Shown here: in pieces, positions 1 to 43,012 of the stretch | Layout of the letters: each line of letters begins with the position of its first letter | Position numbering within the stretch: the stretch's first letter is position 1 | Source: Oscillatoriales cyanobacterium RM2_1_1 | Lineage (GTDB): Bacteria > Cyanobacteriota > Cyanobacteriia > Cyanobacteriales > Microcoleaceae | Assembly: GCA_012033335.1 (NCBI GenBank) | Contig: JAAURB010000042.1 | Span: 1 to 43,012 of the forward strand | Length of the DNA stretch: 43,012 nucleotides | Reading direction: 5' to 3' | Notes under the pieces: generated by a model | What the model was told of the DNA's origin: nothing | What the model saw: only the letters and a program-made list of their open reading frames with translations | The model's database searches: none | Position numbers and translations under genes: made by a program

Positions 1-28
1 AGGAAATATTATATAGTGTTTCTCGTGC

Positions 29-129
29 TAAGTAGATGGTTGTAATTAATTATCAAACAGAAGGGGGTCTGGGGCTTTGCCCTTCAACCCCCTACATGTA
101 TCTTCTAATTAATTGTGCCTAGCTACTTA
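29..129 (+). repeat. MITE-like repeat, copy A
   Basis: This 101-bp element opens with TAAGTAGATGGTTG and closes with CCTAGCTACTTA, so its ends form an imperfect terminal inverted repeat (TAAGTAG...CTACTTA) followed inwards by AATTAATTA-type A/T blocks. The centre is G/C-rich and can fold into a hairpin (GGGGTCTGGGGC... against ...CCCCCTA). It is shorter than copies B and C because the second inner hairpin is missing. It has no coding capacity. Close relatives lie at 35644-35762 and 42906-43012, and a diverged one at 33185-33320. The TA at each outer end would fit a TA target duplication as in IS630/mariner-type elements; that is an inference. Confidence 0.8.
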
Positions 130-535
130 CTAGAGTATAAGAATGGATGGCACATTGCGCCATCCATTCCCAAATCCATAACTTACGAGATTACAAATCG
201 CTGTAAAAGACGATGCAATTTCCTGTTAGAAATTTATCTTTTTTAAGAATAGCTGAAAGGAATCAATGGCTGATCATAACCTGAAACCTACTGCCACTCT
301 GAACCGATAGCCTGACGAGATTATCTGGGAGCTTCAAAATATAATATTGCTGATAAGAAAGTTATCTTTGAAGAAATAATTATCAGCCCAGAGCTCTAGA
401 GCTAGAATGCATAACCTTGAGTTCTATAAGCCTTGATAAAACTCTACCGTTAACTCTTATATAAATCCGGTTAAGACTTTTGGCTAAAATTTGCGGTTAA
501 AAATTTTGGCTAGAATTCTGTTTAGAAATTTTAAA
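130..535. other. Non-coding stretch before tRNA-Glu
   Basis: No credible gene was found here. The stretch holds an inverted repeat GCTGATAA/TTATCAGC around 349-386, a 12-bp palindrome AGCTCTAGAGCT near 396, and an imperfect 26-bp tandem duplication at 468-519 (CGGTTAA...TTTTGGCTA twice). It lies downstream of the minus-strand tRNA, so it may carry transcription end signals, but no clear stem followed by a T-run was seen. Confidence 0.5.
468..519. repeat. Imperfect 26-bp tandem duplication
   Basis: Two adjacent units share CGGTTAA, then TTTTGGCTA, then AATT at a fixed spacing of 26 bases (TTTTGGCTA occurs at 478-486 and 504-512). The units have diverged at several positions. It belongs to the set of short tandem duplications seen in many spacers of this window. 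Confidence 0.6.
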
Positions 536-608
536 TACCCCCAAGGGAATTCGAATCCCTGTCGCCTCCGTGAAAGGGAGGTGTCCTAGGCCTCTAGACG
601 ATGGGGGC
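536..608 (-). tRNA. tRNA-Glu (anticodon TTC)
   Basis: The reverse complement folds as a standard 73-nt tRNA. The acceptor stem GCCCCCA pairs with TGGGGGT, followed by discriminator A. The anticodon stem CCTCC/GGAGG carries the loop CTTTCAC with anticodon TTC. The T arm has the expected TTCGAAT core with the ACAGGGA stem side. CCA is not encoded. In cyanobacteria charged tRNA-Glu serves both protein synthesis and the first step of tetrapyrrole (chlorophyll, haem, bilin) synthesis through glutamyl-tRNA reductase. Confidence 0.95.
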
Positions 609-700
609 ACAATTGTTTTCACTTTTATTAATTTAGCGAAAAACAGTAGCCCTGTCAACATTTCCCTGGAAATTCTCTAGAGATCTCTCTAAAGTTGCCC

Positions 701-743
701 CTGAGGATCAGCAGATAGGGGTGAAATAGCCACTGATCCTCAG
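701..743. other. 11-bp inverted repeat (stem-loop)
   Basis: CTGAGGATCAG at 701-711 is the exact reverse complement of CTGATCCTCAG at 733-743, with a 21-base loop. It lies upstream of the minus-strand tRNA-Glu and downstream of the small minus-strand ORF at 897-1097. It could therefore end transcription of that gene, but no T-run follows the stem. Confidence 0.55.
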
Positions 744-781
744 CCACCTAGTCCTGAGTGGAATAGCCAGGCTGTTTCTCA

Positions 782-798
782 GCAGGCAAAATGCCTGC
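782..798. repeat. REP-like palindrome (GCAGGCA family)
   Basis: GCAGGCA-AAA-TGCCTGC is a perfect 7-bp stem with a 3-base loop. The same element occurs at 22898-22912 with similar flanks (a TGTGAT-type motif next to the stem on the other strand). It resembles the short palindromes scattered through many cyanobacterial genomes and is probably a small dispersed repeat, not a gene-specific signal. Confidence 0.6.
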
Positions 799-896
799 AT
801 CACAGAATTTTTATCTGATTTGATTTGATATTCCTGTAGATGTTCCTGAACATTTTCTCCAAGATCAAGCATCTAGGGATTGGTTGTCAATCCTGG

Positions 897-1097
897 CTAA
901 TCCTGGGCTGAGACTGCCCTGGGCTTGAGAATCAGAGAAACCACAAACGCCGCCGTCCCCCCCAACAATCCCAGAAATAGCCATAGCCTGTAGTCATAAC
1001 CTCGACGCTTAGCAATCAACGCTGCCACACTGCCTATTAAGCAGTGCAGGAATAGCAACAACCCATAAATCCCTGGATCAATTGGCCAACTTAACAT
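897..1097 (-). CDS. Small two-helix membrane protein, unknown function
   Basis: The predicted protein has 66 residues and starts at an ATG. It has two hydrophobic stretches, about residues 8-29 and 38-59, separated by a short basic loop (AKRRGYDYRLW), with a charged C-terminus. This is the layout of a small inner or thylakoid membrane protein with two helices. It lies 88 bases downstream of dxr on the same strand and could be cotranscribed with it. The composition looks like a genuine membrane protein and nothing longer overlaps it, so it is probably real. I do not recognise a named family. Confidence 0.6.
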   Translation of the reverse strand: MLSWPIDPGIYGLLLFLHCLIGSVAALIAKRRGYDYRLWLFLGLLGGTAAFVVSLILKPRAVSAQD

Positions 1098-1185
1098 GAA
1101 TGCAGCGACGAATCCGTCGATATAATACTGATCTTTAGTTTACTCTCTATTTTACCTAGGATTTTATCTGGAAATCTAGTGAACT

Positions 1186-2367
1186 TTACACTGCAATTGG
1201 TCGAGCCAACTGAGACAACCGTGTGACTTCCTGTCTGGCCCATTGATCGGCATGTATAATATCCTCTAGGGCAGGCTGAGAACAGTTGTCTACCTGATGG
1301 CGATCGCACACCTGCTCAATCAACTGAGGAATCTCTAGAAATTGGATTTTCTCTGCTAAAAAGAGGGCCACGGCCTGTTCATTCGCCGCATTCAACACCG
1401 CAGGCATCGAACCCCCCGCCCGTCCGGCCCCGTAGGCCAACTGCATACAGGGATACTTGCGATCATCGGGGGCCTTGAAGGTTAAATTCCCGGCTTTAAC
1501 CAGGTCTAGAGGTTCCCAATCGGTATAGATCCGTTCGGGCCAGGACAGGGCATAGAGTAGGGGCAAGCGCATATCGGGCCAGCCCAACTGGGCTAGCACC
1601 GAAGTATCCTGCAACTCAATTAGGGAATGGATAATGCTCTGGGGATGAATCACAATATCGATATTGTCATAGTCCAGACCAAACAGAAAATGAGCTTCAA
1701 TCACTTCTAGGCCCTTATTCATCATGGTGGCGGAGTCTACGGTAATTTTGCGGCCCATTGACCAGTTGGGGTGTTTGATCGCATCTGCGACTTTGACCTC
1801 TGCCAGTTTTTCTATGGGCCAATCCCGAAACGCGCCCCCGGATGCCGTGAGCATAATCCGGCGCAATCCCCCCTGAGGCACTCCCTGGAGACATTGAAAA
1901 ATGGCCGAGTGCTCTGAATCCGCCGGTAGGAGCTTGACCCCATACTCCTGAATTAAGGGATTTACTACTGGCCCCCCGGCGATCAAGGTCTCTTTGTTGG
2001 CCAGGGCAATGTCTTTTCCAGCCTTGATGGCGGCTAGGGTCGGCAGCAATCCAGCACAGCCCACAATTCCAGTGACCACTGCTTCGGCATCCCCGTAGCG
2101 AGCCACTTCCACTACCCCGGCTTCTCCCCCTAAAAGAATCGGCTGAGGATCAACACCAGCGATCGCCGACCGAAGTTCTGGTAATTTTTCCTCATCACAA
2201 ATGGCCACAATTTGAGGCTGAAACTGGCGAATTTGTCCGGCCAATAGGGTCACGTTCCGCCCGGCAGCCAGGCCGACAATTCTGAATTGATCAGGATGGT
2301 GGGCTACGATATCTAGGGTTTGGGTGCCAATCGATCCGGTTGATCCGAGTAGAGTAATGGCTTTCAT
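1186..2367 (-). CDS. dxr: 1-deoxy-D-xylulose 5-phosphate reductoisomerase
   Basis: This enzyme converts DXP to 2-C-methyl-D-erythritol 4-phosphate with NADPH, the committed step of the MEP isoprenoid pathway that feeds carotenoids, phytol and quinones. The 393-residue length is normal for the family. The NADPH-binding motif [12 protein letters not shown] is at residues 8-19, followed by NKETLIAGG near 124. The metal-binding motif [11 protein letters not shown] lies around 149-159 and the substrate-loop motif [19 protein letters not shown] near 200-220. It starts at the ATG at 2365-2367, 107 bases from the divergent plsY, so the two genes share an upstream region. No defect is visible. Confidence 0.97.
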
Positions 2368-2474
2368 TTTTTTAGTGTAAAGATTTTCTTAAGAAACGTT
2401 GAATCACTACCATAGTACGACGCTAAACGCGCTTGCTGGTAGACTAAACGAATGTAGAGCGTTGGATCTGATTC

Positions 2475-3146
2475 ATGACGTACTGGCTACTATTGAATGG
2501 CGCGTTATTGCTTGGGGCCTACCTTCTGGGGGCTCTAGCGCCGGGGTACTGGATTGCCCGGGGATTCTATGGAATTGACCTACGGGAACAGGGATCGGGA
2601 TCAACTGGCGCTACGAATGTTTTAAGAAGTTGTGGCAAGGTTCCAGCCGTTCTAGTGCTGATGATTGATCTGTTCAAAGGAACGGCATCCGTGCTGCTGA
2701 TTTATCGGGTTTATGCCTTACCCTGGACTCAAACTCTGGCCGCCTCAGCTTCGATCCATCCTGAAATTTGGGCCAATTGGATTGCGACCCTGGCGGGACT
2801 AACGGCCTTAATCGGTCATACCAAATCGATCTGGATTGGGTTTAAGGGGGGAAAAGCGGTGGCAACGGGTCTGGGGGTACTATTTGGCTTAAATTGGATT
2901 CTGGCCCTGGCAACCCTGGGAATTTTTCTCCTGATGCTGGGGATTTCCCGAATTGTTTCTCTTAGTTCTTTGGTAGCCGCCCTTGGCATTGTCGGTTTGA
3001 TGGTGCTTGGGGGTCAGCCTTTACCCTATCAAGTTTTTGCGATCGCTGCCGCGATCTATATTTTTTGGCGACATCAGGCAAATATCGAGCGATTGCTCAA
3101 GGGTGCAGAACCCAAAATTGGCCAGAAGTTGCAGGGTGAAGCCTGA
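2475..3146 (+). CDS. plsY: Acyl-phosphate:glycerol-3-phosphate acyltransferase
   Basis: PlsY is an integral membrane enzyme that moves the acyl group from acyl-phosphate to glycerol-3-phosphate, the first acylation in phospholipid and glycolipid synthesis. The 223-residue protein has several hydrophobic helices. It carries the family signatures GSGSTGATNVLR (about residues 40-51; many bacteria have GSGNPGATN) and GHTKSIWIGFKGGKAVATG (about 113-131). The FKGGK block is the glycine-rich phosphate-binding loop. It is divergent from dxr and is followed after 58 bases by a secreted-protein gene on the same strand, perhaps in one transcript. Confidence 0.96.
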   Translation: MTYWLLLNGALLLGAYLLGALAPGYWIARGFYGIDLREQGSGSTGATNVLRSCGKVPAVLVLMIDLFKGTASVLLIYRVYALPWTQTLAASASIHPEIWANWIATLAGLTALIGHTKSIWIGFKGGKAVATGLGVLFGLNWILALATLGIFLLMLGISRIVSLSSLVAALGIVGLMVLGGQPLPYQVFAIAAAIYIFWRHQANIERLLKGAEPKIGQKLQGEA

Positions 3147-3204
3147 ACTTAAAAAACCACTCCTGGAAAAATTGGTGATTAATCTGTTCAGTCTAAATAA
3201 CTCC

Positions 3205-3807
3205 ATGCCCAAGTTTATTTTTAGCATCAGTTCTAGAGCCAGACTTAAAACAGTCGCCGTTGCAATTTTTGTGAGTCTGTTCGCTCCAATTCCTTCCCCC
3301 AACCTTTTAGCGGAACCTGAACTGGTGCAAGTCCCCGCCGGGGAGCAGGACAATCTGGGGGAAAACTGGCAGAGATTTATCCCAAAAGATGGGGAATTCT
3401 CGGTTTTGATGCCAGGAACCCCGAGGGAAGAGATTGAGGAAAATCCGGATAGTGTCTTTTATTTATATCTGGCCGATCAAGGGGCCGATAAAATCTATGG
3501 GGTATTTTATGCAAGATTTCTCAGTCCTCCCCCGGAACTTAATCCTGATGAACTCGATGAGCTCTATCGTTCATTTGTGGATGGTTTTTTAGAGGATTGG
3601 TCGCAGAAGCAAATTCTTAAAGAAGAACCCATTACCCTGGGTTCCTTTCCCGGTAAAGAATATGAAGTTCAGGGTTCTGAGGGTCGAGCCAAACTGCGGG
3701 TCTATTGGGCAAATTCCCGCCTTTATGTAGTTTTAGCCGTATCCAAGACCCAAGGGACACTCCCCGGACAGATTGATACCTTTCTCGACTCATTTCAGTT
3801 GTTGTAA
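3205..3807 (+). CDS. Secreted or lumenal protein, unknown function
   Basis: The reading frame is open from 3007, but a start there would overlap plsY by 140 bases. The ATG at 3205 gives a 200-residue protein with a clear signal peptide: basic Arg/Lys residues, then a hydrophobic core (TVAVAIFVSLFAPI), and likely cleavage after LLA near residue 36. The mature part begins with a W-x-x-F...DGEFSVLMPGTPREE block (about residues 57-78) that I recall from a widespread group of cyanobacterial secreted proteins of unknown function. The rest is acidic, with alternating beta-like segments. It follows plsY by 58 bases on the same strand. No enzymatic motif was seen. Confidence 0.8.
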   Translation: MPKFIFSISSRARLKTVAVAIFVSLFAPIPSPNLLAEPELVQVPAGEQDNLGENWQRFIPKDGEFSVLMPGTPREEIEENPDSVFYLYLADQGADKIYGVFYARFLSPPPELNPDELDELYRSFVDGFLEDWSQKQILKEEPITLGSFPGKEYEVQGSEGRAKLRVYWANSRLYVVLAVSKTQGTLPGQIDTFLDSFQLL

Positions 3808-3899
3808 GGTTAATCCTGGGTGAGATTTTTAGATCCTTGGCTATCTAACCTGGAAACTTAAGATTTGAAGATCGCAACCTACACCCCTACCCCAATCTC

Positions 3900-4037
3900 A
3901 TGATTGTTGAGAAACCCCTACAGGTTCAAATCGGGGGCAAAGATGCTGCAATCAATCCTTACCCGATTGCCAAAGCCCTACCTAAATCAACAGGAGATTA
4001 TGACCGTTGGCCGTGGGTAATCCCAGATCTGATCTAG
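3900..4037 (+). CDS. Possible 45-aa ORF or gene remnant
   Basis: An ATG at 3900 opens a 45-codon frame ([17 protein letters not shown]...[10 protein letters not shown]) that ends in TAG at 4035-4037 and overlaps the last bases of carB on the other strand. The composition is protein-like, but there is no clear ribosome binding site and I recognise no family. It could be a remnant of a longer gene or chance. Confidence 0.2.
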
Positions 4038-7000
4038 TAATAATCCTGAATCGCCTTAACCGCCAACTCCTCTGACTGCAAAGCCCGAATTGCTGCAACC
4101 GTGGCCTTGGCGCCAGAAATCGTGGTGATCAGGGGAATTTTATAGGCCAGGGCCGTGCGCCGAATCAAAATCCCATCGGCCCGGGCATCTTCCCCTGAGG
4201 GAGTATTGATACACAACTGAACATTCCCATTCTTGATGGAGTCTAGAATATTGGGGCGACCTTCATGGAGTTTGAGTTCTAGTTCAACCCGAACCCTATT
4301 TTCCCACAGAACTCGACGGGTTCCAACCGTTGCAATCACCTTGAATCCCAGTTCAATAAAGTCTTTGACTACGGGAACTACGGCCAGTTTGTCCCGGTCA
4401 TTGGTCGAGACAAATAGGGTACCTGCTAGGGGCAACTTCTGGCCCGCCGCCAGTTCTGCCTTGGCAAAAGCCCGACCAAAATCCGTATCAATTCCCATAA
4501 CTTCTCCGGTGGAGCGCATTTCTGGCCCCAAAAGCACATCCGTTCCCGGGAACTTGGCAAACGGCAGCACCGCTTCCTTGACCGAGACATGCTGGGGAAT
4601 CTTTTCTTCAGTAAAACCCAACTCACTCAAGGTTTTGCCGGACATGACCCGCGAGGCCATTTTTGCAAGGGGTATGCCAATGGCCTTGGAAACAAAGGGA
4701 ACGGTGCGGGAGGCTCGGGGATTGGCTTCTAGGATAAACACCTGCTCTCCCTGAACGGCAAATTGAATATTCATCAGGCCAATCACATTTAGGGCTTTGG
4801 CTAGTTGAATGGTCTGACGGCGAATTGTCTCCAGGGCAACGGCCGGTAAAGTTTGACAGGGAATGCTACAAGCCGAGTCTCCAGAATGGATGCCGGCTTC
4901 TTCGATATGTTCCATAATTCCCCCAATCACCACATTGCCGCCCTGATCGGCAACGGCATCAACATCGACCTCAATGGCATTTTCAAGAAACTTATCCACC
5001 AGGATCGGATGATCGGGCTCCACCTGCACCGCAAAGGTCATGTAGCGCTCCAGATCTTCATCGGAGTAAACAATTTCCATGGCTCGACCCCCTAGCACGT
5101 AGGAGGGCCGCACCACCACCGGATAGCCAATCCGCTGAGCAATTTTCAAGGACTCCTCAAAACTCCGGGCCAGACCATTGGGGGCCTGTTGAATCTCGAG
5201 TTCCCGCAGGATTTTCTCAAATCGCTCCCGATCTTCAGCGGCATCAATCGAATCTGGAGAAGTCCCCCAGATTCGGGTTGGCAGGTCAGTTTGAGCATCT
5301 AGAGCCTTTTGCAGAGGAAGAGCCAGCTTTAAGGGAGTTTGCCCCCCAAACTGGACGATAATCCCCTGGGGCCGCTCCGCCTCAATGATATTCAGGACAT
5401 CTTCTTGGGTCAGGGGCTCGAAGTAGAGGCGATCGCTGGTGTCATAGTCGGTGGAGACGGTTTCCGGATTGGAATTGACCATGATGGTTTCATAGCCGTC
5501 GGCCCGCAAGGCATAGGAAGCATGGCAACAGCAGTAGTCAAACTCAATCCCCTGGCCAATCCGGTTAGGGCCACCCCCCAGAATCATCACCTTAGGACGG
5601 TCGGAAAACAAAATCTCGTCCTCCTCCCAGTAGGTGGAGTAGTAGTAAGGGGTTGTGGACTCAAATTCAGCGGCACAGGTATCTACCATTTTGTAGACGG
5701 GCTTGATCCCTGCCCTCAAGCGATAGGCCCGAACCTGATCTTCAGTAGTCTTGGTGGCGAAGGCAATCTGGCGATCGCTGAAGCCCTGACGCTTGACCCT
5801 GAGGAGTTCGGCGGGGTCAAGTTCTGATAGGGACTTGCGCTTGAGGGATCGCTCCGTCTCGAGCAACTCCTGAAATTTGTTCAGGAACCAGGGGTCGATT
5901 CCCGTGAGTTCGTAGATTTCTTCTACGGTCATGCCAATCAGCAGGGCATGGCGCACACTCAGCATTCGATCTGGGTTTGGGGTTCGCAGTCCAGATCGAA
6001 TCTGGTCAGAGTTGAGCCGTTTGTCGGTGCGATCGCAGCCCCAGCCCGCTAAGCCAGTTTCTAGGGATCGGAGGGCTTTTTGAAAGGATTCACAGAAGGT
6101 TCCGGCGATCGCCATGGCTTCTCCCACCGATTTCATCTGGGTAGTCAGCACCGGTTCAGATCCGGGAAATTTCTCAAAGGCAAACCGGGGAATTTTGGTC
6201 ACCACGTAGTCAATGGTGGGTTCAAAGGAAGCCGGGGTTTTCTTGGTAATATCATTGCTGATTTCATCGAGGGTATAGCCCACAGACAATTTAGCGGCAA
6301 ACTTGGCAATGGGAAAACCCGTGGCCTTCGAGGCTAAAGCCGAAGAACGGCTAACCCGGGGATTCATCTCAATCACCACAATATCTCCATTCACGGGATT
6401 CACCGCAAACTGAATATTGGAGCCCCCAGTTTCTACGCCAATTTCTCGAATAATTTTAATTGAGGCATCCCGTAGCCGTTGATATTCTTTGTCCGTCAGG
6501 GTTTGAGCCGGGGCAACGGTGATGGAATCCCCCGTATGTACCCCCATGGGATCAATATTCTCAATCGAGCAGATAATTACCACGTTATCTGCCAGATCCC
6601 GCATCACCTCGAGCTCAAACTCTTTCCAGCCAATCAGGGATTGCTCCACTAAAATTTGTGAGACCGGAGAAGCCTCCAAACCCGAATTGGCGATTTCTTC
6701 AAACTCCTCCTGGTTGTAGGCGATCCCACCCCCGGTTCCCCCCATTGTAAAGGCGGGCCGAATAATCAGGGGATAACGGCCAATCTGTTGCGCGATCACC
6801 TTAGCCTCATCGAAGTTATTGGCAATGCCTGAGGGGCAACAGGGAATCCCAATCCGCTCCATTGCCTGTTTGAACAGCAGCCGATCTTCGGCCTTTTCAA
6901 TCGCTTCTAGCTTGGCCCCAATCAGTTCTACCCCGTGGTGTTCTAAGGCCCCGCTCTTGGCTAGGGAAACCGCTAAATTGAGGGCGGTTTGTCCTCCCAT

Positions 7001-7267
7001 GGTGGGGAGCAGGGCATCGGGTTTTTCCCGCTCAATCACTTTCTCCACAATCTCTGGGGTCAGGGGCTCAATATAGATTCGTTCTGCCGTGTCTGGATCC
7101 GTCATAATAGTGGCGGGGTTGGAATTGACCAGAATAACCTCATAGCCTTCCTCCCGCAGGGCTTTACAGGCTTGAGTTCCAGAATAGTCAAATTCGCAGG
7201 CTTGTCCAATCACAATCGGGCCAGAACCCAGGATTAAAATCTTGTGGAGATCGTTGCGTCGGGGCAT
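4034..7267 (-). CDS. carB: Carbamoyl-phosphate synthase large subunit
   Basis: CarB makes carbamoyl phosphate from bicarbonate, ATP and the ammonia delivered by CarA, feeding arginine and pyrimidine synthesis. At 1077 residues it is full length. The two homologous halves are plain. The first opens with [19 protein letters not shown] (about residues 12-30) and the second with [18 protein letters not shown] (about 560-577). Each half is followed by an ATP-grasp domain with the [18 protein letters not shown] and [18 protein letters not shown] blocks. The C-terminal roughly 140 residues form the MGS-like allosteric domain. Many antisense open frames inside it are shadows. carA is not in the window, as is common in cyanobacteria, where carA and carB are often unlinked. 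Confidence 0.98.
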
Positions 7268-7411
7268 AGCTTTTGGGGTGAACTGCTGAACATTGTAAGG
7301 GTACTTTGCTGGGATTAACGTTAACTGTTCCCTTCGACCTTGACAAGACCCCGACCGTTATGAATTGACCTTAAAATCTGTGAAAGTAGCCTTGCCCAAA
7401 CCTTAAAGTTC

Positions 7412-8617
7412 ATGCAATTCAATACTTTTGTCACCTCCACCGCCGATCTGGAACGATGTACCCAAGCCCCTAATTTGTTTGAGGTACTGCTCGAACCGGC
7501 CTTACTGGCCCGTCAGGGCAAGCTATCCCGAGATCAAACCCACACCCTAGCCCATGCCGCTCAACAAAGGGGCCTGAAGCCAGTCCTAGTGTGGGATGCC
7601 CTGATGCCAGAACAGTTGATGCAACAGATTTGTCAGCAATTGTTGACCTGGGATTTAAGTCTGTTTTCAGCTATTCGGGTCTGTGATTTAGGAGCGGCTT
7701 GGTGGATCAAAACCCAGTTTCCCCAGCATTCGATTCATCTGATGGTTGAGGCGGGGAACCACAACTTAGGGGGATTGCAGGGATGGTGTGAACTGTTTCA
7801 GGACTCTCTGGACAGATTGGTGCTCTCGATTGAACTGACGGAAGAAAAGCTGATCAAATACTGTCAGGCTTTGCCCGTGGGATGTGAGGTTTTGGGAGCG
7901 GGTCAAATCTTGCTATTTTATTCGCCGCGATCGCTGCTTTTACCTATCCTGCCTGCATCAGACAGCCCTGAGATCCTTTATCGGGAAGCGACAGTGGCCT
8001 CCCCGGATTCTGGCAATCGTCCCTTGCCCACCTTGGAGACCCGCCACGGCACATTGATGTTTCTGGACAAGGATCAGTTTATTCTTGATCAGTTAGACCC
8101 TTTAAAAGCTGCAGGACTCCATACTGTTCGACTTGATCTCCGCCATCTCAGTTCAGGGAAAAATGCGGCGGAGAACATTGATCAGATTGGCTGGCAAACC
8201 CTGAATCAGCCTTTGAACCTGCGGCAAAACTGGCCTAGACCCACCCGCTCTCCCTTTTTCAAGGTGAACCGCACCACCGCAATTTTTCAGCGGATCAAAT
8301 CGAAGGGAAAACTGGCAGAATACCGCCATCAGGAAAACTGTCTGGCAGAAGTCCTATCCGGAGAAAGCGGCCAGTATGTTGTGTTTCAAAGCCTGGGATC
8401 CTTTGACCTGACCCTGGCTGATCATCTAATCATGCCGACCGGGGAAGTGGTCGAAGTTCCGGAACGTATAGTATTTCAGACCCTAAACCGTGAGGCAGTA
8501 ACCCAGTGCGATCGCGGTCAACTGCTGATTACGGATTGGATCAAAAAAGCGGTTCCTGGTTCCCTATTGATGGCAAAAACTGTCGATGGCCTAAATTCAG
8601 ACCATTCCGAGCCATGA
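7412..8617 (+). CDS. U32-family (peptidase U32-like) protein
   Basis: The 401-residue protein starts at an ATG and has a TIM-barrel-like N-terminal region. It includes the pattern typical of peptidase-U32 proteins, in which a CEVLGAGQILLFYSPRSLLLP block (about residues 153-173) takes the place of the classical E-V-x-G-x-x-P-L-x-Y-S-x-R segment. U32 relatives such as RlhA/TrhP and UbiU/UbiV act in RNA hydroxylation or ubiquinone hydroxylation and usually bind an Fe-S cluster through conserved cysteines. Only scattered cysteines are seen here, so the cluster may be absent. It is divergent from carB (144-base gap) and upstream of nblA. Substrate unknown. Confidence 0.7.
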   Translation: MQFNTFVTSTADLERCTQAPNLFEVLLEPALLARQGKLSRDQTHTLAHAAQQRGLKPVLVWDALMPEQLMQQICQQLLTWDLSLFSAIRVCDLGAAWWIKTQFPQHSIHLMVEAGNHNLGGLQGWCELFQDSLDRLVLSIELTEEKLIKYCQALPVGCEVLGAGQILLFYSPRSLLLPILPASDSPEILYREATVASPDSGNRPLPTLETRHGTLMFLDKDQFILDQLDPLKAAGLHTVRLDLRHLSSGKNAAENIDQIGWQTLNQPLNLRQNWPRPTRSPFFKVNRTTAIFQRIKSKGKLAEYRHQENCLAEVLSGESGQYVVFQSLGSFDLTLADHLIMPTGEVVEVPERIVFQTLNREAVTQCDRGQLLITDWIKKAVPGSLLMAKTVDGLNSDHSEP

Positions 8618-8821
8618 CCAGTAAAAATTAGCAAGGCTATAACTGGATTTGCGCAAGTGAATGAATCTTGCTTACTACAAAAGGAGTAGTTTTTCAAGAA
8701 AACTATACATTCTCACAGGATTTCGTTACAATAGTTAACAGATAAACAAGCCGGGAAGCCTGAATTAATTTGAGTCACGTCGGGTTGTTTGTGATTACAG
8801 TCCATATTGGAGGTTATTCTG

Positions 8822-9025
8822 ATGAGTCAAGAACTTTCCTTAGAGCAAGAATTTGAATTACAAGCTTTTGATCAGCGCATTCAGGAACTCTCTGAAGCTG
8901 AATCTAAAGAGCTTTTAGGGGATCTGTATAAGCACAATATGGTGCAAGCCAATGTCTTTCGGGCACTCTTGAAAGATGCCTGGGGAATTGATCAAGATCT
9001 CAAGCAAGCCTTAGAAGCCAGATAG
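8822..9025 (+). CDS. nblA: Phycobilisome degradation protein NblA
   Basis: NblA is the small adaptor that triggers phycobilisome breakdown during nitrogen or other nutrient stress by linking phycobiliproteins to Clp protease. The ATG at 8822 gives 67 residues, close to the family size. A strong ribosome binding site GGAGG at 8809-8813, eight bases upstream, decides for this start over an in-frame TTG at 8807. The family pattern is plain: an LSLEQEFELQAF helix followed by ELLGDLYKHNMVQANVFRAL (about residues 31-50), the two-helix hairpin fold. It stands alone, with a 204-base upstream spacer that must hold its stress-responsive promoter. A TACAAT at 8727-8732 could be a -10 element, but no good NtcA site was found. 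Confidence 0.93.
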   Translation: MSQELSLEQEFELQAFDQRIQELSEAESKELLGDLYKHNMVQANVFRALLKDAWGIDQDLKQALEAR

Positions 9026-9389
9026 AGTTTGAAGAGAGCTACCACAACAGCCAGCTATTATCTTTGTAAGTCTATTTTGTAGGTTTGTTTTCAGGTCGTC
9101 TATTTTGAGATCATGACTCAAGCTTAGCTAAAGACCTGAAAGTTTAGCCAGGAATCCAACCCGCCATTCAGCCCAATCAATTGTCAGGATTTGGTTATAC
9201 AGTGAGTCCCTGTTCGAAGATCAGCCGATTAATTGTTACAGCAATAGCAACTTTTGAGCAGTTTATTTCTCAGGCGTAGAACTAACAGTTTAGCCGTGAT
9301 TCAACCCGATCTCAAAGAAGTAGGTAGAGTTGATAGAGTTGCGTTTATTTTCTACGACAAAAATTATCACACTTAGAGGAACTTGATCG
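9026..9389. other. 364-bp spacer, no gene seen
   Basis: Neither strand shows a convincing frame. It holds the end of the nblA transcript and the promoter region of the secreted-protein gene at 9390, with AGAGGAA about 13 bases before that ATG as a likely ribosome binding site. I saw no hairpin or RNA gene that I could support. Confidence 0.4.
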
Positions 9390-9752
9390 ATGAATGACTT
9401 ACAAAGGTTCTGGAAAACAATCCACAAATCTCTCACAGTTTGTTTGCTAATGAGTGCAATTTGGGTTTTTGGATTTTTATCTTTACCAGCTCAAGCTGGT
9501 TTAGTTTCCACGATTGGTCAGCAAAAAAATATTTCTCCAGAGCGATTAGCAGCGGTATTGGCTTGTCTCCCTAAGCAACTCAGTCAACCCAATCTCGACC
9601 GAGCAGTCGAAGAAATGGGAAATGATTTCCTCGAGCGGGTTTTTCAACTGGATGCTGATCCCGAAATGACCAGCGCTGAAGCTGAATTTAGTGAATGCCT
9701 CAATGGCAAGGGTTATGAAACGCGAGCACAGCAATTCCGTAAGGGTAATTGA
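9390..9752 (+). CDS. Small secreted protein, unknown function
   Basis: The 120-residue protein has a classical signal peptide: basic start, hydrophobic core about residues 16-32, and an AQA cleavage site before G37. The mature part of about 84 residues holds two cysteines (ACLPKQ and SECLNG) that may form a disulphide, and a helical acidic region. An AGAGG ribosome binding site precedes the ATG. It is convergent with the Bax1-type nuclease gene, with a strong hairpin between them at 9832-9868. I do not recognise the family; periplasmic or lumenal location is likely. Confidence 0.75.
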   Translation: MNDLQRFWKTIHKSLTVCLLMSAIWVFGFLSLPAQAGLVSTIGQQKNISPERLAAVLACLPKQLSQPNLDRAVEEMGNDFLERVFQLDADPEMTSAEAEFSECLNGKGYETRAQQFRKGN

Positions 9753-9831
9753 AGTCTCTGCCCATAGTTTTACCCAGCTTCCAGGCTAGTGAAATCGATG
9801 GTAATCCTGAACCCATCATGAAACAAGTGAG

Positions 9832-9868
9832 AAATGGGGTTTAGGGGCACCGTCCCCAAGCCCCATTT
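9832..9868. terminator. Nested hairpin between convergent genes
   Basis: AAATGGGG (9832-9839) pairs with CCCCATTT (9861-9868), and inside it GGGG (9844-9847) pairs with CCCC (9854-9857). It lies between two genes that end towards each other (9752 and 9946), where a bidirectional terminator is expected. There is no long T-run. The G/C-rich centre loosely resembles the inner hairpins of the MITE-like repeat. Confidence 0.55.
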
Positions 9869-9945
9869 GATAAATGTCTGCGATCGCAATTTAATTACGC
9901 CAAGCTACTACTCAATTGGGTAACATTTAATAGGGTGATATTTGT

Positions 9946-11172
9946 TCAATCACTGCCCGGTTCAATCACGGCTAAAACTGCTTTTGGAGATACTTTATCT
10001 TTGAACCAAACAATGGGAACTGGAACATTATTCAACTTTATCCCAGCTTTTTCCAAATTCAGGCGTTCTGAAATTGCCAGGATTAAATTGTCACAATTTG
10101 ACTTTTGTACCTGGTAGAATTTTTTTTGCAAGTATTCAGTTCGCCAATATCCAACGATTTCCAATAAAAATACTCGACCATCTGGATGAACCAAGCGAAA
10201 ATCGGGAATCATTACACTCCCTGGAATGGGAATTAGATCCACTTCTCGTTCCAGTTTCCAGGTGGTTTTTGTAGCATTCCAGCGATTGACAAATGCTTCT
10301 TCTAATAGACTATCATAGGGTTTTCCTGGCGGATAATGGCTGACCAAACTACACTTAGAATCTAATGTAAAGTAGCCAGTTCTAATAGTTTCGCTATAGG
10401 AATCGCGGTTCTGTAACGTTGATTTTAGACTCCACTTTGTCACATGTAACAGGGCTGGCAGCATTTTGGCCAGGGATAATCCGTAGCGAGTATTAGATTT
10501 AAATAAACTGGTTGGCCCATCCATCGTGATGGTAAAACCATGGTCGGCATCACCTTCAATATAGGCCATAAGCTGGAACAATTTCAGATAGCGAAATAGG
10601 AGTTTGTATTCTCCCGGATCATTGCGATGGGCATTGATTTGAATTTCACTGGCCCTGTAAAAAATTCCCTGAACTTGAGATAGGTTATAACGATGCAGTA
10701 AGGCTTCAGGAGTGGGAATTTCAAATTGAGTTAGGATGCGATTTTCCTGCAAGTCTGCATAAAGACCCGCTTGAATTTCCCCTGGCAAGATATCTCGATT
10801 CAAATCCTGGCTGAGGTTTAGCGCTAACTTTTCCAAGGTATTTTCCGTAGCATTGAAACTAGGAGAAACCATCGCCGCCAGGGTAAAAACCTGGGTTCGC
10901 AGGGCAACTGGCTCTAGGGGGCTGATCACTTCAAAGGTGCAAAATCCACTTTTGAGCAAATGGGCTAATCCCCGCTTTAACCGATAGTCTGGACTGTCCC
11001 CTTCAAAGTCTTGTAAGCGTTGATCAAGGTCTGCCTGAGTGGCTTTAATACTGGCTTGAAAGCACTGAATCACCTGGGTTGCCAGTGCTAAATTCTGGGA
11101 ATTAAGCTCAAGTTTCAAGGGAATTACTGTTTCTCCCCGATGGCGATAGCTGAGTAAGTCTGTGGGTAACAT
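9946..11172 (-). CDS. DUF790/Bax1-type nuclease, partner of XPB helicase
   Basis: The 408-residue protein matches the DUF790 family, whose archaeal members are called Bax1 and act as structure-specific endonucleases bound to XPB helicase. The N-terminal 250 residues carry the family start (MLPTDLLSYR) and long helices. The C-terminal domain shows a PD-(D/E)xK-like nuclease core: IPDFRLVHP with D324, then FLLEIVGYW with E338, then a lysine-rich helix (YLQKKFYQVQK, about 348-357). These acidic residues are the expected catalytic ones. It lies downstream of the XPB-type helicase gene on the same strand, 236 bases apart, which supports a joint helicase-nuclease function in DNA repair. The family call rests on pattern recognition and gene pairing. 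Confidence 0.85.
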   Translation of the reverse strand: MLPTDLLSYRHRGETVIPLKLELNSQNLALATQVIQCFQASIKATQADLDQRLQDFEGDSPDYRLKRGLAHLLKSGFCTFEVISPLEPVALRTQVFTLAAMVSPSFNATENTLEKLALNLSQDLNRDILPGEIQAGLYADLQENRILTQFEIPTPEALLHRYNLSQVQGIFYRASEIQINAHRNDPGEYKLLFRYLKLFQLMAYIEGDADHGFTITMDGPTSLFKSNTRYGLSLAKMLPALLHVTKWSLKSTLQNRDSYSETIRTGYFTLDSKCSLVSHYPPGKPYDSLLEEAFVNRWNATKTTWKLEREVDLIPIPGSVMIPDFRLVHPDGRVFLLEIVGYWRTEYLQKKFYQVQKSNCDNLILAISERLNLEKAGIKLNNVPVPIVWFKDKVSPKAVLAVIEPGSD

Positions 11173-11408
11173 TTGCAGAGTCAGGTTAAGGGTGAGAACT
11201 ATGGTTGAAATTTAAGTTAATGCTGAAGATTAGAATTAAAGTTGAGAGTTAACAAGAAAGGTTGAAAAGGCTGAGAATTAGAGTTCAGAAGTTGAGATTA
11301 AAGGCCAAAGTCAAGAATTAAAATTGGAAATTTAAGGTCAAGAGTTAAGCCCAAGAATTGTAAATCTCTAAACAAAACATACTTGAATAAACATTAAAAA
11401 AATAACCA
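11173..11408 (-). other. Low-complexity spacer between helicase and nuclease genes
   Basis: On the plus strand this 236-base spacer is strikingly purine-rich and made of degenerate short units such as GAATTA, AAGTTGAGA and AAGAATT repeated irregularly from about 11200 to 11370. The minus-strand transcript, if the pair is cotranscribed, would therefore have a pyrimidine-rich leader before the nuclease gene. No hairpin or promoter was recognised. Confidence 0.5.
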
Positions 11409-13043
11409 TTAAAACTCTTCTTCAAGATTACTTAAGTCATTGTTTGAGTTAGAATCTGAGTTGGGATTTGGATTAGAATTTGAATTGGAACTCTGGCTAG
11501 AATCCTGCTGCCATTCTCCCGAAGATTCGGCTACCCGCTTAACTCCTAAGTCTCGATTTGTAGAACTAGAGCCCGACTTTGAACCGTAAACAACTGGATA
11601 ACTTAGCAGATCTAACTGTTGAGGTTGAGATGATTTTTGAGTTCTGGGCTTGAATGGCTTTACCTCCCCTCGTCGTCGTTGAGAAGTCCGTTCTTCGCTG
11701 GTATCTTCAGTTACAACCTCATATAAAATAGCCTGCTTATTAACACTTTTACCCTTGCGGAGCACTCGACCCAAACGCTGAATATATTCTCGTTCTGACC
11801 CCGTACCCGACAGAATAATAGCAATCCGAGCATCAGGCACATCTACGCCTTCATTTAATACATGGGAAGCCACAATCGTTTTGTAATCCCCCTGACGAAA
11901 CTGGCTGAGAATGTGATGGCGCTCTTTAACCGGGGTTTGATGGGTCAAAGCCGGAATCAAAAAACTTTGGGAAATTCGATAAACCGTAGCATTATCAGCA
12001 GTAAAAATTAGGGTTTTTTCAGGATAGTGTTGCTCTAAAAGTTGAGTTAAAACTTTGAATTTAGCCTCAGTACAAAGGGCCAGTTCTTTAGCCTGTCGAT
12101 GGGCTAACATTGCCCGTCTTCCTTCTGGCGATCGCGCACTCTGCATGACAAAATTACGCCAGCCTTCGAGCCCTGCCAATTTAATATTTTTTTGTCTCAA
12201 AAATTCATTTCTCGTCTGAATTTTTTCCTGATAGCTGATTTGCTCTTCCGGGGATAAACGGACTAAAATCTGTACCGTTTGATGCTCAGCCAAAGCGATG
12301 CCTGCAAGCTGTTCCGGGGTTTTACTGTAAACCATTTGACCAATTAAGTCCTGCAAATCCCTATGGCGACCATCTGCGCGATCAATCGTAGCGGTCAATC
12401 CCAAACGGCAAGGAGCGATCGCATACTCCGCGATCACCCGATAAAAATCCGTCGGTAAATGATGACATTCATCAAAAATTAATAGACCATATTGATTGCC
12501 GAGGGACTCAGCATGGATCGTTGCACTGTCATAGGTGGAGACTAGAATTGGAGTTTTGTCCCGGGAACCGCCCCCTAACAACCCCACTTCCACATTTGGA
12601 AATGCAGTCTTCAACTGGGCGTACCACTGGTGCATTAAATCTAGGGTAGGCACCACAATCAGCGTGCTAGACGCGGTTGCTTGCATTGCCAACTGAGCTA
12701 GATAGGTTTTACCAGAACCCGTAGGTAGCACCACTACTCCCCGTTTCCCTGCAGCCTGCCAGGCGGCCAGCGCTTCCTGTTGATGGGCATAGGGTTGCAT
12801 CACAACCTGAGACGGTAAATTCAAGGGATGAAAGCTTTGAGCTTGATCCACAAAATTTACTGTATCGGCCTGTAGGGATTGAACCAGATCGGGATAACAA
12901 ATGGCCGGAATCCGAAACTTTTCTACCCGATCATCCCAGGTCGCATACTCGATCCAGGCCCGACCCTTCGGAGGTGGATGCAGGATCAGGGTGCCGCGAT
13001 CAAAGGATAGTGTGGATAGGCGGGGCATAAATGAATCACTCAT
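11409..13043 (-). CDS. XPB-type superfamily 2 DNA helicase
   Basis: The 544-residue ATP-dependent helicase matches the archaeal/bacterial XPB (ERCC3) pattern. An N-terminal damage-recognition-like region (1-80) is followed by Walker A PTGSGKT at 107-113, motif II DECHH at 191-195, LGLTAT at 214-219, and a RAD triplet at 222-224 where XPB proteins usually have RED. A thumb-like insertion lies near 290-330 (GWRNFVMQSARSPEGRRAM). The second RecA domain ends with QRLGRVLRKG at 422-431. The last 40-odd residues are a Ser/Asn-rich repeat tail (SNSNSNPNPNSDSNSN) outside the catalytic core. It sits upstream of the Bax1-type nuclease gene on the same strand, the arrangement expected for an XPB-Bax1 repair machine. 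The role in cyanobacteria is not established. Confidence 0.9.
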   Translation of the reverse strand: MSDSFMPRLSTLSFDRGTLILHPPPKGRAWIEYATWDDRVEKFRIPAICYPDLVQSLQADTVNFVDQAQSFHPLNLPSQVVMQPYAHQQEALAAWQAAGKRGVVVLPTGSGKTYLAQLAMQATASSTLIVVPTLDLMHQWYAQLKTAFPNVEVGLLGGGSRDKTPILVSTYDSATIHAESLGNQYGLLIFDECHHLPTDFYRVIAEYAIAPCRLGLTATIDRADGRHRDLQDLIGQMVYSKTPEQLAGIALAEHQTVQILVRLSPEEQISYQEKIQTRNEFLRQKNIKLAGLEGWRNFVMQSARSPEGRRAMLAHRQAKELALCTEAKFKVLTQLLEQHYPEKTLIFTADNATVYRISQSFLIPALTHQTPVKERHHILSQFRQGDYKTIVASHVLNEGVDVPDARIAIILSGTGSEREYIQRLGRVLRKGKSVNKQAILYEVVTEDTSEERTSQRRRGEVKPFKPRTQKSSQPQQLDLLSYPVVYGSKSGSSSTNRDLGVKRVAESSGEWQQDSSQSSNSNSNPNPNSDSNSNNDLSNLEEEF

Positions 13044-13141
13044 TTGATGACTTGATTCATTATGCTAGGGTTGCTGATTAAATTCAAGTGATTTAGTCAG
13101 GTCTTGAATTCTTACTTTAGGCTGAACATGATTTTGCTCAA

Positions 13142-13228
13142 ATGACGGGAGGAGTTAAAGGCAAATATGTTGAGCGTTATCATGTAGGCATAAATTTAGT
13201 GCTTTTAGAACCCGATGAAGCATTATAA
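13142..13228 (+). pseudogene. Truncated antitoxin-like ORF (28 aa)
   Basis: An ATG at 13142 opens 28 codons (MTGGVKGKYVERYHVG... then LVLLEPDEAL) and stops at TAA. The pattern VKGKY-x-ERY-x-x-G-x-N-L-V-L-L-x-P-D resembles the N-terminal half of short cyanobacterial antitoxin-like proteins, which continue with a V-N-E-A-L-R type helix that is missing here. It is probably a truncated relic in the divergent spacer between the helicase and the transporter. The family assignment comes from memory of the pattern and is tentative. Confidence 0.35.
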
Positions 13229-13287
13229 TTACCGATCCAAGTTGCCCAGCGCCAACATTCAATACTACTCAGGAAAGACAATTAAAA

Positions 13288-14601
13288 ATGCTCAACGACA
13301 AGAAACAAATTTTTGGCTGGGTGATGTATGACTGGGCCAATTCTGCCTATGTAACCACAGTGTCTGTGGCGGTTTTGCCCGCCTATTTTACCTCAGTGGT
13401 TGTGCCCGAAACTGGTGTTATGATTGCTGGAACGGCCTATAGTGCAACTTCTCTTTGGGGATTTGTGATTAGTTTTTCTGCATTTATTGTTTTATTAATT
13501 GCTCCTATTATGGGGGCGATCTCTGACTTTTCTACCTCTAAAAAGAAATTTTTAATTGTTTTCTGTAGCCTTGGGGTTCTAGCAACCTGTCTCCTGTTTT
13601 TCTCAGAAGCTGGTGCGGTATGGCAAACCTTGGTTTTATTTGCGATCGCCCAGATTGGTTTTGTCAGCGCCAATATTTTTTATGATGCGTTTCTGCCGGA
13701 TATTGTCTCCACAGATCAGATGGATTGGGTATCGGGTAAAGGGTTTGCCTATGGTTATATTGGAGGAGGATTACAGTTTGCTTTGTCTTTAGGATTAATT
13801 GCCGGTCACAATAGCTTAGGAATTTCCGCAGAATTAGCAGGAAAACTAGCAATTTTAATGGCAGGATTGTGGTGGGGAGGATTCTCAATCATCACATTTA
13901 TTTACCTGAAAGAATCCCAAGCTGTTGAGGCATTACCTGTAGAATATAGTCATCTCCCCCATTGGTTAGCCTTCTTGAAAGTAGGGGTGATTAGAACCAA
14001 AGTCACCTTACAGAAAGTCAGATTATTTCAGCAGTTGCTTCTATTTTTAGTTGCCTACATGATTTATAATAATGGCATTCAAACTGTAATTGTGATGGCG
14101 ACAATTTACGGTACTGAGGAATTAAAATTTTCCACCAGTATTTTGATGATTACATTGCTTATGATTCAATTTGTGAGCGTAGTAGGGGCTTTGCTTTTTA
14201 GTAAATTGGCAGAGAAAATCTCGGCTAAAAATGCTTTAATGATCAGCTTGATGGGTTGGGTATTTGTGGTGATCTATGCTTACATTTTAAAAACTCCTAT
14301 TGAGTATTTTATTTTAGGGGGAATTGTTGGTTTGGTTCAAGGGGGCTCTCAATCCTTGAGTCGATCTTTCTACGGTGCCATTATTCCTCCGGGAGCTTCG
14401 GCGGAGTTTTATGGATTTTATTCTGTATTTAATAAAGGTTCAGCAATTTTTGGCCCTCTGTTGTTTGCTATCATTCGTCAAGCAACAGGTACGGCTAGAG
14501 CCTCGATTTTGGCCCTGATTGTATTTTTTATTATTGGTCTGGTTTTGCTGTCTCAGGTGAATGTCAAAGCGGCTAAAGCAGCAGTTTCAACGGCTCTTTA
14601 A
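13288..14601 (+). CDS. UMF1-family MFS transporter (Atg22-like)
   Basis: The 437-residue polytopic membrane protein has about 12 hydrophobic helices. It begins with the family hallmark FGWVMYDWANSAYVTTV (about residues 9-25) typical of UMF1/Atg22-like major facilitator proteins, and later has YDAFLPDIVS (about 131-140) and GLVQGGSQSLSRSFYGAIIP (about 350-369). Substrates of bacterial members are not well defined; yeast Atg22 exports amino acids from the vacuole. AGGAAAG at 13271 is a plausible ribosome binding site. It is divergent from the helicase and convergent with ruvA (77-base gap). The sequence is more A/T-rich than carB or gcvP, but no sign of transfer was clear. Confidence 0.88.
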   Translation: MLNDKKQIFGWVMYDWANSAYVTTVSVAVLPAYFTSVVVPETGVMIAGTAYSATSLWGFVISFSAFIVLLIAPIMGAISDFSTSKKKFLIVFCSLGVLATCLLFFSEAGAVWQTLVLFAIAQIGFVSANIFYDAFLPDIVSTDQMDWVSGKGFAYGYIGGGLQFALSLGLIAGHNSLGISAELAGKLAILMAGLWWGGFSIITFIYLKESQAVEALPVEYSHLPHWLAFLKVGVIRTKVTLQKVRLFQQLLLFLVAYMIYNNGIQTVIVMATIYGTEELKFSTSILMITLLMIQFVSVVGALLFSKLAEKISAKNALMISLMGWVFVVIYAYILKTPIEYFILGGIVGLVQGGSQSLSRSFYGAIIPPGASAEFYGFYSVFNKGSAIFGPLLFAIIRQATGTARASILALIVFFIIGLVLLSQVNVKAAKAAVSTAL

Positions 14602-14678
14602 ACCTGTGTCCAGGCAACAATCTTAGTGCATCAAAGAACTGGACTAATTTAGTGGACTAATTTACACTTAAAATCCTA

Positions 14679-15308
14679 TTAAACATTTTCCCCCAGCCAG
14701 CTAATGGCCTCCCTAATCCAGTCCTCCGGAGGAGCGGTGGCTGTCAACTGTTGATTCTGACTGATGGCTTGCAACGCCTGCATTACCTCTGAACCGGTGT
14801 AACCCAGGGCCAGCAGGGTCATTTCTACTTCTTCCTGAATTTCAGGGGTGAGTCGAGCTGTGGAAGTTTTCGCCAGTCCTGCCTGCCGTCGCCATTCTAC
14901 CAGCTTTGCCTTGAGTTCCAGGGAAATTCGTTCTGCTGTTTTTGTTCCGACTCCTGGGGTTTTTGATAGGATGCGAGTGTTGCCAGAGACAATGGCTTGA
15001 ACCAGATTCTGAAGTCCGAGGGTGTCAAGCAGGGAGATCGCCAGTTGAGTCCCGATGCCACTGACGCTGATCAATTGCCGAAACAAATCCCGCTCCGCTG
15101 CACTTAAAAACCCATACAAGGCCATCTGATCTTCCCTGATTTGTAGATGGGTAGAAACCCGAATTGTTTCGCCAAATTCTGGTAATTCCCGAACTATACG
15201 GGGGATAATTTGAACTTCATAGCCGATACTATTCACATCTAAAACTAGAATTACTCTACTGCCAGATCGCTGAATCTCGATAATTTTACCCTGGAGATAT
15301 CCAATCAT
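14679..15308 (-). CDS. ruvA: Holliday junction branch migration protein RuvA
   Basis: RuvA binds four-way junctions and loads the RuvB motor for branch migration during recombination. The 209-residue protein has the OB-fold N-terminus (MIGYLQGKIIEI...VILDVNSIGYEV pattern), the helix-hairpin-helix segments LISVSGIGTQLAISLLD (about 80-96) and LSKTPGVGTKTAERISLELK (about 114-133), and the C-terminal RuvB-contacting domain (LLALGYTGSEVMQAL, about 165-179). ruvB and ruvC are not in the window, and dispersed ruv genes are usual in cyanobacteria. It is divergent from the MFS gene that starts near 15428. Confidence 0.97.
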   Translation of the reverse strand: MIGYLQGKIIEIQRSGSRVILVLDVNSIGYEVQIIPRIVRELPEFGETIRVSTHLQIREDQMALYGFLSAAERDLFRQLISVSGIGTQLAISLLDTLGLQNLVQAIVSGNTRILSKTPGVGTKTAERISLELKAKLVEWRRQAGLAKTSTARLTPEIQEEVEMTLLALGYTGSEVMQALQAISQNQQLTATAPPEDWIREAISWLGENV

Positions 15309-15427
15309 TAAATCACCTAATAAATTTTCTGTTTTTGTCCTGTGAATTCTGGCCTCACCTTGGGTTCTAAACCTTGGAAAAAGTGCTAGTATTTAGGCAA
15401 AGTCTAGGTCAATCAGTTCTTGAATTC

Positions 15428-16690
15428 ATGGCATTCTTCTCCCGATTTTTAGAACGATGGTTTCCTCAGCTTGATGCTCAAATCTGGATTCTAGCATTCG
15501 GGCGATTACTCTCTCAAATTGGCACGGGATTCACTTTATTTTATGCGCCAATTTTCTTTGTCAATCAGGTGGGTTTGTCATCTACCGCTGTGGGGATTGG
15601 TTTGGGTATGACTCAGATTTCAGGCATTCTGGGGCGAATTCTGGGGGGTTCCCTGGCTGATGCGCCAGCTTGGGGTCGCCGCCGGACACTACTCTTATCG
15701 GCTGTGATTTCGGCGATCGCCTCCTTCACCCTGGCCCTAACCCATAATTTTACTACCCTGATTCTGGGCAACTTATTAGCGGGATTGGGAATTGGTTTAT
15801 ATTGGCCGGCTACCGAGGCGGTTGTGGCTGATTTAACCACGGGAAAACAACGGAATGAAGCCTATGCTTTGACCCGATTTGGGGACAGTCTAGGGTTGCA
15901 GTTGGGAATTTTGCTGGCTGGAATTCTGGTGGCGACAACCCAAACTTATCGGGCCTTATTTGTGATTGATGGGCTCTCGTTTATTGGGTTTTTTGGGGTA
16001 ATCTTGAAGTTCATTACAGAATCCCGTCAACCGTCTGCCCCTGGAGTTTCAAGCTTAACTCCCTGGCAGGGATGGGCTCAGGCCCTGCAAGATCGAACTT
16101 TAATGATTTACATCGTTATTAATACTCTATCTACTCTCTATATTTCTCAGATTCATACTACAATTCCACTTTACTTTAGTAACTTCATTACCCCTGGATT
16201 TTCTCCTGGAATCTTAAGTGGATTATTTACCTGGCATATTACAATTTCGGCGATCGCCCTACTTCCCCTAGCCAGACAATTGGGTCGGTTGAGCCATGCC
16301 CATGCTCTGACAATTTCGGCCCTTCTCTGGGGGATTGGCTTTGTGCTGATTGGATGGACTGGAACCGCTGAATATCAGCCGTTAATCCTGGCCATTTTCG
16401 GGTTGGGGGTTCTGGCCCTGGCAACGGTCAGCTATACCCCTTCTGCCTCTGCCCTGGTGGCGGATTTGGCCCCTTCATCCCTGCGGGGAACCTATCTGGC
16501 TATTAATGCTCAATGTTGGGCCATTGGATATTTGATCGGGGCTCCTTTGGGGGGGTGGGTATTGGATCAAACCCCTCAACTTGTGTACAATTTCTGGATA
16601 GTTCTAGCGATCAGTACAGGGATTGTGGTAGTTATTTTGCAACAATTGAATACCTTGATTATGGCTCGAAAGACTCAATCTCAGGAGTAA
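15428..16690 (+). CDS. Major facilitator superfamily transporter
   Basis: This 420-residue protein has about 12 transmembrane helices in two halves. The MFS loop 2-3 signature region is GRILGGSLADAPAWGRRRTLL (residues about 75-95), so this is a proton-coupled or facilitative transporter of the drug-efflux-like type. The substrate cannot be told. The frame is open upstream to a TTG at 15374, but the ATG at 15428 starts just before the amphipathic segment that leads into the first helix and is preferred; no strong ribosome binding site decides. Its stop codon is five bases from the ATG of the next gene, so the genes at 15428, 16696 and 17091 form an operon. Confidence 0.85.
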   Translation: MAFFSRFLERWFPQLDAQIWILAFGRLLSQIGTGFTLFYAPIFFVNQVGLSSTAVGIGLGMTQISGILGRILGGSLADAPAWGRRRTLLLSAVISAIASFTLALTHNFTTLILGNLLAGLGIGLYWPATEAVVADLTTGKQRNEAYALTRFGDSLGLQLGILLAGILVATTQTYRALFVIDGLSFIGFFGVILKFITESRQPSAPGVSSLTPWQGWAQALQDRTLMIYIVINTLSTLYISQIHTTIPLYFSNFITPGFSPGILSGLFTWHITISAIALLPLARQLGRLSHAHALTISALLWGIGFVLIGWTGTAEYQPLILAIFGLGVLALATVSYTPSASALVADLAPSSLRGTYLAINAQCWAIGYLIGAPLGGWVLDQTPQLVYNFWIVLAISTGIVVVILQQLNTLIMARKTQSQE

Positions 16691-16695
16691 AAATA

Positions 16696-17094
16696 ATGGG
16701 AAAGAATGCTAAACTCAAGCGCTTAAGAAAGCAAAATATTACAGCTCAAAAAGATGCATCCCTGAGTTCGGATTCAAGTTCAAGTTCCAATTCCAATTCC
16801 AATTCCAACCTTGATTTAAACTCCAATTCAGATCCCAACTCAAACCCCAATTCCAACCTCGACCCAGATCTTGATCAACCAATTCTTGACTGGAATCTTA
16901 AGTCGAATGCCTATGTGAAAGTTGATTCAAGTCTTAATCCAGACTCCGCTTCGACTGCTGAGGGGATAAAATCTGACAGGGTAAAACCTGCCCCCACTCA
17001 ATTTGTTCAGCAATTTGAGCAGATGGGCTTTGAGCTGGAGAATGGCCAACGGGCTCCTGAAATTCTCAAGCGTCAAGTTGATCCGCAGCTATGA
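16696..17094 (+). CDS. Cyanobacterial low-complexity protein, unknown function
   Basis: The ATG at 16696 has an AGGAG ribosome binding site inside the end of the preceding MFS gene. The 132-residue product begins with a basic helix (MGKNAKLKRLRKQNITAQK). A 45-residue Ser/Asn/Asp/Pro repeat follows (SNSNSNSNLDLNSNSDPN style, about 24-66), made by hexanucleotide-like repeats of the TTCCAA type. The C-terminal block FVQQFEQMGFELENGQRAPEI is well ordered and looks conserved. I recall similar short proteins with basic start and FVEQFE-x-MG end in cyanobacteria; function unknown. The stop overlaps the start of the HAD gene by four bases (ATGA), so translation is coupled. Confidence 0.75.
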   Translation: MGKNAKLKRLRKQNITAQKDASLSSDSSSSSNSNSNSNLDLNSNSDPNSNPNSNLDPDLDQPILDWNLKSNAYVKVDSSLNPDSASTAEGIKSDRVKPAPTQFVQQFEQMGFELENGQRAPEILKRQVDPQL

Positions 17095-17851
17095 ACCAAA
17101 ACTTGCAAGCATTAATTTTTGATGTCGATGGCACTTTGGCTGATACGGAACGACAGGGTCATCGGGTGGCTTTTAATCAAGCGTTTGCAGCCAATCATCT
17201 GGACTGGCACTGGTCTGAAGATCTGTATGGGGATCTGTTGCAGGTGGCGGGGGGAAAAGAGCGGATTCGCTATTATCTGAGGGAATTTCAAGGGCCATTG
17301 CAAACTGAACTGCAAAATTCTCAACGGCTCGATTCCTTCGTGGCTCAACTCCACCAGGCTAAAACGGCAAAATACCAGCAGCTCTTGGCAGAGGGCTCAA
17401 TTCCCCTCAGACCTGGAGTGCAGCGGTTGATTCAATCGGCCCGATCCCAAGGCATTAAATTGGCGATCGCACCACCAGCGCCGTACCGAATGTCATGGCC
17501 CTTCTAGAACAGTCCCTTGATCCAGGTTGGTTTGCAGCGATCGCGGCGGGGGATGTGGTGGCCCAGAAAAAACCCGCCCCTGACATTTATCACTACGTTT
17601 TAGATCAGCTCAATTTGCTGCCTCAAAATTGTCTGGTGATTGAGGATTCTCAGCAGGGTTTACAAGCGGCCACTCAAGCTGGTTTGACGACAATTATCAC
17701 CGTGAATCGCTACACTCAAAATCAGGATTTCACCTCAGCAGCTCTGGTCTTAAATCATCTGGGAGAACCGGATCAACCCTGCTCCGTTCTGAGTGGAAAA
17801 TCGCAAAAAATTAACTATTTGACAGTGGAGGATTTAGCTAAACTCCTGTGA
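17091..17851 (+). pseudogene. CbbY-like HAD hydrolase, broken by one frameshift
   Basis: Two overlapping frames (17091-17507 and 17495-17851) together make one haloacid-dehalogenase-type phosphatase of the CbbY/beta-phosphoglucomutase group. Motif I FDVDGTLADTE lies at residues 9-19. Motif II should read L-A-I-A-T-T-S, motif III is the lysine in AQKKPAPDIY, and motif IV is VIEDSQQGLQAA. The frame breaks exactly in motif II. After the HIP1 octamer at 17463-17470 the sequence is GCACCACCAGC, where one extra A (GCAACCACCAGC) would restore Ala-Thr-Thr-Ser and join the halves. Everything else looks intact, so this is a fresh inactivation or a base-calling error. It is the third gene of the 15428-17851 operon. 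Confidence 0.85.
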
Positions 17852-17977
17852 TTTAAGCTATTTTCTGCTGACCTCAGCCCTCAGGCAATACTAGCTTTAG
17901 TCTTTATCCCTCCATGGGCATGTTTTTTGTCCTTCAGAAATAGTGATAAAATTAGATAAAAATCCTGTGGTATAGGC

Positions 17978-18005
17978 ATCTCGGCTGCTAAAAAACAGCC
18001 GAGAT
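17978..18005. repeat. REP-like palindrome (CAGCCGAGA family)
   Basis: ATCTCGGCTG (17978-17987) pairs perfectly with CAGCCGAGAT (17996-18005) across an 8-base loop. A related stem with AACAGCCG/CGGCTGTT occurs at 22983-23001. It lies 130 bases after the HAD gene and may end that transcript, but similar stems are dispersed in cyanobacterial genomes, so it is listed as a repeat. Confidence 0.6.
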
Positions 18006-18160
18006 AGGGGTTCCTCCCAATTGACTCGATGCTCCGGAGTTGCTTTCAATCAGTATAATCAGAACTCAGGCTGAATCTAGCTCAAGTTTGAGGGATTTCT
18101 CAAAATGCATTAACAGTTGCTTTTACAGCAATTTTCAATCCCGTCGGGTACAGATCGAGG

Positions 18161-18188
18161 AAGAGGAATTGAGCAAGAGGAATTGAGG
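18161..18188. repeat. 14-bp tandem duplication
   Basis: AAGAGGAATTGAGC at 18161-18174 is followed at once by AAGAGGAATTGAGG at 18175-18188, one mismatch in 14. A further partial GAATTGG follows. Confidence 0.85.
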
Positions 18189-18298
18189 AATTGGTGACGC
18201 GCCGTGCCACCAACTGCCGGACTCCAGCACCATGAGAAATGCTACAAAAATGCTATAAACACGTTTTTAACTACAAATTTGATTACGTTAAATTTAGT

Positions 18299-18320
18299 TA
18301 CGTTGCAATTACGTTGCAAT
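18299..18320. repeat. 11-bp tandem duplication
   Basis: TACGTTGCAAT occurs twice without a gap (18299-18309 and 18310-18320), perfectly. A related TTACGTTAAATT precedes it. Confidence 0.85.
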
Positions 18321-18334
18321 TCCAAACCCATTTT

Positions 18335-18361
18335 AATCAGACGAATCTAATCAGACGAATC
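18335..18361. repeat. 14-bp tandem duplication before epimerase gene
   Basis: AATCAGACGAATCT (18335-18348) is repeated from 18349 with 13 bases matching (AATCAGACGAATC). It ends 20 bases before the ATG at 18382, inside the likely untranslated leader. Confidence 0.85.
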
Positions 18362-18381
18362 AGTAAACCAATCAAAATTCC

Positions 18382-19326
18382 ATGATGAAAATCGCAATTA
18401 CGGGGGCAACCGGGTTCGTGGGCAGCCGCCTGGTTGAACGGTTGAATTTAGAGAGCAGTCAAGTCGAGGGGCATCAAGTTCTGGTTTTGACTCGCAGCCC
18501 AGAACGGGCCCAAAGAATCTTTCCTGCTTCAGCCTATCCTCGGGTAGAAATTATGGGCTACACCCCCACAGAATCTGGGGAATGGCAACGGGCGATCGCG
18601 GGCTGTGACGGCGTGGTGAATCTGGCGGGGGCGGCGATCACCGACGAACGGTGGACACCCCAGCGCAAACAGGAAATTCTTAACAGTCGCGTGAAAACCA
18701 CCGAGAAGCTGGTGAAAGCCATTGACCAAGCAGAACCCCGCCCCAGGGTTTTAGTCAATGCGTCAGCCATTGGCTACTACGGCACGAGTGAGACGGCGAC
18801 GTTTGATGAAGCCAGTCATCCAGGAGATGACTTTCTAGCTCAGGTTTGTCAAGCCTGGGAGGCGACGGCAGCTCAGGTCAAGGCTGGAGGCACTCGTCTG
18901 GTGGTGTTGCGGTTTGGGATTGTCCTGGGGGACGGGGGCGCTCTGGAGAAAATGTTAACGCCGTTTCGCCTGTTTGCTGGGGGGCCTTTGGGCACTGGAA
19001 AGCAATGGTTTTCCTGGGTGCATCGGGAGGACGTGGTGAATTTGATTCTGTTCAGTTTGCAGCATCCAGAGGTGGAGGGGGTACTGAATGCCACAGCCCC
19101 CGATCCAGTGCGCATGGCTGAATTTTGCCAAACCCTGGGTCAGGTGCTGAATCGTCCCTCTTGGCTGCCCGTTCCCGGCTTTGCCCTAGAAGTGTTGTTG
19201 GGGGACTCAGCCAAGTTGGTTCTGGAGGGTCAGCAGGTGTTACCGAAACGCACCCTGGCGGCCAACTTTGACTACCAATATCCCAAATTAGAACCGGCCC
19301 TGAGGGAAATTTTACAGGGGAATTGA
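18382..19326 (+). CDS. TIGR01777-type epimerase (SulA/GC1/ThyD-like)
   Basis: The 314-residue member of the extended short-chain dehydrogenase fold begins with the nucleotide-binding motif ITGATGFVGSRL (about residues 5-16). It carries VNLAGAAITDERWT (about 78-91), the active-site region NASAIGYYG (about 125-133), and LRFGIVLGDGGALEKM (about 177-192), typical of the TIGR01777 family. Cyanobacterial and chloroplast members (SulA, GC1, ThyD) have been linked to cell or plastid division and thylakoid membranes, without a known substrate. A second ATG two codons... is adjacent (ATGATG), and either could start the protein. The DUF697 GTPase gene follows after 55 bases on the same strand, so the two may be cotranscribed. 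Confidence 0.9.
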   Translation: MMKIAITGATGFVGSRLVERLNLESSQVEGHQVLVLTRSPERAQRIFPASAYPRVEIMGYTPTESGEWQRAIAGCDGVVNLAGAAITDERWTPQRKQEILNSRVKTTEKLVKAIDQAEPRPRVLVNASAIGYYGTSETATFDEASHPGDDFLAQVCQAWEATAAQVKAGGTRLVVLRFGIVLGDGGALEKMLTPFRLFAGGPLGTGKQWFSWVHREDVVNLILFSLQHPEVEGVLNATAPDPVRMAEFCQTLGQVLNRPSWLPVPGFALEVLLGDSAKLVLEGQQVLPKRTLAANFDYQYPKLEPALREILQGN

Positions 19327-19381
19327 GCGACAGGGGAAAAGAACACCGTAAAATTCAAGCAGTAATGCGTACTAACTTCCC

Positions 19382-20791
19382 ATGATTGCTTCTGATTCCC
19401 CGGATGCTGCCCTTGAGCGGGCTCGCACCAGTTTACGTCAGTCTTTGAACCGTTATTCCCAGTGGCAGCGCCAGCGTCGGACTACCACCCCCGAAATGCG
19501 GGCTACCCTGAAGACCCAGTTGGATATCATTTCAGCCAACCTGGAGAAACTGGATCAAAATCTGGTCCGGGTGGCGACCTTTGGATTGGTCAGTCGGGGC
19601 AAATCCGCTGTCTTGAATGCTCTGTTGGGTCAAAAGCTCCTGCAAACTGGGCCATTACATGGGGTAACCCAGTGGCCCCGGTTCGTGCGCTGGGAGGTGA
19701 ATGCAGACTCTTGGCGGGGGGTTGATGGATTTCAGGTAGAGTTGATTGATACGCCGGGCCTCGATGAGGTTGGGGGAGAGGTGCGGGGAGAAATGGCCCG
19801 AGAGATTACCCGTCAGGCGGATCTGATTTTGTTCGTGGTTTCTGGGGATCTGACCCGAACTGAATATGATGCCCTGGTGGAACTCCGCAAAGCCCAGAAA
19901 CCTTTGATTCTGGTATTTAACAAAGTCGATTTATTTACCCCAGCCGAACAGGACAGAATCTATCAAAGTTTGCAGAGATTGGCCCTCGATGAGGAACCGG
20001 AGGACTGGGAGTTAGAGCCTGATTCTGAGCCCTTTGTCCCTCGTTCTAGCTATAAAGCCTCCTCAACTCGTCCCTGGGATATTGTCAAGGTGGCGGCAGA
20101 CCCAGCTCCGATTCAGGTGCGGACGCAATGGCCCGATGGTCGAGTCACCCAGGAGTTAGAAAAGCCCCCGGCCCAGGTTGAAGCCCTCAAGGCAGCGATT
20201 ATCGAGCTTCTGAGTCAGGATGGTTCCTCCTTGTTGGCGTTGAATGCCCTAGTGCAGTCCCGCTCAGCAGAACAGAATATTGCCCGCAAGAGTATATTTT
20301 TGCTCCAAGCCGAATCCGATGATCTAATTTGGACATTCACCCGGTACAAGGCCCTGGGGGTGGCGTTGAATCCCATTGCCCTCCTCGATATAGTCGGGGC
20401 CTCGGTAACTGATCTGATGATGATTCGAGCCCTGGCCCGATTATATGGATTGCCGATGACCAGTTACGAAGCGGGGAAACTCCTGCAAAAAATCATTTTC
20501 AGTTCGGGGGGATTGATCCTAGCGGAAATTGGCAGTGGAGCCCTGATGGGTTTGGGTAAAACCGCCGCAGGGCTGGCCACGAATATTACAACCTATGCTG
20601 GAGTTGCGATCACCCAAGCCTCCATCGCCGCCTATGGAACCTATGCCATTGGGCGTTCGGCTCAAATTTATCTAGAGCAGGGATGTACCTGGGGAGAGTT
20701 GGGGATCGATACGGTGATTCAAGAAATCATGGGAAATTTAGACCGGGAAAATTTGCTCTATCAGCTTCAGCAGGAACTCCAAAGACAGTAG
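19382..20791 (+). CDS. DUF697-type membrane-associated GTPase
   Basis: The 469-residue protein joins a GTPase domain to a hydrophobic C-terminal domain. The G1 loop is GLVSRGKS (68-75), G3 is DTPG (123-126) and G4 is NKVD (180-183). Residues about 330-430 match the DUF697 style (PIALLDIVGASVTDLMMIRA, then glycine-rich hydrophobic stretches) and probably insert into or lie on a membrane. The N-terminal 60 residues are helical and basic. Such proteins occur throughout cyanobacteria and chloroplast lineages; their cargo is unknown, but membrane organisation or trafficking roles are commonly suspected. It is 55 bases behind the SulA/GC1-like gene and convergent, with a 30-base gap, with the ABC exporter. 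Confidence 0.85.
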   Translation: MIASDSPDAALERARTSLRQSLNRYSQWQRQRRTTTPEMRATLKTQLDIISANLEKLDQNLVRVATFGLVSRGKSAVLNALLGQKLLQTGPLHGVTQWPRFVRWEVNADSWRGVDGFQVELIDTPGLDEVGGEVRGEMAREITRQADLILFVVSGDLTRTEYDALVELRKAQKPLILVFNKVDLFTPAEQDRIYQSLQRLALDEEPEDWELEPDSEPFVPRSSYKASSTRPWDIVKVAADPAPIQVRTQWPDGRVTQELEKPPAQVEALKAAIIELLSQDGSSLLALNALVQSRSAEQNIARKSIFLLQAESDDLIWTFTRYKALGVALNPIALLDIVGASVTDLMMIRALARLYGLPMTSYEAGKLLQKIIFSSGGLILAEIGSGALMGLGKTAAGLATNITTYAGVAITQASIAAYGTYAIGRSAQIYLEQGCTWGELGIDTVIQEIMGNLDRENLLYQLQQELQRQ

Positions 20792-20821
20792 TAGATCATA
20801 GATTATCCACTTCCACTAGAC

Positions 20822-22663
20822 CTAGGCCATCAATTCTCCAGTTTCCTGCAACCCATGGAGCCGTTGATAGATTCCTTGCTGGTTGAGCAGCTCCTCGTGG
20901 CTACCGACTTCTACGATTTTGCCCTGATCGAGCACAACAATTTTATCCGCCTCCCGAATCGTACTTAAACGGTGGGCAATAATAATCGTGGTGCGGGTTC
21001 CCAGAATACTCTCCATCGCTAACTGGATTGACCGTTCTGACTCATAGTCCAGGCTAGAGGTGGCCTCATCAAACACCAGCACATCTGGATTGACTAGTAA
21101 AGCCCGGGCGATCCCCAACCGTTGTTTCTGCCCGCCGGAAAGTCGCACCCCCCGTTCCCCTACAATTGTGTAGTATGCGTCGGGCAATAGATGAATAAAT
21201 TCATCAACTCGGGCGATCCGGCAGGCTTCCTCCACTTCAGCAAAGGTCGCCGTTGGGTTGCCATAGGTCAGGTTATCCAGCAAGGTTCCATTAAAGACAT
21301 CAACATCCTGATGGACAATCGCCAGCCGCTGCCGGTAGCCGGTCACATCTAAGCTGCGAATGTCATCCCCATCCATCAGGATCTGTCCCTGATTCGGCTC
21401 AAAATACCGAAATAACAGCTTTACCAAGGTTGACTTCCCCGAACCGGAACGTCCCACCAACGCCACGGTCTGATGGGGTTCAATCAATAAATTGATATCT
21501 TGGAGTACGGGTTTTTCAGGGTCATAGCCAAAGGCGACGTGGGAGAGCTGGATTTTGCCAGTAAACCGATAGGCATCGGCTGGGGATTGCTGGGCTGAGG
21601 TTCTATTCAGGTTGACTGCATCCTTGCCCTCTGGTAACTGCATGAACTCATGGAACCGCAACATCGAAGCATAGCGCCGGGCAAAGATTTCCGCAAAGCC
21701 GCTGATCGGGGTGATTTCGGAATAGGCCATGCTGGCCAGGGTATAGACCGTAACAAAGTAGCCCAGGGAAATTCTCCCGGCTGCCGCCGCCGCCAGAGAG
21801 AATCCCAAGACCAGAAATAAACAAAACTGCACCACTGTCGTTCTACAGGTGATCAGCCGAACGTAGCCCCGATGAATCCGATTCACGACTACGATTTGCT
21901 CTCGACTGAAGCGAGTACTTTGGCGCTGAAGTTCCTGCGCTTCTGTGGCAAAGGCTTTGACAGTTTTGATATTGGTAATAATTTCCGAGTTACGACTCTC
22001 CGTATTTTCCTGATAGCGATCGACAATTTCCTCCAGGTCAGTTAACTGCTTCAGAGTGGGCAAGGTGAACGCCAGAATCACAAAGAAAGACAGAACGAAT
22101 AGCAAAGCAATCCGCCATTGAATCATCCAAAGCACTGCAAAAATTCCCACTAGGCGAATCACTTTTGGGATCAGTTGACCGGCAATTTCTGGATATGTCC
22201 AGGTATGATTGGCCAGTCCTCGAGCTACTCGCCCAGCTACCCGACCCGGATTATTCTCGTCATAAAATTCCAGGGGCAAGGTCAGCACTTTTTTGACCGA
22301 GAGCTGCTGATGATCCCGTCGGGCCGCCAAGGGAATCAGCCAGTGGAACCAATCGCCGAGCCAGGGCTGTACTGGAGCTTTGGCTACTGTGACTAAAAAG
22401 ATTACCCCCAGCAGCGTCAACAGGGAAAATTGAGTCGTCATTGCCGTATCCGTCAGGGAGGCGATCGCCTCAACAAACCCCTGAGTCCACTGATCCAGGG
22501 ATTGACCCGAGAGCACATTCAAAATCTGACCAATGGCATAGGGCACAGCCAGATCCAGAACCTCAAATAAACTCGATGCACCAACGCTCAACAATGAAAG
22601 GGGCCAATATCGCCGATAGTACTGGCAGATATCCCATAGGGTAGCCATAGATTTAGGTGGCAC
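20822..22663 (-). CDS. ABC exporter, fused permease and ATPase
   Basis: The 613-residue half-transporter works as a dimer. The N-terminal about 330 residues form six membrane helices of the type I exporter fold. The C-terminal nucleotide-binding domain has Walker A VGRSGSGKSTL (about 408-418), signature LSGGQKQRLGIARALL (about 512-527), Walker B VLVFDEATSSLD (about 533-544) and the switch histidine in IIIAHRLST. The substrate could be lipid, peptide or drug and cannot be told from sequence. It starts at the ATG at 22661-22663 and has a 599-base spacer upstream. It is complete with no odd residues. Confidence 0.93.
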   Translation of the reverse strand: MPPKSMATLWDICQYYRRYWPLSLLSVGASSLFEVLDLAVPYAIGQILNVLSGQSLDQWTQGFVEAIASLTDTAMTTQFSLLTLLGVIFLVTVAKAPVQPWLGDWFHWLIPLAARRDHQQLSVKKVLTLPLEFYDENNPGRVAGRVARGLANHTWTYPEIAGQLIPKVIRLVGIFAVLWMIQWRIALLFVLSFFVILAFTLPTLKQLTDLEEIVDRYQENTESRNSEIITNIKTVKAFATEAQELQRQSTRFSREQIVVVNRIHRGYVRLITCRTTVVQFCLFLVLGFSLAAAAAGRISLGYFVTVYTLASMAYSEITPISGFAEIFARRYASMLRFHEFMQLPEGKDAVNLNRTSAQQSPADAYRFTGKIQLSHVAFGYDPEKPVLQDINLLIEPHQTVALVGRSGSGKSTLVKLLFRYFEPNQGQILMDGDDIRSLDVTGYRQRLAIVHQDVDVFNGTLLDNLTYGNPTATFAEVEEACRIARVDEFIHLLPDAYYTIVGERGVRLSGGQKQRLGIARALLVNPDVLVFDEATSSLDYESERSIQLAMESILGTRTTIIIAHRLSTIREADKIVVLDQGKIVEVGSHEELLNQQGIYQRLHGLQETGELMA

Positions 22664-22897
22664 TCAGCCATGCGACAACTAGACTACAATTATAATACAA
22701 GCCCGGAAAAAATGAACTGGCTGGTTTAAGGGATTTCCTGAAAAGAGTTTACCGATACCTTCGGCAAGGTTAAGGGGATTCCCCTCCGGGACTTATCTCC
22801 ACGCAGGTGTGAGGCGGGAATGACGGGACTGGTATTTTAATTCCCAAAAATCACCTCAGGAAAATCTGTCCAATCAGCAGATGCAAATCTTGTGATC

Positions 22898-22912
22898 CAG
22901 GCAAGATGCCTG
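22898..22912. repeat. REP-like palindrome (CAGGCA family)
   Basis: CAGGCA-AGA-TGCCTG forms a perfect 6-bp stem. With its TTGTGAT flank it matches, in opposite orientation, the element at 782-798 (flank ATCACAG), which shows that they are copies of one dispersed repeat. Confidence 0.65.
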
Positions 22913-22982
22913 CTGGAAAACAGCCAAGACCTCAGTGTTGATCAAATTAAATACAAATCCTGTTCTACCTTAATTTTGAGGA

Positions 22983-23001
22983 AACAGCCGTCTCGGCTGT
23001 T
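22983..23001. repeat. REP-like palindrome (CAGCCG family)
   Basis: AACAGCCG-TCT-CGGCTGTT is a perfect 8-bp stem with a 3-base loop, related to the hairpin at 17978-18005 through the CAGCCGAGA/TCTCGGCTG core. Confidence 0.6.
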
Positions 23002-23169
23002 CTACCGCCATCCATGAGTCAAAGGCTCCGTCAGACTCAATAATTTTAACCTTAGAGTGAGGGGTGGTGTGCCTCCCTCTAGGGCCTGAAACTGAATACC
23101 CAGGTTGAGCCGCGACCCAAGAGCAACTATCCCCGCAGGCAGATGTCACCATTCAGGGGTTGGAGCTTT

Positions 23170-23199
23170 TAAAATTCAAGTAGTTAAAATTCAAGTAGT
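23170..23199. repeat. Perfect 15-bp tandem duplication
   Basis: TAAAATTCAAGTAGT is repeated exactly (23170-23184 and 23185-23199), followed by a looser AGGATTCAA. It lies 63 bases upstream of the HD-domain gene start. Confidence 0.9.
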
Positions 23200-23262
23200 A
23201 GGATTCAATCAATTGGATCAGACTTTCACCTACTCCCTCAGCCCTGTGCACCTTAACTGGCC

Positions 23263-24108
23263 ATGTTGTTTAATGCCGTTGAACTTTTAATTGATATTTT
23301 TGTTGAGAAGCTGCGAGACGGTTACCATCGCACCTATGGCGGTTATAAAGCGGATTATGCTGAAATTGTCGGCTGGGCAGGCAGTATGGCTTTAGAGAAT
23401 ATTGCCAACAGTGATGCTCTTTACCATGATATTGAGCATACGATTTTAGTAACTTTAGTGGGTCAGGAGATTCTTCGCGGAAAACATATTCGAGAAGGAG
23501 GGGTTTCCTGCGAAGATTGGCTGCACTTTTTGATTTCTCTAGTTTGTCATGATATTGGCTATGTCAAGGGCGTTTGCCTCCAGGATCGTGATGGCTGGTA
23601 TGCCACGGGGGAAGATGGCGAGATGGTTAATCTCCCGGAAGGATGTACCGATGCTAGTTTGACCCCCTACCATGTTGATCGGGCCAAACTATTTGTCCAG
23701 GAACGATTTGGCGGTCACAAACTGATTGATACTACGGTGATCAAGCACAATATTGAGCTCACCCGGTTTCCGGTTCCTAAGGAGTCTGATCACCAAGATA
23801 CAATTCGTTATCCAGGTTTGGTGCGGGCGGCGGATTTGATTGGGCAATTGAGTGATCCGCGCTATCTGAAAAAAGTTAGTGCTTTATTTTATGAGTTTGA
23901 AGAGACGGGCTTCAATCGAAAAATTGGCTACAAAAATCCAGGGGATTTGCGGAGAAATTACCCAAAATTTTACTGGGATGGGGTTTTTCCTTATATTAAG
24001 GAAGCTCAATACTATCTTTCCTTAACTCAAGATGGGAAGCAAATTATTGCGAACCTTTACTCTAATGTCTTTGTTGTTGAACATGATGAAATCACCACCC
24101 AGGTATAA
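23263..24108 (+). CDS. HD-domain metal-dependent phosphohydrolase-like protein
   Basis: The 281-residue soluble protein contains the HD-type metal-binding pattern: a histidine in ALYHDIEHT (about residues 52-60), the HD pair in VCHDIGYVKG (about 94-103), and a downstream aspartate in VRAADLIGQLSDP. The TYGGYKADYAEIVGWAG start (about 24-40) is the form I recall from a cyanobacteria-wide group annotated as metal-dependent phosphohydrolase. HD proteins hydrolyse phosphomonoesters or phosphodiesters, often nucleotides or second messengers; the substrate here is unknown. It heads a co-directional run with the AI-2E-type and permease genes (gaps 47 and 33 bases). Confidence 0.82.
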   Translation: MLFNAVELLIDIFVEKLRDGYHRTYGGYKADYAEIVGWAGSMALENIANSDALYHDIEHTILVTLVGQEILRGKHIREGGVSCEDWLHFLISLVCHDIGYVKGVCLQDRDGWYATGEDGEMVNLPEGCTDASLTPYHVDRAKLFVQERFGGHKLIDTTVIKHNIELTRFPVPKESDHQDTIRYPGLVRAADLIGQLSDPRYLKKVSALFYEFEETGFNRKIGYKNPGDLRRNYPKFYWDGVFPYIKEAQYYLSLTQDGKQIIANLYSNVFVVEHDEITTQV

Positions 24109-24134
24109 ATCCAAAATCTAATAGGAATTGCTCA

Positions 24135-24162
24135 AAAATTAATGGATAAAAATTAATGGATA
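24135..24162. repeat. 14-bp tandem duplication of a start-codon region
   Basis: AAAATTAATGGATA occurs twice in a row (24135-24148 and 24149-24162). Each unit carries an ATG (24142 and 24156). The first ATG reads only Met-Asp-Lys-Asn before a TAA; the second opens the AI-2E-type gene. The duplication therefore created a 4-codon decoy frame immediately upstream of the true start. Confidence 0.9.
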
Positions 24163-25337
24163 ATAGTACTGATAGCATTCATACTACCAATAACCTTTTC
24201 TCTCCCATTCAAAAGTTCTTAATTACCTGGTTGTTGCTTCTGATTACAGGAGCCCTCACCCTGAGCGCCATTGAATATGTAGGTGAACTGATAGGAATTC
24301 TGGTCACAGCGGGGCTGATTGCTTTTGTGCTGAATTATCCTGTGATTGTGCTCCAACGCTATCTTCCCAGGGGGCTGGCGGCGGCCCTAGTTTATCTGAT
24401 TGCAGCCATTATTGTGGTGGTTTTCGGCTTAACTATTGTCCCTCCAGTCCTGATTCAGGGGCGACAGTTAGTGACTCGGTTTCCAGATTTATTAGAGTCA
24501 GGCAAACAACAACTGATAGCCCTACAAACCTGGAGCACCGAACGGAATTTGCCGTTCAACTTTGTCGTTTTACAACAGCAATTATTTACAAAATTTCAGG
24601 GGGGAGCTGATTTAATTGCGGCTCGGGGATTTGGCCTTGTATTAGGTACATTTAACTGGTTTATTGATTTTGTTTTGATTCTGGTGATCTCGTTTTATAT
24701 GTTGTTAGACGGAGAACGACTATGGCAGGGAATTACCCAGTTTTTCTCCCCTAAGGTTCGCCATGTTTTAACAGAATCTCTAGCCCGAAATCTCCAAGGA
24801 TTTGTGGTGGGTCAGTTCGTTTTAGGGGCATTTATGGCGATCACATTAACCCTGACATTTTCGATTCTACAGGTTCCCTATTTTTTAGTATTTGCGGTGT
24901 TTATTGGATTGATGGAAGTAATCCCATTCATTGGAGCCACCCTGGGAATCGGTACAGTCACTATCATTGTGGCTTTTATTGATATCTGGCTAGCTTTGAA
25001 GGTGTTGGTCGCAGCGGTGATCCTGCAACAAATTAAAGATAATCTGGTTACCCCTCGAATCATGGGTAATATCACTGGATTGAGCCCCGTAGTGATTTTT
25101 TCCGTCTTGATTTTAGGGGGGGAAACGGGCGGACTGCTTGGGGTAATTCTGGCGATTCCGCTCACGGGTGTTGTCAAAAGTATTGTGGAAGTTTTGCTCG
25201 ATCCGGATTCTCCCCCGCAAACCGGCTCTTTTTTTGCCAATCCATTTGATCAGGACTTAGAATTAGAAGAACAATTCAGCAAAGATTCTATCCAGAATTC
25301 TTCAAAGGATGCTGAAGAAGTTTTGACGGTCAGTTAG
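24156..25337 (+). CDS. AI-2E family / PerM-type membrane transporter
   Basis: The 393-residue protein has about eight transmembrane helices. The family features are an N-terminal pair of helices (about 20-60), a soluble stretch with amphipathic helices (about 105-160), and the conserved block near residues 265-345 with MEVIPFIGATLGIG and QIKDNLVTPRIMGNITGLSPV. Members include TqsA (AI-2 release) and Na+/H+ antiporters, so the substrate here is open. Start choice: the ATG at 24156 is the second unit of a tandem duplication, and the earlier ATG at 24142 is closed after four codons. The acidic C-terminal tail is cytoplasmic. Confidence 0.88.
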   Translation: MDNSTDSIHTTNNLFSPIQKFLITWLLLLITGALTLSAIEYVGELIGILVTAGLIAFVLNYPVIVLQRYLPRGLAAALVYLIAAIIVVVFGLTIVPPVLIQGRQLVTRFPDLLESGKQQLIALQTWSTERNLPFNFVVLQQQLFTKFQGGADLIAARGFGLVLGTFNWFIDFVLILVISFYMLLDGERLWQGITQFFSPKVRHVLTESLARNLQGFVVGQFVLGAFMAITLTLTFSILQVPYFLVFAVFIGLMEVIPFIGATLGIGTVTIIVAFIDIWLALKVLVAAVILQQIKDNLVTPRIMGNITGLSPVVIFSVLILGGETGGLLGVILAIPLTGVVKSIVEVLLDPDSPPQTGSFFANPFDQDLELEEQFSKDSIQNSSKDAEEVLTVS

Positions 25338-25373
25338 TCAAGAGTCAGTTAGTTAAGGGTCAATTAGTCAATG
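25329..25373. repeat. Three 15-bp tandem repeats spanning a gene junction
   Basis: The units start at 25329 (GTCAGTTAGTCAAGA), 25344 (GTCAGTTAGTTAAGG) and 25359 (GTCAATTAGTCAATG). Unit 1 holds the TAG stop of the AI-2E-type gene (25335-25337) and unit 3 ends with the ATG of the permease gene (25371-25373). The whole intergenic spacer is thus made of repeats. Confidence 0.9.
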
Positions 25374-26438
25374 AATTGGTGGAAACGATTACGCAAAAAT
25401 CCTCTGGCACGGTTAGGAATAGGGCTTTTGACGGTATTTTATCTGGCAGTTATTTTTGCTGACTTTGTGGCTCCCTATAGTCCCTATACCTCTGATATTG
25501 ATGCTTCTCTGTTGCCCCCGACCCAGATCTACTGGCAAAATCAACAGGGAGAATTTATTGGCCCCCATGTCTATCCCACCACCCAGGGGGCAGTGGACAT
25601 TGAGACCGGCAGGCGGCAGTTAACGGTGGACTTTGATAATCCTTCCCCGGTTCGGTTATTGGTCAAAGGAGAGCCCTATCAGTTGTTTGGGATGATTCCG
25701 GGCGATCGCCACTTATTTGGTACCGTCGGGAAAGGCCGAATCAACCTGCTAGGAACTGATGAACAAGCTCGCGATCAGTTCAGTCGGCTGATTTTTGGCG
25801 GCAGAATTAGTCTGAGTATTGGTCTGGTGGGGATTGCGATTTCCTTTCCGATTGGCATGATTGTCGGGGGAATTGCTGGCTATTTTGGGGGTTGGACTGA
25901 CAGTTTACTGATGCGAGTTGCTGAAGTCTTGATGACCATTCCAGGGATTTATTTATTAGTTGCTCTAGCGGCTATTTTACCCATTGGCCTGAGTAGTGCC
26001 CAGCGGTTTTTATTAATTGTGATGATCACCTCTTTTATCGGCTGGGCGGGGCTGGCGCGGGTAATTCGAGGCCAGGTGTTGTCGATCAAAGAGCGGGAAT
26101 TTATTCAGGCTTCTAGGGCCATTGGAGCCAATCCACTTTATATTATCGTGCGTCATGTATTGCCCCAGACTGCCACTTACATGATTATTTCTGCGACCCT
26201 GGCAATTCCCAGTTTTATTGTCTCTGAATCGGTATTGAGTTTGATTGGCTTAGGTATTCAACAGCCCGATCCCTCTTGGGGAAATTTACTGTCCTCCGCC
26301 ACCAATGCCTCGATTCTGGTGCTGCAACCCTGGTTGATCTGGCCCCCCGCTATTTTAATTGTGCTGACGGTGCTGTCCTTTAATCTTTTGGGGGATGGGT
26401 TGCGGGATGCCCTTGACCCCAGAAGTTTGCGGCGCTAG
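25371..26438 (+). CDS. DppC/OppC-type ABC transporter permease
   Basis: The 355-residue inner-membrane permease has one N-terminal helix, a large extracytoplasmic insert (about residues 45-135), and then the BPD_transp_1 domain with five helices. The cytoplasmic EAA loop ASRAIGANPLYIIVRHVLPQ (about 243-262) contacts the ATPase. The C-terminal GLGIQQPDPSWGNLLSSA (about 292-309) is characteristic of peptide/nickel permeases of the DppC type. Partner DppB, ATPase and binding-protein genes are not adjacent, so it must work with components encoded elsewhere. It starts at the ATG at 25371, inside a tandem repeat and without a good ribosome binding site. Confidence 0.92.
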   Translation: MNWWKRLRKNPLARLGIGLLTVFYLAVIFADFVAPYSPYTSDIDASLLPPTQIYWQNQQGEFIGPHVYPTTQGAVDIETGRRQLTVDFDNPSPVRLLVKGEPYQLFGMIPGDRHLFGTVGKGRINLLGTDEQARDQFSRLIFGGRISLSIGLVGIAISFPIGMIVGGIAGYFGGWTDSLLMRVAEVLMTIPGIYLLVALAAILPIGLSSAQRFLLIVMITSFIGWAGLARVIRGQVLSIKEREFIQASRAIGANPLYIIVRHVLPQTATYMIISATLAIPSFIVSESVLSLIGLGIQQPDPSWGNLLSSATNASILVLQPWLIWPPAILIVLTVLSFNLLGDGLRDALDPRSLRR

Positions 26439-26440
26439 GG

Positions 26441-26464
26441 ATTGCAAATTACATTGCAAATTAC
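26441..26464. repeat. Perfect 12-bp tandem duplication
   Basis: ATTGCAAATTAC is repeated exactly (26441-26452, 26453-26464) just after the stop of the permease gene, in the 142-base convergent spacer. No terminator hairpin was recognised there. Confidence 0.9.
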
Positions 26465-26580
26465 TTGGGGTTCGGGTTCCAGATACGAAATAGCTCGTCT
26501 CTCGACAGTAGCCTTAGAACTCTTACAGGTGCCTTGGGCGGTTGATTGAATTGGAGACGGAACATAGAACTTGAACTCTA

Positions 26581-29517
26581 TTACAACGGATATCGTTCCT
26601 GAATACATCTTATTGCGGCGGCGCGATCGCCGACTTCTCCATCCAGAGTGAGCCGCAGCAAGTCATCCAACATCACCTTGAACTGACGACCGGGTTTATA
26701 GCCCATTTGCTTCAGGTCATTGCCATTAAGCAAGGGTTTTACTTGCCACCAGGCGGTCAAATACTGGCGAATCTTCCGACGGATCGCAGCCGGACTTTGG
26801 GCCGCCACTAAAATCAAACTGGCCAAGTCATAGGGTTTAAGGGCCATGACCACTTGGCTGGGGAGGGTACAACTCGGTAAGGCTTGAACCACAGCGGTTT
26901 TTGTGGAGGCTAAGGCAGCTAACCGTGCAATACTATCCGAGGACAGTTGTAAATTCTCCGCCACGGGCTGCCGCTGCTCAGGGACCAAATCAGCGATTAA
27001 TCCTTCCAGTCTAACTTGCCAGTGGGTTAAGCCTTGTTCCGAATCAAACTGCCGCAAATAGCCATGAATCAGACGAATTTGTTGCCAGAGGGCGTGGGTT
27101 AATTCCAGATCGGGATGAATACATTGCAGGGCTTTGAGTTCCCCTAAAAGTTTCAGGGCGGCGTTCCAATAAGGGGCTTGTAGAATGTATTTCAACTCAC
27201 TTTTAAGGCGAGTTTCCAGAGCGGGGGCGCGACGAGTTTGGTTTTGATTTTGATTAGAGTTATAACTTTGGGACTTCCCGACTTTCACCTGTTGATAAAT
27301 GCCGCTATGAATCGCATAGTGAATATAATCTCGGGTTTGGGCCTCTAGCTCAAATCCCAAACGGACTGCAAATCGCACCGCCCGATAAATTCGGGTCGGA
27401 TCTTCAATAAAGCTATTGGCATGAAGCACGCGAATCTGACGATGCTGCAAATCCTCGACTCCATCAAAAAAGTCCAGCAATTCCCCCACGTCAGGGGGAG
27501 TCAGCTTTAGGGCCAGGGCATTAATCGTAAAATCTCGACGGTATAAATCCTGGCGAATCGAACTGGCTTCCACCTCTGGATTGGCGGCAGGATAGGGGTA
27601 AAATTCAGTGCGGGCTGTGGCAATATCAATCCATAGGGAATCAAACGTTGGATCATTGTGCCAGAGTAAGGCAGCCGTTTGGAACTGACCATGAATATCT
27701 AAACGAGCTGCCGGATAGCTCCGTTGTAATGCCTTTGCTAAGGCAACCGCTGGAGGGCTCAATTCCTGGGGTAATGCTTCAGGATCCGGGGCGAGATCGG
27801 CTGAATCGGCATGATCCGCTGGAATCGCAGAGGAGTCATCACAGCCATCCACCACCATATCCAGGTCAGTCAGTAATAGATTTTCTGCTGAATTGGCCAA
27901 CAGTAAATCTCGCACCCCGCCGCCGACCAGGTAAAGTTGCCATCCTCGGGTTTGAGCCAACTGGGCCAGTTGATGAATTAACTCTAGCAACGGTTTTGCC
28001 AGCCGATGTTGAAAGATTTCCTGTACAGAATGGCAGCTAACCCCTGGAATACATCCGGCAAATCCCGTTGGAGTTTGCTGTTGTTGATGTAGGCAACGCA
28101 AAACATCCGTGCGGGTGACAATGCCGACTAAATTGTCCTGGGCCAGAACCGGCAAACGACCAATGTCATAATTCACCATCAGGGCTTCAATGTCAGGCAG
28201 GGAAGTCTCGGGAGTAATCGTTTTAAGTTGGGGGGTCATATAGCCTTTGACTGGGGCATGGCTAAACCCATGATGCAGGGCAATATCAAGATCCCGCCGG
28301 GAGATAATTCCCACCAATTGTCCCTGGGAATTCACCACGGATAACCCCGAATGACCATAGCGCAACAAAATTCGATGGGCAGTTGCGATGGTGGTCTGAG
28401 GTCGGATTGTCCGAACGGGGCTAGACATCAAATCTTTTGCCGTGGGCGGTGGTGGAATTTGAGCGATTAGAGCGGCCACTAGCTGAGGTAAAATCTCCCC
28501 GGGATTGACCTCTTTCAAAACTGCTGAAGCTGCTTTTTCATGACCGCCCCCACCCCAGGGTTTGAGAATTTGATTCAGGTTGGTTTTCTTGATCCGCGAT
28601 CGCCCAATTACCGTTAATTTTTTTGTCGTTAATTTTGTCGTTAATTTTTCAGGATTTTCATGAGAACTTTCACTGGAACTTTCAACAAAACTTTCACCCG
28701 AACGTTGAGCCTGAGTCCCTGCCTGAGTCCCTGCCTGATTTCTGGCCTGACTTTTACTCTGACTTTTACTCTGATAGTGATGACCTACCCAGATGGCATC
28801 GCTCTCGGTTAAATCGATTAATTCCGTCACCAGGTGAGACAGTCCCGGAACATAATCATCAGTTTCTAAAATAATCCAGCTAATCGTAAACCCCTGAACA
28901 ATTTGCTGATTGAACTGATTTAAAGCAATCACCAATAAATTCTGCAACTGGGGAGATAAACTGGGTTCTAAATAATCCGAAATCACTCCCAAACTTGCTC
29001 CCTGTTCCATCAACCAGGTAAGGGCTTGAGCATCCCGAACTGTGGTGTGGTCAAAGGTCAACGATCCCGTATCGACATGAATTCCCAACGCCATCACCGT
29101 CGCTTCTGGGGCGGTTAACGGTGCGGACAGCTCCTGAAGTTTCTCTACGACTAAGGTTGTTGTGGCCCCCACCGATTCGATCCGGGTCTGAGTGGCCGGA
29201 ATATCAGAGTCGCAACCCGGATGATGATCCCAAATTTCGATCCCAGAGATCTGGGGTAAGTCCAGCCAGTCGGCCAGGGTTCCTAGGCGATCGCGGGCTT
29301 GAGTATCAACAATGGTCAACTGCTGAATCTGTTGAGGATGGATAGCCCGGCGTTCAATCAGGGAAAATTCATCCCGGTGCAGCGCCAGAAAGCTCTGTAC
29401 CGGAGGATGGCTGCCCCCCGTCAGGACAATTCGACTGCCGGGATAGACCCGGCTGAGGCCGACTGCGGCCCCCAGAGCATCAAAGTCAACGGTAGTATGG
29501 CAGAGGATTAAATGCAT
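26581..29517 (-). CDS. DHH-CBS-tRNA nucleotidyltransferase fusion (CCA-adding type)
   Basis: The 978-residue protein joins three modules. The DHH phosphoesterase module shows DFDALGAA (11-18), DTQARDR (71-77), DHHPG (97-101) and a DHHA1 glycine motif GGGGH (322-326). A CBS pair (about 361-480) senses adenine nucleotides. The C-terminal class II poly(A) polymerase/CCA-adding module has VGGGVRDLLL and the catalytic LTDLDMVVDG. Such fusions are the usual CCA-adding or A-adding enzymes of cyanobacteria, maturing tRNA 3' ends; here tRNA-Glu indeed lacks an encoded CCA. A low-complexity insert (249-299; KSQSKSQ, AGTQAGTQA and TTKLTTKK runs) interrupts the DHH module, and a second Asn/Gln run lies near 757-766. 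It follows rsmB almost without a gap. Confidence 0.92.
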   Translation of the reverse strand: MHLILCHTTVDFDALGAAVGLSRVYPGSRIVLTGGSHPPVQSFLALHRDEFSLIERRAIHPQQIQQLTIVDTQARDRLGTLADWLDLPQISGIEIWDHHPGCDSDIPATQTRIESVGATTTLVVEKLQELSAPLTAPEATVMALGIHVDTGSLTFDHTTVRDAQALTWLMEQGASLGVISDYLEPSLSPQLQNLLVIALNQFNQQIVQGFTISWIILETDDYVPGLSHLVTELIDLTESDAIWVGHHYQSKSQSKSQARNQAGTQAGTQAQRSGESFVESSSESSHENPEKLTTKLTTKKLTVIGRSRIKKTNLNQILKPWGGGGHEKAASAVLKEVNPGEILPQLVAALIAQIPPPPTAKDLMSSPVRTIRPQTTIATAHRILLRYGHSGLSVVNSQGQLVGIISRRDLDIALHHGFSHAPVKGYMTPQLKTITPETSLPDIEALMVNYDIGRLPVLAQDNLVGIVTRTDVLRCLHQQQQTPTGFAGCIPGVSCHSVQEIFQHRLAKPLLELIHQLAQLAQTRGWQLYLVGGGVRDLLLANSAENLLLTDLDMVVDGCDDSSAIPADHADSADLAPDPEALPQELSPPAVALAKALQRSYPAARLDIHGQFQTAALLWHNDPTFDSLWIDIATARTEFYPYPAANPEVEASSIRQDLYRRDFTINALALKLTPPDVGELLDFFDGVEDLQHRQIRVLHANSFIEDPTRIYRAVRFAVRLGFELEAQTRDYIHYAIHSGIYQQVKVGKSQSYNSNQNQNQTRRAPALETRLKSELKYILQAPYWNAALKLLGELKALQCIHPDLELTHALWQQIRLIHGYLRQFDSEQGLTHWQVRLEGLIADLVPEQRQPVAENLQLSSDSIARLAALASTKTAVVQALPSCTLPSQVVMALKPYDLASLILVAAQSPAAIRRKIRQYLTAWWQVKPLLNGNDLKQMGYKPGRQFKVMLDDLLRLTLDGEVGDRAAAIRCIQERYPL

Positions 29518-29518
29518 A

Positions 29519-30950
29519 TCATCCCCCGTGTTGAAGCTTCACCATGAAGAAACCATCCATATTATGACGATGGGGCCAGATTTTGATCCAACCTTCGGCG
29601 GTAATGCCGATAAATTTTCCCGGATCCGGGATCTGAATTTGCCATTGGGAATTTTGCTGCAAAAAGCTTGGATGACTCCTTCGTTTTCAGTGGGATGAAC
29701 GGTGCAGGTAGCATACACCATAGACCCGCCTGGCTTCACCCAGGTAGCAACTTTTTCCAGGAGCTTGAGCTGCAATTGAGCCAATTCTAGAATATTCTCC
29801 GGGGTCTGTCGCCAGCGCCCATCAGCCCGCCGATGTAAGGTGCCCAAACCGGAACAGGGAGCATCTAATAGGACTTTGTCAGCGGTGGGTTTTTCCGCCT
29901 GAATGGTTAAAATATCTGCCGTTTCAATTTGCACTGAAGTTAACTGCAATCGTTCTAGATTTTGTCGTAGTTTCTTCAGGCGAGATTGGGCTTTATCAAA
30001 GGCAAAGATTATCGCTTGATCCTGAGTTAATTCAGCAATATGGGCAGTTTTTCCGCCGGGGGCAGCGCAGGCATCGATGATTAATTCTCCCGGTTGCGGG
30101 TCTAGCAGCAAGCTCACCCACTGGGCACTGCTGTCTTGAATAGTCCACCATCCTGCGGGTAACCGGGAAGTTTTTGAATCTCCCCTAGACTGCCGGAAAG
30201 TCGTAAGCTTGAAGCCAGGTGAGGAATTCGCTGGGTGGTAATCCCAGCCCCCTGAAAGGCAGTTTCTACGGTTTCAAGGGTAGTTTTCAAGGGATTAATT
30301 CGCAGATCAATGGCAGGAGATCGATTAAACCATTGACAGAGGCTTTCTGTTTCTTCTAAACCCAATTGATCAAGCCAAAACTCAATGATCCAGTCTGGAA
30401 AACTGTACAAAATTCCTAATTTGTTGGTGGAATTCTCAGGCCATCTAAACCCTGGAAAAAATGGAGAATGACCCTTTGGAGTAACGGGTTCAGAGGTTAC
30501 AAGTTCAGACGTTACAATCTCTGGAGGAACTGCCTTGGGAGAAATTTGGTCAGAACACTGGCGCAGGTACTGCCGCAAAATCCCGTTGACCAATCCGGTC
30601 AGTCCCGTCAAACTACTGTGCCGGGCCAGTTCCACAGTGGTATTCACCCCTGCGGCAGCCGGAATCTGGGTGAGATACCCTAGTTGATAAAGCCCTAAGT
30701 GTAAGATAATTCGTAGATCAGGGGGCTGTTGATTGGCAGGTTTTTTGGCCAGTTGATCAATTAAGGCATCGAGCGATCGCGCCCGGCGAACGCAGCCATA
30801 CACCAGTTCAGTGGCCAATCTGCGGTCAACAGGGCTCAAGCACATCTGGTTCAAGTGTTTATCCAGGGCAATATCAGCAAATTGGCCCCGCCGATAAATG
30901 GTTTGCAAGGCCAAAAATGCAAGTTGACGGGGATTGTTGCTGGAAGTCAC
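29519..30950 (-). pseudogene. rsmB: 16S rRNA m5C967 methyltransferase RsmB (Sun), two frameshifts
   Basis: Frames 30950-30114 and 30117-29539 together encode RsmB, which methylates C967 of 16S rRNA. The first carries the NusB-like N-terminal RNA-binding domain. The second has the SAM-binding DACAAPGGKT, DAPCSGLGTLHRR and catalytic YATCT motifs. Two single-base losses break it. At 30152-30153 the plus strand has CC where CCC would restore G-W-W-T-I-Q-D-S-S-A-Q. At 29661-29665 there are five A where six would restore the normal C-terminus (EGWIKIWPHRHNMDGFFM), ending in TGA at 29519-29521, one base before the ATG of the downstream gene. Both losses lie in homopolymers, so sequencing error is as likely as decay. 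A linker (about 164-176) contains 15-bp repeats (VTSEL/VTSEP). Confidence 0.9.
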
Positions 30951-30968
30951 AATAAACTAAAACTAAAA

Positions 30969-31008
30969 ATCACAACCGAAAAATTACAACCGAAAAATTA
31001 CAACTAAA
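30969..31008. repeat. 14-bp tandem repeats, nearly three units
   Basis: ATCACAACCGAAAA (30969), ATTACAACCGAAAA (30983) and a partial ATTACAACTAAA (30997) follow each other in the divergent spacer between rsmB and the cyclase gene. Confidence 0.85.
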
Positions 31009-31085
31009 CTACATCGACGCGCTTCGCAAAATTGACCAGATCTACAAATCATCCTACTTTTAAAGTATAGGTTAGGCTAGCAATC

Positions 31086-32432
31086 ATGCAAAAACTCCCA
31101 AAAAAATGGGGGCTGTGGGCATCTACTATCACAAATCTCCGAGAATTATTCCAAACCCCAAGTTTTGCTGATGTGGGGAACTATGACCGATGGCAATGTC
31201 GTTTCATGCACCATCGATTAGAGTTGGGATTTAGGTTGGCTATTCTGTGTTATTTCACGTTTATCATCTTACAACTCAGCTATTTTTTTTCTCGCCCTGA
31301 TCGATTTAGACCAACCTGGTTACTGATTCAGTTTGGGGTAGAACTTGGCTTTTTTCTAGGTTTGAAATTCTTACAATCTCCCGCTGGTCAGAAACATCCA
31401 GGACGAATCTTCTTGTGGCTGTCCTGGTTAGTCACATTTAGCCCTCAGGTGCAAGCCTCTCTAGATGGAGTTTCTACTTTTTCTATTGTCGAGTGGCCCC
31501 TGATGTTCTTTGCTCAAGCCACCTTGATTCCAGTACGTTGGTATTTACATCTGATTGCTCAGTTCGGAGTTTTTTCTTATTACTTAATTAGTAAGTTTGT
31601 TGTGCAACTCCCTGTGCTTTTACCAACGGAATGGATGACCGAAGAATTTGCCGTACTATATTATTTCTGGATTTGTTTGATTAGCAATGTTTCAGTTTAT
31701 CTCTACGATCGATTGGCCTGTGCTCAATTCAATGCCCGCCATGCCTTAGAAGATGCCTACAAACAATTACAAATTGAACAGGAACGCTCTGAAAGTTTGC
31801 TATTAAATATTTTGCCCTATCCGATTGCTCAACGGTTAAAGCAAAAACCCACAACAATTGCCGATAGCTTTAACCGAGTTGGGGTTTTATTTGGGGATAT
31901 TGTAGGGTTTACGGAGCTCTCCGGTCAGGTTCCGGCTGAAGAATTAGTTGAACTGTTGAATCAAATTTTTTCTCGATTTGACTATCTGGCGGAACAACAT
32001 GGTTTAGAAAAAATCAAAACGATTGGTGATGCCTACATGGTGGTTTCAGGATTGCCAGTACCTCGGGAGGATTATATTGAGGCGATCGCCGACATGGCAT
32101 TGGATATGAAACAATCCTTAGAGCAATTTAATCATGAAACCGAACAACACTTTCAAATGCGAATCGGGATTGCTTCCGGGCCAGTGATTGCTGGGGTTAT
32201 TGGCATTAGAAAGTTTATCTATGATCTCTGGGGCGATACGGTCAATATTGCCAGTCGGATGGAATCCCATGGAATTGCCGATCAAATCCAGGTAACCGAT
32301 CTGATCTATGAATCCCTCAAGGAAAACTATTATCTGGAAAAACGAGGAATAATTGAAGTCAAAGGCAAGGGAGAAATGACAACTTATCTACTCAAGAAAA
32401 GACTGAAATGGTCAAGCCAATTCTACGATTAA
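31086..32432 (+). CDS. Membrane-bound class III adenylate cyclase
   Basis: The 448-residue protein makes cAMP from ATP, a second messenger in cyanobacterial motility and light or nutrient responses. The N-terminal half holds about six hydrophobic helices (starting near residue 48 and ending near 207), acting as a membrane sensor or anchor. A linker helix with ESLLLNILPYPIAQRLKQ (236-253) leads to the catalytic domain. The metal-binding aspartates are D271 (LFGDIVGFT) and D315 (KTIGDAYM). K311 and D380 (YDLWGDTVN) specify adenine rather than guanine. N387 and R391 (NIASRM) are present, so the enzyme looks active as a homodimer. It is divergent from rsmB. No receptor domain of known type was seen. 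Confidence 0.92.
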   Translation: MQKLPKKWGLWASTITNLRELFQTPSFADVGNYDRWQCRFMHHRLELGFRLAILCYFTFIILQLSYFFSRPDRFRPTWLLIQFGVELGFFLGLKFLQSPAGQKHPGRIFLWLSWLVTFSPQVQASLDGVSTFSIVEWPLMFFAQATLIPVRWYLHLIAQFGVFSYYLISKFVVQLPVLLPTEWMTEEFAVLYYFWICLISNVSVYLYDRLACAQFNARHALEDAYKQLQIEQERSESLLLNILPYPIAQRLKQKPTTIADSFNRVGVLFGDIVGFTELSGQVPAEELVELLNQIFSRFDYLAEQHGLEKIKTIGDAYMVVSGLPVPREDYIEAIADMALDMKQSLEQFNHETEQHFQMRIGIASGPVIAGVIGIRKFIYDLWGDTVNIASRMESHGIADQIQVTDLIYESLKENYYLEKRGIIEVKGKGEMTTYLLKKRLKWSSQFYD

Positions 32433-32505
32433 AGTCAGGGAAATTTTGCATCTGTCTTGCTATAGATATTCCTAATCTAACTCTCTATCTAAATATTCCC
32501 AATCC

Positions 32506-32537
32506 AAATTTTCTTTAATCTAAATTTTCTCTAATCT
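32506..32537. repeat. 16-bp tandem duplication
   Basis: AAATTTTCTTTAATCT (32506-32521) is followed by AAATTTTCTCTAATCT (32522-32537), one mismatch. Looser related units (CTAATCTAA, TATCTAAATATTCCC) precede it from about 32470. Confidence 0.85.
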
Positions 32538-32614
32538 AAATATTATGTTACGATATTCTAAATTGTAGAATATAACTGTTATGCTACAAATAGCTGTTTC
32601 AATAACTGCTTCAG

Positions 32615-33073
32615 ATGCAAGTAACAGACTTTTGTATGATGCCAGTTGTCAAATCTTTGCGGGACTATCGCGCCTATCAAATTAGTCCGGAGGATCACAG
32701 TCGGTTGGCAATTGTATTCGATCCAACGGCGGCAAACTCTTCTCTGACAGTCTGTGTAGAGATTTTTGAAGTAGGGGCTAAAGTTCCTTTTCATCAGCAT
32801 CGGATTGCCGTTGAGATGTTTTTCATTCTGAAGGGAGAGGCGATCGCCGTCTGTGATGGCAAAACGGTTCAGCTTCGGGCGGGAGATAGCATCCTGGTTC
32901 CGCCGGGGGGTATTCATAGCCTGGAGAATACGGGGACAACCCGACTGTACGCCCTGTGCATTATGGTGCCCAATGAAGATTTTGTTGAATTAATTCGCAA
33001 CGGAATTGCTGTTGAATTAGATGAAGAGGATCTCAGGGCCCTGAGTCGTACAGATTGTCTGTTACCGGCTTAA
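32615..33073 (+). CDS. Cupin-domain protein
   Basis: The 152-residue single cupin barrel has the metal-binding set H60, H62, E67 (PFHQHRIAVEMFF) and H101 (PPGGIHSLENTG), the two canonical cupin motifs separated by the usual turn. Small cupins of this kind bind a metal and act as isomerases, dioxygenases or sensors; nothing shows which applies here. Several start codons are possible: ATG 32615, 32636 and 32639. The first would make MQVTDFC, the others begin MMPVVKS or MPVVKS. No ribosome binding site decides, and the repeat-rich spacer upstream (32433-32614) gives no clear promoter. It is too generic to be called acireductone dioxygenase. Confidence 0.85.
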   Translation: MQVTDFCMMPVVKSLRDYRAYQISPEDHSRLAIVFDPTAANSSLTVCVEIFEVGAKVPFHQHRIAVEMFFILKGEAIAVCDGKTVQLRAGDSILVPPGGIHSLENTGTTRLYALCIMVPNEDFVELIRNGIAVELDEEDLRALSRTDCLLPA

Positions 33074-33454
33074 GATTGATCACAATAGCACTGCTCAAGA
33101 GAAGCTAAAGTCTGGTAATTCATCTGTTAGAAAGCTCTTGAAAAACTCTTAGAAAATTCTTAGAAAACTTTTAGAGAAGTATCATTAGGTGGATGTAATT
33201 AATTGTGAGATGGAGGGGGGTCTGGGGATTTTCCCCAGGAAGGGGAGCAGTGCCCCTTTCATCCCCTCATCCATCTTCTAACTTCTAATTCATTGCTCTA
33301 ATTAATTGCGTCAATCTACTCAGAAGAATCTAGAAAATCATCAAGGGTTTGTTAACTAAATCAAATTTTCTTTAAGTTTTTCGATCCCTTCCACAAACTC
33401 CTGAGCTTTATTTGTTACAACCAGAATAGAGGTTGTTAATTCAGGTAAATTCCC
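33074..33454. other. 381-bp spacer with repeat copy B
   Basis: The spacer holds imperfect 11-12-bp tandem units (CTCTTAGAAAA-like) around 33133-33178 and a diverged MITE-like copy (33185-33320). The remainder upstream of 33455 is A/T-rich and may carry the promoter of the small membrane protein. No gene was seen. Confidence 0.6.
33185..33320 (+). repeat. MITE-like repeat, copy B (diverged)
   Basis: Its 136 bases keep the general plan: a GGTGGATGTAATTAATT left end, a G-run hairpin centre (TCTGGGGATTTTCCCCAGGA and GGGGAGCAGTGCCCC), and a right end AATTAATTGCGTCAATCTACT. It is longer and more diverged than copies A, C and D, with an internal duplication of the TCTAACTTCTAATT segment near 33276-33300. 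It is probably an older insertion. Confidence 0.7.
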
Positions 33455-33706
33455 ATGAATACAAGAGTAGTGATATTTTCAGGTCTGGTCATGGCAGGAT
33501 TGGGCTCTGTATTCGGACTCGCTGTTTCCGAACTTCAGCGAGATCAATATCAATGTTGTGGTGATATTACCCGTAAGGTAGACCTGGGCTATAGTCAATC
33601 TAAAACACCGGAGCGATACATTCTTGCTGGGGCAGTGATGGGATTCGGAGTAGGTTCAATCCTGGAAAGTATCCGCCAAGCTTCCCCAAATGAAGCTGAA
33701 GAATAA
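33455..33706 (+). CDS. Small membrane protein, unknown function
   Basis: The 83-residue protein has two hydrophobic glycine-rich segments, residues about 5-25 (VIFSGLVMAGLGSVFGLAV) and about 56-70 (LAGAVMGFGVGSI), separated by a polar loop with a Cys-Cys pair (QCCGD), and an acidic end. This layout is typical of a short cyanobacterial membrane protein with two helices that I recall seeing in many genomes without a known role. It stands alone between a MITE-like repeat and a decayed methyltransferase remnant. Confidence 0.7.
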   Translation: MNTRVVIFSGLVMAGLGSVFGLAVSELQRDQYQCCGDITRKVDLGYSQSKTPERYILAGAVMGFGVGSILESIRQASPNEAEE

Positions 33707-33829
33707 GCTAGTTGTTCCTTGCCATCTACCTGATACTGGCTTGGTGCAGATGGAACAGAGGCTATCTGCGGGAATTCGAGTTTGTCTGCCGCCGCTCAAC
33801 CAAACGCTTTTTTAACGGTCTTGCCGTTG

Positions 33830-34245
33830 ATGGCGATCTCGTCTTCCTCTCATCTACCCAAGCATCCGGCACATGGGGCAACACCTCCCGCCCCGTATAC
33901 TCCTTAATATCATCCTGCAACGTCTTCCCTGCCCCGCTTCTTTGACACCGCCAGATTCACAAAGGCCGATTCAGTGTCCCAATCGCGCCAACCGCTCCGA
34001 ACTCGCCTGAAAATTCAGCCTTAATGGACGCTCCACCATAATTTGCCGATAGCCAAAGTCTTCATTATTATCAAAAATCTTGCTGACTACCAACTCTTTG
34101 TCTACATCCTCAACGGTCACCTGCGAGTCCCATTCTGCCGAAACTTCCCATAAATTTGGGCAATCTCAGCAAAATGATTGATTAAAGTTTTGGCCCGGTT
34201 GTAACCCGGCTGAAGTCCTTCTAGAATTAAGGGATTTATCATCTT
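33830..34245 (-). pseudogene. Decayed type I restriction DNA methyltransferase (hsdM) remnant
   Basis: On the minus strand several short frames together read like the C-terminal part of a type I N6-adenine DNA methyltransferase: HFAEIAQIYG, then SKIFDNNEDFGYRQIMVERP (the FGYR-x-I-x-VERPLRLNF signature of these enzymes), then AFVNLAVSKKRG, then REVLPHVPDAWVDERKT. At least three frame changes and a stop (TGA at 33971-33973) separate these blocks, so the gene is dead. The N-terminal catalytic part with the NPPF/Y motif is absent, and no hsdS or hsdR gene is near. The bases from 33716 to 33830 may hold further debris that I cannot assign. Confidence 0.75.
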
Positions 34246-34264
34246 CACTTCAAGGAATGCCAGT

Positions 34265-35431
34265 ATGAAGCTATCCACCCGAATTGAACAGGTTCCGCCT
34301 TCTCTGACCCTGGCCGTCTCTGCAAAGGCCAAGGCCATGCGAAATCAGGGAATTAATGTTCTCGATTTCAGCGTGGGGGAGCCCGATTTTGATACCCCCC
34401 AACATATTGTGGCGGCGGCAAAGCAGGCCCTTGATCAGGGAAAAACCCGTTACGGCCCTGCGGCTGGGGAACCGCAACTGCGGCAGGCGATCGCTCAAAC
34501 CTTAACCCGCGAAATTGGGGTCGAGTATCAACCTGAAAATATCATTGTCACCAATGGTGGCAAACATTCGCTTTACAACCTGATCATGACTGTAATCGAG
34601 GCTGGCGATGAAGTGATTATTCCAGCCCCCTATTGGGTCAGCTATCCAGAGATGGTGAAGCTAGCCGATGGCACCCCAGTCATTGTGCCAACGGATGCCA
34701 GCACCGGTTACAAAATCACTCCGGAATTGCTACATCAGGCCATTACCCCCAGCACCAAGCTATTTGTCCTGAATTCCCCCTCCAATCCCACCGGGATGGT
34801 CTACACCCCGGAGGAAATTAAAGCTCTAGCTGAGGTAGTCATCGAAGCTGGAGTGCCTGTGGTTTCTGATGAGATCTATTCAAAAATTGTCTACGATGGC
34901 ATCAAGCATCTCAGTATTGCAGCGGCCCACCCAGACAGTGCTGGACTGACCTTTATCAGTAGTGGATTTGCCAAGGCCTATGCTATGACAGGCTGGCGGT
35001 TGGGTTACCTAGCGGGAGATCCTGAGGTGATCAAAGCCCTGATCCGTATTCAAGGCCACAGCACCTCTAACGTCTGTACCTTTGCTCAATACGGGGCGAT
35101 CGCCGCCCTGGAAAGCCCTCAAGCTTGTATTGAGGAGATGCGGCTAGCCTTTGCCCAGCGCCGGGAAGTGATGTATGAAGGATTAAATTCGATTCCTGGA
35201 CTGGCTTGCCTGAAACCTGACGGTGCATTCTATACCTACATTGATATCAGCAAACTGGGTTTGGATTCCCTGACATTTTGTGATGCTTTACTGGCGGAAA
35301 AACAAATGGCGGCGGTTCCAGGAATTGCCTTTGGCAATGACAATCATATTCGTCTATCCTACGCTACGGATCTGGTGACGATTGAAACTGGAATTGAAAA
35401 GTTAGCGGCGTTTGTTCAGGCTCGACTTTAG
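34265..35431 (+). CDS. aspC: Pyridoxal-phosphate aminotransferase, aspartate type
   Basis: The 388-residue class I aminotransferase uses pyridoxal phosphate, most likely to exchange the amino group between aspartate and 2-oxoglutarate. It shows [17 protein letters not shown] (substrate-domain start, about 61-77), the NSPSNPTG motif (about 167-174), the cofactor lysine in [17 protein letters not shown] (about 229-245), and the R in IRLSYA near the end that binds the carboxylate. An AAGGA ribosome binding site at 34252-34256 supports the ATG at 34265. Some cyanobacterial members also accept prephenate, so the substrate is not certain. It is convergent with gcvP across a repeat-bearing spacer. 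Confidence 0.92.
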
Positions 35432-35848
35432 ATTTCTAGCCATGAGATTTCTAGCTGTTAGATTTTTAGCTGTTAGAGATACTGTCGGAGGGAAGTCTGA
35501 ACGCTCTGGGTTGGGGCACTCGTCCGTAGCATAGTCATCCCCCTATCCTGAGGTCAAAGTCTGGGAAAAGGGGGACTTGAGTTCCTGATACCAACTCTTA
35601 AAATTGGCATGACACAAAACCCAGAGCACATCGCAGCCCGTGGTAAGTAGATGGTTGTAATAATATCAAATAGAAGGGAGTCTGGGGCTTTGCCCCAGGA
35701 AGGGGGCAGCGCCCCCTTCAACCCCTACATGTATCTTCTGATTAATTGTGCCTAGCTACTTATTCCAGGTTCCTATCTATAACAATATCAAAGAGATTGG
35801 TATGAGATGGCCCATGCCGATCTATGGGTTGCTGCACCGGTTGAGTGG
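35432..35848. other. 417-bp convergent spacer with repeat copy C
   Basis: It lies between the ends of the aminotransferase and gcvP. It begins with imperfect 15-16-bp tandem units (GATTTCTAGC, GATTTCTAGCTGTTA, GATTTTTAGCTGTTA; 35431-35475) and contains the MITE-like copy C (35644-35762). No gene was found; the G/C hairpins in the repeat may serve as a terminator for both genes. Confidence 0.6.
35644..35762 (+). repeat. MITE-like repeat, copy C
   Basis: This 119-bp copy is complete: left end TAAGTAGATGGTTGTAAT, hairpin 1 CTGGGGCTTTGCCCCAG, hairpin 2 AAGGGGGCAGCGCCCCCTT, right end CCTAGCTACTTA. It is almost identical to copies A and D in the shared parts and serves as the reference copy of the family. 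Confidence 0.85.
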
Positions 35849-38800
35849 CTAAGATACAGTGGGCTCCGAGTTGTAAGCCTCTAGGGGTAGACAGGAACAG
35901 ACAAAATTGCGATCGCCAAAAGCATTGTCAATGCGTCCCACCGCTGGCCAGAACTTGAATTCTCGCAACCAGGGAACCGGATAAGCCGCCTGTTCCCGGG
36001 AGTAAGGCCGTTTCCACTCCCCGACGATCAAAGATTCAGCCGTATGGGGGGCGTGTTTGAGCAGGTTATCCTCAGGGCTAATCTGACCGGATTCAATGGC
36101 TTGAATTTCATGGCGAATCGCAATCATCGCCTCACAAAACCGATCCATTTCTGCTTTTGATTCGCTTTCGGTCGGCTCTACCATTACCGTTCCAGTGACG
36201 GGCCAGGAAACCGTGGGGGCATGGAAGCCATAATCCATCAGCCGTTTAGCAATATCATCTACCTCAATGCCAGCGGATTTTTTCAGCGATCGCAAGTCCA
36301 GAATGCATTCATGGGCGATCAATCCCTGCCGACCCTTATAAAGCACTGGATAGAATTCATTCAAGCGTCGGGCCATGTAGTTGGCGTTGAGAATGGCAAT
36401 CCGGGTGGCCTGAGTGAGTCCTTCGGCCCCCATCATGGCGATATACATCCAGGAAATCACCAGAATACTGGAACTTCCCCAGGGGGCCGCCGAAACCGCT
36501 CCAGCGGGAGATTGGGGATTGGAACCATCTTTTAGGGGATTAGTCAGGGAATTGTTCATGGGTACCACGGTATGACCCGGCAAAAACGGGATCAGATGGC
36601 GTTGAACTCCAATCGGCCCCATGCCAGGGCCGCCGCCACCATGGGGAATGCAAAAGGTTTTGTGGAGGTTGAGGTGGCAAACATCCGCCCCAAAGTCTGC
36701 CGGGCGGCAGAGACCAACCTGGGCATTCATATTGGCCCCATCCATGTAGACCTGGCCGCCATGGGTATGGATAATTTCGCAGATTTCCTTGATTCCCGCT
36801 TCAAATACCCCATGGGTAGACGGATAGGTCACCATCAGCGCCGCGAGACGATCCCGATGCTGTGCAGATTTGGCTTTTAGGTCAGGAATGTCAATATTGC
36901 CATCTAGGTCACATTTGATAACAACAACCTTGAGGCCGCACATGACCGCACTGGCAGGATTTGTACCATGGGCCGATTCGGGAATCAGACAGATATGGCG
37001 ATGGCCCTGACCCTGAGCGTGATGGTAGCGCTGAATCACCAGCAGCCCGGCATATTCTCCCTGGGATCCAGCGTTGGGTTGGAGGGACACCCCGGCAAAT
37101 CCAGTAATTTCCTCCAACCAGGTTTCTAGCTGTTGGAATAGGGTCTGATAGCCCTGGGTTTGGCTCAGGGGGGCAAATGGATGGATCTTCCCAAACTCCG
37201 GCCAGGTGACCGGCATCATCTCCGCCGCCCCGTTGAGCTTCATGGTGCAGGAACCTAGGGGAATCATCGAGGTGTTCAGGGATAAGTCCCTCGATTCCAG
37301 ACGGTGGAGATACCGCATCAGCTCGGTTTCAGAATGATAGCAATTGAAAACCGGATGGGTCAGGTAAGGGGTCTGGCGGGCTAAGTCCGGGGGAATGGTT
37401 GAAGAAATGTCCAGTTGATCCCCTTGGAAAGGTAGTTCCCTGCCACCAGCAAAGATTTCCCAGAGATCCTGAAGATCCTCCAGGGTCGTTGTTTCATCCA
37501 AACTGATCCCAACAGCTTGAGAATTAATGACCCGCAGATTGATCCGCTTCGCGATCGCTGCATCCAAGATTTGCTGTAAGGCAGTGGTTCCCAAATTCAC
37601 CGTCAGGGTATCGAAGAAAGCTACCGCCCCCAGGGTATAGCCCAATTGTTTCAGTCCTGCGGCCAGGGTTACCGTCAACTGATGAATTCGTTGGGCAATT
37701 TGCTGCAACCCAGTTGGCCCATGATAGACCCCATACATACCGGCGATCACCGCCAGTAACACTTGGGCTGTGCAAATATTACTGGTGGCCTTATCCCGGC
37801 GAATGTGTTGTTCACGGGTTTGGAGTGCTAGACGCAGGGCCGAATTGCCGTTGGCATCCTGGGACAGGCCCACAATCCGTCCAGGAACTTGACGTTTGAA
37901 CGCTGCTCGGGTGGCGAAATAAGCCGCATGGGGGCCACCATAACCCAGGGGAACCCCAAATCGTTGGGTACTTCCGACTACAATGTCAGCCCCAAATTCC
38001 CCCGGAGGAGTCAGTAACGTCAGGCTGAGAATATCGGCGGCAACGGTGACGAACCCCCCCTGGTTATGGGTTGTTTGAATGAATTTCCGATAGTCAAGAA
38101 TGGCTCCATCAGTAGCTGGATATTGTAGCAACGCCCCAAAAATCGGTTGCTTAAACTCAAAGGTTTGAGGATCGCCGATGATAATCTCAATCTCTAAAGG
38201 TAGGGCGCGGGTTTGAATCACATCGAGGGTTTGGGGGTGACAGTGGTCTGCCACAAAAAAAGCATTCGCTTTATTTTTACTCAAGCCATAACTCATGGTC
38301 ATGGCTTCGGCGGCGGCGGTGGCCTCATCCAGGAGAGAAGCATTGGCAATTTCCATTCCGGTCAGGTCAATCACCAGGGTCTGGAAGTTGAGCAAGGCTT
38401 CTAGACGACCCTGGGCAATCTCCGCCTGATAAGGAGTATAAGCCGTGTACCAGCCCGGATTTTCTAGAATATTGCGCTGAATCACCGGGGGGGTGATGCA
38501 ATCGGCATAGCCCATGCCGATGAAAGATCGAAAAATCTGGTTTTGAGCGGCAATCTCCTGCAATTGCTTTAAGGCCGCATATTCACTCCGGGCGGGCGGA
38601 AGCTGCAGGGAACGACCCAGACGAATGCCCGGGGGCACGGTAGTATCAATTAAAGCCTCCAGGGTACTGAACCCCAAAAAATCCAGCATTTGCTGGATTT
38701 CATCAGCATTGGGGCCAATATGCCGGGGGAGGAACGAAGTCTCAGAATTCCCAGGGTTAGAGCAGGATGAAAGAGCACTGGAACGACTCTGCTGAAGGGC

Positions 38801-38965
38801 TTGGGCAGGAACTAAAGCGGTCGAACCTGGCTGTTCTGGTGGCTTTTCTAAGGGGGTGGGTGACGTTGTGGGTTGTAAATCTGGTTGGTCTAACTTGGGG
38901 AATGGAGTCATCTCTAGCTTTACTGATGGGGATAGGAACTCTGCTGGGAAAAGTTTGGGTTGCAT
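35849..38965 (-). CDS. gcvP: Glycine dehydrogenase (decarboxylating), P protein
   Basis: P protein decarboxylates glycine with pyridoxal phosphate and passes the aminomethyl group to the lipoyl arm of H protein. In cyanobacteria it helps to recycle photorespiratory 2-phosphoglycolate. The single-chain form has two related halves. The start of the conserved part is [17 protein letters not shown] (about 78-94), and the cofactor lysine lies in [20 protein letters not shown] (about 754-773). The total of 1038 residues is longer than usual because of a non-conserved Pro/Ser/Gln-rich N-terminal tail of about 75 residues. An internal ATG at 38911 (residue 19) is an alternative start, and no ribosome binding site decides. 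No glycine riboswitch was seen upstream. Confidence 0.96.
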
Positions 38966-39052
38966 CTGGGGTAGCCAGATCCTGGCTCAAGTTGTCAACC
39001 GATTACCTCTCTCTATTTGTAACAAATTCCTACAGTTGCCAGGTAGGAACAG

Positions 39053-39517
39053 TTACCAGGAACACAGTTGAGTGAATTGATGAACAAAGTTAGTGGGTGA
39101 ATTATAGCGTTTCCAACGCTGCTGGAGTACTGAAACCGTCGTTGCACTATGTACCGCTTGCCTGCCTGCCAAACACTTGGCATAGAGTCTCTTGTTTGCC
39201 GTCTCGTCCAACCCAAACAATTCATAGCTCCGGGTTTGCGGTTTCCCTCTGGCCTCGAGCAACAGTTGGCTCTGTTTGTACGCTTCTAAACTACACACTG
39301 CTGCTGATTCCTCATAGACATAGGCGGCCTTTACACCCTTATACAATGCATTATGGCCCCGCTGATGCAGCGGATTCATTGAGAGTTCCACTACACTTCT
39401 GGCTCTATCATTACCACTCAAGCTGTCTACGATTTCGACTATGCTATCTCTCCTTTTGGGAAAGCTCTTGTGCAACTCTTGGCGAAATTTCTGAAAAATT
39501 TTAAGATCGTATTTCAT
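39053..39517 (-). pseudogene. Truncated DDE-type transposase (N-terminal fragment)
   Basis: The 154-residue frame resembles the N-terminal domain of a cyanobacterial transposase group: KFRQELHKSFPKRRDSIVEI, then the phrase ARSVVELSMNPLHQRGHNALY, then ELFGLDETANKRLYAKCLA. Full transposases continue for several hundred residues with the DDE catalytic core, which is missing here, so the element is dead. The break lies close to the gcvP start, and no second terminus was found. On the start side, a GTAGGGG/CCCCTAC stem (39533-39551) and a TTTGTACAAA palindrome (near 39571) may be the old left end. The exact insertion-sequence family is not certain. Confidence 0.65.
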
Positions 39518-39532
39518 GTTTAGTAGGGGCTA

Positions 39533-39551
39533 TCGTTTTTAATACCCCTAC
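39533..39551. other. Stem-loop, possible end of the degraded insertion element
   Basis: GTAGGGG (39533-39539) pairs with CCCCTAC (39545-39551) if a short loop is allowed, and is followed by a run of T (CCTTTTTTTG). In plus orientation this looks like a factor-independent terminator; it also lies where the left end of the truncated transposase element should be. Confidence 0.4.
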
Positions 39552-39604
39552 CTTTTTTTGACCCACTTTTGTACAAAGTCAAGTGATTAGGAATCGCTAT
39601 AAAC

Positions 39605-40813
39605 TCAGTTCAGGGGACTTAATAACAAACTTCCTGTTTCCGGAAAACCCAGGTTGTTGGCCGCTCCAAACCGCCAGTATTGCTGATATTGCGTGAGATA
39701 ATTCTGGCCAACAATTCCCTCCACTCCAATCAGATCTAAAAGTTGATTTTCTAAAATTACCGTGTCCAGATTGTTTTGTTCTTGATTTTGGAGGCGCACT
39801 GAATTTAACCGGGATTTTTTCCCGAGTTCCTCACCACAGAATCCCTGAACTTGAAAATCCTCTGTCTGAGCTCTATCGATGGCCAATCGATCCGCCAACC
39901 GCTGGGAAATTACCATCAGATCAGCCCCCGTATCAACCAGGAACGGAAAGGGCCCCTGACCATTGACATAGACCTCGACGATCATCACCCCTAGCTTTCC
40001 CTGAAGTGGAATTGCCCCATTCACCGTCGGAGAGGGGGGTAAAAGTTTTAAGCTCAAGGCTTTGGGATCAAGCACCAGATCAAATCCCTTGAGAAAGTCC
40101 ATCCCCAAAACTCCCTGGGCATTGGCTGGCAGTTGGGACAATCCCATGCCGCTCATTCCTTCCACATTTGCCGCTTCCACGGAGACAGGGGGCAAGCGAT
40201 GAATGGAGGCTTGCACCTGAGAACAGTCATCCCCCACCACAAAATAGGCCAGTAAATCGCTGGGAATCGGCATTCCCAGGAGCCCCAATTGTTGAATGGT
40301 TTGCTGAGAGAGGATGGAGTTGGAAGCCCCTGTATCCAGGAGAAACCGTTGGGAATTACCAGCAATCGTCACGGGCACGGTAAATACTTGACTGTCTGGA
40401 AGCTGCTGCAACTGAATCGTCGCTTCTCCCTGACTGATGGTTTGAGGTACGGCGGCCCCGGTAAACGCCAGCATCGCCCCCATGCGATCGCTGGCATCCG
40501 CACGGATATTTCCCTGGGGATCGAGGATAATCGTTTGGATCGTGCAACGCATTGAAGCGGCTTGAAATTCCTGGGGGGTTCCGGGTTCAGTGCCAGAAAA
40601 GGCTCCAGCCATACATTGGGAGATTTCCTGGATCAATTGCTGTCCCAAAGATGGGGAATTTGAGGGGGGTGTTTGGGCGATCCAGGATGGGGACGGAGTG
40701 GGGGTATGGGAAGCTGATCGTGCAGTTGTTTGGATCCCAACTACGGGCAGGGACAAGAGATTACTGCAAACTGAAACGATAATGCCTGAGTATAAAACGC
40801 GCAAAAAATTCAT
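39605..40813 (-). CDS. Secreted protein with two retropepsin-like aspartyl protease domains
   Basis: The ATG at 40811-40813 gives 402 residues with an N-terminal hydrophobic signal or anchor (about 4-26) and a Ser/Thr/Pro linker; an upstream TTG at 40879 would only add a polar tail. Two copies of the retroviral-type aspartyl protease fold follow. Domain 1 has FLLDTGASNSILS with D160 and the G-V-L-G-M-D-F-L partner strand (235-241). Domain 2 has FLVDTGADLMVIS with D294 and GIVGQNYLTQ near 375. Each canonical retropepsin needs two such half-sites, so the chain could form its own pseudo-dimer. It likely acts in the periplasm or lumen. The substrate is unknown. Confidence 0.82.
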   Translation of the reverse strand: MNFLRVLYSGIIVSVCSNLLSLPVVGIQTTARSASHTPTPSPSWIAQTPPSNSPSLGQQLIQEISQCMAGAFSGTEPGTPQEFQAASMRCTIQTIILDPQGNIRADASDRMGAMLAFTGAAVPQTISQGEATIQLQQLPDSQVFTVPVTIAGNSQRFLLDTGASNSILSQQTIQQLGLLGMPIPSDLLAYFVVGDDCSQVQASIHRLPPVSVEAANVEGMSGMGLSQLPANAQGVLGMDFLKGFDLVLDPKALSLKLLPPSPTVNGAIPLQGKLGVMIVEVYVNGQGPFPFLVDTGADLMVISQRLADRLAIDRAQTEDFQVQGFCGEELGKKSRLNSVRLQNQEQNNLDTVILENQLLDLIGVEGIVGQNYLTQYQQYWRFGAANNLGFPETGSLLLSPLN

Positions 40814-40947
40814 AGTGATTTGAGAACTTTGTGTTTGTGACGACAGCAGTGAGGCAGAAGTTGCCCCACGCCGTTCCAACCCTACCCAATATTTTTACCA
40901 GATTGCTCAGGAATGATGCAGATAAATTGCCATTAAATTGCCATAGA

Positions 40948-41568
40948 TCAAAAGAGTTTTAAACTGTGAGCAGCCACCAGATAGCGAAAAATATATTCAC
41001 TCAGTTCCACTAAATTCTCTGCCTCCGAACCGGATTTGCCCCAAACCGTAACCCCATGGTTGCGAATTAATAAAGCTGGAATTTGGGGCGGAAATTGTTG
41101 GAATCGCTCCAGAATATCGGCAGCAATTTGAGAAACTTCAAGATGATTTTGAAACAATGCCATGGTTGCCTGGGGTTGTTCTTCCCAGATGCCAAACCCC
41201 TTGACCATTTCCAGGGGCGGTAACGGAATGTGATCCCCCGGGAATAAATTAGACACCAGATTGGCTTCGATGGAATGGACATGATAGCAAACCTGAGCCT
41301 CTGGAAATAGGCTATAGATCCCCTGATGAATACTGGTTTCTGCGGAGGGACGATTGGCAGGATTGGGGGTTTCCAGTAATTCTCCCTGGGGGGAAAGCCG
41401 GAGAAAATCCATCTCCGTCAGCTTTCCTTTTTGCTTGCCGCTAGCCGTAATCCAGAAGCTATTGTTGGGTAACTTTGCCGAAAGATTTCCGGCTGTTCCC
41501 ACCATCCAACCCTGATGATAAAACTGTCGGGCTGCTAAGATTAATCCCTGCCGTAAATCAGTTGCCAT
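40948..41568 (-). CDS. mtnB: Methylthioribulose-1-phosphate dehydratase
   Basis: MtnB dehydrates 5-methylthioribulose-1-phosphate to diketo-methylthiopentyl phosphate in the methionine salvage pathway. It belongs to the class II aldolase/adducin fold. With the ATG at 41568 the protein has 206 residues: GWMVGTAGNLS (20-30), ITASGKQKG (40-48), the zinc histidines in YHVHSIEAN (H96, H98) and H171 in IRNHGVTVWG, and S75-A-E-T in the catalytic region. An in-frame ATG at 41595 would overlap mtnW by 11 bases and is less likely. It is directly downstream of mtnW (16-base gap) and supplies that enzyme's substrate. Confidence 0.9.
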   Translation of the reverse strand: MATDLRQGLILAARQFYHQGWMVGTAGNLSAKLPNNSFWITASGKQKGKLTEMDFLRLSPQGELLETPNPANRPSAETSIHQGIYSLFPEAQVCYHVHSIEANLVSNLFPGDHIPLPPLEMVKGFGIWEEQPQATMALFQNHLEVSQIAADILERFQQFPPQIPALLIRNHGVTVWGKSGSEAENLVELSEYIFRYLVAAHSLKLF

Positions 41569-41584
41569 AATTGCTCTAAAGGCA

Positions 41585-42748
41585 TCAATGCCCAAACTTC
41601 TGAATCGCTGTTTTTAATGGCCCTTCCGGTAAACTGTCCCGCTCGAAAGATCCTCCCTCTTGTACCCGATCTAGAGCTTCAAAGAAAGCCTGAACTCCTG
41701 CCCCAGGGCCATCAGGATGATCCATAATTCCCGTGCCAGCATTGAGAATCACCTCATGGCCATAGTCCGCCAACGCCTGGGGCACAATTCCCGGATGGAT
41801 GCCCGCCGATGGCACGGGAAATACCTGGCGAGATCGCAGGCCATCTCGGATTTTTTGCTCCTCCATTGGATCAAAGGGCAAACTGCCATAGTGAGCGGGA
41901 TACAACACTGCATCCGCTCCCCCATGGGCCATCAAAGTTCCTAAAACGACAGAATAGGCTAATCCCGTATCTGTCCCTGCACACATCGCCCCCGCCAAGG
42001 CTGGATGAACAAAAATCGGTACATTCACCTCAGGGTCAGCCCCTAGAGCTTCCAGAACAGAAAATCCATAGGTCAAAGCGTTCAACAACAAAGCGTTTGC
42101 CCCGGCTCTAACCAGGGTTCGAGCCTTGTCTAGCAGGGTTCGGGCAGAGCCCGTGACATTCACGGCATAGAGCACCCTGCGTCCAGTTTTTTGCTGGACT
42201 TGATCAAGTACCTGCCGACAGGCTCGGAGCCGTTCCAGGGTTGGTGCAACAGCCAGATCCCCCATGATTTCATCGTCTTTGATGATATCCAATCCGGCAA
42301 AGGCCACCTGTTCTAAAATGGCAGCGTGATCGGCGGCGGAGAGCCCCAGAGCGGGTTTGAAAATAGCCATGATCAAGGGTCGATCAAACACTTGTAATTG
42401 CTGCCGAATCCCCTTGATGCCAAACTGAGGAAACTGCCCATAATCCTCGGGTAACCGTACCGCCACCACTTTCCCCAATCCCGCCATAGAATACTTCCCA
42501 AAAATCATGGTCAAGAGACTGGAAATGTCATTTTCTACATTGATTTCTGGAAATTGAATCGTGGCAATGTGTCCACCTGATGCTTCTGGCTGAACTCGAA
42601 CAACGGTTGCTAGGTGCGATCGCAGTTGGGCTTCGCGATGCGTAAACCGAGCGTCCCAGGTTCCTACGGTTTGGCCAACGGCAATGACCTGAGCCTGACG
42701 CTCTGGATCAATTGATTCAGGAAAATAGTAATCAACTTCAATGGTCAT
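41585..42748 (-). CDS. mtnW: RuBisCO-like protein, DK-MTP-1-P enolase
   Basis: This form IV RuBisCO homologue enolises 2,3-diketo-5-methylthiopentyl-1-phosphate, the step after MtnB in methionine salvage. The ATG at 42746-42748 gives 387 residues; an earlier non-ATG start would add ten. Equivalents of RuBisCO active-site residues are visible: K131 in IFKPALGLS, K157-D159-E160 in IIKDDEIMGD (metal site), H248 in VHPALAGA and the phosphate loop LNAGTGIMDHPDGPGAG (336-352). The loop 6 lysine region of true RuBisCO is replaced (YPAHYGSLPF), so carboxylation is not expected. Microcystis has a similar enzyme. Together with mtnB it forms a two-gene operon. Confidence 0.93.
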   Translation of the reverse strand: MTIEVDYYFPESIDPERQAQVIAVGQTVGTWDARFTHREAQLRSHLATVVRVQPEASGGHIATIQFPEINVENDISSLLTMIFGKYSMAGLGKVVAVRLPEDYGQFPQFGIKGIRQQLQVFDRPLIMAIFKPALGLSAADHAAILEQVAFAGLDIIKDDEIMGDLAVAPTLERLRACRQVLDQVQQKTGRRVLYAVNVTGSARTLLDKARTLVRAGANALLLNALTYGFSVLEALGADPEVNVPIFVHPALAGAMCAGTDTGLAYSVVLGTLMAHGGADAVLYPAHYGSLPFDPMEEQKIRDGLRSRQVFPVPSAGIHPGIVPQALADYGHEVILNAGTGIMDHPDGPGAGVQAFFEALDRVQEGGSFERDSLPEGPLKTAIQKFGH

Positions 42749-42905
42749 AAAATTTAGAGCTGTCAGAAACTCAACCAACTACATTAGCGAACATGCTGAG
42801 AATACTCAACCATTCTCTAAGCATTTAGTCGGAGTGGGGGGGAGCATTGCCTGGATTGCAACCGTGAGCTCAGGAAAGTTGAGGGCTGTAATCATTTCAT
42901 TTTCT

Positions 42906-43012
42906 AAGTAGCTAGGCACAATTAATCAGAAGATACATGTAGGGGGTTAAAGGGGGCAGTGCCCCCTTCCTGCACTGCCCCAGACCCCCCTTCTACTTTG
43001 TATAATTAATTA
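42906..43012 (-). repeat. MITE-like repeat, copy D (cut by the window end)
   Basis: It begins with TAAGTAGCTAGGCACAATTA, the reverse complement of the right end of copy C, continues through both G/C hairpins (AAGGGGGCAGTGCCCCCTT) and reaches the ATAATTAATTA block at the window edge. Only the last bases with the other terminus are missing. It sits upstream of mtnW in the opposite orientation to copies A and C. Confidence 0.85.

Follow-up and report, generated by a model that had tools for sequence, protein, structure and literature searches.

The window analysed here, a stretch of 43,012 nucleotides, is the entire contig C15 of the draft genome of Oscillatoriales cyanobacterium RM2_1_1 (5.18 Mb in 178 contigs, 98.89% complete). 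Four copies of a short repeat, A to D, were found in it, and repeat copies lie at or near both ends of the contig. The copies, the genes on either side of copy C and the immediate surroundings of that copy are as follows.

29–129, + strand: copy A, subgroup 1, 101 bp, complete ends TAAGTAG...CTACTTA
about 33182–33322, + strand: copy B, subgroup 2, degenerate, ends TCATTAG/CTACTCA
34265–35431, + strand: gene for a class I/II aminotransferase, to the left of copy C
35589–35637, + strand: host repeat, left part, of the second repeat family that carries copy C
35644–35645: left-hand TA of copy C, half of the presumed target duplication
35644–35762, + strand: copy C, subgroup 1, complete, 119 bp, both hairpins
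35761–35762: TA right of copy C, the other half of the presumed duplication
35763–35802, + strand: host repeat, right part, of the second repeat family that carries copy C
35849–38965, − strand: convergent gene for the P-protein of the glycine cleavage system, to the right of copy C
42905–43012, − strand: copy D, subgroup 1, truncated where the contig stops

A tRNA gene (Rfam RF00005; 536–608, − strand) lies about 400 bp from copy A, and a 397-aa RuBisCO-large-chain-like protein, possibly a RuBisCO-like protein (Pfam RuBisCO_large, 3.7e-36), is encoded at 41588–42778 on the − strand. The best relatives of the aminotransferase left of copy C are cyanobacterial.

The positions given in the initial annotation were exact for copies A and C, whereas D proved one base longer, beginning at 42905, and B wider (its limits were read by eye; the HMM match spans 33186–33320). 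Copies A, C and D had also been called nearly identical, a description that holds only in part. With indels excluded, the pairwise identities were 96.9% (A–C), 94.3% (A–D) and 93.3% (D–C), and copy A is without about 20 bases, comprising some of hairpin 1 and the greater part of hairpin 2. About 14 consensus positions are missing from the left end of copy D, where the contig stops. Copy B, which has 83–87% identity to the other three (indels excluded), retains both hairpins and carries an additional insertion close to its right end. The left end of copy C is IRL-like and its right end IRR-like. A family HMM detected no fifth copy in the window at E ≤ 1e-3, and the end patterns matched there twice (left) and three times (right), copy B not being among these matches, compared with a mean of 0.00 in 100 shuffles.

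As annotated initially, the copies share imperfect inverted ends and have no coding capacity, being short elements in which a transposase gene is absent; two G/C hairpins lie within the outer stem, with copy A largely devoid of hairpin 2. All four copies lie between genes, none overlapping the larger listed open reading frames (ORFs) of the window, and copy C sits between convergent genes, the aminotransferase gene (+) and the P-protein gene (−). The window also holds no IS630-type transposase, as had been claimed: matches to two IS630 models were found in the same genome, none of them on C15.

Copy number, subgroups and distribution

A whole-genome search with copy C, proposed in the initial annotation, revealed many further copies. 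BLAST returned at least 41 matches, copy C itself included (40 of 292 candidates were scored), and the 23-mer of the left end, with up to three mismatches, matched 200 times in the assembly, its reversed pattern never. A shorter left-end 18-mer matched 211 times (reversed, 17 times) and a right-end 21-mer 129 times (reversed, 0). When the family HMM was run on the fetched loci of this genome, 83 non-overlapping places were recovered, some of which are one place present in two loci. The genome thus contains about a hundred or more dispersed, short, gene-less elements, mostly intergenic.

The elements measure about 89–141 bp. The right ends split the family into two subgroups, one with GCCTAGCTACTTA (25 of 46 complete right ends) and one mainly with GTCAAGCTACTTA (13 of 46), and one 46-bp form is scarcely more than two ends. 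The 38 near-complete copies besides C are 89–135 bp long as trimmed by the HMM; their mean identity was 94.8% in subgroup 1 (n=13) and 87.2% among the other 25, which were scored as subgroup 2 and include one truncated subgroup-1 copy (L075:2409–2511). Subgroup 1 therefore looks the younger of the two. Some copies are identical once indels are excluded, copy C and a copy on contig C108 are 98% identical over their length, and insertions are nested in other repeats, so that the recent movement proposed initially is plausible.

Segmental duplications or an assembly artefact, in place of transposition, might be invoked for these repeats, as many contigs break in copies: in a by-eye tally, at least 52 of the 178 contigs had an end match, among the matches listed, no more than about 150 bp from where the contig begins. 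However, flanks differ between copies, many copies are internal to contigs, and insertions are nested in other repeats; we regard this explanation as having a negligible chance of being correct. The family also seems to be one of the chief reasons why this assembly is fragmented.

Beyond this genome, the left-end pattern (up to three mismatches) occurred in 132 of the 388 genomes sampled from the order, our genome included. The reversed left-end control matched in some of the 388 as well, usually a single time; a lone match with three mismatches is therefore weak, which does not apply to genomes with many matches. None of the 60 other genomes of the same family, a sample without another genome of the same genus, had more than two left-end matches, indicating that among the sampled genomes the amplification is particular to the lineage of the window. 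A search with copy C in 30 genomes, comprising our own and relatives, matched in two, namely our own and one with three weak end matches. A plasmid search with copy C returned no match, and viral contigs contained no exact match to either the left or the right end.

TA target sites and empty sites

Copy C and a second copy, L006 on contig C153, are inserted at two different places of a second repeat family, for which 25 matching places were listed, including the query itself and both halves around copy C. This second family (L207–L226) is interspersed, about 98 bp long and bounded by inverted ends, TACCAACTCTT...AAGAGAATTGGTA; it looks like another MITE family. In an alignment of its longer copies, in which L226 is the occupied C153 locus itself, the site of L006 had a single TA in all 19 element-free copies and read GGTTCCTATC in 14 of the 19, and the flanks of L006, joined by one TA, aligned gap-free with the element-free copies. 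At the site of copy C the length agrees with a single TA, but the remaining host-repeat copies have bases other than TA there, and copy C therefore supports the length only. A third insertion, L002, interrupts the end of an older member of the MITE family, giving ...CCATC-TA-CTTA, so that the family end itself serves as the empty site. TA was present at the start and end of 29 of 29 copies, a figure that is partly selected since the copies were chosen by full-length match.

Together, the L006 and L002 sites, with one TA when empty and two when filled, and the copy C site for length, support the TA target duplication suggested in the initial annotation. The empty sites are paralogous, lying within repeat families. 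A target duplication longer than TA was rejected, with no excess of direct repeats over chance outside the TA in the 29 copies with both flanks. At an orthologous intergenic locus in another genus, sampled in 12 genomes counting the source, the copy L235 was, by eye, absent from the five relatives whose sequence was read, in which the spacers differ too strongly to give a clean empty site. What the initial annotation had named as evidence against a mobile family (no further copies, no empty sites, one duplicated locus) is the opposite of what was found: further copies and paralogous empty sites exist, and the flanks are unrelated. A further short repeat, TTTGTGATTGC, was seen beside several MITE copies, in the flanks of L008, L038 and L049.

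The dispersed, short, gene-less elements with terminal inverted repeats and unrelated flanks are MITEs by these observations, as the initial term MITE-like implied; their ends are unequal. A different mobile system was also considered, namely GTAG-tagged REPs or REPINs mobilized by a RAYT, a Y1 transposase related to IS200/IS605. GTAG does occur within the MITE end, the elements are intergenic and palindromic, and GTAG REPs are reported in cyanobacteria in the cited account (PMC3733652). Against it, the elements have two long, imperfect, IS630-like ends and occupy TA sites, and the Y1_Tnp model (PF01797) had no match in this genome at E ≤ 1e-3, whereas 5 of 14 control genomes matched. A RAYT origin is thus highly improbable.

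IS630 elements with the same ends

One of the loci found with the left-end pattern, L086, is a decayed 1226-bp IS630 element carrying both ends. A search with its DDE fragment detected relatives in 51 of the 388 genomes at E ≤ 1e-20, and 30 transposase loci from this search were fetched. Both MITE ends were found 0.8–1.3 kb apart around the transposase match in 22 of the 30 loci, one end in 4 and none in 4; the backwards control yielded 0 pairs and one end over the same loci, and 20 rounds of shuffling yielded 0 pairs. The named carriers of related IS630 elements are cyanobacterial.

Across the 22 elements, which are partly non-independent (L097 and L098 are near-copies), identities ranged from 12 to 21 of 23 positions between the IRL and the MITE left end and from 14 to 22 of 23 between the IRR and the right end. 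The best agreement was found between the MITE right end and the IRR of L122, which follows the transposase gene (22/23), and between the MITE left end and the IRL of L104 (21/23); the two MITE ends agree with each other at 17/23. The IRR was closer to the right end in 15 elements and to the left end in 3, with 4 ties, and the IRL was closer to the left end in 10 and to the right end in 9, with 3 ties. Judged from these identities, end polarity is clear on the right and in the closest elements (L104, L108, L122 and L123), and mixed on the left. The L122 transposase, a 352-aa ORF of Nostoc sp. ATCC 53789 (NZ_CP046705.1), is annotated as IS630 family and matches Pfam DDE_3 (2.9e-19) and NCBIfam NF033545 (162.7 bits; cut-off 100).

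The insertion sequence with the same termini sought in the initial annotation is therefore present in other genomes of the order, and its suggestion of an IS630/mariner type is borne out by the matching ends and by a transposase identified through Pfam, NCBIfam and annotation. By sequence, the ends appear to be common to the MITE and to autonomous IS630 elements of about 1.1–1.2 kb. The group of about 1.13 kb represented in NZ_CP046705.1 resembles the MITE in its terminal inverted repeats (22/23 right, 21/23 left) and TA ends, whereas it is 1126 bp long with a transposase gene and the MITE is a gene-less element of about 89–141 bp with internal G/C hairpins. The likeness to IS630 shown here lies in the ends.

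No transposase with the MITE ends was found in the MITE's own draft assembly, and the L122 protein had no match there at E ≤ 1e-3. The IS630 element on contig C37 (L034/L277) and the contig-end fragments on C141 (L280) and C159 (L281) were rejected as partners, having other ends; they belong to a different IS630 element, broken or cut by contig ends. The C141 fragment lies in an old MITE copy. Below-cut-off matches on C146, C22 and C14 showed no matching ends in the stretches examined, and these matches may not be IS630, because the model behind them also matches weakly in 12 of 14 control genomes. As none was found, the family appears orphaned in its own assembly; a partner may lie inside an assembly gap. 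The lacking partner is not needed for an account of descent, but leaves present movement unexplained.

We conclude, with a probability of roughly nine in ten, that the repeats are a high-copy MITE family, non-autonomous and derived from an insertion sequence of the IS630/Tc1-mariner type. Each element retains a left and a right end of about 23 bp, unlike one another and resembling those of IS630, with TA on both sides. ISY100, a cyanobacterial IS630 element, inserts nearly only at TA and duplicates it, and its mini-elements with 30 bp of each end function in vitro, according to the cited account (PMC2170065). We propose that the MITE goes back to an IS630 element of the group of about 1.13 kb from which the transposase gene was lost and to which G/C-rich inverted repeats were added, and that, as for ISY100, the transposase of this IS630, acting in trans, would bind both ends, excise the MITE and paste it into an intergenic TA. 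Such trans-mobilization is, we infer, the best explanation, because mini-elements of ISY100 work with 30-bp ends and the MITE keeps about that much; the enzyme itself is postulated from other genomes. The family was probably amplified by an IS630 element that was lost, unassembled or transient, and would now be decaying in place.

Comparison with described systems places the family near several cyanobacterial elements. ISY100 of Synechocystis sp. PCC 6803 is alike in its TA target duplication, and its imperfect 24-bp ends are probably sufficient by the cited account (PMC2170065); it differs as an autonomous element of 947 bp, and the likeness was drawn from its published description. Nezha (Zhou 2008) is likewise a cyanobacterial MITE, compared here through mentions of it in the literature. 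The MITEs of Anabaena sp. 90 are structured and, as described (PMC3542288), number 147 complete or partial copies, 132 of them intergenic; as with our family, no similarity to the inverted repeats of that genome's insertion sequences is reported there. Their authors call them type II, whereas the ends here match an insertion sequence group elsewhere, a comparison made by description (PMC3542288). A 187-nt MITE of Microcystis is likewise of high copy number, cyanobacterial and tied to an insertion sequence by its ends, but is described as ISL3-type, with 8-nt direct repeats and other ends (PMC11448079). We take our family to be a new one among type I MITEs of IS630. A literature search with the end strings, which covered the cyanobacterial MITE literature in part, gave no related paper recognizable by title among those listed; the family or a near relative may already be published under a name. 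An abundant cyanobacterial repeat without a partner in its own assembly is in this way linked to an IS630 group through its ends and its empty sites. Since the left-end pattern is so widespread in the sampled genomes of the order, other unexplained short cyanobacterial repeats may share this origin.

Gene context and interior hairpins

Among 44 internal copies with both flanks, 43 were free of ORFs of at least 90 aa by a simple ORF-based call. The exception (L037:2557–2656) shares 62 bases with the beginning of a 428-aa ORF, and the real start of that ORF may be more internal. Where an ORF lay on each side (41 copies), the neighbours were tandem in 24 cases, divergent in 12 and convergent in 5; the other three copies, one of which overlaps an ORF, had no ORF on one side. 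The initial suggestion that the hairpins of copy C could act as a terminator between its convergent genes was not upheld: between 33000 and 36000 of the window, a segment covering copies B and C, no terminator-like site (G/C stem plus T run) was found, compared with a mean of 3.2 in shuffles, and so few of the classified copies are convergent. An intrinsic terminator was rejected for B and C on this basis.

The predicted fold of copy C, computed as DNA, was better than those of 200 of 200 shuffles (z −4.21). Over 39 copies the stems were paired in 93.1% of cells, and 8 cells had changes on both sides, compared with a shuffled mean of 3.4 (4 of 500 shuffles reached 8). However, when the partner was slid by −3, −2 and −1 columns, 9, 5 and 6 such cells were obtained, the first value exceeding that of the real structure, so that any covariation of the hairpins would be weak. 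Copies in this genome carry two, one or no G/C hairpins, and hairpins are missing in many of them.

These data bear on a further alternative, that a regulatory or terminator function, exerted as structured RNA in transcripts, maintains the repeats, and that mobility belongs to their past history. The well-paired stems, the excess of double changes over shuffles and the near-complete absence of copies from ORFs agree with it. The higher score of the structure slid by −3, the absence of hairpins in many copies, the few convergent settings and the lack of terminator-like sites near B and C count against it, as does the sole Rfam match in the window being the tRNA. We therefore consider a retained regulatory role unlikely, and return to the transposon-derived reading, in which the hairpins would probably be a by-product or a stabilizing part of the element, not a gene-specific terminator.

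Fifteen loci with the left-end pattern (L232–L246), from two genomes of one other genus in another family of the order, were inspected by eye. Both ends were present in 10 of the 15, about 96–250 bp apart. Most contain one to several tandem G/C hairpin modules of the CCCCCCTTGATAAGGGGGG type, unrelated to the hairpins of our genome, and three differ in their interior and represent a second kind of MITE with TAAGTAG ends. The hairpins of our family are present or absent as units, as in these same-ended MITEs of another genus. It is conceivable, if doubtful, that cyanobacterial IS630 MITEs carry hairpin modules as a cargo that is functional and can be exchanged. If the modules were gained independently, hairpins would favour transposition or tolerance of the element, and a passing IS630 could bring an orphan MITE to very high copy number. 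The modular nature of the hairpins raises the testable question of whether internal hairpins help a MITE to spread.

The centres of the hairpin-2 class were CAGCG (12), CAGTG (8), CACTG (8), CTTTG (4) and CATCG (1), the class being set by the bases that precede the stem, by which single-hairpin copies may be misclassed. The reverse complement of the commonest centre, CAGCG, was not seen among the centres of this class. CAGTG and CACTG, each the reverse complement of the other, were equally common, as if the centre could flip.
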